From Candidatus Methanomethylophilaceae archaeon (GTDB lineage Archaea; Thermoplasmatota; Thermoplasmata; Methanomassiliicoccales; Methanomethylophilaceae), in assembly GCA_017935945.1 (NCBI GenBank), contig JAGBGN010000134.1, forward strand, positions 1 through 54,504: a stretch of DNA of 54,504 nt, written 5' to 3'. Positions within the stretch are counted from its first letter, which is position 1; the number at the start of each line of letters is the position of its first letter. Positions 1 through 54,504 of this stretch are shown here, piece by piece. The notes beneath the pieces are model-generated. The model was not told the DNA's origin, did not search any database, and saw nothing but the letters and a program-made list of their open reading frames with translations. A program made the translations under genes and the position numbers.

Positions 1-108
1 CGGGGTCACACCCGGTCCCATTCCGAACCCGGCAGTAAAGTCCGCCCGCGTATCTGTCTGTACTGTATTGCGCAAGCGTACGGGAACACAGGTACGCTGT
101 CAACCACT
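1..108 (+). rRNA. rrf: 5S ribosomal RNA, 3' part (5' end outside window)
   Basis: The window opens inside a 5S rRNA. The conserved loop signature GGTCCCATTCCGAACCCGG is followed by AGTAAAGTCCGCC, and the 3' half ends near CAGGTACGCTG, all at the spacing of archaeal 5S genes. The first dozen or so bases lie outside the window. The exact 3' end is estimated. No 16S, 23S or tRNA follows it here. Confidence 0.9.
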
Positions 109-258
109 TCTTCAATTCTTCATCTGGTTCATCTTTCACGCATCCATCATTCCGGATCCTGTTACAATCCATTTTGGAACTTGATAATCCATCAAATCGG
201 GACCAATGATGATTGTTCAAAAAAGGGGAAAGTGGTTTGGTTTGTCATCAAACAAGCT

Positions 259-342
259 TCAGATGTATGCATAGCTGAAGACGAGGCAAGCAGCGATTGC
301 GACTGTTGCAATACCTGCGAGTATGATGTTTCTTTTCTGCAT
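259..342 (-). CDS. 27-aa leaderless single-span membrane microprotein
   Basis: A 27-codon frame beginning MQKRN, followed by a hydrophobic stretch rich in I, L, A and V and ending in SYAYI before TGA. The composition is one short transmembrane helix with a positively charged N-terminus, like a signal anchor. A TATA-like AATATTAG lies about 25 nt before the ATG, the geometry of a leaderless archaeal gene. A run of six T lies about 35-40 nt after the stop, typical of archaeal termination. No family is recognised. The short length means chance cannot be excluded, but promoter, start, hydrophobic pattern and terminator coincide. Confidence 0.5.
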   Translation of the reverse strand: MQKRNIILAGIATVAIAACLVFSYAYI

Positions 343-361
343 GTGGGCGTGATGGTTCCGC

Positions 362-371
362 TAATATTTAC
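362..371 (-). promoter_or_regulatory. TATA-like promoter of the microprotein
   Basis: The minus strand reads TAAATATTAG, centred about 25 nt upstream of the ATG at 342, the distance expected for a leaderless archaeal transcript. Confidence 0.45.
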
Positions 372-380
372 GTCTGTTTG

Positions 381-404
381 CCGACCCTCTTCACGAAAGG
401 TCGG
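381..404 (-). terminator. Hairpin just after the DUF92 gene
   Basis: Inverted repeat CCGACC / GGTCGG with a 12-nt loop, directly downstream of the DUF92 stop codon. It probably marks the transcript end, and it lies upstream of the microprotein promoter. Confidence 0.45.
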
Positions 405-406
405 TA

Positions 407-1129
407 TCAGATGGTCAGGTACGCGATACCACCGACAATAGAACCTATGATGGCGGTGGAGCAGTTGTTGGTGTACTTGGATATGTAACCCGGATTCTCC
501 AATACCGCTCCGAAGACGCTGTCCAGGATGTTGCCCAGTACCCCTGCTGCGAACGGGATCAACAACAGTACGTCGAGGGTTCCCGTGAGCACGAACCATC
601 CGAGCATGGCTATGAGCAGTGCCACGATGGTCGAGACCAGGGTGCCCCTTACCGATACCCCTCCGTTCACTCCCGCAGGCACTTCCTTGAACGTGGTGAT
701 CATGTAGGTCTTCTTGGCCTTGACACCCATCTCACTGGCTATCGTGTCGGCACCTGCCACCGTGATCGTCGAGATGAACAGGATGTCGAATAGGTACGGA
801 TCCAGAGGATGGATGAAATTGATGAGGACCACCAGACACGGTGGTAGGCCGACACCGAAGACATTGGCCGCTGTACGTTCGCCGAGTTCCCCTTCCTGGA
901 GTCCCATGGCCTTCTTCCTGTCGAAGTCCCTCAGCGTGGCAATGAACCCCGCTATAGTGAACGCGGTCAATAGGAAGAATGCATTGAACGACCCGAACAC
1001 CCCGACGCACGTACCGACGATGAACGATGCAACCGCACCGCTCTTCGTGAGGCAGTTCAGTTTGTAGGACTCAACCGCCATTACCGTTGCCAGGATGACC
1101 GTTAATATGGTCAACACCCATGGTTCCAT
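407..1129 (-). CDS. DUF92 family integral membrane protein
   Basis: A 240-aa polytopic membrane protein with six or more hydrophobic segments across its whole length. The order of motifs, with a DFDRKKAMGLQEGELGERTA loop near the middle, AGADTIASEMG and then GVNGGVSVRGT, matches the DUF92 family (PF01940, TIGR00297). Plant and cyanobacterial members act in phytyl-phosphate metabolism (VTE6). In archaea the substrate is unproven, and an isoprenoid phosphate role is inference. The conserved Asp/Glu-rich loops suit nucleotide or polyprenyl-phosphate chemistry at the membrane. It has its own TATA box and is monocistronic, placed just after the pyr operon on the same strand. Confidence 0.85.
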   Translation of the reverse strand: MEPWVLTILTVILATVMAVESYKLNCLTKSGAVASFIVGTCVGVFGSFNAFFLLTAFTIAGFIATLRDFDRKKAMGLQEGELGERTAANVFGVGLPPCLVVLINFIHPLDPYLFDILFISTITVAGADTIASEMGVKAKKTYMITTFKEVPAGVNGGVSVRGTLVSTIVALLIAMLGWFVLTGTLDVLLLIPFAAGVLGNILDSVFGAVLENPGYISKYTNNCSTAIIGSIVGGIAYLTI

Positions 1130-1144
1130 GGGGGTCGATATAAG

Positions 1145-1158
1145 TATATTATATAAAG
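1145..1158 (-). promoter_or_regulatory. TATA box of the DUF92 gene
   Basis: The minus strand reads CTTTATATAATATAC, centred about 22 nt before the ATG at 1129, consistent with a leaderless or near-leaderless transcript. Confidence 0.6.
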
Positions 1159-1167
1159 GGCCATGTA

Positions 1168-1431
1168 TCAGACAGCTTCGAGGAACTCGGTGGCGTACTT
1201 GATGCAGAGGCTTTTATCTTCCAAGGGGAAGAACATAACCTTCCCTTGGGAATACCAGGTGACCTCCATCCCGTTCCAGTCGAAGATCATCATCATGTCA
1301 TCCTTCGACGATACCCTGCAACCGAGTCCCTTGACATATGCCTCGGCTTTGTCCATATCTATGTCCATGACATCGGCGGATACGGCCATCAGGGCCTTGC
1401 CACCGCACAGGCGGGCAGTGGTGAACTTCAT
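1168..1431 (-). CDS. Small conserved-looking protein of unknown function (87 aa)
   Basis: An 87-aa acidic soluble protein starting MKFTTARLCGGKALM, without a membrane segment. Its ATG overlaps the stop of the UPF0200 gene (ATGA type), so it is translationally coupled and forms the last gene of the pyrB-pyrI operon. The alternating strand/helix pattern and the phrases MMMIFDWNGMEVTWYSQGK and MFFPLEDKSLC suggest a compact alpha/beta fold. I recognise no family. The coupling and codon use support it as real. Association with a nucleotide kinase-like ATPase and pyrimidine genes is the only hint of role. Confidence 0.7.
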   Translation of the reverse strand: MKFTTARLCGGKALMAVSADVMDIDMDKAEAYVKGLGCRVSSKDDMMMIFDWNGMEVTWYSQGKVMFFPLEDKSLCIKYATEFLEAV

Positions 1432-1958
1432 CTCAATCCCTCCAGGGCACGGCGTGCGTTCTCACGGAACGTCTCCAGGTCGGTGTCGTTCACTATCATG
1501 ACGTCGGACAGGGCGATGACCTCTGCAAGCCCCCATCCCATCTCGCGTTCGTCCCTCTGGTCGAACTCCTCGATGTCGGCAGGGGCGTCATCCCTGCCCC
1601 TTTCAACCAATCTCCTGTAGCGGGTCATGCGGGGTGCGTGCACGCTCACGATGACGACATCATCGCCCAGGGACAGGTATGAGTTCACCTCATCCCTGCT
1701 CCTGCAGCCATCGACGAGGAACACATCTCCGTACATGCGTTCGATCGCACGTCTGGCCCATATGTCCTTGCCGTTGACCTCCCTCTCCCGATTGGCGACC
1801 TGTCCGACCGACAGGCCGGCGGCCTCAGCACCGGAGGATGCATGGAACTCCCTGACGATGTCCCCCATCCTGAGGAAGGGGAGTCCCATGGAACGTGCGA
1901 CGTTGAGCAGTTCCTCCTTGCCCGCACCGGGCATGCCCGCTACCAGGATGATCCTCAT
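1428..1958 (-). CDS. UPF0200-type P-loop kinase-like protein
   Basis: A 176-aa P-loop protein. It starts MRIILVAGMPGAGKEE, giving a Walker A motif at residues 8-15, and carries a second signature GDIVREF near residue 33. The layout is that of the archaeal UPF0200 family, relatives of dephospho-CoA and nucleoside monophosphate kinases. DGCRSRDEV is the likely acidic strand, and an Arg-rich RYRRLVERGRDD segment resembles a lid. The substrate is unknown. It lies 4 nt after pyrI and overlaps the following small gene, so it is co-transcribed with pyrimidine synthesis. A link to nucleotide metabolism is inference from that position. Confidence 0.8.
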   Translation of the reverse strand: MRIILVAGMPGAGKEELLNVARSMGLPFLRMGDIVREFHASSGAEAAGLSVGQVANREREVNGKDIWARRAIERMYGDVFLVDGCRSRDEVNSYLSLGDDVVIVSVHAPRMTRYRRLVERGRDDAPADIEEFDQRDEREMGWGLAEVIALSDVMIVNDTDLETFRENARRALEGLR

Positions 1959-1962
1959 CGGA

Positions 1963-2442
1963 TCACAGCAGGTTGTCGGAGATGTTCGTGAGCATTCTGT
2001 CGCAGTAACAGCACCTGAGCTGGGGCGGGTTCCTGCATATGACCTCGAACTCCGGCGATACGGGTTCGCCCTTGTTGGTGATGCAGTTGGGGTTGCTGCA
2101 CCTGGCGAGTCCGATGACGTGGTCGTCGAGTTTGACGTTGTACTTCTCGGCGACGTAGAAGTCGCGGATGATGGAGATCGTCGCTTCGGGTGCGATTAAA
2201 GCGATCTTGTCGACGGTCTTGGAGTCGAGCTCCCTGTCCTCGATCTTGACGATGTCCTTCCATTCCATGTGCTTTCCAGACGCAACGTGCATGCCGATGC
2301 TGATGGACGAGTCTATGTTGTTCTCGTTCACTCCGAGGATCTTCATCACGTTCAGAGCCTGTCCGCTCGTGATGTGGTCGATGACGGTTCCGTTCCTGAT
2401 GGGGGCCAGTTTGACCTCCTTGATGGGCATGTTGTTCTCCAT
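1963..2442 (-). CDS. pyrI: Aspartate carbamoyltransferase regulatory subunit
   Basis: A 159-aa PyrI. The N-terminal allosteric domain contains KEVKLAPIRNGTVIDHI, which binds the nucleotide effector in the family. The C-terminal zinc domain has four cysteines arranged as CSNPNC and CCYC (residues about 115-150), the structural zinc site that contacts the catalytic chain. In archaea and enterobacteria, CTP feedback acts through this subunit. Its ATG overlaps the pyrB stop by one base (TGATG), so the two chains are made in a coupled way for the c6r6 holoenzyme. Length is normal for the family. Confidence 0.97.
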   Translation of the reverse strand: MENNMPIKEVKLAPIRNGTVIDHITSGQALNVMKILGVNENNIDSSISIGMHVASGKHMEWKDIVKIEDRELDSKTVDKIALIAPEATISIIRDFYVAEKYNVKLDDHVIGLARCSNPNCITNKGEPVSPEFEVICRNPPQLRCCYCDRMLTNISDNLL

Positions 2443-3383
2443 CAGAGTTCACCTCCGAGAATGGCGCAGAGGAGTGCCATCCTGACGGGCACTCCGTTGA
2501 ATGCCTGCTGGAAGTAGCGGGCGTGTGCGGTGTTGTCGACCTCGGGTGCGATCTCATCGACCCTGGGCAGGGGATGCATGACGATCATGTCGCTCTTGGC
2601 CTCCCTGAGGATGGCGTTGTCGATCCTGTAGGTGCCTGCGACCTTGTTGTACTCGGCGGGGTCGGGGAACCTCTCCCTCTGGATCCTGGTGACGTAGAGG
2701 ATGTCGGCCTGGTCGATGACGTCGTCGAGGTTGGCGGTCTTCGTGGGGTGGCATCCCCTCTCCTCGAGGTGGCTGACGGTGTCGTCGGGCATCTGGAGGG
2801 ACTCGGGTGCGACGAGGGTGAGCTTGGCACCGAACATGGTCAGTGCATCCGCGAGCGAGTGGACCGTCCTTCCGTACTTCAGGTCACCGACGAGGACGAT
2901 GTTGAGACCGTCCAGGGTACCTTTCGCCTCCCTCATGGTGAAGAGGTCCAGGAGGGTCTGCGTAGGGTGGGATCCGGCTCCGTCCCCTGCGTTGATGACG
3001 GGGTTGATCGAGAACTTGGCGGCGAGCCTGGCCGCTCCCTCGTAGGGGTGCCTCAGGACGATGGCGTCGCAGTACGCGTCGACCATCTTGATGGTGTCGG
3101 CAAGCGTCTCTCCCTTGGATATCGACGTCATGGACATCTCCGACACGTCTATGACATCGCACCCAAGTCTGTATGCGGCACTCTCGAACGAGAGTTTGGT
3201 ACGGGTGGATGGCTCGAAGAACAGGTTCCCGAGGATCCTGCCGTCGAGGATACGGTTGGTCTTCTCGCCCATGGCGTATGGGACCATTTTCTCGGACAGG
3301 TCGAGGATGCCCTCGATCTGATCTTTGGTAAAATCCCTGATAGACACAACATCTTTGTCGAATAAGTCCATGTTTACGGTCAT
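2442..3383 (-). CDS. pyrB: Aspartate carbamoyltransferase catalytic subunit
   Basis: A 313-aa PyrB, which condenses carbamoyl phosphate with aspartate in the committed step of pyrimidine synthesis. Visible motifs are the carbamoyl-phosphate loop EPSTRTKLSFE (about residues 57-67), SKGETLADT, HPTQTLLD and the aspartate-site HPLPRVDEI near the end. It is the first gene of a four-gene minus-strand operon (pyrB, pyrI, UPF0200 kinase-like, small protein). The start at 3383 was chosen because of the AT-rich TTAAGAAC box about 25 nt upstream; MDLFDKD four codons in is an alternative. The operon is divergent from arcS. Confidence 0.97.
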   Translation of the reverse strand: MTVNMDLFDKDVVSIRDFTKDQIEGILDLSEKMVPYAMGEKTNRILDGRILGNLFFEPSTRTKLSFESAAYRLGCDVIDVSEMSMTSISKGETLADTIKMVDAYCDAIVLRHPYEGAARLAAKFSINPVINAGDGAGSHPTQTLLDLFTMREAKGTLDGLNIVLVGDLKYGRTVHSLADALTMFGAKLTLVAPESLQMPDDTVSHLEERGCHPTKTANLDDVIDQADILYVTRIQRERFPDPAEYNKVAGTYRIDNAILREAKSDMIVMHPLPRVDEIAPEVDNTAHARYFQQAFNGVPVRMALLCAILGGEL

Positions 3384-3420
3384 TCAGATACGCGTTCTTA
3401 ACCTTTGGTACCGCATGTGC

Positions 3421-3437
3421 CGACAGGTTGCCTGTCG
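3421..3437. promoter_or_regulatory. Perfect palindrome between divergent pyrB and arcS
   Basis: The sequence CGACAGGTTGCCTGTCG is a perfect 7-bp inverted repeat with a 3-nt spacer. It lies in the 98-bp region between divergent pyrB and arcS, upstream of both TATA-like boxes. It could be an operator or a hairpin; no known regulator is assigned. Confidence 0.4.
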
Positions 3438-3449
3438 CGCGAGAGCGTG

Positions 3450-3460
3450 ATATTATTTAG
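3450..3460 (+). promoter_or_regulatory. TATA box of arcS
   Basis: ATATTATTTAG is centred about 27 nt before the arcS ATG at 3482, the distance of a leaderless archaeal promoter. Confidence 0.55.
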
Positions 3461-3481
3461 ATGGAGACTGTCCGGTAGTCC

Positions 3482-5173
3482 ATGTTGGACATCATCTCCA
3501 GGTCGCAGAGGGGAAGGGTCTGCGAGTACAGCAGGAACGGCGAGAAAATAACCACACCCGGTATTCTGGGTTCGTCCGAGGGTTCACCCGCGTGGGTGGA
3601 GGTCACACCGGAGGGCAGGACCCTGCACCTGATGGGTACCGACGTGTCACTGGACAACGGTCTCAGGACTACATCGTCATCCGGTAAGGGTACCGACATG
3701 GTCGTCACCGACGGCGTGGCCGTCGTGAGGTTGCCCTTGCAGGACGACCTCGCATTCGATGATTCCGTGGAGGTCGTCGTCGTGCCCAATGCCTATGAGC
3801 TCCGCAGGGACCCCCGTCGCATCGTGGAGAACGTCGTGAGGATCAGGGAGGCTGCCGGATTCAACCGTGTCGTCTGCATGCTCGGTCTGGGGGAGCCGTC
3901 CACAGTGTCCCTGCTGTCGTACATGGGGGTGGATCTCTTCGATGATTCCCTCCCGCGTTCCGTGGGTATCAGCGGCGTGAGGCTCATGGCCGAGGCGGAT
4001 GTGGTCACCGGTTCCGATGAATCCGATCGCAACGTGGTCGCCATGGAGCAGGAATTGGAGAAGGTCCGCATCTTCATCGGTTGCGACCGTCTCAGGGAGC
4101 TTGTGGACCAGAGGGCACCTGCGACGCCCTCCTCGGTGGCACTGCTCAGATTGTACGACGAGATGGCCTACGAGTATGCAGAGGAGACCTGCTCCACAGT
4201 CGGATGCAGGTTCAGCTGCAACACCACCCAGTCCCTCCGCAGGCCCGACATAAAGTCCTACAAGGCGCGCATCGCCAACTACAGGAAACCGGAGCACAAG
4301 AGGGTCCTCCTCCTGCTCCCCTGCTCGGCCAAGAAGCCGTATCACATATCCAAGAGTCACAAGGCGTTCTCTTCCGCGATCCACACGGCATCACACGACA
4401 CCCTCGTCCATGAGGTCATAGTGACATCCCCTCTCGGGGTCGTTCCCAGGGAGATCGATGCGATGTATCCCGCGAACTCCTATGACATACCCGTGACCGG
4501 TGAATGGAAGTGCGAGGAGAAGGCGATGATCCGCAAGATGGTCGGGGACATCATCGCACAGGGATACGACAATGTCATCTGCCACCTCGGCGACGATTAC
4601 GAGCTGGTCGAGGGATTGGCCGAGATGGAATGCACCGTCGTTGGCGATTCGACATCACCCGCATCCCTGGAGAACCTCGACAAGGCACTCAGGGAGGCTA
4701 CCAAGGGCATGGAGCCGGTGGATTACCTGGTGGACCGCAACAACCTCATGCGCAACGTCCTGGAGTTCCAGTTCGGCAGGGAGGTCACTGAACTCCTGTT
4801 CGATGAGAACACATACGCAATCGGCAAGTTCCCCTACTGGAAGGTCATAAGGGAGAACCCAGAGAACAGGAAGGACAAGGTCCAACTCGGTATGATGACC
4901 CCCGAGAGGGGAATGGTATCCCTGACCCTCGACGGTGCGAGGATACTTGCCGAAGCAGGTTACCTCACCGTGGAGATCATGGATTTCGAGCTCAAGGGCA
5001 ACCTGTTCGCCGTCGGTGTCCTGTCCGCAGACCCCCGCATCCATGTGGGCGATGAGGCAATCATCGTCTGCAACGGCGAGGTGCGCGGAGTCGGAGTGGC
5101 GATGATGTGTGGACGTGAGATGACGGACCTGAAGAGGGGAATCGCCGTCAAGGTACGTCATAAGACCAAGTGA
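3482..5173 (+). CDS. arcS: Archaeosine synthase ArcS (tRNA-guanine transglycosylase-like)
   Basis: A 563-aa ArcS/TgtA2, which converts preQ0 at position 15 of tRNA toward archaeosine by attaching a lysine or amidating, depending on the system. The diagnostic motif PCSAKKPYHISKSHKAF sits near residues 280-296. The N-terminal half is a degenerate TGT-type barrel (GVAVVRLPL, VVVPNAYELRRD). The C-terminal 80 residues form a PUA RNA-binding domain (GARILAEAGYLTVEIMD followed by HVGDEAIIV and GEVRGVGVAMM). Length fits the euryarchaeal form. Archaeosine is specific to archaeal tRNA, so this gene is strong taxonomic evidence. It is monocistronic with its own TATA box and a strong hairpin downstream. 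Confidence 0.95.
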   Translation: MLDIISRSQRGRVCEYSRNGEKITTPGILGSSEGSPAWVEVTPEGRTLHLMGTDVSLDNGLRTTSSSGKGTDMVVTDGVAVVRLPLQDDLAFDDSVEVVVVPNAYELRRDPRRIVENVVRIREAAGFNRVVCMLGLGEPSTVSLLSYMGVDLFDDSLPRSVGISGVRLMAEADVVTGSDESDRNVVAMEQELEKVRIFIGCDRLRELVDQRAPATPSSVALLRLYDEMAYEYAEETCSTVGCRFSCNTTQSLRRPDIKSYKARIANYRKPEHKRVLLLLPCSAKKPYHISKSHKAFSSAIHTASHDTLVHEVIVTSPLGVVPREIDAMYPANSYDIPVTGEWKCEEKAMIRKMVGDIIAQGYDNVICHLGDDYELVEGLAEMECTVVGDSTSPASLENLDKALREATKGMEPVDYLVDRNNLMRNVLEFQFGREVTELLFDENTYAIGKFPYWKVIRENPENRKDKVQLGMMTPERGMVSLTLDGARILAEAGYLTVEIMDFELKGNLFAVGVLSADPRIHVGDEAIIVCNGEVRGVGVAMMCGREMTDLKRGIAVKVRHKTK

Positions 5174-5195
5174 GTCAGAAACATACTTTTTCATC

Positions 5196-5244
5196 GACCG
5201 AAAGTGGTGGCCAGATGTCCACAGGGACACAACCACTTTCGGTC
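5196..5244 (+). terminator. Long hairpin downstream of arcS
   Basis: A perfect 13-bp inverted repeat, GACCGAAAGTGGT and ACCACTTTCGGTC, encloses a 23-nt loop 20 nt after the arcS stop. It is a likely terminator or 3'-end processing structure; a small RNA is possible. Confidence 0.55.
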
Positions 5245-5324
5245 ACCTCCCCTACTTCCGCTTTTATATGCATCCGCCAATGATGATAGTGAAGGCGCGA
5301 GTGCATCCCCATGATCGGCCTTCG

Positions 5325-5369
5325 GACGGCGGACGATTTTCATCCATCCCATCCATCCGGTCCGCCGTC
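5325..5369 (-). terminator. Hairpin at the 3' end of the DUF368 gene
   Basis: Inverted repeat GACGGCGGAC / GTCCGCCGTC (10 bp, 25-nt loop), immediately after the DUF368 stop on the minus strand. A plus-strand TATA-like CTTTTATATG near 5262 has no clear gene behind it. Confidence 0.45.
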
Positions 5370-5372
5370 GGT

Positions 5373-6218
5373 TCATCCCTTCTGGACCATGTCCTCAGCG
5401 TATCTGACAGACACCTTCCTCAGGAGCAATCCGATGAGCAGTCCTGCGATGGCACCGGCTACGCCCTCGACGATCCCCGATGTTCCGGATACGAGTCCGA
5501 TGGCATCCACGCAGACAGTCAGGACCGATCCGACACTAAGGCCCAGGATCGTGATGTACGATCCCTTCCTGTGGTTCCTGATGCACCAGTCTATGATCTT
5601 GGAGAATATCAGAACACCCAGGACGAGTCCCACGCCTGCGGGTATCAGCATGCCCATGTCCATCTCAGTGAACGCATGCATCAACGGGGTATACAGGCCC
5701 ATGGCCAACAGTATCGACCCACCACTGATCCCGGGAGCGATCTTCGACAGGGCGACCACCATTCCTGCCAGCACCATCGTGAAAACCTCGGTGTTGTCCC
5801 CAGTAGCATCCCCATCAACATCGCCCACGAACAGGAACGACATCATGAACAGGAATCCCACTGCGAATGCCAACATGTTCCTCCAATCGATCGGTTGGCC
5901 ATCATCGCCCAGGCGGTAGATGTCGGGTATCTGGGTGAGGATGAGCGTCGTGAAGGCGAACATCATCAGGACCTCCCACTTCTCTATCAGTGAGTCCAGG
6001 ATGACGGCGCAGACCAACAGCCCCAGGACGACTCCGATGCCCAATGGGACGAGGAACCTGAGGTCCTTCAGGAGTTTTCTACGGATGTCCGCCAGATCGG
6101 CTACCAGCCTCTCGTAGACGCCGAAGATGACTGCGATGATCCCACCGCTGGCACCAGGCAGCATGGATACGGCACCGATCAGTGCACCGACGATAATGTC
6201 CCTGAGGCTTCTGTTCAT
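5373..6218 (-). CDS. DUF368 polyprenyl-phosphate translocase-like membrane protein
   Basis: A 281-aa polytopic membrane protein starting MNRSLRDIIVGALIGAVSML. The signature PGASGGIIAVIFGVYERL near the N-terminus and the internal repeat KIAPGISGGSILLAMGLY are the paired PG(A/I)SGG loops of DUF368 (PF04018). Bacterial members (PopT) recycle undecaprenyl phosphate across the membrane. In this archaeon the likely substrate is a polyprenyl (dolichyl-type) phosphate lipid carrier used for surface glycosylation, which is inference. A longer frame to 6308 exists. The start at 6218 (or the adjacent ATG at 6221) is preferred because conserved residues begin there and an AT-rich TTATTATCA box lies about 25 nt upstream. 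Confidence 0.85.
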   Translation of the reverse strand: MNRSLRDIIVGALIGAVSMLPGASGGIIAVIFGVYERLVADLADIRRKLLKDLRFLVPLGIGVVLGLLVCAVILDSLIEKWEVLMMFAFTTLILTQIPDIYRLGDDGQPIDWRNMLAFAVGFLFMMSFLFVGDVDGDATGDNTEVFTMVLAGMVVALSKIAPGISGGSILLAMGLYTPLMHAFTEMDMGMLIPAGVGLVLGVLIFSKIIDWCIRNHRKGSYITILGLSVGSVLTVCVDAIGLVSGTSGIVEGVAGAIAGLLIGLLLRKVSVRYAEDMVQKG

Positions 6219-6283
6219 CATCACTAAGAGAACACAACTATGATAATAAGGTGAGGTAGCGGATTTCGGTGGAAGGGGTTTGA

Positions 6284-6303
6284 GGGGTGGGATGTCCCCA
6301 CCC
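6284..6303 (-). terminator. Hairpin downstream of the surface-protein gene
   Basis: GGGGTGGG and CCCCACCC pair around a 4-nt loop just beyond the stop of the surface-protein gene on the minus strand. Confidence 0.5.
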
Positions 6304-6313
6304 TTCATGGGTT

Positions 6314-8263
6314 TCAGATTGTACCGTTCTTCTTCTTGATGATGACGAACGCCAACACTGCCACCGCCAGAATCACGACTGCGATGATGGCTATGGTCAT
6401 CATGTCGATGCCGCCCTCATCGTCGCCACTGGTTCCATCGCCGACGAGGATGTAGGAGGAGCAGTGGGTGAGTGGCATGGTGATGGTTCCGTCCTGAACC
6501 GTGAGGCTAGCCTGGTAAACGGTCTTGGATCCGGTTGCATCGTCATAGTACATCTCGACGGTGCTTCCATCGGCGAAGACATCGCCCACATAGTATGAAA
6601 CATGGGTTGTCGTGGGCATGATGCCGCTCGCGGCGAACTTGAGGTACAACGCGGTGTCGTCTCCGACACAGTTCTTGATGTAGTTCGTGTTGGGAAGGTC
6701 CATCTCGGTGATGCCGACCTTGACCTGGCTTCCGGCAAGGTTGTCGTCATATCCGGTGAAGAGTTCCCAGCTGTAGAGCATGTTTCCCTTGCTGTCCGTG
6801 ACGTTCACGTACAGGGTTCCGCTGTTCAGGACGGACTGGGGAATCGTCTTGTCGAGATCGGTGGAGCCCTCAGTGATGTTCCAGGTGACGGATCCGGTCT
6901 GGAGGAAGTCGTCGTTCGTGGGCATCGTGTCCTTCACCTTGGAGATGACGGGGTACAGCTCCACATGTCCGGTTATGGGGGTGTTGTCGTTCCACATGGT
7001 TCCGAATCCGATACCGCTCCATCCGACGAAAGTGTAGCCCTCGCCGACCTCGGTGTAGTCCGGGAGTTCCTTCGTGGAACCGTACTTGACATCGAACACC
7101 TTCCACTCTTCCCAATCGTCATCCAGGAGGGTGACCTTGAGTGTGACGTCATCCATCACTTCCTTGACGGGGTTCTTGGAGACGGAGATCGCGTTCTTGA
7201 CGGTCTTGACCTCCGAGGCATCCAGCTTCAGGCTGTCGCCGATGAGCAGGAACTCGGGGACCTCGTTGTTATCGAACGGGTAGTTGAACACGATATCCTC
7301 TGAATCATCCATGTCGATGTTGACCGTCTGGGTTCCATCGGGTCCGATGTAGGACTGTGCCTCATAGGGGACATCCACATTCATTTCCATGGACACGACT
7401 CTGTTGTCGGTGCTGTCGACGAGGTTCGTGTACATGGAACCGGTGATGAGGACATGGTACTTCGGTTCCCCTTCCCATTCATCATCGTTTCCAGGAGGGA
7501 GGAGGTAGATGGGTTCGTCTATCGCGGTCATGGACATGTCCATCTCGACATCCATGATGATGTCATCCATCTTGGATGCGGTCTCAGCGAATTCGATGCC
7601 GGATTCGGTCATCATGATGTTGCTGCTGCCCTTCACGATACCTCCCATGCCGATGCCGAGTTCGGCTGATCCGAGACCGAAGGACTTGTCGACGTGGAAC
7701 GTTCCATCCATGTTCATGTACATGTTGGCCACGAGTCCATCGAGGATGATGGTGACGGGTTCATCCTCCATGTAGGAATCGTCATCGATCCCCACCAGGT
7801 CTTTCAGATCATCATCCAGAAGGCCGTCCAGGATGCCATCGATAATCATCTCCATGTTGGTGTTCGCAACGAGACTGGCTTCCAGTTTGAGGCTGAGGAC
7901 CGCCTCCATGTCTATGACGTAACCGTTATCGTTCTTCTCGGTAACCTCTGCGATGGTCCATATCTCAGCGGACACATCCAGGTCGTCGATGGTGAGGTCG
8001 ATGCCAGCAAATCCTGCAACCATTTCCAGCATCATGTAGAGTGTTTCTACGGTGATCTGTTCGCCATCCTCCATGGCGAGGTCGCCACTTTCGTTCATCA
8101 TGTCGATCAGGGTCTGCACGTTGATTGTGCCGCCCATTCCCCATGCATCCCCGACATCCATCTCAACCGATTGTGCATCGACATCTGATGATGAGTCGGA
8201 GATCACAGTTGCACAGGAGATGGCCATCACGAAGGCCATCAGTACTGTAATCACTTTCTTCAT
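6314..8263 (-). CDS. Secreted, membrane-anchored surface protein with a Listeria-Bacteroides repeat
   Basis: A 649-aa protein. The start at 8263 gives a clean signal peptide (MKKVITVLMAFVMAISCATV) followed by an acidic, Met-, Asp- and Gly-rich ectodomain. Around residues 388-440 lies a Flg_new/InlB B-repeat-like unit (YGSTKELPDY ... GYTFVGWSG ... HVELYPVIS), a fold common in surface proteins of gut Methanomassiliicoccales. The C-terminus has one transmembrane helix (MMTIAIIAVVILAVAVLAFV) and a basic KKKNGTI tail, so the bulk is outside the cell. The ligand is unknown; adhesion or cell-envelope structure is the likely role. It is monocistronic, with a hairpin terminator and an AT-rich upstream region. 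Confidence 0.85.
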   Translation of the reverse strand: MKKVITVLMAFVMAISCATVISDSSSDVDAQSVEMDVGDAWGMGGTINVQTLIDMMNESGDLAMEDGEQITVETLYMMLEMVAGFAGIDLTIDDLDVSAEIWTIAEVTEKNDNGYVIDMEAVLSLKLEASLVANTNMEMIIDGILDGLLDDDLKDLVGIDDDSYMEDEPVTIILDGLVANMYMNMDGTFHVDKSFGLGSAELGIGMGGIVKGSSNIMMTESGIEFAETASKMDDIIMDVEMDMSMTAIDEPIYLLPPGNDDEWEGEPKYHVLITGSMYTNLVDSTDNRVVSMEMNVDVPYEAQSYIGPDGTQTVNIDMDDSEDIVFNYPFDNNEVPEFLLIGDSLKLDASEVKTVKNAISVSKNPVKEVMDDVTLKVTLLDDDWEEWKVFDVKYGSTKELPDYTEVGEGYTFVGWSGIGFGTMWNDNTPITGHVELYPVISKVKDTMPTNDDFLQTGSVTWNITEGSTDLDKTIPQSVLNSGTLYVNVTDSKGNMLYSWELFTGYDDNLAGSQVKVGITEMDLPNTNYIKNCVGDDTALYLKFAASGIMPTTTHVSYYVGDVFADGSTVEMYYDDATGSKTVYQASLTVQDGTITMPLTHCSSYILVGDGTSGDDEGGIDMMTIAIIAVVILAVAVLAFVIIKKKNGTI

Positions 8264-8540
8264 ACTATCCCTACCATCAGGTTGCATATGGTGTAACGAT
8301 AATTAAGTTTAAGTAATGTACGACTGCCGCCGTCCATGACATCCATCAAATCACCGATTACTACGTTGATTGTCTTCTGATTGATGTATTTTCAACTAAT
8401 TTACGATTTTTTTAGACATTTGTCTGGCGATGTTATGGATAATTATTGTTATGTATAGCTATATATACGATTTTTCAATTTATTGACCGCGTAAGTATGA
8501 GTTGATTATACAAATCAACAGTTATTGGGTAGTGAACTAG
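8264..8540 (+). promoter_or_regulatory. AT-rich divergent promoter region of surface protein and symporter
   Basis: A 277-nt gene-free stretch between two divergent genes. The right half (8385-8500) is very AT-rich and includes TATAGCTATATATAC near 8454-8468, a plausible TATA element for the symporter operon with a leader of roughly 50 nt. The left part holds AATTATCG near 8298, possibly the surface-protein TATA. No ORF or RNA fold was recognised. Confidence 0.45.
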
Positions 8541-8651
8541 ATGTTTGGTATAGATGATCCGTGGATATGGAGCTCCTACGTCGTCGGTCTGGCAGGCGTG
8601 GTGTTCTGTGTCGTTTACGGATGGGTTAATCGTGACCGGGGTGAGGAGTGA
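8541..8651 (+). CDS. Symporter small accessory protein (36 aa)
   Basis: A 36-aa single-span membrane peptide starting MFGIDDPWIW. A hydrophobic helix rich in V, L and G follows, then a polar C-terminus GWVNRDRGEE. Its TGA overlaps the symporter ATG (TGATG), so the two are translationally coupled. The pattern of a tiny one-helix protein with DPW near the start, directly before an SSS-family transporter, is the known symporter small accessory protein arrangement in methanogens. It presumably assembles with the transporter in the membrane; the exact function is unproven. Confidence 0.85.
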   Translation: MFGIDDPWIWSSYVVGLAGVVFCVVYGWVNRDRGEE

Positions 8652-10282
8652 TGGTGAGTGTCGCCATACTCGGAACAGTGGCGGCGGTCTTCATTGCAGC
8701 CACGATATACCTCGGATGGTATGGATACAAGAGTACGAAGGACAACGCCCAGTTCCTCCTGGGCAAGAACAAGGCGAACCCGGTGTTGATTGCACTGTCC
8801 TATGGGGCCACGTTCCTGAGCACGTCGGCGATCGTAGGGTTCGGAGGGATGGCCGCCAAGTATGGTCTGTCGATCGTGTGGTTGGCCACATTGTGCATCC
8901 TGGTCGGAACAATAGTGGCGTTCATGTTCTTCGGTAAGGGGACCCGTAGGATCGGTAACAAACTCGGTGCCTTCACCCTTGCAGACCTTCTCGGTAAGAG
9001 GTTCAACTCCCCTTCCATCAGGACGGTCGTCTCTCTGATCGTCATCATCGGAATGCCCATCTACACCGCAGCTGTTCTCATCGGAGGTGTCAACTTCGTC
9101 TCCGTCACAGTCGGAATCGAAGAGGATGTCGCACTCCTTGCACTGTCCCTGATAGTCGCACTCTATGTCACCATCGGTGGAGTCATCGCGGTCATGTACA
9201 ACGATGCACTCCAGGCCGGAATCATGTTCGTGGGAATGATGTTCATCCTCGTATTCACATTCTGGCAGCTCGGGGGAGTCACGGAGGCCTTCGAGAGTCT
9301 CTCCGCACTTTGGGATATCAAGGTGACCGATCCCGATTACGCAGGTCTGATCAGCAGCGGTATGAACGGCTGGACCGACATGCCCACGTTCGGAACGCCC
9401 ATCTGGCTCACCGTCGTCACCACACTCCTCCTGGGTGTGGGAATCGGATCCATCGCACAGCCCCAGCTCGCAGTCCGTTTCATGAGTGCCAAGGATGACA
9501 AGACGTTGAACAAGTCCATGGCCATCGGTGCCGTGTTCGTCTTCCTCGTCCTCGGAACTGCATTCACCATCGGTCCCCTGAGCAACGTGTTCTTCTACGA
9601 CCTCCACGGTATGACCTCGACCGAGTACCTTTCCAACTCCGATCTGATCATACCCACGTTCGTCAACGAGCTCTTCGCCGAACTCACCTTCGGTGACCTG
9701 TTCATCTCGATCTTCATCCTCGCCCTGGTCTGTGCAACCATCTCCACGATGGCCGCACTCCTCCACACCATGGGTGCATCCGCAGGATACGACCTCTGGG
9801 GCCAGATCAAGGAGCGCAGGGGGCAGAAGCTCGACATCACCAGGGACCAGGTCAAATCCCTGAAGGCAAGCCGTGTCTGCACACTCATCATGATGGTCAT
9901 CGTGGTCATCCTGGCATACGTCATGCCCGGAAACATCATCGCGAAGGCAACCACGATCTTCATGGGACTCACCGCGGCAGCCATCCTCCCGACATTCGCA
10001 TACGGTATCTTCTGCAAGTCCGTCAGTCCGACCGCAGCCAAGATCAGTATCGCATGCGGTGCAGTGTCCTGGGCGTTCTGGGCGTTCTTCATCGAGCAGG
10101 GTACATCCACCAAGATCGGTCTCTGCCAGGCACTGTTCGGTGAGCCGTACCTCATCGAGGGACTCGTCAACTACGTGGACCCCCTCGTCATCGGTCTCCC
10201 CATATCCGCAGTGGTTCTCGTGATCTGTCATTTCATCTTCAAGGACAGGTACGAGATCCCCGAGACCGTCGCTTCCGAGTGA
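8651..10282 (+). CDS. Sodium:solute symporter (SSS family)
   Basis: A 543-aa integral membrane protein with about 13 hydrophobic segments and the LeuT-fold organisation of SSS transporters. The first helix is followed by GWYGYKSTKDNAQFLLGKNK and by SYGATFLSTSAIVGFGG, the usual helix-1/2 region. DALQAGIMFVGMM and GSIAQPQLAVRFMSAKDD are further family blocks. The solute is not evident from sequence; proline, pantothenate, a carboxylate or another small organic compound are possible. The ATG at 8651 was chosen over the upstream in-frame GTG at 8648 because it overlaps the stop of the accessory peptide. A hairpin terminator follows. Confidence 0.92.
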   Translation: MVSVAILGTVAAVFIAATIYLGWYGYKSTKDNAQFLLGKNKANPVLIALSYGATFLSTSAIVGFGGMAAKYGLSIVWLATLCILVGTIVAFMFFGKGTRRIGNKLGAFTLADLLGKRFNSPSIRTVVSLIVIIGMPIYTAAVLIGGVNFVSVTVGIEEDVALLALSLIVALYVTIGGVIAVMYNDALQAGIMFVGMMFILVFTFWQLGGVTEAFESLSALWDIKVTDPDYAGLISSGMNGWTDMPTFGTPIWLTVVTTLLLGVGIGSIAQPQLAVRFMSAKDDKTLNKSMAIGAVFVFLVLGTAFTIGPLSNVFFYDLHGMTSTEYLSNSDLIIPTFVNELFAELTFGDLFISIFILALVCATISTMAALLHTMGASAGYDLWGQIKERRGQKLDITRDQVKSLKASRVCTLIMMVIVVILAYVMPGNIIAKATTIFMGLTAAAILPTFAYGIFCKSVSPTAAKISIACGAVSWAFWAFFIEQGTSTKIGLCQALFGEPYLIEGLVNYVDPLVIGLPISAVVLVICHFIFKDRYEIPETVASE

Positions 10283-10292
10283 GAATGAAACC

Positions 10293-10323
10293 GGGTGATA
10301 CGGTGTCTCCGGCACCGTCACCC
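10293..10323 (+). terminator. Hairpin after the symporter gene
   Basis: GGGTGATACGGTG pairs with CACCGTCACCC (one bulge), 10 nt after the symporter stop. Confidence 0.55.
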
Positions 10324-10366
10324 TTTACAATTCCATACGTCGGTCGTCGAAGTCTTCTTTGCCAGC

Positions 10367-10373
10367 TTTTATC
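10367..10373 (+). promoter_or_regulatory. TATA box of the 301-aa protein gene
   Basis: TTTTATC lies 24 nt before the ATG at 10398, consistent with a leaderless start, and is the reason for choosing that start. Confidence 0.55.
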
Positions 10374-10397
10374 AACCCTTGCGTTCTACGTGTACAT

Positions 10398-11303
10398 ATG
10401 GTAGAAGAGAAAGAGTCCTGCGTGTCCGTCGACGCAACAACATCGCTCCCCGATGACATTTCAGAATTGGAGGCGATGGCCAAGTCGCAGATGGTCAGAT
10501 GGGACCCCGTCCTGTGTCGTGCCATCTCGGACAAGCTGTTCGAGTTGGACCGTGAATCCTGGATGGGTTGGTTCCTCAGGGGGCTCTTCATGCTCGGCGA
10601 CGGGATGCCGTCGTCCGCCATAGCAGTCTGGTCCCAGGCATCCGAGCTCATGGAGGATGAGGGGGATCTGGAATGGTTCATGTCCGCTGTCGTGAGGTCC
10701 CTCACCGCACATATCCTGGAGCAGTCCGTGGAACCATCCGAGCTCACTGCCATCAAGGGTCTGTCCCTCAACATGTCCCGTTCCCTCGACCTGCCCGACT
10801 CATGCGTTCTGTCGAAGATGAGCGATGCCCTCGCATCCACGGAGATGGGTCTGGACGTGGACCGTAACGTCGCCGTGGTCAGTGGACTCTCCGCGACGGT
10901 GTACTACACGATCCTCATGGAAACGGACATCCGCGAGGTCAGGCTTGCATGCGAGCGCCTGTCTCAGACATCGTACATGTTCCTGGAGACCGTCAGGGGT
11001 ACCGGGGACGTTCCTGCCTGCTTCGCCGGCAGGACCGTTGCCGAGGTTTGCGAGTACATGGACCTCCGCGTGGACTTCTGCAGGATCCTCATGGAGGAGA
11101 TCGATGCCAACACCGAGGGTCGCGACGTTGACTACGCTGCCTTGGTCAAGTACTGGAGGAACCGTGACGGTTCCGGTCTCCAGGAGGACATGATGGAGTT
11201 CCTCGACTATGAGCTCGAGTACATGGACGGCAAGAGGACCCGTGAGGCGTGCCGCAGGGTGGCAAAGAAGTACGTCAAGAAGTATCTCAGGCTCAGGAAG
11301 TGA
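10398..11303 (+). CDS. Lineage-specific soluble helical protein of unknown function
   Basis: A 301-aa acidic, mostly alpha-helical protein starting MVEEKESCVSVD. It has no signal peptide or membrane segment. The pattern SWMGWFLRGLFMLGDGMPSSA resembles a TPR-like helix pair, as does the following WSQASELMEDEGDLEWF. The C-terminus is strongly basic (KKYVKKYLRLRK) and could bind nucleic acid or a membrane surface. I recognise no named family. Neighbouring genes give no functional clue. The start at 10398 (rather than an upstream TTG/ATG frame) fits the TATA spacing. It is followed by a strong terminator, so it is monocistronic. Confidence 0.75.
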   Translation: MVEEKESCVSVDATTSLPDDISELEAMAKSQMVRWDPVLCRAISDKLFELDRESWMGWFLRGLFMLGDGMPSSAIAVWSQASELMEDEGDLEWFMSAVVRSLTAHILEQSVEPSELTAIKGLSLNMSRSLDLPDSCVLSKMSDALASTEMGLDVDRNVAVVSGLSATVYYTILMETDIREVRLACERLSQTSYMFLETVRGTGDVPACFAGRTVAEVCEYMDLRVDFCRILMEEIDANTEGRDVDYAALVKYWRNRDGSGLQEDMMEFLDYELEYMDGKRTREACRRVAKKYVKKYLRLRK

Positions 11304-11309
11304 GTCCAA

Positions 11310-11341
11310 CGAAGGGTTCGGTGACCCTTCGATTGTTTTTT
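11310..11341 (+). terminator. Hairpin plus T-run terminator
   Basis: Perfect CGAAGGGT / ACCCTTCG stem with a 6-nt loop, followed by a run of T at 11335-11341, a few bases after the stop of the 301-aa protein gene. Confidence 0.7.
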
Positions 11342-11369
11342 CTACGAGTGTCGAGTATCGTTTCATGCT

Positions 11370-12854
11370 ATGTCCAGCGGATTCGATAACGACATGTATC
11401 TGAGGACCCAGTCCGAGCATATCAGAGAACGCATAAAGAGCTCCGGTGGTAAGCTCTATCTCGAGTTTGGTGGCAAACTCTTCGATGATTACCATGCATC
11501 CCGTGTTCTTCCCGGTTTCAAGCCGGATTCCAAGATATCCATGCTCTCGGAGTTCGGGAAGCAGGCCGAGGCCATCGTGGTGATCAATGCCGAGGACATA
11601 GTCAGGAACAAGGTCCGTAAGGACATCGGTATCGGATACGACATGGAGGTCCTCCGTCTGGTGGATTCGTTCACGGACAGGGGCATAGATGTCTGCGGTC
11701 TGGTCATAACACATTATTCCGGTCAATCCGCTGTGGACCAGTTCCAGAAGAAGGTTGAGGCACTGGGCCTCCGCATATACAGGCACTACTACATCGAGGG
11801 ATATCCTACGGACATCCCTTACATCACCAGCGATGACGGTTTCGGGAAGAACGACTACGTCGAGACGACAAAGCCCCTTGTCGTGGTCACCGCACCCGGT
11901 CCTGGAAGCGGCAAGATGGCCGTGTGCCTTTCCCAATTGTACCACGAGCATGTCCGCGGGGTGTCCGCCGGATATGCGAAGTTCGAGACGTTCCCGGTTT
12001 GGAACCTTCCTCTGAACCATCCCGTCAACATAGCCTACGAGGCGGCGACCGCTGACCTCAGCGACAGCAACATGATCGATCCGTTCCATCTGGAGGCATA
12101 CGGGACCACAACCGTCAATTACAACAGGGATGTCGAGATCTTCCCCGTCCTCAATGCCATGTTGGAGGGTATCTTCGGCACCTCCCCGTACAAGTCTCCC
12201 ACCGACATGGGAGTCAACATGGCCGGCAACTGCATCGTCGATGACGAGGCCGTGCGCAGAGCCGCAAACAACGAGATCATCCGCCGTCACTTCTCCGTCA
12301 TAAGGGACCGCAGGGAGGGGAAGGCCGACCAAGAGGCCGTCCTGAAGACCGACCTGCTGATGAAACGTGCCGGGATCTCCCCGGACTACAGGAAGGTGGT
12401 CACCGTCGTCAGGGACCAGATGAAGCTCACCGACAGGCCCGTGGTCGCTGCCGAGATGCCGTGCGGCAGGATAGTCACCGGTAGGGCGTCCCCGCTGCTG
12501 ACCGCATCGTCTGCCATGATCCTCAACGCGTTGAAGGTTCTTGCCCAGATCGATGACGATGTCCTGCTCATTTCGCCGGAGGTCATAAAGTCCATGCAGA
12601 GGTTGAAGGTGGACTACCTCGGTAATAGGAACCCCCGTCTTCATATCGATGAGATGTTGGTGGCACTATCCATCGCGGCCAACACGGATTCGCAGGTCGA
12701 GAAGGCACTGTCGAAGCTTCCTCAGCTGAGGGGATGCGATGTACATTCATCCGTCGTCATATCGCAGGTCGACGAGGGTCTGTACAAGAAGCTCGGGATG
12801 TATGCATCCAGTGAGCCGGAGCACCAGACCAAGTGCCTCTTCCACGGTGAGTGA
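11370..12854 (+). CDS. DUF1846 domain-containing protein
   Basis: A 494-aa cytoplasmic protein matching the DUF1846 family (PF08903) along its whole length. The start GFDNDMYLRTQSEHIRER is followed by LYLEFGGKLFDDYHASRVLP. A central P-loop-like VVTAPGPGSGKMAVCLSQLY occurs near residue 170, then KFETFPVWNLPLNHPVNIAYEAATADL and GTTTVNYNRDVEIFPVL. These blocks are characteristic of the family, whose biochemical role is unresolved although the GSGK loop suggests nucleotide or phosphate binding. Length is normal. It is a single gene on the plus strand, converging on the cysteine hydrolase that follows. Confidence 0.88.
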   Translation: MSSGFDNDMYLRTQSEHIRERIKSSGGKLYLEFGGKLFDDYHASRVLPGFKPDSKISMLSEFGKQAEAIVVINAEDIVRNKVRKDIGIGYDMEVLRLVDSFTDRGIDVCGLVITHYSGQSAVDQFQKKVEALGLRIYRHYYIEGYPTDIPYITSDDGFGKNDYVETTKPLVVVTAPGPGSGKMAVCLSQLYHEHVRGVSAGYAKFETFPVWNLPLNHPVNIAYEAATADLSDSNMIDPFHLEAYGTTTVNYNRDVEIFPVLNAMLEGIFGTSPYKSPTDMGVNMAGNCIVDDEAVRRAANNEIIRRHFSVIRDRREGKADQEAVLKTDLLMKRAGISPDYRKVVTVVRDQMKLTDRPVVAAEMPCGRIVTGRASPLLTASSAMILNALKVLAQIDDDVLLISPEVIKSMQRLKVDYLGNRNPRLHIDEMLVALSIAANTDSQVEKALSKLPQLRGCDVHSSVVISQVDEGLYKKLGMYASSEPEHQTKCLFHGE

Positions 12855-12861
12855 TCCCGGC

Positions 12862-13395
12862 TCAGATGAAGTGGACGTTCCCCCTGATATCGTCCAGGGT
12901 CACCTTGTTGCAGATGGAGAGGACATGCTCGACGTTCTCCTCGTCGGTGGCGGCGATCCCCCCGTCCAGCATCGAGGCCATGATGTCCACATCGTGTGCC
13001 CCGTAGTAGCTGGCCGCGACACACATGTGGGCGACGAGTCCTGCCAGCACGATACCGTCGCATCCCATGTCCTTCAATATGGATTCTAGTCCCGTACCGT
13101 TGAAGGCATTCATGGCCGTCTTGTGTAGGACAGGTTCACCATCCCTGGGTTCTCTCAGGCCCGGGACAAGTTCATCGCCATCCTCCACTTCCCTGATGCA
13201 CGATCCGAGTCCGTCGAACATTATGTAGATCACCGGATTCCCTGTGGACCTGAACAGGTCTATCGCCTGATTGACGGTGTCCACCTTCCCCATCATTGAG
13301 ACCTTGAGGCCATCGGTCGTCTCGATGAACTTCTTCTGGATGTCCACAAGCACCAATGCCAGTTTTCTCTTCGGGAACTCGACGTACTCGTTCAT
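12862..13395 (-). CDS. Isochorismatase-family cysteine hydrolase (copy 1)
   Basis: A 177-aa protein of the isochorismatase/nicotinamidase superfamily. The catalytic triad is visible as D18 (VLVDIQKKF), K92 (VLHKTAMNAF) and C125 (GLVAHMCVAAS), with the usual cis-peptide VAHMC context. The reaction is hydrolysis of an amide, imide or vinyl ether; the exact substrate cannot be read. A second copy lies at 38149-38682 with the same triad. A 19-nt palindrome overlaps the expected transcription start, just upstream of the ATG, and resembles palindromes before the second copy and before the FecCD remnant. Co-regulation with that paralogue is likely. Confidence 0.9.
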   Translation of the reverse strand: MNEYVEFPKRKLALVLVDIQKKFIETTDGLKVSMMGKVDTVNQAIDLFRSTGNPVIYIMFDGLGSCIREVEDGDELVPGLREPRDGEPVLHKTAMNAFNGTGLESILKDMGCDGIVLAGLVAHMCVAASYYGAHDVDIMASMLDGGIAATDEENVEHVLSICNKVTLDDIRGNVHFI

Positions 13396-13397
13396 AA

Positions 13398-13416
13398 GTA
13401 GGATGTATTATCCAAC
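13398..13416 (-). promoter_or_regulatory. 19-bp palindromic operator, copy A
   Basis: GTAGGATGTATTATCCAAC is an imperfect palindrome (arms GTNGGAT / ATCCNAC) immediately upstream of the cysteine hydrolase start. A TATA-like CATATATC lies a few bases further upstream on the minus strand, so a bound protein would block initiation. Copies B and C are at 25944-25962 and 38112-38130. Confidence 0.55.
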
Positions 13417-13429
13417 AGATATATGCTGA

Positions 13430-15574
13430 TTACTCCAGCCTGAATTTTGTATCTAGCCTTTCGTCTGCGAACATGAGTTCGAGCAAATCCTTGGGCACGT
13501 GCTGGTCGTACTTGCCGATACGTACGATGTCGTCGGGGGATACGAGGGCGGACGGGCCGTGGGACAGGATGGTGTTGACACGTTCCAGGACATCGTCCCA
13601 TGGGAGCCTGGTGAGAACATCGATGTAGTATGGTCTGAACCCGTACACCCTGTCCACGCTGTTGACCATCCTGAGTGCCCTGACCAAGGTGTCGAACTGG
13701 ATTGTACCGACCCAGGGGAACAGTCTGATACCACCTTCTATCTCGGAAAATGTAGACAACATCCCGTTGTTCCTGGCGAACGTCCTGCACAGGGCCAGCC
13801 TGTTGGATGCCGCGGGATCCAGATAGGGGTACTCGGTATCGGATCCCAGCACATCCCTCATCTTGGACATAACACGGGGGTGGACGTCCGGGGTACCGGA
13901 TTTCCACGGTGTCTCCGCCGAACCATCGGTCTCTTCCACGAGTACCGTCGCATCCTCCGATCTGACCTCGATGACCTGCCATATCCTCCCGGCCAGTTGG
14001 ATGAGCTCCCCTTCGTCGGGGACCCCCTGAATGGATCCAACCCTGCCATCGGGGGAGATGACATCTATCTCCTTCTTCACCTTGAAAACGGAGCAGAAAT
14101 CGTGGCCGAATGCGACCTTCTCCCCCTTGGGTCCGATGAGGAGGGTCCCATCCTCCATCCTGACAAGTTGTCCGGATGAGACCATGTGTCTCAGGAGCTT
14201 CTTGTAGGCATCCTTGTCTATCTCCGAGAACGGTTTCATGGACAGGACCTCCGATGACAGGGTCCCGAACCTCGCCCCTGTGCTCTCTTTGAGGAACTCC
14301 ATGGTCTGGTGGTACAGCAAACCGAACGGGTACCTCCTGTCGACGGGTGGTTCGGTCCACCCCTCATTCATTATCAGCTCGGTCATGGCGATTGCCTTCA
14401 CGAGGTCCATGCTGACGCCATCCACGGATGACCATGGTTCGGACGAGTCCTCCCTGCAGAACACGACCATCCTCTGACCTCCGCCCCTGCGACCGGACCT
14501 GCCCATCCTCTGGACCATGCCCGTGCATGTGAACGGTGCGTCGACCTGCACGATGCGATCCAGTTCACCTATGTCTATGCCGAGTTCCAGGGTGACGGTT
14601 GAGACCACGGTCACCTGTTTGGAAGGGTCCTTCAGGTCCTCCTCCGCCCTTCTGCGGAACTCATGGGACACACTGCCGTGGTGGACGTGTATCCAGTCCC
14701 CGTTGCCCATGGTCCTCTCAGCAACCTTCCTCAGGGACCTGCCTATGACCTCTGCGTCGTACCTGCTGTTGACGAAGACGATGCATTTGCCACCACGTAC
14801 CTCCTCGAGGAGGTTTCTGTAGAATCCCGTTATAGCGCGTTTCCTCTCGGTGTCGTCACCGTCCTCATCGGGGACGGGGAACCCGCGGTAGCGCACGCAC
14901 ACGCTCCTGTCCGATGCCGATGGGTCCCTGATGACGGATGTGCGCCTGCCCGTATCGGAGGATAGCCAGTTGGCTGCGAGCGCCGTGTCGGAGAGTGTGG
15001 CGGAGAGGCCGATCCTGCGTGGGTCACATCCGGCCACGACCTCCATCCTGTGCAGGCAGCATTGGAGCTGTGCTCCCCTGTCCGAGTCCACGAACGTATG
15101 GACCTCGTCTATTATCACGAACCGGAGGCCGGAGAACAGGTCGCGGATGATGTCCGGGTCGCCGGACACTATGTTCTGAAGGGATTCCGGTGTGATCTGG
15201 AGTATGCCCGAGGGGGCATCCAGGAACCTCGCCTTCCTGTTGCGGTCCACATCCCCGTGCCATCCGGTGACGGGGATGCCAGATTCCCTCAGTATCCCGT
15301 CCATCCTGTCGAACTGGTCATCGATGAGTGCCTTCAGTGGACCTATGTACAGTGCACCCACGGTATCGGAGGGGTTGTTGTACAGGGATGTTATGACCGG
15401 GAACATGGCAGCCTCGGTCTTACCGCTGGAGGTTCCCGCTGAGATGAGTATGTGGTCATCCCCTCTGCGGAAGTAGTCGAATGTGGCCTCCTGTATCGCC
15501 CTGAAGCTTCCCCAGCGCCTGCTGTGGACGTATTCCCTGAGGAACCATGGCAGGGATGAGAAGTGGTCGGTCAT
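13430..15574 (-). CDS. Lhr/BrxHI-like superfamily 2 DEAD-box helicase
   Basis: A 714-aa SF2 helicase. Motif I is SAGTSSGKTEAAMFP (about residues 44-58), motif II DEVH, motif III SAT, and motif VI QRMGRSGRRGGGQ. The N-terminal Q-like region is FRAIQEATFDYF. The overall pattern, with STVTLELGIDIGELDRIVQV before motif VI, is that of Lhr-type helicases and resembles BrxHI of type 2 BREX. About 300 residues of C-terminal accessory domain follow the helicase core. Its ATG overlaps the stop of the BrxD-like gene by 4 nt (15571-15574), so it is the third gene of a coupled cassette. DNA remodelling or translocation is expected; defence is inference. Confidence 0.85.
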   Translation of the reverse strand: MTDHFSSLPWFLREYVHSRRWGSFRAIQEATFDYFRRGDDHILISAGTSSGKTEAAMFPVITSLYNNPSDTVGALYIGPLKALIDDQFDRMDGILRESGIPVTGWHGDVDRNRKARFLDAPSGILQITPESLQNIVSGDPDIIRDLFSGLRFVIIDEVHTFVDSDRGAQLQCCLHRMEVVAGCDPRRIGLSATLSDTALAANWLSSDTGRRTSVIRDPSASDRSVCVRYRGFPVPDEDGDDTERKRAITGFYRNLLEEVRGGKCIVFVNSRYDAEVIGRSLRKVAERTMGNGDWIHVHHGSVSHEFRRRAEEDLKDPSKQVTVVSTVTLELGIDIGELDRIVQVDAPFTCTGMVQRMGRSGRRGGGQRMVVFCREDSSEPWSSVDGVSMDLVKAIAMTELIMNEGWTEPPVDRRYPFGLLYHQTMEFLKESTGARFGTLSSEVLSMKPFSEIDKDAYKKLLRHMVSSGQLVRMEDGTLLIGPKGEKVAFGHDFCSVFKVKKEIDVISPDGRVGSIQGVPDEGELIQLAGRIWQVIEVRSEDATVLVEETDGSAETPWKSGTPDVHPRVMSKMRDVLGSDTEYPYLDPAASNRLALCRTFARNNGMLSTFSEIEGGIRLFPWVGTIQFDTLVRALRMVNSVDRVYGFRPYYIDVLTRLPWDDVLERVNTILSHGPSALVSPDDIVRIGKYDQHVPKDLLELMFADERLDTKFRLE

Positions 15575-16866
15575 ATCTCCAGGTCCTCGATGATATCGTC
15601 ATCGGGGTTCTCATCCGCATCGAGTCTGCGTCCGCGGACCATGTCGTGGAAAGTGGTGCCGGGGTTCTGGCGGAGGGTGTCGAGTAGGCTGATCAGGTCC
15701 CTGGTGATCTCCCTGGGTGTGATCATGGATGTGGAGATGACGCTGTTCATCACCTCGTTGAGGTAGTCCTCCAGCATGTCGTCGTTGATTCCGGATTCGT
15801 AGGAGTACCTCTGCTCGTGAAGGTCCCTGAGCGTCTTCAGGAGGACGTACACCTCCTCGTTGGTGAGCGGTCTGAGGTTTATGACCGGACCGAGGTAGTT
15901 GTCGTATCCGTTCTCGTAGCGTCCGGAGACCAGCCTGGACCTGAGTGCCTCGTAGCTGTAGAGCCCCCTGTTCGGATCCTCGATGAACTCGGGGGTTCCG
16001 CATACGTACATGGACAGATGGGAGGATTTCCCCTGCATGATGTCGTTAAACATGGTGAGGAGGCGTTCGTAGTTGTTGGACCTGGATGCGCGGTTCTGCA
16101 GTTTGTACAGGATGACACCTTCGTCTATGAACACGACAAGTCCCCTGTATCCCATGCGTACCACGAGTTCCGCCCAGAGTTTGATGAAATCGTACCAGTT
16201 AGAATCGTCGATGACAGTGTTTATGCCGAGTGTCCTGCGTGCATCGGTCTTCAGTTCGACCTCACCCTTCATCCATCTCAGTGCGGGGCTGTCGTCCACC
16301 GATGAGATGTGGTCGGACATGTAGCGTGAGACTACCGACACGAAATCCTGGTAGTGAACCATGCCGGACATGTCCGATGTGATGTCGCGAAGTCTCCTGT
16401 CCAGTTCCCTTGATCCGATGTCCCCAGGCTCCATGCCCGATTCATCGGCCATGGCTATACGCACCTGGGATATCCAGTTCTGGAGGAGCGGTTCGGTTGC
16501 ACCTCCGTCGGGACGGCTCTTCACGGCCATGTTCCTGACCAGTTCCCTGTATGTGTTGAGGCCCTCCTTCTTGGATCCCGTGAGCCTCCTGTTGATAGCC
16601 AGGTCGGCATCCATGACGGCGAACCCGCGGTCCATGGCGTAGTTGCGGACCATCTGGGTCATGAAGCTCTTACCGTTACCGAAGCGTCCCGAGATGAACC
16701 TGAACGCACCACCACCTTCGGCGGTGTCCTCCAGGTCATCTACGAATGTCTGTGTCTCCTTCTTCCTGCCGACAGCGATGTATTCCAATCCCCTACGGGG
16801 TACAACACCTGAGGAAAGTGCGTTCATGAGAGTCGTGAGTGTCCTCTTTGGTATCTGTGGCGTCAT
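15571..16866 (-). CDS. BrxD-like (DUF2791) P-loop ATPase
   Basis: A 431-aa AAA-type ATPase with Walker A GRFGNGKSF (about residues 60-68). A Walker B-like GLVVFIDEGVILYK follows near residue 240. The opening IPKRTLTTLMNALSSGVVPR and the phrase GLEYIAVGRKKE are typical of DUF2791 proteins, the family that includes BrxD of type 2 BREX. The family is thought to act with a partner helicase. Its start overlaps the TerB-N-like gene stop by 4 nt and its end overlaps the helicase start by 4 nt, so the three proteins are made together. No PglX methylase or PglZ is nearby, so this is not a complete BREX locus. Confidence 0.85.
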   Translation of the reverse strand: MTPQIPKRTLTTLMNALSSGVVPRRGLEYIAVGRKKETQTFVDDLEDTAEGGGAFRFISGRFGNGKSFMTQMVRNYAMDRGFAVMDADLAINRRLTGSKKEGLNTYRELVRNMAVKSRPDGGATEPLLQNWISQVRIAMADESGMEPGDIGSRELDRRLRDITSDMSGMVHYQDFVSVVSRYMSDHISSVDDSPALRWMKGEVELKTDARRTLGINTVIDDSNWYDFIKLWAELVVRMGYRGLVVFIDEGVILYKLQNRASRSNNYERLLTMFNDIMQGKSSHLSMYVCGTPEFIEDPNRGLYSYEALRSRLVSGRYENGYDNYLGPVINLRPLTNEEVYVLLKTLRDLHEQRYSYESGINDDMLEDYLNEVMNSVISTSMITPREITRDLISLLDTLRQNPGTTFHDMVRGRRLDADENPDDDIIEDLEI

Positions 16867-19067
16867 TCGAGCATCCTCCTCAGTTCTTCGATGTAGTCCT
16901 CCACAATCTCCCCATCATCTATGACGGTATCGCCGAGCACGTCCATGGCCATGGTGTTGACCGACTCCTCCATGAGTCCCGCAGTGGTCCTGTTGCGTTC
17001 CAGGAACGCACGTGTGTCGGCTCCGTCCATAAGCAGGCGTATGTACTCCTTCTGCAGGACCGTGAACCCAGGTCCAGAGGAGGCGAGGTCGTCCACTTCC
17101 ATGCCGCCGGCTGGCTCAGCATCGTCATCGTCGATGCGCATCATCTCGGTGACCTCATCCAATGCGGATTCCGCATCCTTCACGGCCTCCCTGTCCAGGA
17201 TGACCTTGATCCTCTCCTTGGGGACCGATGCCTTCTGCCCGGAGGAGAACCATCCTTCGACGGCCTGCTCTATGATGCCCTTGATCGGCATGCCGAACAG
17301 GTTCTCGTGCATGATCCTGTTGTTCTTCTTGCCCTTGTGCTTCCTGACTGCACGCACCACGTCCTTCAGCAGATCGGTCAGGTCCGTGCGGAAGTACCTG
17401 TTCCTCTGCAGGTCCGGGAATGAGACCTTCATGCTGGTGCGGCGGTCTCCCCAGTACGAGAGGTCTTTGTATGCCTCGTACTCGTGTTCCATGATGAGTC
17501 CGAATCCTCTCACTATCCCCTCGGAAATGGATTCGTCCACGGCACGGAGGACCAAACTGGTGATGGCGGCGCAGTCCGAATCGAAATCCGCTCTCAGACT
17601 GTCCCTGCTCATGGAGGATGCCTCGAGGAACATGCGCGGGTTCGTGATCGTACCGACATCCCCCCTCAGCATGCTCTGGAACAGCATGCCGTCCAGGATT
17701 CCAGAGTGGACCCTGTCCGAATCATACACGGTCACGTCATTGACGAGTATGTAATCCTGATACGTCACGCACAACGGGCTTATCGGGTACACGCCACGTT
17801 CGTAGTGCGAGACCATGTCACCCAGGAGGAACACGGTCTGGTCGTGGTCCCTGGACATGTTGATGGTCTCGGTGAGGAACAGCCAAAGGTAACCGCGGTC
17901 GGTGTCCAGGTACACGCCGTTGCGGGCCATGTCCCTCCAATGCAGGTAGTACTCTAGCTGCTCCGTGTCCATGAGGGTGTAGCTTGGGCGCATCATGCCG
18001 GACGGTATGTACCTGCGCTCACCTCTGGACCCCACATCCCAGTAGCGTTCCACCTCATCCCTGAGGGAGTTGGGCGGGATGTTGGACATGCTGCGGTAGT
18101 CGGTGACGATGACGCCCTCGGACAGGGGGGTCGTGGAAAGGGACTCCCCCATCTCCTGGAGCATGCGTTCCCTGTCGGAGACCCTTACGATCTTGACGTT
18201 TTCCTGTTCCTTCGGTCCGCGGACATCATCTCCGCGTCCCTTCTGCATGTCCTCGTACGCATCATCCGCTATCTTGCGCATGTTCTTATCGAATTCAGAG
18301 GTGGAGCGTATGGAACCGTCCCCTGATTGGAGTCTCTCGCAGTACCTGACCGCACCTTGGAGGAACTTCCTGAAGCGGGTGTTGTCCAGGCTGATGTATG
18401 TCACATCGCATCTCCTGTCCTTGCTGTAGGGTATCCCCTCGAACAGGTCGACCGGTTCGCACACACGGTCACCGAAGGTCTCCACGATGCCGTTGCCCGT
18501 GGTCATCTTTAGGTTCCTGTCGACTCTGAGCAGTACCAGGTTCAGGAGCCTCTCGAACCTCTCGAGCCTGTCGTCCTTGCGGGTGTAGGAGGGGATGAAG
18601 TGTCCGATGAGACGTCCCGCTTCGAAATCGGTTATCTGATCTGGAGGTGATGAGAAGCGATGGCATGCGGCCATCCAGTGCCTGGATTCCCATGGTAGGA
18701 GGGACAGAGAGGGTATGGGCAGTCCGTTGAGGAGTGCAACATCCACCATGACCTTGTTCAGGACGTGCTTGTTGTTGATGACGCACCCCCTCATGAGGTC
18801 GAGTTCCCTCATGGCCGCAACGGGATCCATGTCGGAGTTCACGATCTCCGTCATCCTGAGCCAGGCGTATCCATCGTCGCCCTTCAGGAGCTCCCCCTCC
18901 GAGAGTCTGGATCTCCAGTGGAAGTAGTATCCGCGTTGGACATGGTCCAGGTACACGTAGTCTGGTGACCTGCTCTCGCTGGGTACGTATGTGCATGGGG
19001 CCCCCATCTCCCCGGAGAATCTTTCAATGTCGGCGAAGAGCTCGCTCCAGTCCCTCTTGTCCTTCAT
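16863..19067 (-). CDS. Large protein with two TerB-N-like modules and a TerB-C-like end
   Basis: A 734-aa soluble protein, first gene of the three-gene cassette. Two related segments are visible, residues about 40-80 (RGYYFHWRSRL ... DGYAWLRMTEIVN) and about 362-405 (EYYLHWRDMARNG ... RGYLWLFLTETIN). Both match the WR...Y(L)...E(I/T)(I)N pattern of the TerB N-terminal domain, so the module is duplicated. The C-terminal 65 residues (VLQKEYIRLLMDGADTRAF ... IEELRRMLE) look like a TerB-C domain. The middle carries a lysine-rich RKHKGKKNNR patch. TerB-N/TerB-C proteins are known to be linked with DUF2791 ATPases and SF2 helicases in predicted stress or DNA-processing complexes. The exact role is unknown. 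Confidence 0.75.
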   Translation of the reverse strand: MKDKRDWSELFADIERFSGEMGAPCTYVPSESRSPDYVYLDHVQRGYYFHWRSRLSEGELLKGDDGYAWLRMTEIVNSDMDPVAAMRELDLMRGCVINNKHVLNKVMVDVALLNGLPIPSLSLLPWESRHWMAACHRFSSPPDQITDFEAGRLIGHFIPSYTRKDDRLERFERLLNLVLLRVDRNLKMTTGNGIVETFGDRVCEPVDLFEGIPYSKDRRCDVTYISLDNTRFRKFLQGAVRYCERLQSGDGSIRSTSEFDKNMRKIADDAYEDMQKGRGDDVRGPKEQENVKIVRVSDRERMLQEMGESLSTTPLSEGVIVTDYRSMSNIPPNSLRDEVERYWDVGSRGERRYIPSGMMRPSYTLMDTEQLEYYLHWRDMARNGVYLDTDRGYLWLFLTETINMSRDHDQTVFLLGDMVSHYERGVYPISPLCVTYQDYILVNDVTVYDSDRVHSGILDGMLFQSMLRGDVGTITNPRMFLEASSMSRDSLRADFDSDCAAITSLVLRAVDESISEGIVRGFGLIMEHEYEAYKDLSYWGDRRTSMKVSFPDLQRNRYFRTDLTDLLKDVVRAVRKHKGKKNNRIMHENLFGMPIKGIIEQAVEGWFSSGQKASVPKERIKVILDREAVKDAESALDEVTEMMRIDDDDAEPAGGMEVDDLASSGPGFTVLQKEYIRLLMDGADTRAFLERNRTTAGLMEESVNTMAMDVLGDTVIDDGEIVEDYIEELRRMLE

Positions 19068-19391
19068 GTGTGCACCGCATCGTCATTGTGCGTGATGGTA
19101 TTTGCCTTATCGGACGGGGGATCCGATCGGGTCCGGAGAACGATGTATCCTGTGTCCAGTGGATCCAACCAGGCCGGATCGCGGGCGGATGCCCACACAT
19201 GGGTGGATCATGGACTCGGATGCGATGCTGAACTCATGTTTAAACATTCTTGGTTCTAATATGAAAGATTGTCCCGAACCCATCCAATTCGTGTTTCCAT
19301 CTCGGTCATGGGATGGTCCATCCGCAGTTTGCATTCCCGCTCAGTTTCCCATACGCTAATATGCTGGTTCGTACTGGGTTGTCCGAGCCCC
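19068..19391. other. Intergenic region between the TerB cassette and the KPRD-repeat gene
   Basis: A 324-nt divergent intergenic region with no convincing ORF. It contains a perfect 12-nt palindrome ATGTTTAAACAT at 19236-19247, a minus-strand AT-rich GCAAATACC about 30 nt before the cassette start, and GCTAATATGC near 19356 about 30 nt before the KPRD-repeat gene. The palindrome could be an operator; nothing else stands out. Confidence 0.4.
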
Positions 19392-21311
19392 ATGACTATG
19401 GACGAACGTGACAGGAAGAGCGAAGGTGGAAACGGTAGCGGTGACCGCAAGCCGTACAGGAAATCATACGGCAAAGGCAACGGCGACCGTGGTCACAACG
19501 GCGGCGGACATGGATCATATGGTGGCAAAGGTGGCTACAAACCCCGCGACAGGGACGGGTCCAACCGCGGATACGGTGGTAAGAAAGGTTTCAAACCCCG
19601 TGATGGCGACCGTCCGAGGGAGTCCCGCGAAGGTGGATACAGGCCACATGATGGCGATGGAAGTGACTTCAAACCCCGCGACAGAGATGATGGGGGACGT
19701 AGACCCTACGGCGAGAAGAGGGATTTCAAACCCCGCGACGGTGACCGCAGGTCACGTGACGGGGGATACAGGTCCAACGATCGCAGGGATGGCGGAAGGG
19801 GACGTGACAACAGGTCCGGGGGCCGCAGGCCCTATGGTGACAGGAAGGAATTCAAACCCCGTGATGGCGACCGTCCGAGGGAATCCCGTGAGGAAGCACC
19901 TCAGGCGGTTCCCGAGGAACCGAGGTTCTCCGTTCCGTCGACCCCACAGAGGATACTCTTCAAGGGCGTGGACTGCGAGGTCAACGGCAAGACCGATTTC
20001 GCCATGGCACTGTACCTCCACGGTGCGGTCCAGATGAGCGGTGGTTGCGAGAGCAATGCGCTCCGCATGCTCCGTGACATGGGACCGTCCGGTTTCGATG
20101 ACATGAGGGGGAGGCTGGTCAAACTGTGCTCCCAGGATGCGATGACCTACTACGATTTCCTCTGCATGAACATCAGCAAGGGGTACGACAGGTCCGCCCT
20201 CCGTGCCGCAGCAGAGGATGGCGACAACCTGGCGATATACTGTCTGATCCGCCTCGAGGAGGTCGAGGGTGAGGACGAACTGGTGGATGTCTTCGCCAAG
20301 GGTGTCGTGGAGAACGAGGACAGGGTCGTCGAGGCCTTGAAACTCCTTGTCAGGAAGAAGGATTCCGAGAAGGCTGCCAGGTACCTGGAGGCCAATGAGG
20401 AGAGGAAGAAGCTCAGGCAGTCGATCCGTGGAACGTTCTCCAGGTCCATGAAGGGTGATAAAATATCCATCAGGAGACTGGAGGAACTGTCCGGGACGTT
20501 CCCCGAGGCAGGGTTCCTCAGGGGATATGTGGATGCCTACACGGAGGGCGATTCCGAGCAGTACCTCAGGGACGGGATGGATGCCCACCGCGACATAGTC
20601 CTGTCCATGGCATCGGAGTTCTGTATAGGCGATACAGCGTTTGGCAAGTTCCTCTCTGCGAAGAGGCTGCAGATGAGCGAGGAGGAGTGGATACCCCGTA
20701 TGATCGATGCGTTCAGGGCCGGTTCCGAAGAGGCGTTCATGGAACTCCGTCCCGTCCAGAGCAGGAAGGATGTCAAGAGGGCCCTCGCAGCTATCTGTCT
20801 CGACAAAGGTGATGTTGAGGGTCTGATCCGTGCATACGATGGGGAGGACACCACATACCTCGATAAGTACTGTGCAGGGGATCCCGACAGGATCGCAGAG
20901 GTCGGAAGGCACCTCGGCGGTTTCAAGGAGATCGAATGGCTCAAGAGGGCGTACCGTGACGGTGTCATGGAATGCAGGGACATGCTTGTGGCTATAGCAT
21001 CCGATGAGACCCGTCACGGCAAGCAGTTGGTCTACGCACTCCATGATGTGGGTGCCGATCTCGATGCGGCGAAACTGTATTTCGCCATGGGTGACGATCC
21101 GAAGCTCCCTGCTGTCAAATGGCTCGCCAAGGTCTGCGAGGACGAGGAGGCCAAGGAGTATGTCAGGGAACAGTTCGAGGCCAAGGGGGACCTGGCCACG
21201 TATGAGTCCATATTCATCGACGATGGATACAAGCCCAAACATGCCGGTAAGGGCGGCTTCAAGAAGAAGGGTGGATTCAAGAAAGATGGCGGCTACAGGG
21301 GCCGCAGATGA
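19392..21311 (+). CDS. Protein with basic KPRD-repeat N-terminus and helical-repeat core
   Basis: A 639-aa protein in three parts. Residues 1-170 are disordered, rich in G, R, K, D and Y, with five copies of a [YF]KPRD[GR]D motif among RGG-like patches (for example FKPRDGDRPRESRE twice). Residues about 180-610 are a helical-repeat core resembling Sel1/TPR-type superhelices (DNLAIYCLIRLEEVEG, AGFLRGYVDAYTEGD, KLYFAMGDDPKL). The last 25 residues return to basic GGFKKKGGFKKDGG repeats. Such tails bind RNA or promote condensates in other proteins, so an RNA-associated scaffold is possible but unproven. The start at 19392 (or 19398) is chosen where the basic tail begins and fits the TATA-like spacing. 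A strong hairpin terminator follows. Confidence 0.75.
   Translation: MTMDERDRKSEGGNGSGDRKPYRKSYGKGNGDRGHNGGGHGSYGGKGGYKPRDRDGSNRGYGGKKGFKPRDGDRPRESREGGYRPHDGDGSDFKPRDRDDGGRRPYGEKRDFKPRDGDRRSRDGGYRSNDRRDGGRGRDNRSGGRRPYGDRKEFKPRDGDRPRESREEAPQAVPEEPRFSVPSTPQRILFKGVDCEVNGKTDFAMALYLHGAVQMSGGCESNALRMLRDMGPSGFDDMRGRLVKLCSQDAMTYYDFLCMNISKGYDRSALRAAAEDGDNLAIYCLIRLEEVEGEDELVDVFAKGVVENEDRVVEALKLLVRKKDSEKAARYLEANEERKKLRQSIRGTFSRSMKGDKISIRRLEELSGTFPEAGFLRGYVDAYTEGDSEQYLRDGMDAHRDIVLSMASEFCIGDTAFGKFLSAKRLQMSEEEWIPRMIDAFRAGSEEAFMELRPVQSRKDVKRALAAICLDKGDVEGLIRAYDGEDTTYLDKYCAGDPDRIAEVGRHLGGFKEIEWLKRAYRDGVMECRDMLVAIASDETRHGKQLVYALHDVGADLDAAKLYFAMGDDPKLPAVKWLAKVCEDEEAKEYVREQFEAKGDLATYESIFIDDGYKPKHAGKGGFKKKGGFKKDGGYRGRR
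19531..19890 (+). repeat. In-frame KPRD-encoding repeats
   Basis: Five irregularly spaced DNA units of the type TTCAAACCCCG(C/T)GA encode the [YF]KPRD motif. Two units extend into an almost identical stretch encoding FKPRDGDRPRESRE. Spacing and frame preservation show a protein-level repeat expanded by duplication, not a CRISPR array. Confidence 0.75.
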
Positions 21312-21319
21312 AAACAAGA

Positions 21320-21339
21320 CCTCCCCGATCTCGGGGAGG
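21320..21339 (+). terminator. Terminator of the KPRD-repeat gene
   Basis: CCTCCCCGA and TCGGGGAGG form a perfect 9-bp stem with a 2-nt loop, followed shortly by a T-rich stretch. A diverged second copy of the surrounding 43 nt lies at 25280-25321. Confidence 0.7.
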
Positions 21340-21347
21340 CCCTTTCC

Positions 21348-22018
21348 AACTTTTTCAATCTAATCTCCGCATACGATGGACCATATGTTTGAATCCATTC
21401 AGACAGAGGGGATGCAATCCTGTCCATGGTTGCTGTTCAGAGGGGATAACATGAACAATCTGATGGAATGATTGTGTTTTGCAATGTCTATGATGTAGGC
21501 AGAAATCTGTTTTGTTTCATCAGGAACATTATGTTTTTCGTTTGTTTCCACCATTAGGGTAGTTTTATATACAATGGTCGAAAATCTGGTTCCAATCACT
21601 AAATGGTGAGGAACATGGGTTCGAGATCTGAAAACGGGACGGTTGTGTTGGCAATCGTGTCGCATCATGTCGTGACCTTTTCTACAATCGGAGAATGCAA
21701 CGGTCCCCAAGGGGGTTCTCCGAATTGATCGCTGTGTGGGGATGCCAACAGGCGGCTCCACACATCCACGCAATATCGACGACATGTTCACATACGGTTC
21801 TCGCTCCCCATGAGTGCCAATCTACTGGATACGGCACGTTCGAAATCGTTTTCAGGATGTGTGAGTGCAACGATAGTTAGCAATGTAGTTGTTTTTTCAG
21901 ATGGTTTCAATCAGATGACCTCTGAGATATGCATATCAGGAGATGATGCTTTGATACATGAGGGATCCCTGGTTCAACACGGTCATGGGATGTCCTCACC
22001 CATCACAGGTGGGTGCAT
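21348..22018 (+). promoter_or_regulatory. Long AT-rich leader region upstream of amt
   Basis: About 670 nt without a convincing gene. A clear TATA-like TTTTATATA is at 21564-21572. Some 30 nt later, at 21603-21728, is a 41-codon frame (MVRNMGSRSENGTVV...) that could be a small protein, but no family or homology is seen. A 7-bp hairpin TGTGTGG / CCACACA lies at 21733-21764. I looked for the GGAA-N6-TTCC operator of the nitrogen repressor NrpR and did not find it. Either a long regulated leader or a small RNA is possible. Confidence 0.35.
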
Positions 22019-23335
22019 ATGGTGAGGAGATCATCGAAGATCCTGTTGGTGGTCTTGGCTGTACTGGCGTGCCTTTGTCTATCAGTGCTCGTGATGCCAT
22101 CGTCGTCAGCGACATCAGGGGATACCACTGATCCGGGACACATCTCCTGGATACTGGTTTGTTCCCTCCTCGTGTTCATCATGTCGCCTGGAGTCGCCTT
22201 CTTCTATGGGGGAATGCTCCGTAAGCAGAGCATGGGTTCCATAATGGCCCAGACTCTCATCGCGATGGGAGTTATGAGCATCAGTTGGATACTCGTAGGT
22301 TACACATTGACCTTCGATGGAAGCAATCCTGTCATCGGGGGATTGGGTCATCTTCTGATGAATGGTGTGGTAGAGGATGCCACAGGTGGGGCGATATCCG
22401 ATATGGAGTTTGCTCTGTTCCAGATGATGTTTTCAATGGTTGCGGGTGCTCTTGTGCTTGGGGCGGCTGCCGAGAGGATACGGTACACAGCGATTGTTTG
22501 GTTCCTTGCGATATGGTCTATAGTGATCTATGCACCCATGGCCCATTGGGTATGGGGTGGCGGATGGTTCGATCAGTATCTGGTGGTACTCGATTTCGCT
22601 GGAGGTCTTGTAATCCACATCTGTGCGGGAATTACGGGATTGGCTCTAGTGTTGTTCGCTGGTCCCAGAAGAGCTAGTAATCGTGAAAGCAGAGCGCATA
22701 ATGTTCCTTTGACATTCCTAGGAGCAGCTCTTCTGTGGTTCGGTTGGTTCGGGTTCAATGGAGGTTCCGGCCTGTTGGCCGATGGACAGGCGGTAAGGGT
22801 GATGTTCGTATCACAGGTGGCCGCGGTGTTCGCAATGGCCAGTTGGGGTATAGCACAGTACCTTGTTGTGGGCAGGGTCGGTGTATTGGGACTCATAGCC
22901 GGTGCTGTTTCCGGATTGGTCGCCATCACACCTGCTGCAGGATATGTCGGAATTCCATCATCCATAGTGATCGGATTGGTCGCGGGCGTCCTATGTTTCT
23001 TCTCAGTCAGGGTGATCCGTAACCGCTGTAAGTTGGATGATGCCCTGGATGTCTTCGGTGTCCATGGAATAGGGGGATTATGGGGTTCGATTGCAGTTGG
23101 TCTATTCGCCAATCCCTATTACTCTGGTGGGATTGAAAGCGTGTTCTTCGGCGGTAGCATCGATCTGCTCGTGGGACAGATCGTGGCATCTGTTTTCACA
23201 CTGGTGTACTGTTTCGTGGTTTCATACGGAATAATACTGATCCTATCGAAGTTCATGCGTGTCCGTGTGAACGAAGATGAGGAGATGATCGGACAAGACA
23301 TAATCGAACATGGAGAAGAATCGTATCTGATGTGA
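22019..23335 (+). CDS. amt: Ammonium transporter (Amt family)
   Basis: A 438-aa Amt with a cleavable-type N-terminal hydrophobic segment (LLVVLAVLACLCLSVLVM) followed by about 11 membrane helices. Family blocks are SPGVAFFYGGMLRKQS, APMAHWVWGGGW, DFAGGLVIHICAGITG and the C-terminal FGVHGIGGLWG. The two channel histidines are recognisable in DFAGGLVIH and VFGVHGIGG. It imports ammonia for glutamine synthesis. The ATG at 22019 was chosen because AGGTGG precedes it by 6 nt. glnK starts 4 nt after its stop, the classic amt-glnK pair, in which PII plugs the channel when nitrogen is plentiful. Confidence 0.95.
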   Translation: MVRRSSKILLVVLAVLACLCLSVLVMPSSSATSGDTTDPGHISWILVCSLLVFIMSPGVAFFYGGMLRKQSMGSIMAQTLIAMGVMSISWILVGYTLTFDGSNPVIGGLGHLLMNGVVEDATGGAISDMEFALFQMMFSMVAGALVLGAAAERIRYTAIVWFLAIWSIVIYAPMAHWVWGGGWFDQYLVVLDFAGGLVIHICAGITGLALVLFAGPRRASNRESRAHNVPLTFLGAALLWFGWFGFNGGSGLLADGQAVRVMFVSQVAAVFAMASWGIAQYLVVGRVGVLGLIAGAVSGLVAITPAAGYVGIPSSIVIGLVAGVLCFFSVRVIRNRCKLDDALDVFGVHGIGGLWGSIAVGLFANPYYSGGIESVFFGGSIDLLVGQIVASVFTLVYCFVVSYGIILILSKFMRVRVNEDEEMIGQDIIEHGEESYLM

Positions 23336-23339
23336 TGTC

Positions 23340-23687
23340 ATGAAGATGATTGTAGCAATAGTGAGGCCTGAGAAATGTCGCGAGGTGAAGGATGCACTCC
23401 GCGATGCAGGTATCGGCGGGATGACCATAACCCACGTGACCGGACATGGGAAACAAGCGGGGCTCAGATTCACAAACCGTGTTGGGGAATTCATAGTCGA
23501 TGAGATCGATAAGACGAAGATCGAGATCGTGTTGGAAGATGAATCGGTCTTGGATGACACTATACAGGTCATCATCCGCTCAGCCTACACGGGGCACCAT
23601 GGTGATGGACGCATATTCGTGTTGCCGGTGGAGAGATCGTACATAATCAGCGATTACAATGGAGAGGAGGGGCCTAATGACGGATGA
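23340..23687 (+). CDS. glnK: Nitrogen regulatory protein PII (GlnK type)
   Basis: A 115-aa PII protein with the standard start MKMIVAIVRPEKCREVKDAL. The T-loop region GHGKQAGLRFTNRVGEF is followed by the C-terminal signature YTGHHGDGRIFVLPVE, which contributes to ATP binding. The T-loop has no tyrosine at the usual uridylylation position, as in many archaeal GlnK proteins that respond to 2-oxoglutarate and ATP/ADP directly. It sits between amt and purF and overlaps the purF start by 11 nt. Its likely target is the Amt channel, but co-translation with PurF is unusual. Confidence 0.95.
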   Translation: MKMIVAIVRPEKCREVKDALRDAGIGGMTITHVTGHGKQAGLRFTNRVGEFIVDEIDKTKIEIVLEDESVLDDTIQVIIRSAYTGHHGDGRIFVLPVERSYIISDYNGEEGPNDG

Positions 23688-25074
23688 GGTCCACGAGGAA
23701 TGCGGTGTGTTCGGAGTCATGACACCTGAATCCTGTGATGTGGCCAGATTGACCTATTACGGACTCCACTCACTGCAACACAGGGGGCAGGAGAGTTGTG
23801 GTATCGTGGTGGATAGTGTAGATGGAACCTGGTCCCACAAGGGGATGGGGTTGATCGGAGAAGTGTTCACACGCGAGGTTCTGGATTTGGCACCCAAGGG
23901 TCGCATATCTGTCGGTCATGTGAGGTATGGAACCACAGGTGGTTCGAACATCATCAACTGCCAACCGTTGGAGATACGTCACGAGCGCGGGAATTTTTCG
24001 ATAGTCCATAATGGGAACCTCACGAACACTTGCGGGATGAGGAAATCCCTCGAGAAGACCGGTTCGATCCTACATACTACGAGTGACACGGAGGTGATAG
24101 CATATGCCATCATCCGGGAGGCATTGACTGCGGATTCCATGGAAGATGCGGTGAGTAGGGCCATGGAATCCATCAAAGGTGCATATTCCCTCCTGATTAT
24201 GACTGAGGATAGGATCATATGCGTAAGGGATCCGCATGGTTTCCGTCCATTGATCTATGGGAAGATGTCGGATGGGACTGTGGTCGTTGCCTCGGAGAGT
24301 TGTGCTCTGACAACCGTCGGTGCGGAACCTGTAAGGGATCTGGATCCCGGCGAGATCCTCACCATCGGTCCCGATGGTATCGTGTCCAGGAGGGAGCATT
24401 GTGGAACCCGTCCCCGTAGGTCCTGTGTGTTCGAGTACATCTACTTCGCACGTACAGATTCTGTCATAGATGGGGTGTCCGTCCATGCGGCACGTATCCG
24501 TTCGGGAATCGAACTTGCCCGTTCCTCCCCAGTGGAGGCGGATGTGGTGATAGGTGTTCCCGATGCAGGTACGGATGCTGCGTTGGGTTACAGCAGGGAA
24601 TCCGGTATACCTTTCGGGATAGGTCTCCTGAAGAGCAGGTATGTGGGTAGGACCTTCATTTCACCGGGTCAGGATGAACGTGTTCGTGGTGTTTGGTTGA
24701 AACTGTCCGTGATAAAGGAGACCGTTTCTGGAAAACGTGTCGTCCTGGTCGATGATAGCATAGTCCGTGGGACCACCATGCGTAGAATAGTCAAGCTCCT
24801 ACGTGAAGCTGGGGCGAAGGAGATCCACATACGTATTTCTGCGCCACCGTTCACGAATCCGTGTTATTATGGTACGGATGTCGGTTCGCGTAAAGGACTC
24901 ATCGCCTGTGATTACAGTATCCCGGAGATAACACGGATACTCGATGCAGACTCCATTGGATACCTTCCTTTGGAGAAACTGTCCACGTTGGTGGGCTGTG
25001 ATGAGTACTGCAGTGCATGTTTCGATGCAGAATATCCTCTTCCGATCGATGGGGACATGTCAGCAGATGTATGA
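23677..25074 (+). CDS. purF: Amidophosphoribosyltransferase, [4Fe-4S] type
   Basis: A 465-aa PurF, which transfers ammonia from glutamine to PRPP in the first step of purine synthesis. The start at 23677 gives a short propeptide before the catalytic cysteine (MTDEVHEEC, C9), removed in mature enzyme. N-terminal glutamine amidotransferase blocks include GLHSLQHRGQESCGI. The PRPP loop is VVLVDDSIVRGTTMR. Candidate iron-sulfur cysteines are the one before VFEYIYFAR, one in GLIACDYSIPEI, and the pair in CDEYCSACFD, matching the Bacillus-type enzyme. A GGAGGGG ribosome site precedes the start. Lower GC than the flanking chromosome suggests it moved together with amt-glnK. Confidence 0.95.
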   Translation: MTDEVHEECGVFGVMTPESCDVARLTYYGLHSLQHRGQESCGIVVDSVDGTWSHKGMGLIGEVFTREVLDLAPKGRISVGHVRYGTTGGSNIINCQPLEIRHERGNFSIVHNGNLTNTCGMRKSLEKTGSILHTTSDTEVIAYAIIREALTADSMEDAVSRAMESIKGAYSLLIMTEDRIICVRDPHGFRPLIYGKMSDGTVVVASESCALTTVGAEPVRDLDPGEILTIGPDGIVSRREHCGTRPRRSCVFEYIYFARTDSVIDGVSVHAARIRSGIELARSSPVEADVVIGVPDAGTDAALGYSRESGIPFGIGLLKSRYVGRTFISPGQDERVRGVWLKLSVIKETVSGKRVVLVDDSIVRGTTMRRIVKLLREAGAKEIHIRISAPPFTNPCYYGTDVGSRKGLIACDYSIPEITRILDADSIGYLPLEKLSTLVGCDEYCSACFDAEYPLPIDGDMSADV

Positions 25075-25279
25075 AGTCGGTATGCAGGGGATGATACTGC
25101 CCCAGATGGCAGGGTAGTAGAACCTATGATCGATCTAGATTAATGAGGGGTCGTGAACTAATCCTCATAAACCCTTTCCATTTTGTTTTCAGTGTATATC
25201 CTTCCTTACTATCATAATGAAACGATTGGATGGAAACGATGGTAAACGTAGAAACGAAGAAACAAGCAATCAGGTGCCA

Positions 25280-25321
25280 CAGATGAAAACAGGATTTCCA
25301 GATCCCGGGGAGGCTCTTTCC
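25280..25321 (+). repeat. Diverged second copy of the KPRD-gene terminator
   Basis: This stretch matches 21305-21347 at about 36 of 43 positions by hand alignment, beginning CAGATGAAAACA and ending CTTTCC in both. It lies in non-coding DNA on the far side of amt-glnK-purF. The pair may mark the ends of an inserted or duplicated segment. Confidence 0.6.
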
Positions 25322-25423
25322 TACGATTTCTACATCGTTCTCCCGGAATCGATTGGTTCCGAACTAGTTCCGAACCATTCAATATAGTGGTTAACATTCA
25401 GTTCAGAGGATATTGTTATAATT

Positions 25424-25560
25424 AATCTAGGCAGAGAAGATGAAGTAACGGAGTTCAAGGAGAGCATATCTCAATTGGACAGGGGGATAAGATCGCTATC
25501 TGCCATGTTAACAGACACAATCATGGGACAGTGTATTTCGAAGTGGACGATGAGGGGGGT
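25424..25560 (+). pseudogene. Remnant of an AlbA_2 (Schlafen-type) putative regulator
   Basis: Translation from 25424 gives NLGREDEVTEFKESISQLD followed by RGIRSLSAML. After a single missing base near 25511, the reading shifts to RHNHGTVYFEVDDEGG. Together these form the start of an AlbA_2/Schlafen ATP- or DNA-binding domain, with its EFKES and RHNHGTVYFGVDD-like blocks. No start codon is in frame and the 3' part is lost, so it is a decayed fragment. It abuts the FecCD remnant on the other strand, suggesting a deletion joined two broken genes. Confidence 0.65.
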
Positions 25561-25905
25561 GGGACGGATACATCCGCCGATGGCCAATCCCGCCTCGGTC
25601 AACACGCCCATCAGTGCTCTGGGAAGGCGACCTTCTCAGATGAAGTAGTCGTTCAGAGGATCTGAAATCTCTCCGACCATATGCGATATGAGTGTTTGGA
25701 TCGATTCGATGAAACCGATCTTCACAGGTCCGAGACCAATGGCAGCCACGATGGAAACGACCATCAACATGGCACACGATACTATGAATGCAACCTTGTG
25801 GTATGACGAGCGTCTGTACGTCTTAACGACTCCGCTGTCATCCTTGCCTTCCATCCAGATTTTCGTTGCTTGCTCGACCGTCGGTTCCAGATGCTGTCTC
25901 GTCAA
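25560..25905 (-). pseudogene. Remnant of a FecCD-family iron-complex ABC permease
   Basis: The N-terminal 89 codons include a cytoplasmic leader, one membrane helix (VAFIVSCAMLMVVSIVAAIG) and GPVKIGFIESIQTL, typical of FecCD permeases. After an in-frame TGA where tryptophan would be expected, the same frame continues RLPRALMGVLTEAGLAIGG, the conserved loop and helix of this family, and then breaks off. Only TTG is available as a start at 25905. It is truncated, nonsense-interrupted and start-impaired, hence a pseudogene. A 19-bp palindrome covers its TATA box, so it was once a regulated iron or cofactor importer. Confidence 0.65.
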
Positions 25906-25943
25906 ACTATCGTTTCAGTGTTTGATGTGGGTACTTAATAATG

Positions 25944-25962
25944 ATTGGATATATAATCCAAT
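25944..25962 (-). promoter_or_regulatory. 19-bp palindromic operator, copy B, overlapping a TATA box
   Basis: ATTGGATATATAATCCAAT is a near-perfect palindrome whose AT-rich centre (ATATATAA) is itself the probable TATA box of the FecCD remnant. It matches copies A (13398-13416) and C (38112-38130). Confidence 0.6.
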
Positions 25963-26054
25963 AATGGGTTCTTTTTCATGAATGCCTCGATATACTCGGA
26001 CAAGATGTCATCAGTGGAGGGGGTTAGACATGGCGGCCCCCATGTATATGTCCA

Positions 26055-26429
26055 TCATTCCTCATAATCCGGACAGGAGAGTTCCATCAGGTCCTCGATC
26101 ATATGGTGCAAGTACTTGGCCTCCAACGAATCGACGGCCTTGTAGTAGACCTCCTTGCCCACGCGTCTGCTCTGGATCAGGCCGTTCGTCTTCATGGAGC
26201 GGAGATGGTGGGACACCGCAGGGGACGACATCCCCATGATCGCGGATATGTTGGTGACGCATCCCTCATAATGGCAGAGCAACCAGAATATCCTCATCCT
26301 GGTCCCGTCCACCATCTGGGACAGGATCCTGGAGACGTTGTCGAAGCCATCGGTCTCAGATAGGAGCTTCTTGAATGATTCGATGTCGTTTATGTCCCCG
26401 TGATCGTGCGGAATCGTGCTGTTGGCCAT
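26055..26429 (-). CDS. ArsR/SmtB-family metal-responsive repressor
   Basis: A 124-aa winged-helix repressor. The recognition segment is NISAIMGMSSPAVSHHLRSM, followed by the wing LIQSRRVGKEVYYKAVD. The N-terminus is His/Asp-rich (HDHGDIND) and the C-terminal helix carries HHMIEDL, both plausible metal ligands. A C near the end (CPDYEE) adds another. It probably senses zinc, cadmium or a similar ion and represses the metal-efflux operon in which it is the last gene. The ATG at 26429 is preferred over an upstream TTG because GGAGGGT precedes it by 4 nt. The perfect palindrome at 28750-28765 is its likely operator. Confidence 0.92.
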   Translation of the reverse strand: MANSTIPHDHGDINDIESFKKLLSETDGFDNVSRILSQMVDGTRMRIFWLLCHYEGCVTNISAIMGMSSPAVSHHLRSMKTNGLIQSRRVGKEVYYKAVDSLEAKYLHHMIEDLMELSCPDYEE

Positions 26430-26573
26430 TATACCCTCCACCAAGCGGGCTGCTCTGATGCGTCATCCTCGACCATCCTCTTGAGCTTTATGAGTTCCCC
26501 CGTGGCAGATGCACGAGTCAGGTGCATCGGTCATGTCATGGGGAAACTTTCTGTGGGTCGGGGAGGGGTCCGT

Positions 26574-28492
26574 TCACCTGCGGTATCTCAGGGCACGTGT
26601 GGAGTTCAGCACGGCGACTATCATCACGCCCACATCGGCGATGATGGCAAGCCACATGTTCACGAAACCGACCGCCGATAGTCCGAGGAACAGGAACTTG
26701 ACCAGAAGGGTCCCGATGATGTTCTCGCGGATGATCCCCATGGTCTTGCGGGAGATGCCCATGGCGGTTGCGACCTTGGTGGGGTCATCGTCCATGATGA
26801 CGATGTCCGAAGCCTCTATTGCTACATCGGAACCGATTGCCCCCATGGTTATTCCTATATCGGATCTGACGAGGGATGGGGCGTCGTTGATACCGTCCCC
26901 GACGAACGCCACCTTGCCATCGGTCTCTTCGAGTATCCTCTCGAGGTGCTCGAGCTTATCTCCCGGCAGGAGCTGGCTGTGGACCTCGTCCAGGCCGATC
27001 TCCCCTGCGACCTTACGGGCCACTGCTTCGGAATCCCCGGTCAGCATGACGGTCCTCTTAATCCCTGCCGCCTTCAGGTCCCTTATGGCCTGAGCGGATT
27101 GGTCCTTGACGACATCCGAGATGGTGATGCATCCTGCGTACCTGTGGTCGATGGCCACATGGACGGTGGTCCCTGTGGAAGGCCCCTCCTCGAACTGAAG
27201 TCCGAGCATCTCCATGAGTCTCCTGTTCCCCACCGCGACGGGTGTGCCGTCCACCTTCGCCATTACGCCTCTGCCTGCGATGTCCTCGATGTCGGTGACC
27301 CTTGAACGGTCGATATCGGCTCTATGGGCATGGACCAGGCTTGCTGCTATCGGGTGGGGTGATGATGATTCCGCAATGGTGGCCATCTCGATGAGCTTCT
27401 CGCGGGGAACATCGTCGGTGATGACATCGGTGACCTCGAACACCCCCTGGGTCAAGGTGCCGGTCTTGTCGAACACCACCGTCTCCACATCCGATAGCAT
27501 CTCGAGGTAGTTCGATCCCTTGATGAGGACACCTTCCCTGCTGGCACCACCTAGTCCGGCAAAGAAACCGAGCGGGATGCTCAACACGAGTGCACAGGGC
27601 AGCTGATGACCAGGAACGTCAGGGCGCGGTATATCCACTCCTCGTATGTGGTCCCCAGGATCTGGATGTCTGTCAAGAAGTACAACATGGTGGGCACCGC
27701 GGACAGCAGCAGTGCGCATACCACCACGAAGGGGGTGTACACCTTGGCGAACCTGGTTATGAACGCCTCGGATTCGGATTTCCTGCTGCTTGCGTTCTCG
27801 ACCATGTCGAGGATCTTGGAGACCGTGGATTCCCCGAAGGCCTTGCTGGTCCTTATCTTGAGAACCCCGGAAAGGTTGACGCAACCGCTGAGGACCTCGT
27901 CTCCGGCTATGACGTCGCGGGGGATGCTCTCGCCAGTGAGTGCGGATGTGTTGAGAGAGGACGATCCTTCGATTACGGTCCCATCGATGGGGATCCTGTC
28001 GCCGGGTCTGACGATTATGATGCTGCCGATTCCGACCTCATCCGGATCGACCTCGACCAGTTCTCCGTCCTCCTCGATGTAGGCTGTATCGGGGCGGATC
28101 TCCAGCAGCTTGGATATGCTCGTTCTGCTGCTGTCGACGGCGATGGACTGGAAGAGCTCCCCGACCTGATAGAATATCATGACGGCAACCGCTTCGTCGT
28201 AATCTCCTGTGTACGTGACACCGAGCGCCATGGCCCCTATGGTGGCGATCGCCATCAGGAAATTCTCGTCAAGCGCCTGTCCATTGGCTATGCCCTTGGC
28301 AGCCTTTCTCAGGACATCGTATCCGATTATCAGATAGGGGACCAGGTAGCAGACGAACAGGACGTACTTCTCGATGGATCCATCGACCGGCAGGAGATCG
28401 AATGCCGAACATATTGCGAGAAATATCGTCAGGATGGATGCTATGACGATCTTTTTCAGCATCCTCTTCTGCTTCTTCCTGAGTTGGACCAC
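26574..28492 (-). pseudogene. P1B-type heavy-metal ATPase (CadA/ZntA-like), frameshifted at the CPC motif
   Basis: Two frames together encode a full P1B-ATPase of about 640 aa. The first (28492 to about 27595) holds four membrane segments, the actuator loop NTSALTGESIPRD and ends TFLVISCP. The second (from about 27595) resumes with CALVLSIPLGFFAGLGG, then DKTGTLTQG, the SSPHP histidine, GDGINDAPSLV and the last helices. A missing T changes the intramembrane CPC motif and closes the frame at TGA nine codons later. The cause may be a real mutation, a sequencing error or, less likely, a recoding event. The N-terminal metal-binding domain is a separate protein encoded just upstream. Specificity is probably Zn/Cd/Pb. 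Confidence 0.88.
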
Positions 28493-28518
28493 GTCTAATC
28501 CCGCCGGAAACGTTTCTT

Positions 28519-28737
28519 TCAGAATTCGATCTCACAATCGCTTTCGATCTTCCTGCAGTTCTTGAGGACCTGCTTCATGACCTCGTCGACATCTGCGCCG
28601 TCATCGAATTCGACGGTCATCTTCTGGAGTACGTAGTTCACGGATGCATCTCTAACGCCATCCGTCTTCTTTGTGGCTTCCTCCATCTTCGCAGCGCAGT
28701 TCGCACAGTCGACTTCGATCTTGTAGGTCTTCTTCAT
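28519..28737 (-). CDS. Heavy-metal-associated (HMA) domain protein
   Basis: A 72-aa metallochaperone-like protein starting MKKTYKIEVDCANCAAKMEE. The CxxC motif (CANC) in the first loop and the beta-alpha-beta pattern to NYVLQKMTVEFDDGAD define the HMA fold. It likely delivers metal to the P1B-ATPase, whose own N-terminal HMA domain is missing, so the pair represents a split transporter. The start at 28737 was chosen because GGTGA precedes it by 6 nt; an upstream frame to 28773 would run through the operator. It is the first gene of the hma-ATPase-arsR operon and directly follows a perfect palindrome. Confidence 0.9.
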   Translation of the reverse strand: MKKTYKIEVDCANCAAKMEEATKKTDGVRDASVNYVLQKMTVEFDDGADVDEVMKQVLKNCRKIESDCEIEF

Positions 28738-28749
28738 AGGATTCACCTG

Positions 28750-28765
28750 TTGTTCAATTGAACAA
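28750..28765 (-). promoter_or_regulatory. Perfect palindromic ArsR-type operator
   Basis: TTGTTCAATTGAACAA is a perfect 16-nt palindrome containing TGAACA half-sites like those bound by SmtB/ArsR repressors. It lies between the TATA box and the start codon of the hma gene, where a repressor would block initiation. Confidence 0.7.
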
Positions 28766-28770
28766 TTAAG

Positions 28771-28782
28771 CATTTATTTAAT
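28771..28782 (-). promoter_or_regulatory. TATA box of the metal-efflux operon
   Basis: The minus strand reads TTAAATAAATGC, about 20 nt upstream of the predicted transcription start and directly beside the palindromic operator. Confidence 0.6.
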
Positions 28783-29135
28783 CATTATGTTCGACATGAT
28801 ATGGACGCTTAAGGGCGTTGTATCCTACAGAAGAGGGGTGTGCATTCGTGCTGGAATCCCTGATTACAGAGCAATCGTGGGAATATGTTCGAAGAAACCG
28901 TATCCGAACGATTCTTGCAGTGGATGTTCATCGATCAGATGGATATCGTTTCGTTCAGTGATGAATCGAAGGATGGGGCGCAAAGGGCATTCCTGTGATG
29001 CAGTTCGGTATGTAGTCGCGTCCGAGTTTATGGCGACGCCCTGTAGAATGCAAGGAATTCTGAATAATTGAATTATGAGAAACGAAACTGCCGAAGAATC
29101 ACAAAATTCGGAAATTGGATAGGAGAAGAGATGAG
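28783..29135. other. Gene-poor region between the metal operon and tRNA-Gly
   Basis: About 350 nt with no recognised gene. A 37-codon plus-strand frame at 28885-28998 (MFEETVSERFLQWMFIDQMD...) has plausible composition but no family, promoter or ribosome site that I can identify. It may be a remnant. The rest is AT-rich. Confidence 0.3.
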
Positions 29136-29208
29136 TGCAGCCGCCGGGATTCGAACCCGGGCAATGAGCTTGGAAGGCTCAGATCCTAACCAACTAGATC
29201 ACAGCTGC
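29136..29208 (-). tRNA. tRNA-Gly (anticodon UCC)
   Basis: A full 73-nt cloverleaf on the minus strand. Acceptor GCAGCTG pairs with CGGCTGC (one G-U). The D arm contains AGTTGGTTA. The anticodon stem TGAGC/GCTCA encloses CTTCCAA with anticodon TCC. The T arm is CCGGG-TTCGAAT-CCCGG, and the discriminator is A. No CCA is encoded. The UCC anticodon reads GGA and GGG. Confidence 0.95.
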
Positions 29209-29228
29209 CTAAAACCCCTTATCCTTCA

Positions 29229-29241
29229 CTATTATTTAATT
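29229..29241 (-). promoter_or_regulatory. TATA box of the tRNA-Gly gene
   Basis: The minus strand carries CAATTAAATAATAG about 25 nt upstream of the tRNA 5' end. The AT-rich block also lies upstream of the divergent TPR gene. Confidence 0.5.
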
Positions 29242-29358
29242 GTTTCTATTAATTAAAATTCCTTATTTGCCGATCCAGGCATTTTATGCACGATTCCGTG
29301 ATGGATCGACATCTCATCCAATCATACAGGTTAACTACACAACCGCCGATACCTCATC

Positions 29359-32300
29359 ATGGTGTTCGATGAGCCGGTTTTCCAGAACCCCGGGGAGCTC
29401 CGCCTGTGGAAGCGTATCAACAGGAAGGGACTCATGGGTACCCTATTGTCTCTGCGTGGAGGAGACGAGGCCATCCTGGAAGAGATCCTATCTGGAGATG
29501 GCGGGCTGCATCCCGCGATACTCACCGCGCTCATGGACCGTGTACGCTACATGGAGGGCAAGCCCCTCAAGGAGACACTGGCGAAACTCGCGCAGAGGTC
29601 TCGCATACTGGATTGCATGCCTTCCGTACACGCATCCCGCATGATGCTGGATGCAGGAGACACGACGTCCGCCGCCGAACTGCTGTCCCTGTCATCACGT
29701 TCCCAGGAGGTCCGTACCCGCATGCTCATGGCGGCCGAGATATACCTGGCCGAGGGGGACAACGGCAACGCGTTCGTTTCCGCTCAAGATGTTGTGGGGA
29801 CCGATCCATCCTGTGACAGGGCCTACAGGATTCTCATGGAGCTCGATCCGGAGGGCGACTGGGGTCTGAGGCGTGACATATACGCGGTTTTCGAAGGGAG
29901 GGAGCCTACATTCGACCACGATCCCGGTCGTCTGCAGGACCTCTACACCATCTACTATGAATGGTTTAGGGGGAACAAGGATTCAGCCACGGACAGTCTG
30001 GTCCGTTCCCCGTACTACATCGATGGGGACCCCGACTTCATGCTGGCATCCGCCAGGATGTCCATGGACGAGGGCGATTGGCGCTCCGCCCGTATGATGT
30101 ACGACAAGCTCCTCTCCGATGATGCCCCATCACATCTCATCTGCGAAGCGGTCGAGGCATATGCCGCAGGTGGCGACCACAACGGTGCATTGGATCTCCT
30201 GGTCCGTGCGGATCGGAGTTCCCCGAGGGTCATGGACCTGTACATCCGCATACAGGCGGACAAGGGTGATGTCTCGGACATGATGGACTCCATACGCGTC
30301 CGTCTCGGTTCGGAATCATCCGTTCTGGGGAACTACCTGCTGGTGATGGACTTCCTCATCGACCGCGGGATGTACGCCGAGGCCGGTTCGGTCCTGGAGA
30401 TGATGGACCAGGACTCCATCCATCATCCAGAGGTTCTGGTCAGGTCTTCCATACTATCCATGAGGACCGGGAACGACCGTCAGGCGCTGTCATCCGCCAA
30501 GGAGGCGGTCCGTAGGGACCAGAACAATCTGGATGCCCGTACCCAGAGGGCCCGTATGCTCCACAGGACGGGGGAGGTCGACTATGCACGGAAGGAATGC
30601 ATCGCCATACTCTCCAGGGACCCAAACCACATGGGCGCCCTCGTTCTGTCAAGGGACATCTCCCTGTCCTCCGCCAGATGGTCTGATGCAGTTTCCGTCT
30701 GCGAGAGGATCCTCTCTAACGATCCCGGTGACACCGTGACGAGGGTGGCTTTCGCACGTGCCAAGGGGTCCTTGGGTGATGTGGATGATGCCATGGACAC
30801 GTTGGTCGCATTGACGGGAGTCGAACTCGATCCCAGGGAGGCGGAGGAGGTCGTCGGACTGATGGTCGACTACGGAAGATACGGGGATGCCATCGCATCC
30901 TGTATCAAGCTGGAGCAGAAACAACCGAATTCATCCAAGCTCAGACGTCTCAGGGGTAATGCAGAGTACCATCGTGGAGAGTTCCTGAAGGCATCGGTAG
31001 CATATTCCGAATCACTGAGGATCAATCCCGCGGACCCGTGGACCTGGCATTCCAAGGGTATGGCGGATGAGGCCCGTGGGGATATGGATTCCGCCGAAGC
31101 ATCATTCGAACGTTCGGTTTCATTGGATCCCTACAATCCTCGTTTCTGGGATTCCAAGGGAAGTGCACAGGAATCACGCGGGGACCAGGTGGGTGCTCTG
31201 CAATCATTCAGGCGTTCATACGAACTCGATCCCACGTCGATCTACCCGTTGATCCACATGGCCGGCATCTTCCGTGACAGGGGACACGGTCAGGATGCAC
31301 TCCGTTGTGTGGACCAGGCCATATCCCGGTCCCGTTCACGTGATCTGGACATCATGAAGATGAGTATCCTGGCGGACATGGGACGCCATACCGATGCGGT
31401 TTCATATGGACTCTCCGTGTTGGAGAAGGGACCTGATACGGAGGTGTCCATAATGATCGCCACGTTCCAGATGGATGTCCTGAACGATCCGAGGTCAGCC
31501 GTCATAACCCTCGACCGTGCATTGGTGTCCGACCCGGATTCGGATGCCATAAACACCCTCCGTGCGGAGGCCGTTGTCCGTTCCGAGGGTTCGCTGGAGG
31601 ACATCGTCTCATCACCTGGGTTCGATGTATCGGATGCCATGGGTATCGATGAGCAGGTCCCCGATCAAGACACCGCTGCGGAAGCTGTTCCCGAGGAGGA
31701 TCCGGATTCCCTGTTCGAGATGTCCGTGTCACTCCTGTCCGCAGGGGATGTGAGGGGTGCGATGAGGATGGCGGAACGTGCACTGTCATACGATCCAGGT
31801 AATCCCGATTACATGTGCGTCAAGGCACGTGCCGTCCTGGCGACCGGTGACCGCGAGGGTGCCACCATGATAGTCATCGAGGGGCTCACCGATCATCCGG
31901 ACCATGCGGACCTCCATCATCTGCTCGGTTCCCTCAGGGTCTCCGCAGGGGACTACGGTGGGGCATTGTCCGAACTGGATAGTGCCATCAATCACGGTGT
32001 AGACGGTTCCGATGTGTACTCCGAGAGGGGTGACGTCCATGAGAGGTTGGGTAACCTGGACCGTGCCATCGGCGACTATGAGATAGCCGTCGCGAAGGAT
32101 CCCGGCAGGGTGGACCTCATGGAGAAACTCGCCCGCATGTTGCTCTCCAGTGGCAACACGGTCTCTGCTGAGGCCTATATCTCCAGGGTGCTGGCCGAGG
32201 ATCCCTACCGTGTGTCCGCCATCGTACTCAGAGCCGAGTTATTCGAATCCAAGGGGGATCCGGAAGGAGTCCTTGCATCATTGGAACTTTTCAAGGAATG

Positions 32301-32898
32301 CCCCAACCCCGGTGCCGACAACACAGTCCGCATGGTCAAGATGCTGGAATCCATGGGTCACGAGGAGGAGGCCAGGGAGCTGATGGGCAACCGTCACGGT
32401 AGCGGTCCGGATGAGAAGACCATCAGGCGTTATGCTGAGAGGGCCCTGCGCAGGGCGTTCGCCACTAGGACCGATCCTTGCGATCCAGACATGCTGTCTG
32501 CATTGGGTATGGATCATGTCATGGTACGCAAGGTGTCGGATTACATCGGCACGTACCCCGATTACGGTCGCATATCCCCGGGAAGCGACGAGTTCGAGTA
32601 CATGGAGGTCAAATCCCGCGATGTGATCATGAAGTGCAGGTGGACCGACCTGGAGAACGAATCGCGCATCCCCCTGGACAAGGTCTTTGTCACAGGCGGT
32701 TTCAGCGATGTGGAGGATGCCCGCATGCTGGTCGCATACGTATTCAAGGTGATGCACATGGATGTGGGTCGCAGGTCCGATCCGAAACTCACCCAGATGT
32801 CCATGCGCTTGCCGAAGGGCATGACCGTCTACGAGATAATGGAAGAGTGCGGCGTCGGGGTCTACGAGGCCCGCGTGATCGCCGCACAGATAGTTTGA
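29359..32898 (+). CDS. Giant tetratricopeptide-repeat protein
   Basis: A 1179-aa soluble protein built almost entirely of TPR-like helix pairs. Typical units are AYSESLRINPADPWTWHSKG, SFERSVSLDPYNPRFWDSKG and SFRRSYELDPTSIYPLIH (about residues 550-640), with further repeats near 820-1000. The N-terminal 30 residues (VFDEPVFQNPGELRLWKRIN) precede more degenerate repeats. The last 160 residues form a distinct domain with VFVTGGFSDVEDARMLVAYV and MTVYEIMEECGVGVYEAR, whose C-terminus looks like a helix-turn-helix. No signal peptide is seen, so it is a cytoplasmic scaffold. Partners are unknown. It is monocistronic and converges on truD. Confidence 0.85.
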   Translation: MVFDEPVFQNPGELRLWKRINRKGLMGTLLSLRGGDEAILEEILSGDGGLHPAILTALMDRVRYMEGKPLKETLAKLAQRSRILDCMPSVHASRMMLDAGDTTSAAELLSLSSRSQEVRTRMLMAAEIYLAEGDNGNAFVSAQDVVGTDPSCDRAYRILMELDPEGDWGLRRDIYAVFEGREPTFDHDPGRLQDLYTIYYEWFRGNKDSATDSLVRSPYYIDGDPDFMLASARMSMDEGDWRSARMMYDKLLSDDAPSHLICEAVEAYAAGGDHNGALDLLVRADRSSPRVMDLYIRIQADKGDVSDMMDSIRVRLGSESSVLGNYLLVMDFLIDRGMYAEAGSVLEMMDQDSIHHPEVLVRSSILSMRTGNDRQALSSAKEAVRRDQNNLDARTQRARMLHRTGEVDYARKECIAILSRDPNHMGALVLSRDISLSSARWSDAVSVCERILSNDPGDTVTRVAFARAKGSLGDVDDAMDTLVALTGVELDPREAEEVVGLMVDYGRYGDAIASCIKLEQKQPNSSKLRRLRGNAEYHRGEFLKASVAYSESLRINPADPWTWHSKGMADEARGDMDSAEASFERSVSLDPYNPRFWDSKGSAQESRGDQVGALQSFRRSYELDPTSIYPLIHMAGIFRDRGHGQDALRCVDQAISRSRSRDLDIMKMSILADMGRHTDAVSYGLSVLEKGPDTEVSIMIATFQMDVLNDPRSAVITLDRALVSDPDSDAINTLRAEAVVRSEGSLEDIVSSPGFDVSDAMGIDEQVPDQDTAAEAVPEEDPDSLFEMSVSLLSAGDVRGAMRMAERALSYDPGNPDYMCVKARAVLATGDREGATMIVIEGLTDHPDHADLHHLLGSLRVSAGDYGGALSELDSAINHGVDGSDVYSERGDVHERLGNLDRAIGDYEIAVAKDPGRVDLMEKLARMLLSSGNTVSAEAYISRVLAEDPYRVSAIVLRAELFESKGDPEGVLASLELFKECPNPGADNTVRMVKMLESMGHEEEARELMGNRHGSGPDEKTIRRYAERALRRAFATRTDPCDPDMLSALGMDHVMVRKVSDYIGTYPDYGRISPGSDEFEYMEVKSRDVIMKCRWTDLENESRIPLDKVFVTGGFSDVEDARMLVAYVFKVMHMDVGRRSDPKLTQMSMRLPKGMTVYEIMEECGVGVYEARVIAAQIV

Positions 32899-32902
32899 GA
32901 AA

Positions 32903-34213
32903 TCAGTAGTCGCGCATCTCGGACTTCATGAACTCCCTTAGGAGGCATGTCGCGTAGTTGCCCTTGGGGAGTGAGAATCTGAGGGTGTACAGGTCATCGG
33001 CGATGTCGCATTTGAGGTCCTTGACGGGACAGAGGATCTCCCTCCTGCCTCCCTTGGAACTGCACCTCGGGAGTTCGGGAATGACGAAGTCCTGCTGTTC
33101 TATAGCCTGTTCCTCCACGACCTTCCTCTCGATCTCACCCATCTCCCCGTCTGCGAGTTCACCGTCGGAACCGTAGAGCGCGATCGTGACGAACGCCCTG
33201 CCCGCACGGACCTGCCTTGTGACGAGGTCTATGTTCTGGGCGGTGGTCTTTATGGGGTTCTCGTGCTGGGGTATCCTGTTGGCATCGAGGGGGATGACTA
33301 TGTCTCCCTCCACAGGCATGTTGAGCGGGAGTCCCGCATCCATCCTCCTGCTGAGCATCTCGTTGAAGAGGTACGACTGGTAGGCGTGGACGAACATCAT
33401 CTGCAGGTTGTTGGGGAGGATCGCGATGGCACCCACCCAATCGTCGGGGTTGTCTGCCAGCACTCCTGCCATCATCTTCTCGAATGACATGTTCTCGGGA
33501 ATCCCGTTCATCACGGGTGCCCAGTCCGTGCATCCCTCGAGCTCCTTCCTCTTGGAGCTGAGTTCGGTGTCCTCCTCGGGTGTGGTGAACGATATGTACG
33601 TCCTGACCGCCCCTTCGATGTCCCCGCGGACCAGCCTCTCACCGACGAGGTGGGTCACGGGTCTGACGACTCCGAACCTCTGCACGCCGAAGTAGTTGGG
33701 GAATCCCCCAGCCTTCCTGATGATCGACTGGTTCTCGGCCACGATGTCCTTGACCTCGGACATCGGCGCGGGCATGTCCCTGACGGTGACCTCGAACGAG
33801 TTCCCTATGAGGTCTCCTATCTGGATCGCCCTGCTGCCCCTGTAGGGGTTGGTGATCTCGACATCCTTGAGGTCTATCTTCTGGAGCTGTTCCGGTGGAC
33901 CGTAGAACGACATCAGCTGCGTGGTCACCGCACGCTTGTCCTTGGTACCGGCGAAGCCGATCCTGTCCCTGGACACGCCCATGCTGCGTGACATGAGCCT
34001 GACGAGCCTGTTGGTCTCCCAGTTGCGACTGGTGATGGTCGCGATCGTGTAATCGCCGTTGGCCTTCTCCCTCGGAGGGTCGGATATCTCCCTGACCACG
34101 AAGTCCTCGGGGATTGTCTTGAGGTGACCTCCGGTGCCGTCGGTGTCGCAAAGGTAGTTGCGCATGCCGATGCCGGCTTCGGCGGTCGTGCATTTCCTGT
34201 ACAAGGGATTCAC
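32903..34213 (-). CDS. truD: tRNA pseudouridine(13) synthase TruD
   Basis: A 436-aa TruD, which isomerises U13 in tRNA. The catalytic-region signature GFAGTKDKRAVTTQ is near residues 87-100, with KTIPEDFVVREI before it and NYFGVQRFGVVRPVTH in the core, all diagnostic for the family. Its ATG overlaps the rpoL stop by 4 nt (ATGA), so it is the second gene of an rpoL-truD operon. The length is usual for archaeal TruD, which has an inserted domain. It converges with the TPR gene with only 4 nt between stops. Confidence 0.95.
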   Translation of the reverse strand: MNPLYRKCTTAEAGIGMRNYLCDTDGTGGHLKTIPEDFVVREISDPPREKANGDYTIATITSRNWETNRLVRLMSRSMGVSRDRIGFAGTKDKRAVTTQLMSFYGPPEQLQKIDLKDVEITNPYRGSRAIQIGDLIGNSFEVTVRDMPAPMSEVKDIVAENQSIIRKAGGFPNYFGVQRFGVVRPVTHLVGERLVRGDIEGAVRTYISFTTPEEDTELSSKRKELEGCTDWAPVMNGIPENMSFEKMMAGVLADNPDDWVGAIAILPNNLQMMFVHAYQSYLFNEMLSRRMDAGLPLNMPVEGDIVIPLDANRIPQHENPIKTTAQNIDLVTRQVRAGRAFVTIALYGSDGELADGEMGEIERKVVEEQAIEQQDFVIPELPRCSSKGGRREILCPVKDLKCDIADDLYTLRFSLPKGNYATCLLREFMKSEMRDY

Positions 34214-34464
34214 GCTTTGATTCCGGAGAAGTAATCCGCAACTGTCTCGGACGCCTTCTGCAGTGCAGCGACCGCATCCCCGCTTTTGACCTGTATGTAG
34301 AGGGTCTTGTCCATGAGTTCGGGGTGCTTGTCGACGTACCTGACGAGTTCGACGTTGTCATCATCGTTGAGAGCCCTCATGAGGGGGGTGATGAGAGTCA
34401 GGTTTGCGTCTTTGAACCCGATTGTGACGGAGTTATCGGTCTTCTCGAGAAGATAGGTCTGCAT
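34210..34464 (-). CDS. rpoL: DNA-directed RNA polymerase subunit L (Rpo11)
   Basis: An 84-aa archaeal RpoL, counterpart of eukaryotic Rpb11, which dimerises with RpoD to nucleate polymerase assembly. The conserved block LTLITPLMRALNDDDNVEL is followed by DKTLYIQVKSGDAVAALQKA. The usual family context HTL(G/A)N is altered here to LTLITPLMRAL, a mild divergence. The start at 34464 was chosen because a TATA element lies about 24 nt upstream and family similarity begins there, so the transcript is leaderless. Operon with truD. Confidence 0.9.
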   Translation of the reverse strand: MQTYLLEKTDNSVTIGFKDANLTLITPLMRALNDDDNVELVRYVDKHPELMDKTLYIQVKSGDAVAALQKASETVADYFSGIKA

Positions 34465-34481
34465 GGTTCGGCCTATGGTGT

Positions 34482-34492
34482 CTTTATAATAA
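34482..34492 (-). promoter_or_regulatory. TATA box of rpoL-truD
   Basis: TTTATAATAAA on the plus strand (TTTATTATAAA on the minus strand) is centred about 23 nt before the rpoL ATG. It is almost self-complementary. Confidence 0.6.
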
Positions 34493-34532
34493 AGGTTTCG
34501 CGGGTGCGATTGGGGCGCACGCGGGACGGGGA

Positions 34533-36353
34533 TCACTCGTCGGATATGCCGTCGGAATCATGGACCTGCATGTTGTACATGTCCAGTATCTCGTTGGATG
34601 TGGTGCACTGCTCAGGGGTCTTGTCGTCCCTGACCCTTCCGGTGAACCTGGGGAACCTGAGGCCCAGCCCGGTACCCTCCTCGAGCACGTCCCTGGCCAC
34701 GGTGTGGGTGGGGCTCTGGGTGATCTCCGCGGCCACGACCTCCAGCACGACCTCCGGGTCGAACCACACGTCCGGTTCCATGCCGGTCTCCACGGAGCGG
34801 GGTTTGGTCGAGGTCAGTGTGCCGTTGAGCAGTTCGGGCATGGAGTCCAGGAAGGCATCGTCGAACCCGGTACCGAGCTTGCACACGGTCTGGAACATGC
34901 CGGTCTCCTGGTCGAACGCGGCCATGAGTAGCGCACCGTACTTCCCCGCCCTCTTGCCCATGCCGTAGAACGCACCGACCACTGCCAGGTCGAAGGAGTC
35001 CGTGAGCGCCTGCTGGTAGTCCTTCTTGTACTTGATCCACAGGAAACCTCTGGATCCAGCGCGGTATACGGATTCCTGGGCCACGGACTTGGCCATTATT
35101 CCCTCGCATCTCGCGGCCAGGGCGTTGGAGAAGAACTCCTCACCTTCCTCGGTGCTCTCCACGACCTTCATCGTGGTCATCTGCAGCATCTCCCCGAGCG
35201 CGAACGTCGATTCGAGTTCTGCTCTGCGTTCGAGGTAGGGCCTGGCGGTCATGTCCTCGCCATCGCGGTAGAGTATGTCGAACATGAACATCCTGACCGG
35301 GATCGATTTGACCGCCTGTTCCATCCCGTGCTTCTTCCTCCTGTGGGTGACCACTTGGAACGGGAGCATGAAACCGGTTTCCGGTTCCACAGCCACGCAT
35401 TCGCCTTCGACGATGGCCTCCTCGAATTTGCATTTGGATGCCAGTGCGTAGGCGACGTCCGGGAAGTTGGATGTGAGGTCCTCCAATCTGCGGGAGTACA
35501 GGGTGACCTTGTCGCCCTTGATGTGGGCCTGGAGCCTGATGCCGTCGTACTTGTACTCCATCGCACAGGTCCCGCCCAGCTTCTCCACCACCTCGCCTAT
35601 GGACGGCAGCCTCTCCCCGAGCATGACCTTGACGGGGTTCCCGACCTGGACGCCGATTCCCGCCACCGCATCCATCCCCCCTGTGGCGATGGTCTCGGCC
35701 ACGAGTCCGATGTCGCATGTGACGTTGAACGCCCTCTCCACCACGGGACGGTCCTCCTTGGTGGCGAAAGCCTCGGCCAGTGCATCCAGTATTGTCATGT
35801 CCCCCGCACCGACCCTCATTCTGCCGGTGACTATCCTGCAGAGGTATCTGGCACCTACAGGGGACGAGTCCCTGAGGAGGGAGACCAGGTCATCGATCTT
35901 GCCGGTCTGGGACTTCTTCCCATCAGTGTTCTCGATGCTCACGAGCCCCGCGACGACATCCCCGACCGTGAGTTGCTTCTCATCATCGGCATCATCGCCG
36001 AACGAGAACAGGCTCGCCTGTTTGACCTTCTTCGCTCCGGTGTCCGAGGGCTTCCCGCCGATGAACATCTCGGCCACCGCACCGGGATCACCGGTCTTGA
36101 GCCACTGCTCCTCCGCTTCCGACTCGGAGTATCCAGATGCCTTGGCTATTGCCTTCAGGACCAGCTTGTCCGACATGCCCAGGACCTGCGGGTGGAAGTC
36201 CGGATGAAGTTTGCCCTGGCACAGGTACACGATGTCCCTCAGCTCGTCCTTGTCCACATCCCTGAAGAAATCAGCCAGGATGGTGGTCATCTCGAGGCGG
36301 CTGCTGGTCGATTCCAGTCTGTCGAACGTGTCCGCGAGGTCGGAGTAGAGCAT
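34533..36353 (-). CDS. lig: ATP-dependent DNA ligase
   Basis: A 606-aa ATP-dependent ligase of the archaeal/eukaryotic type (LigI), which seals Okazaki fragments. The N-terminal helical DNA-binding domain spans about residues 1-190 (MLYSDLADTFDRLEST). The adenylation motif is CAMEYKYDGIRLQAH with the nucleotidyl-carrying lysine at K268. Motif IV-like AIVEGECVAVEPETG and motif V-like EGIMAKSVAQESVYRAGSRG follow, then an OB-fold with RFPRFTGRVRDDK near the end. The start at 36353 was preferred over 36371 because GGAG precedes it and a TATA box lies about 25 nt upstream. It is separated from the Hef helicase gene by only 33 nt. Confidence 0.97.
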   Translation of the reverse strand: MLYSDLADTFDRLESTSSRLEMTTILADFFRDVDKDELRDIVYLCQGKLHPDFHPQVLGMSDKLVLKAIAKASGYSESEAEEQWLKTGDPGAVAEMFIGGKPSDTGAKKVKQASLFSFGDDADDEKQLTVGDVVAGLVSIENTDGKKSQTGKIDDLVSLLRDSSPVGARYLCRIVTGRMRVGAGDMTILDALAEAFATKEDRPVVERAFNVTCDIGLVAETIATGGMDAVAGIGVQVGNPVKVMLGERLPSIGEVVEKLGGTCAMEYKYDGIRLQAHIKGDKVTLYSRRLEDLTSNFPDVAYALASKCKFEEAIVEGECVAVEPETGFMLPFQVVTHRRKKHGMEQAVKSIPVRMFMFDILYRDGEDMTARPYLERRAELESTFALGEMLQMTTMKVVESTEEGEEFFSNALAARCEGIMAKSVAQESVYRAGSRGFLWIKYKKDYQQALTDSFDLAVVGAFYGMGKRAGKYGALLMAAFDQETGMFQTVCKLGTGFDDAFLDSMPELLNGTLTSTKPRSVETGMEPDVWFDPEVVLEVVAAEITQSPTHTVARDVLEEGTGLGLRFPRFTGRVRDDKTPEQCTTSNEILDMYNMQVHDSDGISDE

Positions 36354-36374
36354 GGGACTCCGTATGCGCATTAC

Positions 36375-36383
36375 CTATAAAGC
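36375..36383 (-). promoter_or_regulatory. TATA box of the DNA ligase gene
   Basis: The minus strand reads CTTTATAGG in the short gap after the Hef helicase gene, about 25 nt before the ligase start at 36353. Confidence 0.5.
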
Positions 36384-36386
36384 TGG

Positions 36387-37937
36387 TTAGAAGGCGTCGA
36401 GATTCGTCTGGTCGCGCCTGTTCAAGGTGGACGATCCGCGGCTGAGGTCGTCGTTGAGTTTCTCGAGACGGGCCCTCATGGCCTCCTCCTTCTGCTTGCT
36501 GGTCCTCTCGAAGATCTCGTCCACGGTCCCCTTGGCGATCAGGACGTACACCTCTCCATCGTTCTTCCTGCCGGTACGGCCGCGTCTCTGGATGGTGCGT
36601 ATCTCGGACGGGACCGGTTCGTAGAAGATCACGGCATCGGTGCTGGAGACATCCAGTCCCTCCTCCCCGACGGATGTGGAGACGACCACGTTGACATCCC
36701 CGTTGCGGAACCGTTCGAGAAGTCCGATCTGCTCCTTCTGCTTCAGTCCACCGTTGGACTGACCTATGAGCTTCCCCACCACTGCACCGGGGATGGTGGA
36801 CAGCTTCTCCGTCAGGAGCTCGCAGGTGTCCCTGTACTGCGTGAACACGATGACCTTCGATCCCGGGCGGTTGTTCACCGTCCTGCTCACCAGGGACATC
36901 ACACGGGAGATCTTCGGATGCTCGACGTTGGTCCTGTCGACGATTCCCCTGATCCCGGAGTACTCGTCACGGTTGGTCAGCTCCTTGGCACCCTTTCCAC
37001 CCTTCTCCGCCGATGCCTCTGTCTCCAGTTTGGAGAGGTAGTTCCTCAGGGCGCTCATCCCCTGTGTTTCTGCCAGGTTGATCGCATGGAGCAGCTTGAT
37101 GCACATGGATTGGAGTGTGAGTCCCCTGAACACGATGGCGGTCTTCTCCCCGCGGGCCAGTCTCCTCTGGAGGTTCTCACCGACCACCAGCAGGTGCTTG
37201 GTGGATGCCGGCCAGTTGCCGTTCATCAGGTGCAGGCTCACCATCTCCGAGATGTAATGGTCCAGCATGGATCTCAGCAACGCTATCGTGTCCGAGAGGT
37301 CCTGTGGCATGTTGACCTCGACCCTGTTCACGAAGGTGTCATGGACATAGGGTGACACATCCGGGTCGTAATCCGAACGGATGTCTATGCGCCTGAAACC
37401 GAGGTTCATGCACACCTCCTCTATCTTCCCCGCATCGCTTCCGGGGGATGCGGTCATACCGACGGAGCGGGTGTTCTTCTCCTTGAAGCGTGCGACACGG
37501 ACGTAAGCGTAGTTCCCCGTTCCCCTATGGGCCTCATCGTAGATGATCAGCGAGAATCCGCTCAGGTCGTACCTGCCGGCTTCCAGGTCGTTGGCCACGG
37601 ACTGGGGTGTGGATATGACCACATCGCAGGTGGACATCAGTTCCGCCCTGCGTTCCGGCTTCATGTTACCGGTCATCACGCCGATGTCGGCATCCACCAG
37701 GAGGTTGGAGAACTCCTCGAAGTGCTGTTCCACCAGGGGTTTGGTCGGAGCCATGAGGAGTATCCTGCCCTTGGATAGGAAATCGGCTGTAACGTTGACA
37801 GCAACGATCGTCTTCCCCAGTCCGGTCGGTAGGATGAGAAGGGTGTTGGAGGTGACGCAACCGCGGGCCATGGAGACCTGGTACATGCGTTCCTCCACCT
37901 TTCCGGGGACGATGCGGGGATGGACGATGTAGTTCAT
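36387..37937 (-). CDS. Hef/FANCM-like DEAH helicase without nuclease domain
   Basis: A 516-aa SF2 helicase of the Hef/FANCM/MPH1 family, which remodels stalled forks and branched DNA. Motif I is LPTGLGKTIVAVNV, motif II YDEAHRG, motif III TASPGS, and motif VI QRRGRTGRKNDGEV. The insert between the RecA lobes (about residues 215-345) is the family helical domain. Many euryarchaeal Hef proteins continue into an XPF-type nuclease; this one stops after the helicase with a short coiled tail, as in the Thermoplasma relatives. The TTATCTAAAA element about 25 nt upstream suggests a leaderless start. Its partner gene is ligase on the same strand. Confidence 0.9.
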   Translation of the reverse strand: MNYIVHPRIVPGKVEERMYQVSMARGCVTSNTLLILPTGLGKTIVAVNVTADFLSKGRILLMAPTKPLVEQHFEEFSNLLVDADIGVMTGNMKPERRAELMSTCDVVISTPQSVANDLEAGRYDLSGFSLIIYDEAHRGTGNYAYVRVARFKEKNTRSVGMTASPGSDAGKIEEVCMNLGFRRIDIRSDYDPDVSPYVHDTFVNRVEVNMPQDLSDTIALLRSMLDHYISEMVSLHLMNGNWPASTKHLLVVGENLQRRLARGEKTAIVFRGLTLQSMCIKLLHAINLAETQGMSALRNYLSKLETEASAEKGGKGAKELTNRDEYSGIRGIVDRTNVEHPKISRVMSLVSRTVNNRPGSKVIVFTQYRDTCELLTEKLSTIPGAVVGKLIGQSNGGLKQKEQIGLLERFRNGDVNVVVSTSVGEEGLDVSSTDAVIFYEPVPSEIRTIQRRGRTGRKNDGEVYVLIAKGTVDEIFERTSKQKEEAMRARLEKLNDDLSRGSSTLNRRDQTNLDAF

Positions 37938-38111
37938 CGGTCCTCGATTGCCCGTTTTTTAGATAACGGTTGTGGATTCCATGTTCCCCCTGGGCCCCCC
38001 GAGAATCCGATACGGGAGGTCCTACGGCCCTGCATCATGAATTGTTTCCATGCATGGAGTGTATATAATGCTCCCAACGGGGTGGGTGAAAGTGGGTGCC
38101 ATCCACAATGT

Positions 38112-38130
38112 GTTGGTTATATAATCCAAC
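38112..38130 (+). promoter_or_regulatory. 19-bp palindromic operator, copy C, overlapping a TATA box
   Basis: GTTGGTTATATAATCCAAC is a near-perfect palindrome with TTATATAA at its centre, placed about 26 nt before the cysteine hydrolase start at 38149. The same motif lies before the FecCD remnant and before the paralogous hydrolase. Confidence 0.65.
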
Positions 38131-38148
38131 TAATCATGACATATGCAT

Positions 38149-38682
38149 ATGGTGGAGTACAATCTGACCGGTAGGGAGATGGCCCTGGTGGTCATCGACA
38201 TGCAGAAGCGTTACAGGATCGATTCGGTCACACAGGACCAGATGGATTGCTACATCGGCAGGATAAACGCACTGGCCTCCGATTTCAGGGACCATGGCCG
38301 TCCTGTCGTCTTCGTACGCTTCATAGGTGGGGAGGAATGCCACCCGTACACCGGTGAGGGTAACGGGGAGGATTTCATGGAAGGTCTGGATGTCAGGGAC
38401 ACGGACATCATCGTCGACAAGGGATACATGAACGGGTACCGTGACACCCTCCTCGCGGAGGTCCTCCACGACCGCGGTTGTGACTGCATTCTCCTGGCGG
38501 GAACGGTCACACAGTACTGCGTCATGTCGACGTACTTCGCATCGTTCGACCATGGTCTGAGTCCGTATCTTGCGAAGGGATGCTGCATATCCACCAAGGA
38601 GGAGTGCAACGAGGCCGCATGGAAGGTGTGCAAGGCGCTGACATCCGAGAGGGTGAAGCTGTATCTGGAGAAAGGGGAATGA
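38149..38682 (+). CDS. Isochorismatase-family cysteine hydrolase (copy 2)
   Basis: A 177-aa hydrolase of the isochorismatase/nicotinamidase superfamily. The triad is D17 (VVIDMQKRY), K91 (IIVDKGYMNGY) and C124 (GTVTQYCVMSTY). Residues between strands 2 and 3 include GGEECHPYTGEGNG, a Cys/His-containing loop unlike copy 1. It shares the overall plan and operator with copy 1 (12862-13395), but motif wording differs, so the substrates may differ. The ATG at 38149 is chosen because it lies about 26 nt after the TATA box within the palindrome; 38143 is an alternative. A bidirectional hairpin terminator follows. Confidence 0.9.
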   Translation: MVEYNLTGREMALVVIDMQKRYRIDSVTQDQMDCYIGRINALASDFRDHGRPVVFVRFIGGEECHPYTGEGNGEDFMEGLDVRDTDIIVDKGYMNGYRDTLLAEVLHDRGCDCILLAGTVTQYCVMSTYFASFDHGLSPYLAKGCCISTKEECNEAAWKVCKALTSERVKLYLEKGE

Positions 38683-38687
38683 GGTTT

Positions 38688-38704
38688 CGGGGGCAAAGCC
38701 CCCG
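38688..38704. terminator. Bidirectional hairpin terminator
   Basis: CGGGGGC and GCCCCCG with a 3-nt loop lie between the convergent cysteine hydrolase and IscA-like genes. Confidence 0.7.
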
Positions 38705-38716
38705 TTGATCAGGTGT

Positions 38717-39043
38717 TTAGTGGCAACCGCCGCCGCAGGAGGAGCAGCCGTCGAAGTTGGGGTTGCGGATGGTGAGTCCGGTACCGAAGTTGGGGTCATC
38801 GATGAACTCGATGACGCACTCGTCGAGGGCCTCCTTGGTCTCGTCGTCGTAGTACATCTCGAATCCGTTGGCGGTGGTGTCGACGATTTCTCCCTCGGCT
38901 CCCTTCTCCTGGAAGGACATTCCGAACTGGGGTCCGGAGCATGCGAATCCGGAGAGGTAGATCTTGATTCCGAAACCGACCTTCTGGTTCTTCTCGAGGA
39001 GGTCGTTGATGAACTTCTCTGCATCAGGTGTGATCTGTACCAT
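38717..39043 (-). CDS. HesB/IscA-type iron-sulfur cluster assembly protein
   Basis: A 108-aa A-type carrier starting MVQITPDAEKFINDLLEKN. The family pattern is present: FACSGPQFGMSFQEK in the middle and a C-terminal cysteine-rich end GCSSCGGGCH. The spacing between the first cysteine and the CxxC is as in the HesB/IscA fold, although the tail has extra cysteines. It probably carries or delivers an iron-sulfur cluster for the many clustered enzymes of methanogens. The start at 39043 fits the TATA box at 39071-39082; the longer frame to 39064 would leave too short a leader. It converges on the second cysteine hydrolase. Confidence 0.9.
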   Translation of the reverse strand: MVQITPDAEKFINDLLEKNQKVGFGIKIYLSGFACSGPQFGMSFQEKGAEGEIVDTTANGFEMYYDDETKEALDECVIEFIDDPNFGTGLTIRNPNFDGCSSCGGGCH

Positions 39044-39070
39044 TGTAATCGCCTCGAAATCCATGAATCC

Positions 39071-39082
39071 ATATTTAAATAT
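39071..39082 (-). promoter_or_regulatory. TATA box of the IscA-like gene
   Basis: ATATTTAAATAT is a perfect 12-nt palindromic AT box centred about 33 nt from the start at 39043. Confidence 0.5.
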
Positions 39083-39145
39083 CGTTAGGTCGTCCCCATG
39101 GACTGCAGTTCCGTTAACACATGCATGATGTCTGTGTGACCGTTT

Positions 39146-39532
39146 TCACTGCTCCAATCCCACGTCGAACATCTCCGCGTACTTCCTGAACGCATACGAC
39201 TGCGCACGTGTCATGCTCATGTAGCACCCTATCATGATTGCCTCCAGAATCTCGTCCTTAGTCGCACCCGCATCGACGGCATGCCTCATCTGCACGTTGA
39301 TGCAGTACTCCCCTCCGGCAGCGGAAGCCGCCGAGATGGCGCACAGGTAGCGGGTCTTCTTGTCCAGGTCACCGTCACCCTCGAGGACGGCCTTCCCCAT
39401 GTTCGATGCGGGGATGAACATGTCGGGGCGGGTGCTCAGCACCTGGTTCACGACCGGTATGAACCCATACTCCCTCTTGATGGCTGCAAGTATCTTGTCC
39501 GTTATCTCCCTCTGTTCGGGTTTCTCTTCCAT
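39146..39532 (-). CDS. Carboxymuconolactone decarboxylase (AhpD-like) family protein
   Basis: A 128-aa helical protein of the CMD/AhpD family. The core block is LCAISAASAAGGEYCINVQMRHAV, followed by AGATKDEILEAIMIGCYMS. In peroxidase-type members a CxxC...H centre is present; here the region reads EYCINVQMRH, with one cysteine and no CxxC, so a redox role of the AhpD type is doubtful. The protein may be a lactone-type enzyme or a stress protein; the exact function is unknown. Monocistronic. Confidence 0.85.
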   Translation of the reverse strand: MEEKPEQREITDKILAAIKREYGFIPVVNQVLSTRPDMFIPASNMGKAVLEGDGDLDKKTRYLCAISAASAAGGEYCINVQMRHAVDAGATKDEILEAIMIGCYMSMTRAQSYAFRKYAEMFDVGLEQ

Positions 39533-39644
39533 GGGACTGTATAGGAGTCCAGGTAGAAAACGGGTAACAGTTACCGCACTCTGCCCCGCTTATCACCACC
39601 TGTCGTCGTGGTCGTTTCCAGCGTTGAACGCGGGAATGATCTGA

Positions 39645-40328
39645 ATGAACAGGAACGAGAACTTGACACGCATATTCTCCGAGGCGGGGGCTGTGCACGG
39701 GTACGATGATGTGAAGGCCGACTTCACCCCCTTCAGGGACTTCAAGGTCAAATGGATGAGGTCCTACAAGTGGATCAACTTCGATGTGAGCGACTACATG
39801 ATGGAGGCGGACGAGAGGATACTGTCATCCGTTGCGGACACCCTCTATAGGAAGATCCGCAACCTGGATGGGAGTTACTACTCCAAGGAGGTCTGCGACT
39901 GGCTGACATCGGATGGGTTCGTGGAGATGAACCAGGACAAGTACGTCCGTCGCTGCAGGGGGTTCAGCCTCTCACCCAAGGGGAGGAACCACGACCTGTC
40001 CGAATCCTATGCCAGGTTGGTCGACCAGGGATTGGTGGAGGAGGATCCCATGATACGCCTGGGTTGGTTGCCCTCCTGCAGGAGCAGGAGCGTCGGTCAC
40101 TCCAGCGTGCTGATGAAGGTCGTGTCGATATACGACAACCTGGACGCATCCTCGATATCGGATGACCTGATGGACTACTGTCTGTTCTCCCAGCTTTGCC
40201 ATGTGGGTATGGGGTTCAACCGTACAGGGAAGCAGAGGAACGCGGAGTACGATGCGGCGTTGAACATGCATCCTAACCGCGATGCGATGGAGGAGGAACT
40301 GATGAGGCTCTGTCTGAGTGTGGGCTGA
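39645..40328 (+). CDS. Degenerate SprT/YgjP-like metallopeptidase homologue
   Basis: A 227-aa soluble protein. The middle, FKVKWMRSYKWINFDVSDYM, and the later GHSSVLMKVVSIYDNLD followed by LMDYCLFSQLCHVGMG resemble the core of YgjP/SprT-like zinc peptidases. In that family the same place carries HExxH; here it reads S182-Q-L-C-H186, so the first histidine and the glutamate are lost. The third ligand region (normally HD.EF) reads NAEY. It is therefore probably a catalytically dead relative that may still bind protein or DNA. The family assignment comes from pattern memory and is moderate. Confidence 0.6.
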   Translation: MNRNENLTRIFSEAGAVHGYDDVKADFTPFRDFKVKWMRSYKWINFDVSDYMMEADERILSSVADTLYRKIRNLDGSYYSKEVCDWLTSDGFVEMNQDKYVRRCRGFSLSPKGRNHDLSESYARLVDQGLVEEDPMIRLGWLPSCRSRSVGHSSVLMKVVSIYDNLDASSISDDLMDYCLFSQLCHVGMGFNRTGKQRNAEYDAALNMHPNRDAMEEELMRLCLSVG

Positions 40329-40337
40329 GGGGATCCA

Positions 40338-40371
40338 AGCGCCTGGGTGGAGAAGTTGTCCCCCAGGCGCT
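40338..40371 (+). terminator. Hairpin after the degenerate peptidase gene
   Basis: AGCGCCTGGG and CCCAGGCGCT form a perfect 10-bp stem with a 14-nt loop, 10 nt after the stop. Confidence 0.7.
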
Positions 40372-40752
40372 AACACGTCCTTTCATGGTAACCACGATGA
40401 CGCGGATCTCGGGACACTGACTTACGCCGGGGGTATGTGTCGGACCCAACGTTGTCCTCCGGTCACAGCCACGACGACACGTCGGAAGCTCCCGCAGGGG
40501 CCCCAAATGAATGGGAAATGGGCCACTGTAGACCGCTCCGTGCACATGGCGTTCATGAATCGCGCCCCTTCGCCGGCTCGGTCAGGTGACGATTGCAGAT
40601 GTGTCTAATAATTGTTGGCCACATGGGTTCCAGGTTCGGGTTTACCGGATATCAATACATGAACAGTATCATATCTTCGCGTAAGACCGGTAGAAAGCAC
40701 TTGTACGTCAATGACGGGTTGTTATCTTCGTTTGAAGAGTAAGTTGTTAGCA
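40372..40752. other. Gene-free region before the palindrome array
   Basis: About 380 nt with no recognised gene, RNA or repeat. Several short frames exist but none shows a promoter, ribosome site or family. Confidence 0.3.
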
Positions 40753-40824
40753 ATTGTTATGTAAAATTATTCAAAATTTTTTACATATTAACATTGTTAT
40801 GTAAAAAAATCCGATTTTTTACAT
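40753..40824 (+). repeat. Tandem ATGTAAAA palindromes with 40-bp period
   Basis: ATTGTTATGTAAAA occurs at 40753-40766 and again at 40793-40806, exactly 40 bp apart. Each copy starts an inverted repeat closing with TTTTACAT (40758-40787 and 40799-40824). A further CATGTCCT / AGGACATG pair spans 40823-40861. A dimeric regulator binding twice on one face of the helix is plausible. Confidence 0.55.
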
Positions 40825-40987
40825 GTCCTTTTTCAGACAACATGTGTAAAGACAGGACATGATGGCAATGAAGGTCCTCCCTTCGGTAATCCATTCGGTG
40901 ACCATTGGATGTTGTCGGCAGTCGCGTTCATCCGATACGTCATCTGACGGATTAAACAGGGGTATGGAGATTATGTACGACAAAAAC

Positions 40988-41057
40988 TACGTTGATTAAC
41001 GTAATTTTACTGATTCAGTAATTTTTTCAAGGCAAATTCTACGAAATTCGTAGAATT
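40988..41057 (+). promoter_or_regulatory. Three palindromes upstream of the acyl-CoA synthetase
   Basis: In 70 bp lie TACGTTGATTAACGTA (40988-41003), TTACTGATTCAGTAA (41007-41021) and a palindrome with 11-bp arms AATTCTACGAA / TTCGTAGAATT (41035-41057). A half-site CTACGAAAT repeats at 41080-41088, just before the TATA box. These look like operators for a regulated promoter. Confidence 0.6.
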
Positions 41058-41097
41058 GTTATTGACATTCAGAAAATCGCTACGAAATCAGCACAAG

Positions 41098-41107
41098 CTT
41101 TATCAAA
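41098..41107 (+). promoter_or_regulatory. TATA box of the acyl-CoA synthetase gene
   Basis: CTTTATCAAA is centred about 26 nt before the ATG at 41129, so the mRNA is probably leaderless. Confidence 0.6.
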
Positions 41108-41128
41108 TGTGAACAGTTACCGCCGGCT

Positions 41129-43228
41129 ATGAAAGGACTCTTGAACCCTACTTCCGTCGCCATCATCGGTGCATCCAATGATGAGACAAAACTGGGCGGA
41201 ATGCTCGTCAAGAACATGATCAACGCTGGATTCAAAGGACCCATCTACCCCATCAACCCCAAGGCAGATGAGATCCAGGGACTGAAGGCATACAAGTCTG
41301 TCACCGAGATCGGTGCACCTGTGGACCTCGCAGTCATCGCAGTCAAGGCACCTCTCGTCATCTCCGAGATGGCGAACCTCAAGGCAGCCGGAATCAAGTA
41401 CGCATCCATTCTCACCGCAGGATTCAAGGAGGACAGCCCCGAGGGAGCAGAGCTCGAGAAGCAGCTCGTCGCAGCCGCAAAGGAGAACGACGTCCAGTTC
41501 CTCGGACCCAACTGCTTCGGTAACATGAATCCCGGAATCGGAGTCAACGCTACCTTCGCACACCTCCTCCCCAAGGCAGGAAACATCACCATCTTCTCCC
41601 AGTCCGGAGCCGTCGGTTCCTCCATCATCGACTGGGCATACCACAACGGAATCGGAATCGCCAACTTCATCACATTCGGAAACAAGGCATGCGTCGATGA
41701 GGCACAGCTCCTCCACGATGTCTCCGAGGATGAGAACACCAAGGTCGTCGGAATGTACCTCGAGGGTATCACCGATGGAAAGGCCTTCGTGAAGGCAGTC
41801 GAGGAGATGCCTATCAAGAAGCCCATCGTGGTCTTCAAGTCCGGAAGGACCCAGGCAGGATCCGCAGCTGCATCCTCCCACACCGGTTCCCTAGCTGGAT
41901 CCGATGCCGTCAACAACGTCATCTTCAAGAAGCTCAACATCCACAGGGCACTCGACCTCGATGAGATGTTCGACGCACTGAGTGTCTTCTCCTCCTGCAA
42001 GCCCATGGAGAAGGACGGAATCGCAATCATCACCAATGCAGGTGGACTCGGAGTCATGTCCGCAGATGCGGCATTCGACGCACCCGGAATCGGAGCGGTC
42101 AAGTTCTCCCAGGAGACCCTCGATGAGATCAAGAGGAGGGTCCCCACAGTCGCAGGACTCACCAACCCCATCGATGTCCGTGGAGACGCCAAGCCCGAGT
42201 ACTTCAAGGAGACCATCGACACCGTCGTCAAGGACCCCAACGTGGGTGGACTCGTCGTCATGGGATCTCCCCTCGACACCGCAGACCTCGAGGCAGTCGC
42301 CGAGAGTCTCGTCGAGATCAAGGACAGCCTCCCCGTGCCCATGGTCGTCTGTTTCGCAGGCGGTCACAAGTGCGAGCGCGCCAACCAGATCCTCAAGGCA
42401 GGAAACATCCCCTGCTACCCCACACCCGACAGGGCCGTCCGTGCACTGTCCATCCTGAGGAAGTACACCGTCAACGGTGCCAAGCCCCAGGATGCCATGG
42501 CATTCCCCGCAGTCTCCGCAGGAAGGTCCGTCTCCGAGAAGGTCATCCAGAAGGCCAAGTCCGAGGGAAGGGACTCCCTGACCGAGGCAGAGGGTAAGGA
42601 GATCTTCGCAGCATACGGAATCCCCACCCCCGGTGAGGCATCCGTCACCAGCGCAGACGACGCCGTCAAGGAGTGCGACAGGATCGGATACCCCGTGGTC
42701 ATGAAGATCATCTCCCCCGACATCAAGCACAAGACCGATGTGGGCGGAGTCGTCGTCGGTGTCAAGGATGCCGAGGCAGCAAGGGCAGCTTACAACAAGA
42801 TCATGGATTCCTGTACCAAGGCATGCCCCGACGCAAGGATCGACGGAGTCTCCATCCAGCAGATGGTCTCCGGTCAGGAGGTCATCCTGTCCATGATCCG
42901 CGATGTTCAGTTCGGACCCGTCGTCTCCTTCGGACTCGGAGGAATCTACGTCGAGATCCTCAGGGAGATCTCCCAGGCTCACGTCCCCATGTCCGAGCAG
43001 CAGCTCGACGAGATGATCACCAGCACCAAGGCATACAAGCTCATGTCCGGTGCAAGGGGACTTCCCGAGGCAGATGTCGACGCCATGAAGGACACCATCA
43101 AGAGGATCATCATGGTCGCCGTCGAGAACCCCGAGATCCACGAGCTCGAGATCAACCCCGTCATCGTTGGCCTCAAGGGCAAGGGATGCTGGGCTGTCGA
43201 CGCTCTCTGTACACTCGTCAAGGAGTGA
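41129..43228 (+). CDS. ADP-forming acetate/acyl-CoA synthetase, fused alpha-beta chains
   Basis: A 699-aa NDP-forming acyl-CoA synthetase, which makes ATP from ADP while converting an acyl-CoA to the free acid, or runs in reverse. The N-terminal CoA-binding domain starts VAIIGASNDETKLGG. The phosphohistidine loop is AASSHTGSLAGSDAVN. The C-terminal ATP-grasp half carries YPVVMKIISPDIKHKTDVGG and VSFGLGGIYVEILREIS. The order alpha then beta matches the single-chain form common in euryarchaea. Its codons are strongly biased (GGA, ATC, CTC), suggesting high expression. It stands alone behind a complex palindromic promoter and ends at a hairpin. Confidence 0.95.
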   Translation: MKGLLNPTSVAIIGASNDETKLGGMLVKNMINAGFKGPIYPINPKADEIQGLKAYKSVTEIGAPVDLAVIAVKAPLVISEMANLKAAGIKYASILTAGFKEDSPEGAELEKQLVAAAKENDVQFLGPNCFGNMNPGIGVNATFAHLLPKAGNITIFSQSGAVGSSIIDWAYHNGIGIANFITFGNKACVDEAQLLHDVSEDENTKVVGMYLEGITDGKAFVKAVEEMPIKKPIVVFKSGRTQAGSAAASSHTGSLAGSDAVNNVIFKKLNIHRALDLDEMFDALSVFSSCKPMEKDGIAIITNAGGLGVMSADAAFDAPGIGAVKFSQETLDEIKRRVPTVAGLTNPIDVRGDAKPEYFKETIDTVVKDPNVGGLVVMGSPLDTADLEAVAESLVEIKDSLPVPMVVCFAGGHKCERANQILKAGNIPCYPTPDRAVRALSILRKYTVNGAKPQDAMAFPAVSAGRSVSEKVIQKAKSEGRDSLTEAEGKEIFAAYGIPTPGEASVTSADDAVKECDRIGYPVVMKIISPDIKHKTDVGGVVVGVKDAEAARAAYNKIMDSCTKACPDARIDGVSIQQMVSGQEVILSMIRDVQFGPVVSFGLGGIYVEILREISQAHVPMSEQQLDEMITSTKAYKLMSGARGLPEADVDAMKDTIKRIIMVAVENPEIHELEINPVIVGLKGKGCWAVDALCTLVKE

Positions 43229-43242
43229 ACCTAAACTTCAAT

Positions 43243-43260
43243 GGAGGGGGCAACCCCTCC
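43243..43260 (+). terminator. Hairpin after the acyl-CoA synthetase gene
   Basis: GGAGGGG and CCCCTCC with a 4-nt loop, 14 nt after the stop. Confidence 0.6.
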
Positions 43261-43312
43261 ACAATACTCTCTTACAGTTTTTCACGGATTCGAATTATAG
43301 TCGGAGTGGCCG

Positions 43313-43490
43313 TTGCAATGGTCAAGTCGATATGGGTGCTGGCATCTACCAACAGGACGATTTCGAGACCGTATTCAACCTTCGGTGTCCGAGGACCAAG
43401 TGTTTGTGGAATTGGAGATCGCCGTAGACATCATCCACGATGACATGGCCGGGAGCACTGTGGAAGTGGACGTTTGTGTAGGCAGGTCCG
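43313..43490 (+). other. Possible frameshifted coding remnant
   Basis: One plus-strand frame gives GAGIYQQDDFETVFNLR. After a shift near 43383 another gives SVSEDQVFVELEIAVDIIH and then DDMAGSTVEVDVCVG. Codon composition looks coding in each half but neither has a complete gene, and no family is recognised. It could be the decayed end of a gene interrupted before the AAA_14 ATPase. Confidence 0.3.
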
Positions 43491-44870
43491 TCAGAATTCC
43501 GGCCCGTCCCTCTCGTTTTCCAACAGGTCGATGAATGCGGCCACGAATAGTGGGTAGTGTTCCACTTCATCATCATCCATGTGTATGTTGCCGTTTTCGA
43601 ACATGATCCTGCGGTCGACATGGAACATTTTGTTGACCTTGGAGATCGAAGGGGATGAACGTGTCTTGCCGGATTTCACCTCAACTACTGCGGATTCTCC
43701 CTTCATATCCAATACGAAGTCCAACTCCATCTGGTTCGGTCCACTGGATTTACGATAGAAACGTGGTTTGTATCCGCATTTGGTTATGCACTCTGCAACT
43801 GCATTCTCCATCAGTGCACCCATGTTGAATCTCATGTCATCGTTGAAGATCGCCATGGCGGCGCTGTTCCCCATCATCCTTGTCAATATGCCAGTGTCCG
43901 ACATGTACACCTTGAATGAATTATCTATACGTTTGAACGGGAGTTCAGGGGATTCAATGGCATAGCAGAAGTTCCCGTATCCCGCACCCTCGATCCATAG
44001 CAGATTCTCGAAGTATTTTGCGGAGGATGCACGTGAACCTGTTCCCCTGTCGAGGAGTGAGTATTGGAATTTCTTGTTGTTCGATGACAGTTGTTCCGGT
44101 ATGGATTCGAAACATCTGCAGGTTTTACGGGCATTCACAGGGTCATTGTAACGGTTTATGTCATTGACGATATCTCCGATGATAATGTCCAGAACATCTC
44201 TTGATGAGCTGTATTTCCCTTCCTCAATGAATCTTTTCACCGATTCTGGCATGCCACCCACGATCATGAAATCGCGGAAGTGTTTGTGCATAACATCTAA
44301 TTCCACCTGTTCCAACGGTGTTCTCGATGATATCTTTAATTTGATTTCTTCAAGGATGTTCTTCGGGAATCCGATAGCCCATAGATATTCCTCGAAGTCC
44401 ATGGATCTCATCGTGAGGACCCTTTCATATCCCATCGGGGTCAACGGGGGCAAGTCCGTGGATTCTTTGTTACTTCTTCTTGTGATTTGATTGGAGGCGC
44501 TTATCAATGAATCCGATGCAATCACGTCGTAACGGCCATCTTCTGCAAAACTTTTCAATGATGTGCGTGCACGGGGACAATCCTGTATCTCATCTAGGAA
44601 TATCAGGGTGGAATTGGCCACTATTTCTGTATTCTCCATCATCAATGACAGATTTCTTATGATGGTGTCGACAGTAAGGTCACCGTTGAAGGCTTCCTTC
44701 ATCCTTTGCATCTTTGAAAAATCGATGTACACAACATGTTCGTAATTTTCGTTTGCGAACTGTTTTATGATGTATGTCTTGCCAACTTGTCTTTGACCTT
44801 GGATGGTGAGACATTTACCCTTTTTGTCGTTCTTCCAAGACAATAGGTCGTTGGCAATCTTACGCTCCAT
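43491..44870 (-). CDS. AAA_14/DUF4143 ATP-binding protein
   Basis: A 459-aa protein of the common prokaryotic AAA_14-DUF4143 architecture. Walker A is IQGQRQVGKTYIIKQF (about residues 22-37), and the Walker B-like LIFLDEIQDCPRART is near residue 90. The C-terminal DUF4143 half ends with YRKSSGPNQMELDFVLDMKG and AVVEVKSGKT, a PD-(D/E)xK-like nuclease core signature (D, then ExK). These proteins are mobile, of uncertain function, and often thought to act in defence or as selfish elements. Lower GC and codon use than neighbours support acquisition. A TATA-rich block lies upstream, with two direct repeats behind it. Confidence 0.88.
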   Translation of the reverse strand: MERKIANDLLSWKNDKKGKCLTIQGQRQVGKTYIIKQFANENYEHVVYIDFSKMQRMKEAFNGDLTVDTIIRNLSLMMENTEIVANSTLIFLDEIQDCPRARTSLKSFAEDGRYDVIASDSLISASNQITRRSNKESTDLPPLTPMGYERVLTMRSMDFEEYLWAIGFPKNILEEIKLKISSRTPLEQVELDVMHKHFRDFMIVGGMPESVKRFIEEGKYSSSRDVLDIIIGDIVNDINRYNDPVNARKTCRCFESIPEQLSSNNKKFQYSLLDRGTGSRASSAKYFENLLWIEGAGYGNFCYAIESPELPFKRIDNSFKVYMSDTGILTRMMGNSAAMAIFNDDMRFNMGALMENAVAECITKCGYKPRFYRKSSGPNQMELDFVLDMKGESAVVEVKSGKTRSSPSISKVNKMFHVDRRIMFENGNIHMDDDEVEHYPLFVAAFIDLLENERDGPEF

Positions 44871-44915
44871 GGTTCATGGAGTGTTTCATTCTATTTTATA
44901 TAATTTATATAGACC

Positions 44916-44959
44916 TGAATTCCACGGCCGTATTATTCACATCAACTTGAATTCCACGG
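44916..44959. repeat. Two direct repeats upstream of the AAA_14 gene
   Basis: TGAATTCCACGG occurs at 44916-44927 and 44948-44959, start to start 32 bp (three helical turns). They lie just upstream of the minus-strand TATA block (44893-44911). A hairpin CTCCATG / CATGGAG also overlaps the start codon at 44866-44882. The rest of 44960-45230 shows no gene. Confidence 0.5.
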
Positions 44960-45236
44960 ACTAGTCAGATTGATATTTCCATCGGAACTGCCGTGGTGTG
45001 AACGGTTTATGCAACATCGGTTCAACAATAGAGGTGACGTGGTCGATTAAATCATGAAAACGAGTCCAAACATGTTCTACCATGGACCAACGGAAGATGA
45101 TGGGGCGAACCGGACAGGTCAGATGAATGCAAATGGGTATGAACAGTGGTTTGGTGCTGTACTATCATCAGTTGCATCTGCAGATGGTTGTAAGGACAAC
45201 CCTGTCGGGATGTCCGATTCGCCTCGGAGGGCCCCT

Positions 45237-45246
45237 CCTTATATAC
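45237..45246 (+). promoter_or_regulatory. TATA box of dphB
   Basis: CCTTATATAC is centred about 27 nt before the ATG at 45268, indicating a leaderless start. Confidence 0.6.
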
Positions 45247-45267
45247 ACCCCATCCAATCGTCGTTCA

Positions 45268-46065
45268 ATGACATCCGAACTCATCTTCGTTGGACTTGGG
45301 CTCAGCGGAACCGACGGTATGACCGTCAAGGCCCTCAACGCCCTGAAGGAATGCGACAAGATCTACGCGGAATTCTACACATCCACACTCATAGGCACAA
45401 AGGTCGAGGACCTGGAGGCGGTCATCGGCAAGAAGATCAAGGTCCTGTACAGGGCACAGGTCGAGGAGTGCGATGACATCATCGAGGACGCCAAGACCAT
45501 GAGGGTCGGTTTCGTCACCGCAGGCGACACCATGTCCGCCACCACCCATGTGGACCTCAGGATCCAGGCCGCAGAGGCGGGCATTCCCGTCAGGTTGTTC
45601 CACGGAATCACCATCTTCTCCGGTTGTCCCACATCTCTGGGACTCCAGAACTACAAGTTCGGAAGGACGGTCACCCTGCCCTTCATCGAGGACAACTACC
45701 ACCCTAGGTCCCCTTACGACCACATCAAGCAGAACAAGGATCTCGGACTCCACACCATGATCCTCCTGGACATCCGTGCGGACGAGCTCAGGTACATGAC
45801 CGCCCACCAGGCCATCGAGTGGCTCCTGGAGGGTGAGAAGAAGTGGGGAGAGGGACTCGTCACCGATGACACGCTCCTCTGCGTGGCATCCAAGGTCGGT
45901 TCCCCTGAGGAGAGGATCTTCGCAGGATACCCTAAGGACCTCCTCGAGATGGATCTGGGAGAGCCCCTTCAGACACTCGTCCTTCCCGGAAACCTCCACT
46001 TCATGGAGGCTTTCGCCCTGGTCAGGTTCGCGGGTGCTCCTGAGAGCATCCTCGACGACGAGTGA
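45268..46065 (+). CDS. dphB: Diphthine synthase
   Basis: A 265-aa S-adenosylmethionine-dependent methyltransferase of the DphB/Dph5 type, which methylates the modified histidine of elongation factor 2 on the way to diphthamide. The start MTSELIFVGLGLSGTDGM and the SAM-binding loop VGFVTAGDTMSATTH are characteristic of tetrapyrrole-methylase-fold proteins; FSGCPTSLGLQNYKFGRT and PLQTLVLPGNLHFMEAFAL are DphB blocks. Diphthamide is confined to archaea and eukaryotes. The start at 45268 fits the TATA box; an upstream extension has no similarity. It converges with the CbiZ-like genes across a short hairpin. Confidence 0.95.
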   Translation: MTSELIFVGLGLSGTDGMTVKALNALKECDKIYAEFYTSTLIGTKVEDLEAVIGKKIKVLYRAQVEECDDIIEDAKTMRVGFVTAGDTMSATTHVDLRIQAAEAGIPVRLFHGITIFSGCPTSLGLQNYKFGRTVTLPFIEDNYHPRSPYDHIKQNKDLGLHTMILLDIRADELRYMTAHQAIEWLLEGEKKWGEGLVTDDTLLCVASKVGSPEERIFAGYPKDLLEMDLGEPLQTLVLPGNLHFMEAFALVRFAGAPESILDDE

Positions 46066-46070
46066 TGATA

Positions 46071-46084
46071 GGGGGTTACCCCCC
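46071..46084. terminator. Bidirectional hairpin between dphB and the CbiZ block
   Basis: GGGGG-TTA-CCCCC directly between two convergent stops, so it can serve both transcripts. Confidence 0.65.
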
Positions 46085-46103
46085 ATCTTAAACGGTTTCC
46101 ATC

Positions 46104-46799
46104 TTAATTTCTCATAGATTCCAGGATGTCGCTCCCGATATCTTCTGGAACAAGTCCCCATTCGATCGCATCCTCGATGAAAGTAGATGCTGCATCGTAC
46201 GGACTCATGGTGCATACGGGGATGCCTATGACCTTTCTGAAGGACTCCTTGCATGACCTTCCTATGAGTTCACCGAACACAGAGTGCTTGCCTGCGTTCT
46301 GGAGACGTATTTTCCCAGAGGGGTTGCGTACGACCACTGTCCTGACGGAGGTGGGGCCGGATGGTACCTCGAGATCATCGGTCCTGATCCCCATGTCCTG
46401 GAGTGTGGCGGTCATGGACTCGGTCATGGTGACCATGGCACGGGCCATCGTATGGTCAGCCAGATCCACATCTGTGATGAGGATCAACAGGACCTCGCCC
46501 GTGGATTCGGGAACAGTCATCCCATCCGCCCTCCACACGGTTGGTTCACCGCAGCGTACGGCGATAGAGAGGACGTTCGTGACGTTCCTACCATCCATGG
46601 TGCAACCATACGCATCACAGTTGCAATCGATGTTCAGGAAACCCTCCTTCGACGGTCCTCCGATGTTGATCCCGTGAATTCCTCCGTGAAGGCCGCCCGA
46701 TGAGCCGGACACCAGTGCATCGCACGGTCCATTGAAGATTATGGAGAGGTTTCCATCATTCGAATCCAGGTGGATTCCATCCAAGAACTCACTGGACAT
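46104..46799 (-). CDS. CbiZ-family adenosylcobinamide amidohydrolase-like protein (copy 2)
   Basis: A 231-aa paralogue of CbiZ, last gene of the chelatase operon. Two family blocks are seen, LLILITDVDLADHTMARAM with MTESMTATLQDMGI after it, and LQNAGKHSVFGELIGRS. The N-terminal part (ALVSGSSGGLHGGIHGINIG) also resembles CbiZ. The usual ATGTGTDQ motif is not conserved here; the corresponding region reads PSGPTSVRTVVV, so activity may be altered. CbiZ hydrolyses the amide of adenosylcobinamide during corrinoid salvage. The start at 46799 has a GGGAGGTT ribosome site 7 nt before it and overlaps the upstream gene's stop by 11 nt. Confidence 0.8.
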   Translation of the reverse strand: MSSEFLDGIHLDSNDGNLSIIFNGPCDALVSGSSGGLHGGIHGINIGGPSKEGFLNIDCNCDAYGCTMDGRNVTNVLSIAVRCGEPTVWRADGMTVPESTGEVLLILITDVDLADHTMARAMVTMTESMTATLQDMGIRTDDLEVPSGPTSVRTVVVRNPSGKIRLQNAGKHSVFGELIGRSCKESFRKVIGIPVCTMSPYDAASTFIEDAIEWGLVPEDIGSDILESMRN

Positions 46800-47946
46800 A
46801 GTCGTAACCTCCCAGTTCAGTGGCTCTCTGTTGCACCATGATCGCAAGGACCAACCTGAGGTGTGTCGGTATGTCCTCTGTCCTCTCGAGACGTAGTCTC
46901 ATGACAGGATTCAGATCCATACCGTCGAGGAGGAGCTTCTTACACATCCTCTTGACGAACGACAGTCCCTCGGAGGGTTCGACGAGACCAGTTTCAGTTC
47001 TGTCATGCACAGCCAACATGGCGTAGAACACGGATGCGTTCCTCGGATCGGAACTAACCTCCTTCTCCGCCGAGTCCAGATTGGACATCGTGGAGTCGAA
47101 ACGGAGCTCCTCCCTCATCCCCCTGGGGGTTATCCCGAAGCGTGACAGCGATACGAGGCAGTCCAACTGCGTCACATGGTTCATGGCGGTTTGTCTGTCC
47201 AGTGTCTCGTACAGTCCGATCCACACGCATTCGGCTATCGCCTCCGCCAACCCGCTGTCGCGTCCGATCGATTCCAATGGATCATCACCCTTCCTGCACA
47301 TGATCGCCACCTGATCGGTTCCGGATCCGGTGGCTATGCCGGTGCTGTACAGGCTCCTGGCCATCAGCTCCTGGAGGACACAGCTCTTGGTCTCGACAGC
47401 GATGGTCATGGCGTCCAGCATGGCCCCGTCCGATAGCGGGGCATCGATGCAGAGGATGGTGATTATCGTACCCTTGCGTTCCAGGTACTTCACCGCCTCA
47501 TCGTGCTTCGCTGGATCGCCCGCACGTCCTCCGTTGCCACGGACGCCGCCGGTTATCGCTATCGACACCTCTCCCCCATCGTATCCGGCGGTGTAGAGTG
47601 CCGCATTGCCCATGTTGGCGGCAGTGCTGAGGGACACCACCCTGTCCGGATCCAATCCGAGTTTCGAGAAGTGCATGCGGGAGCATTCGTTGTGCACCTC
47701 CAGGGGTTCCGGCATCATGGTCATCTCCAGGTCACCTCCGAATCCCGTGGTGTTGACCACGGCTTCTGGGGATTCCACGAACCCCCCGTTGCAGTAGCCG
47801 GTGCACATGACCCTGAAACCGTCATCGGGCGGGATCACCAGGAGGGAACGTGATTGACGGTAGACCTCGATACCGGCACAGAGGCTTCCGTAGTGGATGC
47901 GTTCGCCGGGTTCCTCGGCTTCGATTATCTCCTGCCATGTGATCAT
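46789..47946 (-). CDS. cbiZ: CbiZ-family adenosylcobinamide amidohydrolase-like protein (copy 1)
   Basis: A 385-aa CbiZ-type protein. Conserved blocks are VVSLSTAANMGNAALYTAGY, then VRGNGGRAGDPAKHDEA, and SLYSTGIATGSGTDQVAIM, the diagnostic ATG(T/S)GTD loop. About 120 extra residues follow the usual CbiZ core. CbiZ turns adenosylcobinamide into adenosylcobyric acid so that scavenged cobinamide can be rebuilt into a full corrinoid cofactor. It starts 4 nt after the CobN stop and is followed by a shorter paralogue, so cobalt chelation and cobinamide salvage are transcribed together. A role in a specific corrinoid of this archaeon is inference. Confidence 0.88.
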   Translation of the reverse strand: MITWQEIIEAEEPGERIHYGSLCAGIEVYRQSRSLLVIPPDDGFRVMCTGYCNGGFVESPEAVVNTTGFGGDLEMTMMPEPLEVHNECSRMHFSKLGLDPDRVVSLSTAANMGNAALYTAGYDGGEVSIAITGGVRGNGGRAGDPAKHDEAVKYLERKGTIITILCIDAPLSDGAMLDAMTIAVETKSCVLQELMARSLYSTGIATGSGTDQVAIMCRKGDDPLESIGRDSGLAEAIAECVWIGLYETLDRQTAMNHVTQLDCLVSLSRFGITPRGMREELRFDSTMSNLDSAEKEVSSDPRNASVFYAMLAVHDRTETGLVEPSEGLSFVKRMCKKLLLDGMDLNPVMRLRLERTEDIPTHLRLVLAIMVQQRATELGGYDYVQ

Positions 47947-47950
47947 CGAA

Positions 47951-50900
47951 TCACCCCCTGTGGTTGATCTCCTCGAGGTTGCCTTCGCAGTCCAGGTACA
48001 GCTCGGTCAGTTCCTGGACGATGTCGTCGGGAGCATCCCACAATCCGCGTCTGATGACCTCCAACAGGTCCTCGACCATCTCCTTCAGGGCATACGGGTT
48101 GTTCTCGTTGATCCACTCACGCATCTCCTCATCCAGGACGAACTTCTCCGTGACGGATTTGAACATCCAGGGTTCGATGTTGTCGGAGGTCGCGCTCCAA
48201 CCGAGCATGAACTCGGTCAGTGTGGACAGTTCCATCGCGCCCTTGTAGCCGTGCTGCTTCAACCCCTCGACCCATTTGGGATTCAGCACCCTGCTGCGCA
48301 TCACGTACGCGGTCTCCTCCTCCAATGTGCGGAGCTTTATCCTGTCCACATCGGAGCTGTCCCCCATGTACGAGGTCGGTGCTGTTCCGCCGAATGTCCT
48401 GACGGCCGCGTTCATGCCACCGAGGCTATCGTAGTCGTCATCGATGTCCAGCATGTCGAATTCGCGGTCGTTGTGGTTCTTGACGGTCACGTTCAGCTGA
48501 CCTACACGTCTCTTGAACGCCACGGGGACCTTCTCTCCCTTCCACTTGCCGCCGTATGCATGACCGCCCCAGGTCGCGTATGTCTCCGCGATCTGCTCGA
48601 TGCTGTCCCATTTGGATGATTCGATCAGGACCGAGACGCCGTTGCCGTGCTGTCCGGGAGGGTCGCCGAAGACCCTTATGCTGGCCAGGTCCCTGGCCTC
48701 CTCCGCGCCCATCCCCTCGGATATGTACTTCTTGATGTCATCCATCAGGTGCTTCCTGTAGAAGTTCTCCTCATCGGACTCATCCAGTTCACCGACAATC
48801 CTCAACGCCTCCACGAGGAAATCGGTCAGGTTGGGGAACGAGTCACGGAACAGTCCCGATATCCTGGGCATGACGTCGATCCTCGGCCTGCCCAGTTCCT
48901 CCAATGGGATGACCTCCATGCCGGTGACCTTCCCACCGATGGTTCCCCAGGTGGGCCTCACACCCATGAGTGCGAGTATGTATGCGACGTCATCACCGTA
49001 GGTCTTCATGGTGTCCGTGGCCCAGACCACTATCCCCACGTTCTCCGGGTAGGTTCCGTTGTCCTCCACGTAGCGGGACACCATGTCCTCCGCCATCTTG
49101 CTGCCGACCTTCCAACTGGCCTCAGAAGGTATGGCATCCGGGTCGATGGAGTAGAAGTTCCTTCCCATGGGGAGGAGGTGGGAGTTACCCCTGGTCGGCG
49201 ATCCGGACGGTCCCGGTTCCACGAACCTGCCGTCCAATCCTTTCACGAGGTTGTCGACCTCGTCGGTCATCCTCCTGATCCCGGGCATGATCACATCGGT
49301 CACATGGTTGATGGACCTTGTCGTGTCGTCATCCAATCCGCCGAGGAGTCCACGTGCCGCATCGATGGATGCGTCATGGTCGAATTCCACCTCGTCCATC
49401 CGGTCGATCAGTGCGTTGAAAGTGGAATCCACCCTTTCCAGGACCATCCCCTTGACCTCGCCATCGGAGGTCATCCCCGACGGGTTGTCCAGGAGGTCGT
49501 CCAGATCGTGTCCCATGAGGTTGCATACGCAACCCCTCAGTGAGGGGATGCTGCCGTTCCTGAGGCGACAGAGGCTGTAGACCATCTCGCGCAGACGTTC
49601 ACCCTCGGGTACCTCGCCCAGGATGTGGAGTCCGTCCTTGATCATCGCGTCCTTGATGTCCGACAGGTAGTCGTATATGTCGTCCACGACCGCATCCACG
49701 TCATCGGGTGTGCATTCGGGATCCAGTCCAAGTTCCTCGAACATGTCGAGTCTGCGGATCTCCTCCAGGATGCTGTCATCCAGGGATTGGCGCTTGTCAT
49801 CCTGCATCGTGCTGCGGGAGTTGAGGTACTCCTGCAGGAAACCCTCCAGGTCCATCAGGTCGTCGTAGCTCCCGCCACGCATCATCGATGGGCACATGTG
49901 TCCTATCAGCACCGAGTTGGCCCTGCGTTTGCATTGGATCCCCTCACCCGGATCGTCGATGATGTAAGGATAGACGTTCGGCATGGTGTCCAGGACGACA
50001 TCGGGATAGCAGTCCGCGGACAATCCGTTTCCCTTCCCCGGGAGCCATTCGAGGGTCCCGTGGGTACCCATGTGTATTATGCAGTCGGCCTTGAAGACGT
50101 ACTTCAACCATCTGTAGTAGGCCAGGTACTGGTGGGGCATGACCACGTACGGGTCGTGGTAGAGCCTCTCCGCCTGTGAGTGCTGCCCCCTGTTCGGCTG
50201 GATCCCGATGAACGTCTTCCCGGTGGTGTATCCGGGTACGAGGAACCTCCCCATGTGGGTGGATATGTCTCCTGGGGGTTCACCCCAGCTCTGTTCGATC
50301 CCGGCCCTCGCCTTGTCCGTCAACTCTGCGTACCAATTACTGTACGTCTCCATGTCTATCAGGTCCGCGGACCTCTCAGGGATCTCCTCGTCGGGTACCC
50401 ACTCCGTGTCGCTGGTGACCCCTTCCAACAGCCTGTTCACGATGGCGTTGCCGCTCTCGGGGATGTCCCCGACATCGTAGCCCTCGTCCTTCATGGATAT
50501 CAGGCATCTGCGGACGCTTTCCAGGGAATCCAATCCGGATGCACCGCCGATGCGGTCGTTGCTGGGCGGATACATGTTGAAGAGGAATGCGACCCTCCTT
50601 TCGGAAACCGGTTTCCTGCGGAGCTTCGCCCATGACACGGCGAGGTCAGCGATCCTGTGGATCCTGTCGGGGACCGATTCGCAGCGGTAGATCCCATCGT
50701 CGCCGCGTGAGTTGAACGACACCGGCACGGAGATGGTCTGACCGTCGAACTCGGGCCATATGACGTTGGCACCGAGTTCGGACGATGTGAGTCCTATGAT
50801 GTCCTCCCTCCACTTCTCCACAGGACGGGAGACGTTGATGGCCTGTATCACGGGGACATCCAGGTCCAGGAAGAAGTTGTGCGGGTGCTCCTCTCCGGAG

Positions 50901-51730
50901 ACGTTGTTCATGGACACCTGGGAGAAACCGGTGCATATCACCAGGGTGTCTATCAGTGGCCGACCGTCCCTCTTGAAGTACTTCTCTATCACGGCTTCGA
51001 CACCGATGCTGCCGGTGATCTCGTCCGGGGAGGATTGGAAGAACACGGGTATCGTGTTGACATCCATTCCCTCCAGTTTCCTGATGAGTGTGTCTATCGC
51101 ACCCTTGCGGTCCTTCAGCCAGCTGGTCTGGTGCATCATGACGCCGATGGTGATCCTCCCGTCATCGAGGGTCTCCAGGTACTCGTCCAGTTCCATCATG
51201 TCCCCGAGGTCGGGGTGGTACAGTCCCTCCGTGCGGTTGCGGGCGACTTCGGGGACCTCCACGTCGCATCCTGCGATCTCCCTGCACAGCCATTTCATCA
51301 GGGAGCGGTGGTTATCAGCCCCACCTATGCCGACGAATCCCCTGACCAGCAGGTAGTCCCTGTCCGAATGGCGGAACCTGTGGCGGTTCTCCTCGTTGAG
51401 TTCCGGGAGGGAACTGTCGTACAGCATGTCCAGACCCTCCTCCTCGACGACCTCCATCATCCTGTCGTATTTCCTGAAATGGGTCTGGTCACCATGGAAC
51501 TCCACCAGGAGTATGTCCGTCCTGCGCAGTTCCTTCACCATCTCCAGGAATGCCGACTCATCCGAATCCAGGACCTCGGAGTCACAACATACAAGGCGGA
51601 TCCCCGATGGCAGGTCGTCCATTCCTTCCAGGGTCTTCCCCATGAATATGCTGTCCCTGTTCATCACGCTGAGGTACACGGCGTTGACGGTACCTCCATC
51701 ATGGTCTCCTTTCTCAAAAACATCCAACAT
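47951..51730 (-). CDS. cobN: Cobaltochelatase CobN-type large subunit
   Basis: A 1259-aa CobN/BchH-family subunit, the porphyrin- or corrin-binding part of an ATP-driven metal chelatase. Family blocks include IHMGTHGTLEWLPGKGNGLS near the middle, PNVYPYIIDDPGEGIQCKRR, and the C-terminal FGDPPGQHGNGVSVLIESS and TWGGHAYGGKW. The N-terminal part is the less conserved cobalamin-type head. With BchI- and BchD-like partners encoded directly upstream on the same strand, it forms the usual three-part chelatase. Cobalt is the likely metal because CbiZ genes follow; nickel or magnesium cannot be excluded by sequence. It starts 9 nt after the BchD-like gene. Confidence 0.95.
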   Translation of the reverse strand: MLDVFEKGDHDGGTVNAVYLSVMNRDSIFMGKTLEGMDDLPSGIRLVCCDSEVLDSDESAFLEMVKELRRTDILLVEFHGDQTHFRKYDRMMEVVEEEGLDMLYDSSLPELNEENRHRFRHSDRDYLLVRGFVGIGGADNHRSLMKWLCREIAGCDVEVPEVARNRTEGLYHPDLGDMMELDEYLETLDDGRITIGVMMHQTSWLKDRKGAIDTLIRKLEGMDVNTIPVFFQSSPDEITGSIGVEAVIEKYFKRDGRPLIDTLVICTGFSQVSMNNVSGEEHPHNFFLDLDVPVIQAINVSRPVEKWREDIIGLTSSELGANVIWPEFDGQTISVPVSFNSRGDDGIYRCESVPDRIHRIADLAVSWAKLRRKPVSERRVAFLFNMYPPSNDRIGGASGLDSLESVRRCLISMKDEGYDVGDIPESGNAIVNRLLEGVTSDTEWVPDEEIPERSADLIDMETYSNWYAELTDKARAGIEQSWGEPPGDISTHMGRFLVPGYTTGKTFIGIQPNRGQHSQAERLYHDPYVVMPHQYLAYYRWLKYVFKADCIIHMGTHGTLEWLPGKGNGLSADCYPDVVLDTMPNVYPYIIDDPGEGIQCKRRANSVLIGHMCPSMMRGGSYDDLMDLEGFLQEYLNSRSTMQDDKRQSLDDSILEEIRRLDMFEELGLDPECTPDDVDAVVDDIYDYLSDIKDAMIKDGLHILGEVPEGERLREMVYSLCRLRNGSIPSLRGCVCNLMGHDLDDLLDNPSGMTSDGEVKGMVLERVDSTFNALIDRMDEVEFDHDASIDAARGLLGGLDDDTTRSINHVTDVIMPGIRRMTDEVDNLVKGLDGRFVEPGPSGSPTRGNSHLLPMGRNFYSIDPDAIPSEASWKVGSKMAEDMVSRYVEDNGTYPENVGIVVWATDTMKTYGDDVAYILALMGVRPTWGTIGGKVTGMEVIPLEELGRPRIDVMPRISGLFRDSFPNLTDFLVEALRIVGELDESDEENFYRKHLMDDIKKYISEGMGAEEARDLASIRVFGDPPGQHGNGVSVLIESSKWDSIEQIAETYATWGGHAYGGKWKGEKVPVAFKRRVGQLNVTVKNHNDREFDMLDIDDDYDSLGGMNAAVRTFGGTAPTSYMGDSSDVDRIKLRTLEEETAYVMRSRVLNPKWVEGLKQHGYKGAMELSTLTEFMLGWSATSDNIEPWMFKSVTEKFVLDEEMREWINENNPYALKEMVEDLLEVIRRGLWDAPDDIVQELTELYLDCEGNLEEINHRG

Positions 51731-51739
51731 AGAATCACC

Positions 51740-53632
51740 TCAGAAATCGTCAATTGTTCTGCGGACGGACCTGAAGACGTTGTCCGCGTTCAGTTCCTCC
51801 AGACGGAGGTAGGTGCCGTCGAGTTCCCTGCAGAGGTCCATGGCCAGGCCCAGGTTCATCTTGCCAGCCTCGGTGTCGACGACGATGAAACGGATCCCGG
51901 AACCTGCGAGTCCCCTCGCGGTCTCCAGCATCTCGCCCAGGGGTTTCCTTCCCGGTTCCAGTGACTTGTTGCATCTGCCGTCGGACAGTATGACCATGAC
52001 CGGGTTCCCACCGCCGTTCTCTCTAGAGAGGACCTCGTGTCCCTTCAGTAGTCCATGGGTTATCGGTGTCCTGCCACCGGTGGGTATCGTGGACAGGGCG
52101 TTGTATGCACGCAGGGTGCTCTTGGTGAGGGGAAGTACCTCCTCAGCGTGGTCGGTACGGAAAACGACCATCCCGACACGGTCCCTCTTCTGGTACGCAT
52201 CCTTGAGCATGGAGAGGATGGCTCCCTTGACGGCCACCATCCTGTTCTGGGCACCGATGGATCCGCTTCCGTCCACCAGGAACAGGATGTCGTTCCCCCT
52301 CCTGAGCTCACGGACCTTCTCCCTCAGGTCGGAACCCTCCAGGACTATGGCCAGGTCCGAGTGGTCGCGTATGACTTGATATGGTGCGGCCGCCCTGATG
52401 CTGGCACACAGTGCTATGTCCCTGATCCTGCCACGGGGGATGCGGTACCCTATGCACCTTCCGGATGGGTCCTCCTCCGTGGAACCGCTCCTGCGTCCGG
52501 AACGTCCCCTCTTCAACCTGTCATCGGCAGGTGGCATGTAGTCGATCACGTCGAACGTCTCACCTATGGCGAAGACCTCCTCCTCCGTGTCGGAATCCTC
52601 GGAGGATTCCTGGTCCATGTCGGAGATATCCGGGACTGGTGGTTCGCGGTCCGGCGGTTCGTCCTGTGGTTCGTTGTTCTGGTCCTGCTCCGGCTCGCTT
52701 TCCTCCTGGTCCTGCTGGGGCGGAGGTCCCTCTGGAGGGTCGTCATCCCGTTCGTCATCGGAATCGTTCCTGCGCCTGTGTTCCAGACAGAGTGCGGCAG
52801 CGGTCTTCAGGTCGTCACGGTCCACCGTCTCCCTTCCATCCATGGCCGCCAGTGCGCATGATGCGTTGATCACGGAGATGTCCCCCCTGTGTCCCGACAC
52901 CCCGAGTTCCAGGCACAGTTGCGTCACCGCCCTGCAGTACCCTTCCGGGATGCGTATGAAAACGGCGGAATCACGGCTCCTGGCTATGAGCTCCTCCAAT
53001 CCAAGGTCCTCATCACGGTACCTCTCGCAGAATCCGATGGGGTCCGAGGAGAACTCCAGGTTGCGTTCGACGACCTCGGACCTCTCATCCTCGTCCTCCA
53101 TGTTGGAGGTGAAGATGCACATGTCGAAACGGTCCAGTATGTGCTCCGACACATCCCCTTCCGAGGGGTCCATGGTGGCGACCACCAATGTGTCGCAGGT
53201 CTCGGTCCCAGACGTCCCGTCCCTCTCCACGGTGCTTGTACGGGTCTCGGCTATGTTGAGGATCTGGTGCAGTATGTCCTGATTCATCAGGTTCGCATTC
53301 TCCACCAGAAGGATGTTCCCGTCTGCACGTGATACGAGGCTCCTGTCCAACCTGACGATGCCGTCGCGTATCGTGCCCTCGATGTCCATGGCCCCGAACA
53401 CGCGGTCCTCGGTCACACCCATGGGGAGGACCACGATGGAACGTCCTCCGGATATGTGCTCCATGGACCTGGCGAGCAGGGATTTCCCCGATCCCTTGGG
53501 TCCGCATATCAGTACCGCCTTGATCCCGGGGGACGAGAGGGCACAGACCAGTCCGTCCTTCGCCTGCTGGTTGCCGACTATGGCGGAGAAGGGGAAGGAC
53601 ACCATCACTGGTTCATCTTTGATTGGATCCAT
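51740..53632 (-). CDS. Metal chelatase BchD/CobT-like subunit (AAA plus VWA)
   Basis: A 630-aa protein in three parts. An N-terminal AAA domain has Walker A GPKGSGKS (residues 44-51) and [20 protein letters not shown]. An acidic, Pro/Gln-rich linker spans about residues 290-370. A C-terminal VWA domain has the MIDAS signature DGSGS at about 454-458. The plan matches the BchD/ChlD partner of metal chelatases, which couples the BchI motor to the CobN/BchH scaffold through integrin-like contacts. The start at 53632 is supported by an AAGGAG ribosome site; an alternative ATG at 53605 would overlap the BchI stop by one base. It lies in one operon with the BchI-like and CobN genes. Confidence 0.92.
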
Positions 53633-54504
53633 GATTCCAGCTCCTTAGCATCCAATCTAGAATCCTGGAACGGGTTGCGTCTCATGCGATGGGCCATCAC
53701 CAACGGTGCAACGTGCGCCACATCCGTCGGGAGGACCTCCGTGCGACCCTGCATGGCAGCATAGGCCACAGCCGATTTGATCAACGTGAGGTCCGCACGG
53801 TGACCGTCGACATCCAGGTGCAGGGGGATCCTGACGGCTGCCCTGACAACATCCTTGCCGGGGACGATATCCCCGACCAACTCACGTGCTTCCTGGATGC
53901 GGTCCCTGAGTTCCGCCTGCTGTTCCTCGTATCTGGAGCTGAAATCTTCCGGATCCCTCTCGAACTCCATGCGCCTCTCGATGATCTGCATCCTGCGCTC
54001 CTCATCCCTTTCCGCTTCCACGTCCACCATGAGTCCGAACCTGTCCAACAACTGCGGCCTGAGGTCCCCTTCCTCGGGGTTCATGGTACCCACCAGGATG
54101 AATTTCGACGGGTGGGAGTACGAGATACCCTCTCTTTCGATGAAGTTGACACCCATGGCCGCCGCATCCAGGAGCAGGTCGACTATGTGGTCATCCAAGA
54201 GGTTGATCTCATCGACGTAGAGGATGTTCCCGTTGGCTTTGGCCAGGACTCCGGGTTCGAACTTCTTCTTCCCTGTGCTTATGGCATGTTCGATGTCCAA
54301 CGTTCCCGCCACACGGTCCTCCGTGGAACTCAGTGGAAGCTCCACGACCCTCATCGGGACGATGGATTCCTGGGGATCCTCGCGTTCCCTGCACTCGGGA
54401 CATCTGGATGATGCATCGTTCCAAGGGCATCCGCAGGCGCATCCTCCGACGACGTGCCTCTCCGGTAGAAGGGATGCCAGGGCCCTGACCGCAGTGGATT
54501 TGGC
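53605..54504 (-). CDS. Metal chelatase BchI/ChlI-like AAA ATPase, 5' end beyond window
   Basis: The frame runs past the window end (299 codons visible plus stop). It begins inside Walker A ([14 protein letters not shown]). A cysteine-rich insert [17 protein letters not shown] follows, a zinc-type loop frequent in archaeal and bacterial BchI/ChlI proteins. Next come [16 protein letters not shown], the Walker B strand [20 protein letters not shown], and [18 protein letters not shown]. These are the I-subunit motor of a magnesium or cobalt chelatase. Its stop overlaps the BchD-like gene start by 28 nt (or by one base with the alternative start). It is the first visible gene of the chelatase operon. 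Confidence 0.93.

Follow-up and report, generated by a model that had tools for sequence, protein, structure and literature searches.

A promoter palindrome of a cobalamin/corrinoid regulon in Methanomassiliicoccales and DUF4443 winged-helix proteins as its most likely regulators

Three palindromes and the genes beside them

The window, a 54,504 nucleotide contig from a Candidatus Methanomethylophilaceae archaeon analysed at its full length, contains three copies of a 19 bp palindrome. The first, TTGGATAATACATCCTA (13398..13416, minus strand), has a 17 bp core (13399-13415; TAGGATGTATTATCCAA) with one mismatch to the genome-wide consensus TTGGAT-N5-ATCCAA, and is placed between a TATA-like element (13417-13425) and an ATG at 13395; directly downstream is a gene (12862..13395, minus strand) that encodes a 177 residue isochorismatase-family hydrolase (PF00857, E 1.1e-21; NCBIfam matches were sub-threshold only). 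The second, TTGGATTATATATCCAA (25944..25962, minus strand), is perfect, with a TATA-like centre and a core at 25945 (TTGGATATATAATCCAA) that has no mismatches. Beside it is an 89 aa ORF (25636..25905, minus strand) that retains only the N-terminal part of a FecCD (BtuC-type) permease; this remnant alone has no Pfam match, and tblastn aligns it (E 1.6e-15) to the N-terminal end of a FecCD permease that the host genome encodes on contig C40, after an operator-headed binding-protein gene. The third copy, TTGGTTATATAATCCAA (38112..38130, plus strand; core at 38113, TTGGTTATATAATCCAA, one mismatch), contains a TATA-like box, TTATATAA (38117-38124), and lies upstream of a second isochorismatase-family hydrolase gene (179 aa, 38143..38682, plus strand; PF00857, E 4.3e-26). 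A sequence-only reading of the window had proposed these three palindromes, their overlap with promoters, the isochorismatase-type identity of the two outer genes and the permease remnant, and each of these proposals is borne out.

A relative of the 179 residue hydrolase in genome G019, 51% identical, has TTGGACATATAATCCAA upstream. Isochorismatase relatives are common in the genus, and a preceding site was seen for only a few (G019, probably G024 and G009). Membership of the hydrolases is real in the host genome but patchy in the genus, which makes them peripheral members of the regulon. Within the explanation developed below, which we hold as a whole with good confidence, the three copies would put both isochorismatase-family hydrolases, along with what is left of a BtuC-type permease, under the predicted control.

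Distribution of the palindrome and content of the regulon

Computed across the 1.57 Mb host genome, TTGGAT-N5-ATCCAA occurs in 13 perfect copies, against none for a reversed-pattern control, and in 127 copies against 24 when up to two mismatches are allowed; the TATA-type form TTGGNTATATAATCCAA gives 9 matches per strand and 0 in the control. At up to three mismatches the TATA-type form is found 3 times in the window, where 0.16 are expected and none of 100 shuffles reaches 3. The loose core TTGGAT-N5-ATCCAA, allowed the same three mismatches, shows no enrichment within the window itself (32 vs 26), and the proof therefore rests on the genome-wide counts. Host-genome sites with at most one mismatch are mostly intergenic and close to a likely start codon; the palindrome is thus neither at chance frequency nor mostly outside promoters, the two outcomes that would have spoken against a regulatory role. 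Perfect copies are present in 125 of 150 related genomes, usually 1-19 per genome with controls near zero, while family f5 of the order has almost none and the count is 0 or 1 in further families of the class. The symmetrised consensus of 165 distinct perfect sites is RTTGGATG-WWW-CATCCAAY, and since the R...Y flanks are also preferred among these sites, 19 bp, the length first read from the window, is the right one.

Downstream of the host-genome sites are genes for three CobN-type chelatases, a ChlI-like AAA protein, three NifH-NifD fusions, CbiK, a CbiA-like synthase and a ferredoxin, as well as many binding-protein/FecCD/ATPase transporters of BtuFCD type. Relatives add CbiT, CobA, CbiX, CbiA, a precorrin-2 dehydrogenase-like protein, CobT, CbiC, CbiJ, CbiD, CbiM and a B12-dependent ribonucleotide reductase (NrdJ), together with a site-headed transport operon that encodes a secreted beta-propeller protein, DUF4430, CbiQ and CbiO. 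The palindrome thus precedes multiple cobalamin transport and synthesis genes in several genomes, the arrangement of an archaeal cobalamin regulon of CblR/CBL-box type. Because its targets are genes of B12 uptake and synthesis, the regulon is one of cobalamin/corrinoid uptake and synthesis, not of iron. Of the earlier proposal of one regulon for iron or cofactor handling, the single regulon and the cofactor survive and the iron does not, the FecCD permeases sitting with B12 genes.

Several loci are worth recording in their own right. In G027 a B12-dependent ribonucleotide reductase gene follows a perfect site (L183:1248-3476), and a perfect host-genome site at L024:1120 has a small membrane protein gene on one side and gar1-tfb, encoding the basal transcription factor TFB, on the other. 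Dockerin type I domains occur in or next to operator-controlled BtuF-like binding proteins (L027:4114-5442, L031:2-901, L032:3326-4660), a pairing unusual for gut archaea. The NifH-NifD fusion genes (L025:4773-6863, L029:2806-4902, L032:8016-10184) and the CobN genes in L026 and L028 suggest, as three of each under one operator, an uncharacterised tetrapyrrole-processing or salvage pathway. A separate iron regulon is marked across Methanomassiliicoccales by the conserved TTTAGGT-N3-CCTAAA, a canonical DtxR-type palindrome in dtxR-feoB promoters throughout the order (L071-L120). A divergent FUR-family protein and the cobalt transporter CbiM form a conserved gene pair in several families (L131-L150), and the protein is probably a cobalt-responsive Fur.

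A DUF4443 winged-helix protein beside the sites

A Pfam scan of genes neighbouring the host-genome sites found no adjacent transcription factor. Clustering of site-flanking genes from many genomes yielded one recurring helix-turn-helix protein of 194 residues, with a winged helix at its N-terminus and DUF4443 (PF14544) at its C-terminus; the conserved winged-helix regulator that had been envisaged from the window alone thus has a candidate. Two others were set aside: a 147 aa zinc-ribbon protein near two sites (L101/L040), with weak Pfam matches and few site-adjacent relatives, and an Lrp/AsnC-like gene (L113), a single case with the site 289 bp away. DUF4443 adjoins a site in five loci of different genomes, usually with metK on one side and the beta-propeller/CbiQ/CbiO operon on the other, and is found in 138 of the 150 relatives. 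Of 54 genomes sampled from the order, six have DUF4443 but no perfect site; in two f5 genomes of this kind, copies with one or two mismatches lie exactly between DUF4443 and the beta-propeller/CbiQ/CbiO operon.

Nearly all Methanomassiliicoccales genomes hold two DUF4443 paralogs, and the two host-genome matches to PF14544 exceed the curated cut-off of the family (G000:C104, E 1.3e-32; G000:C41, E 9.6e-29). Paralog A follows metK, the SAM synthetase gene, a synteny constant in nearly every genome read (L257-L273); the host copy has 194 aa and lies at about 26960-27544 of G000:C104. Paralog B, of about 320 residues with a DUF2111-like tail as judged by reading its sequence, is divergent from genes resembling atwA and mcrC. 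Immediately ahead of the start codon, nearly all of the two dozen B promoters read have inverted repeats of GGATG, such as ATGGATGGATTATATATCCATCC and ATGGATGAATGATACATCCAT; in one or two of them (G038, G042) the repeats are degenerate. The repeat just before B in the host, ATGGATGTAACATTCATCCAT, is the sole perfect ATGGATG-N7-CATCCAT in that genome; the pattern likewise marks B in g11 genomes but is found elsewhere in many others, and was rejected as a general marker of B. With two paralogs per genome, we infer which of them belongs to which site: A is the likelier of the two to bind TTGGAT-N5-ATCCAA, because in lineages with a single copy it is the short, A-type protein that accompanies the canonical site.

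As modelled by AlphaFold (pLDDT 92.7), the host A protein consists of a wHTH and the DUF4443 domain. Its best PDB match is PH0730 of Pyrococcus horikoshii (2p8t; Z 19.0, rmsd 2.2 over 168 residues, 27% identity), the only solved DUF4443 homolog found, which shares both domains but is annotated as hypothetical and has no function or operator assigned in the literature searched; there we met PH0730 only as a family name within a transcription-factor list. DUF4443 was found in none of the papers searched, and a search for the CBL-box was likewise empty. Next, on the N-terminal domain, come winged helices of MarR type and of CggR, among them operator-bound CggR, in a fold search that mostly probed the winged helix. 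The DNA-binding domain of CggR, the central glycolytic genes regulator (7oyk/8r3g), is of the same winged-helix type by HMM and by fold, but the C-terminal domain of the present protein is DUF4443, whereas the effector domain of CggR binds sugar, and its operator also differs. In the model, a near-invariant GEGSxR leads into the predicted DNA-reading (recognition) helix.

Outside the order, a scan of the genome collection found DUF4443 in Hadesarchaea, Micrarchaeota, Altiarchaeales and Nitrososphaeria. A perfect palindrome lies 1.6-1.8 kb from the start of the DUF4443 gene in six of seven Hadesarchaea loci, the seventh having one-mismatch palindromes, and the genomes of those six have exactly one perfect site each, genome-wide. 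This site heads a small operon that faces DUF4443 and encodes, by appearance, a membrane protein and a DUF4430-like protein. In the Micrarchaeota locus the perfect site is in the promoter of the DUF4443 gene itself. By eye, DUF4443 is flanked there (L331:8291-10925) by a secreted alpha/alpha-barrel-like protein and a DUF4430-like protein, a pair that recalls the two domains of transcobalamin. Among other Thermoplasmatota, DUF4443 adjoins a site in G141, G374 and G164; in single-copy lineages the order at L385 and L379 is DUF4443, site, transporter operon, and at L386 DUF4443 is beside a site. In G251 the site heads btuF-btuC-btuD, and the same-strand run downstream has cobS-cobY-DUF4443-cobT (names beyond Pfam assigned by reading the sequences). 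Three genomes (G144, G145, G178) have no site near the DUF4443 gene, nor has G157 near its truncated gene. When the sequences were dinucleotide-shuffled 300 times, no locus gained a perfect site near its DUF4443 gene more than once. In a co-occurrence test drawn from 295 genomes of the phylum, with the order left out of the counts, the site was found in 9 of 10 DUF4443-bearing and 45 of 230 DUF4443-free genomes (Fisher p = 7e-6, uncorrected for shared ancestry).

Predicted mechanism, competing explanations and significance

We propose that RTTGGATG-WWW-CATCCAAY serves as operator for an archaeal regulon of cobalamin/corrinoid (and related metallo-tetrapyrrole) genes, and that a DUF4443 winged-helix protein, in the host paralog A, most likely binds operator DNA such as TTGGATGATACATCCAA, presumably as a dimer. 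Seated past the TATA element but ahead of the start codon, or covering the TATA itself, the protein would block the basal transcription machinery, so that ample corrinoid would keep the regulon repressed and a shortage would open it. The observed positions of the sites, which either follow a TATA-like element and precede the start codon or coincide with the TATA, suit a repressor that blocks initiation. The reading of the motif as a corrinoid-regulon operator, most likely bound by a corrinoid-responsive DUF4443 repressor, is one in which we have considerable confidence. Three steps in it we infer: that the protein physically binds the site, that it represses and does not activate, and that its effector is a corrinoid, as opposed to cobalt or SAM.

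The most serious alternative concerns the last of these steps and is compatible with the same operator and regulator: the signal may instead be cobalt ion, SAM or the methylation state, or another tetrapyrrole (F430, haem-like). At almost all loci read, the gene for DUF4443-A comes after metK, a constancy by which a SAM-related role is conceivable; cbiM is among the targets, and the CobN, NifHD and CbiK targets suit several tetrapyrroles. Yet the targets common to the lineages are those of corrinoid uptake (BtuFCD, CbiQ/O ECF, DUF4430) and B12 synthesis, and the B12-dependent NrdJ is a further target. We regard a different signal as less likely than a corrinoid, though far from negligible.

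It is also conceivable, but unlikely, that DUF4443 is a passenger or target linked to corrinoid transport while another, unlinked factor binds the motif. In its favour, the case for DUF4443 is one of guilt by association, there is the metK synteny, and in several genomes gene and sites are unlinked. Against it, DUF4443 has a predicted DNA-binding winged helix, it is linked to the site in several lineages of archaea whose genomes have one site each, and its paralog promoters have related repeats; and no other HTH gene recurs next to sites in the surveyed loci, save the lineage-limited FUR.

That FUR gene suggests a third explanation, in which a Co/Ni-type Fur-family regulator co-operonic with cbiM binds the motif, and divergent FUR homologs do adjoin cbiM; several f6 genomes have perfect sites within the fur-cbiM unit or at it. 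It is very improbable: searches with PF01475 gave no match in the host genome (G000) or in most of its genus, which have sites all the same, and the fur-cbiM loci of other families are without the site; Fur, restricted to some lineages, looks like a target of the regulon instead of its general regulator. The DtxR-type regulator suggested by the sequence-only reading, here an iron regulon under a DtxR/IdeR-type repressor, can be given hardly any weight: such regulons share with the present one a promoter-overlapping palindrome, a winged-helix regulator and transporter targets (here of the FecCD/periplasmic-binding-protein kind), and DtxR is found in nearly all relatives, but dtxR-feoB has its own, different palindrome order-wide and none of TTGGAT-N5-ATCCAA in the loci read, and the genes regulated are B12 enzymes, so that DtxR is not the regulator of this motif.

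An archaeal 'CBL-box' was reportedly put forward by Rodionov et al. in 2003. For Pyrococcus furiosus, a 2023 study lists a predicted cobalamin regulon under 'CblR (unknown)' (PMC10746257). Like the Pyrococcus CblR regulon and the CBL-box, to which it is likened here by description, ours is a comparative-genomics regulon of archaeal cobalamin genes; unlike them, the present regulon was traced in Methanomassiliicoccales, Hadarchaeota and Micrarchaeota, takes in a broader range of targets and comes with a named regulator family. In bacteria the same kinds of genes are controlled by the cobalamin riboswitch (RF00174), whereas the element described here is a palindrome in promoter DNA; an Rfam covariance-model scan at gathering threshold found no such riboswitch in eight regulon-bearing sources, only a tRNA and 5S rRNA.

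DUF4443 is, to judge from sequence, most likely the archaeal B12 regulator, and as a candidate it would fill the kind of gap left by the 'unknown' cobalamin regulator (PMC10746257). The analysis yields a family of proteins that can be tested, one structure of which has been solved though not explained (2p8t), together with a precise operator and a list of targets. More broadly, and here we lean only modestly in favour, DUF4443 proteins may be widespread archaeal protein-based sensors of corrinoid (vitamin B12) that repress transcription, the archaeal counterpart of bacterial riboswitches, with the second paralog of methanogens, which has a DUF2111-like tail and is divergent from atwA/mcrC-like genes, coupling the switch to methanogenesis. 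Methanomassiliicoccales, methanogens that inhabit guts and wetlands, produce their methane from methylated compounds via corrinoid-dependent methyltransferases; the proposed switch would therefore govern the cofactor supply for that metabolism, in gut methanogens of medical and agricultural interest.
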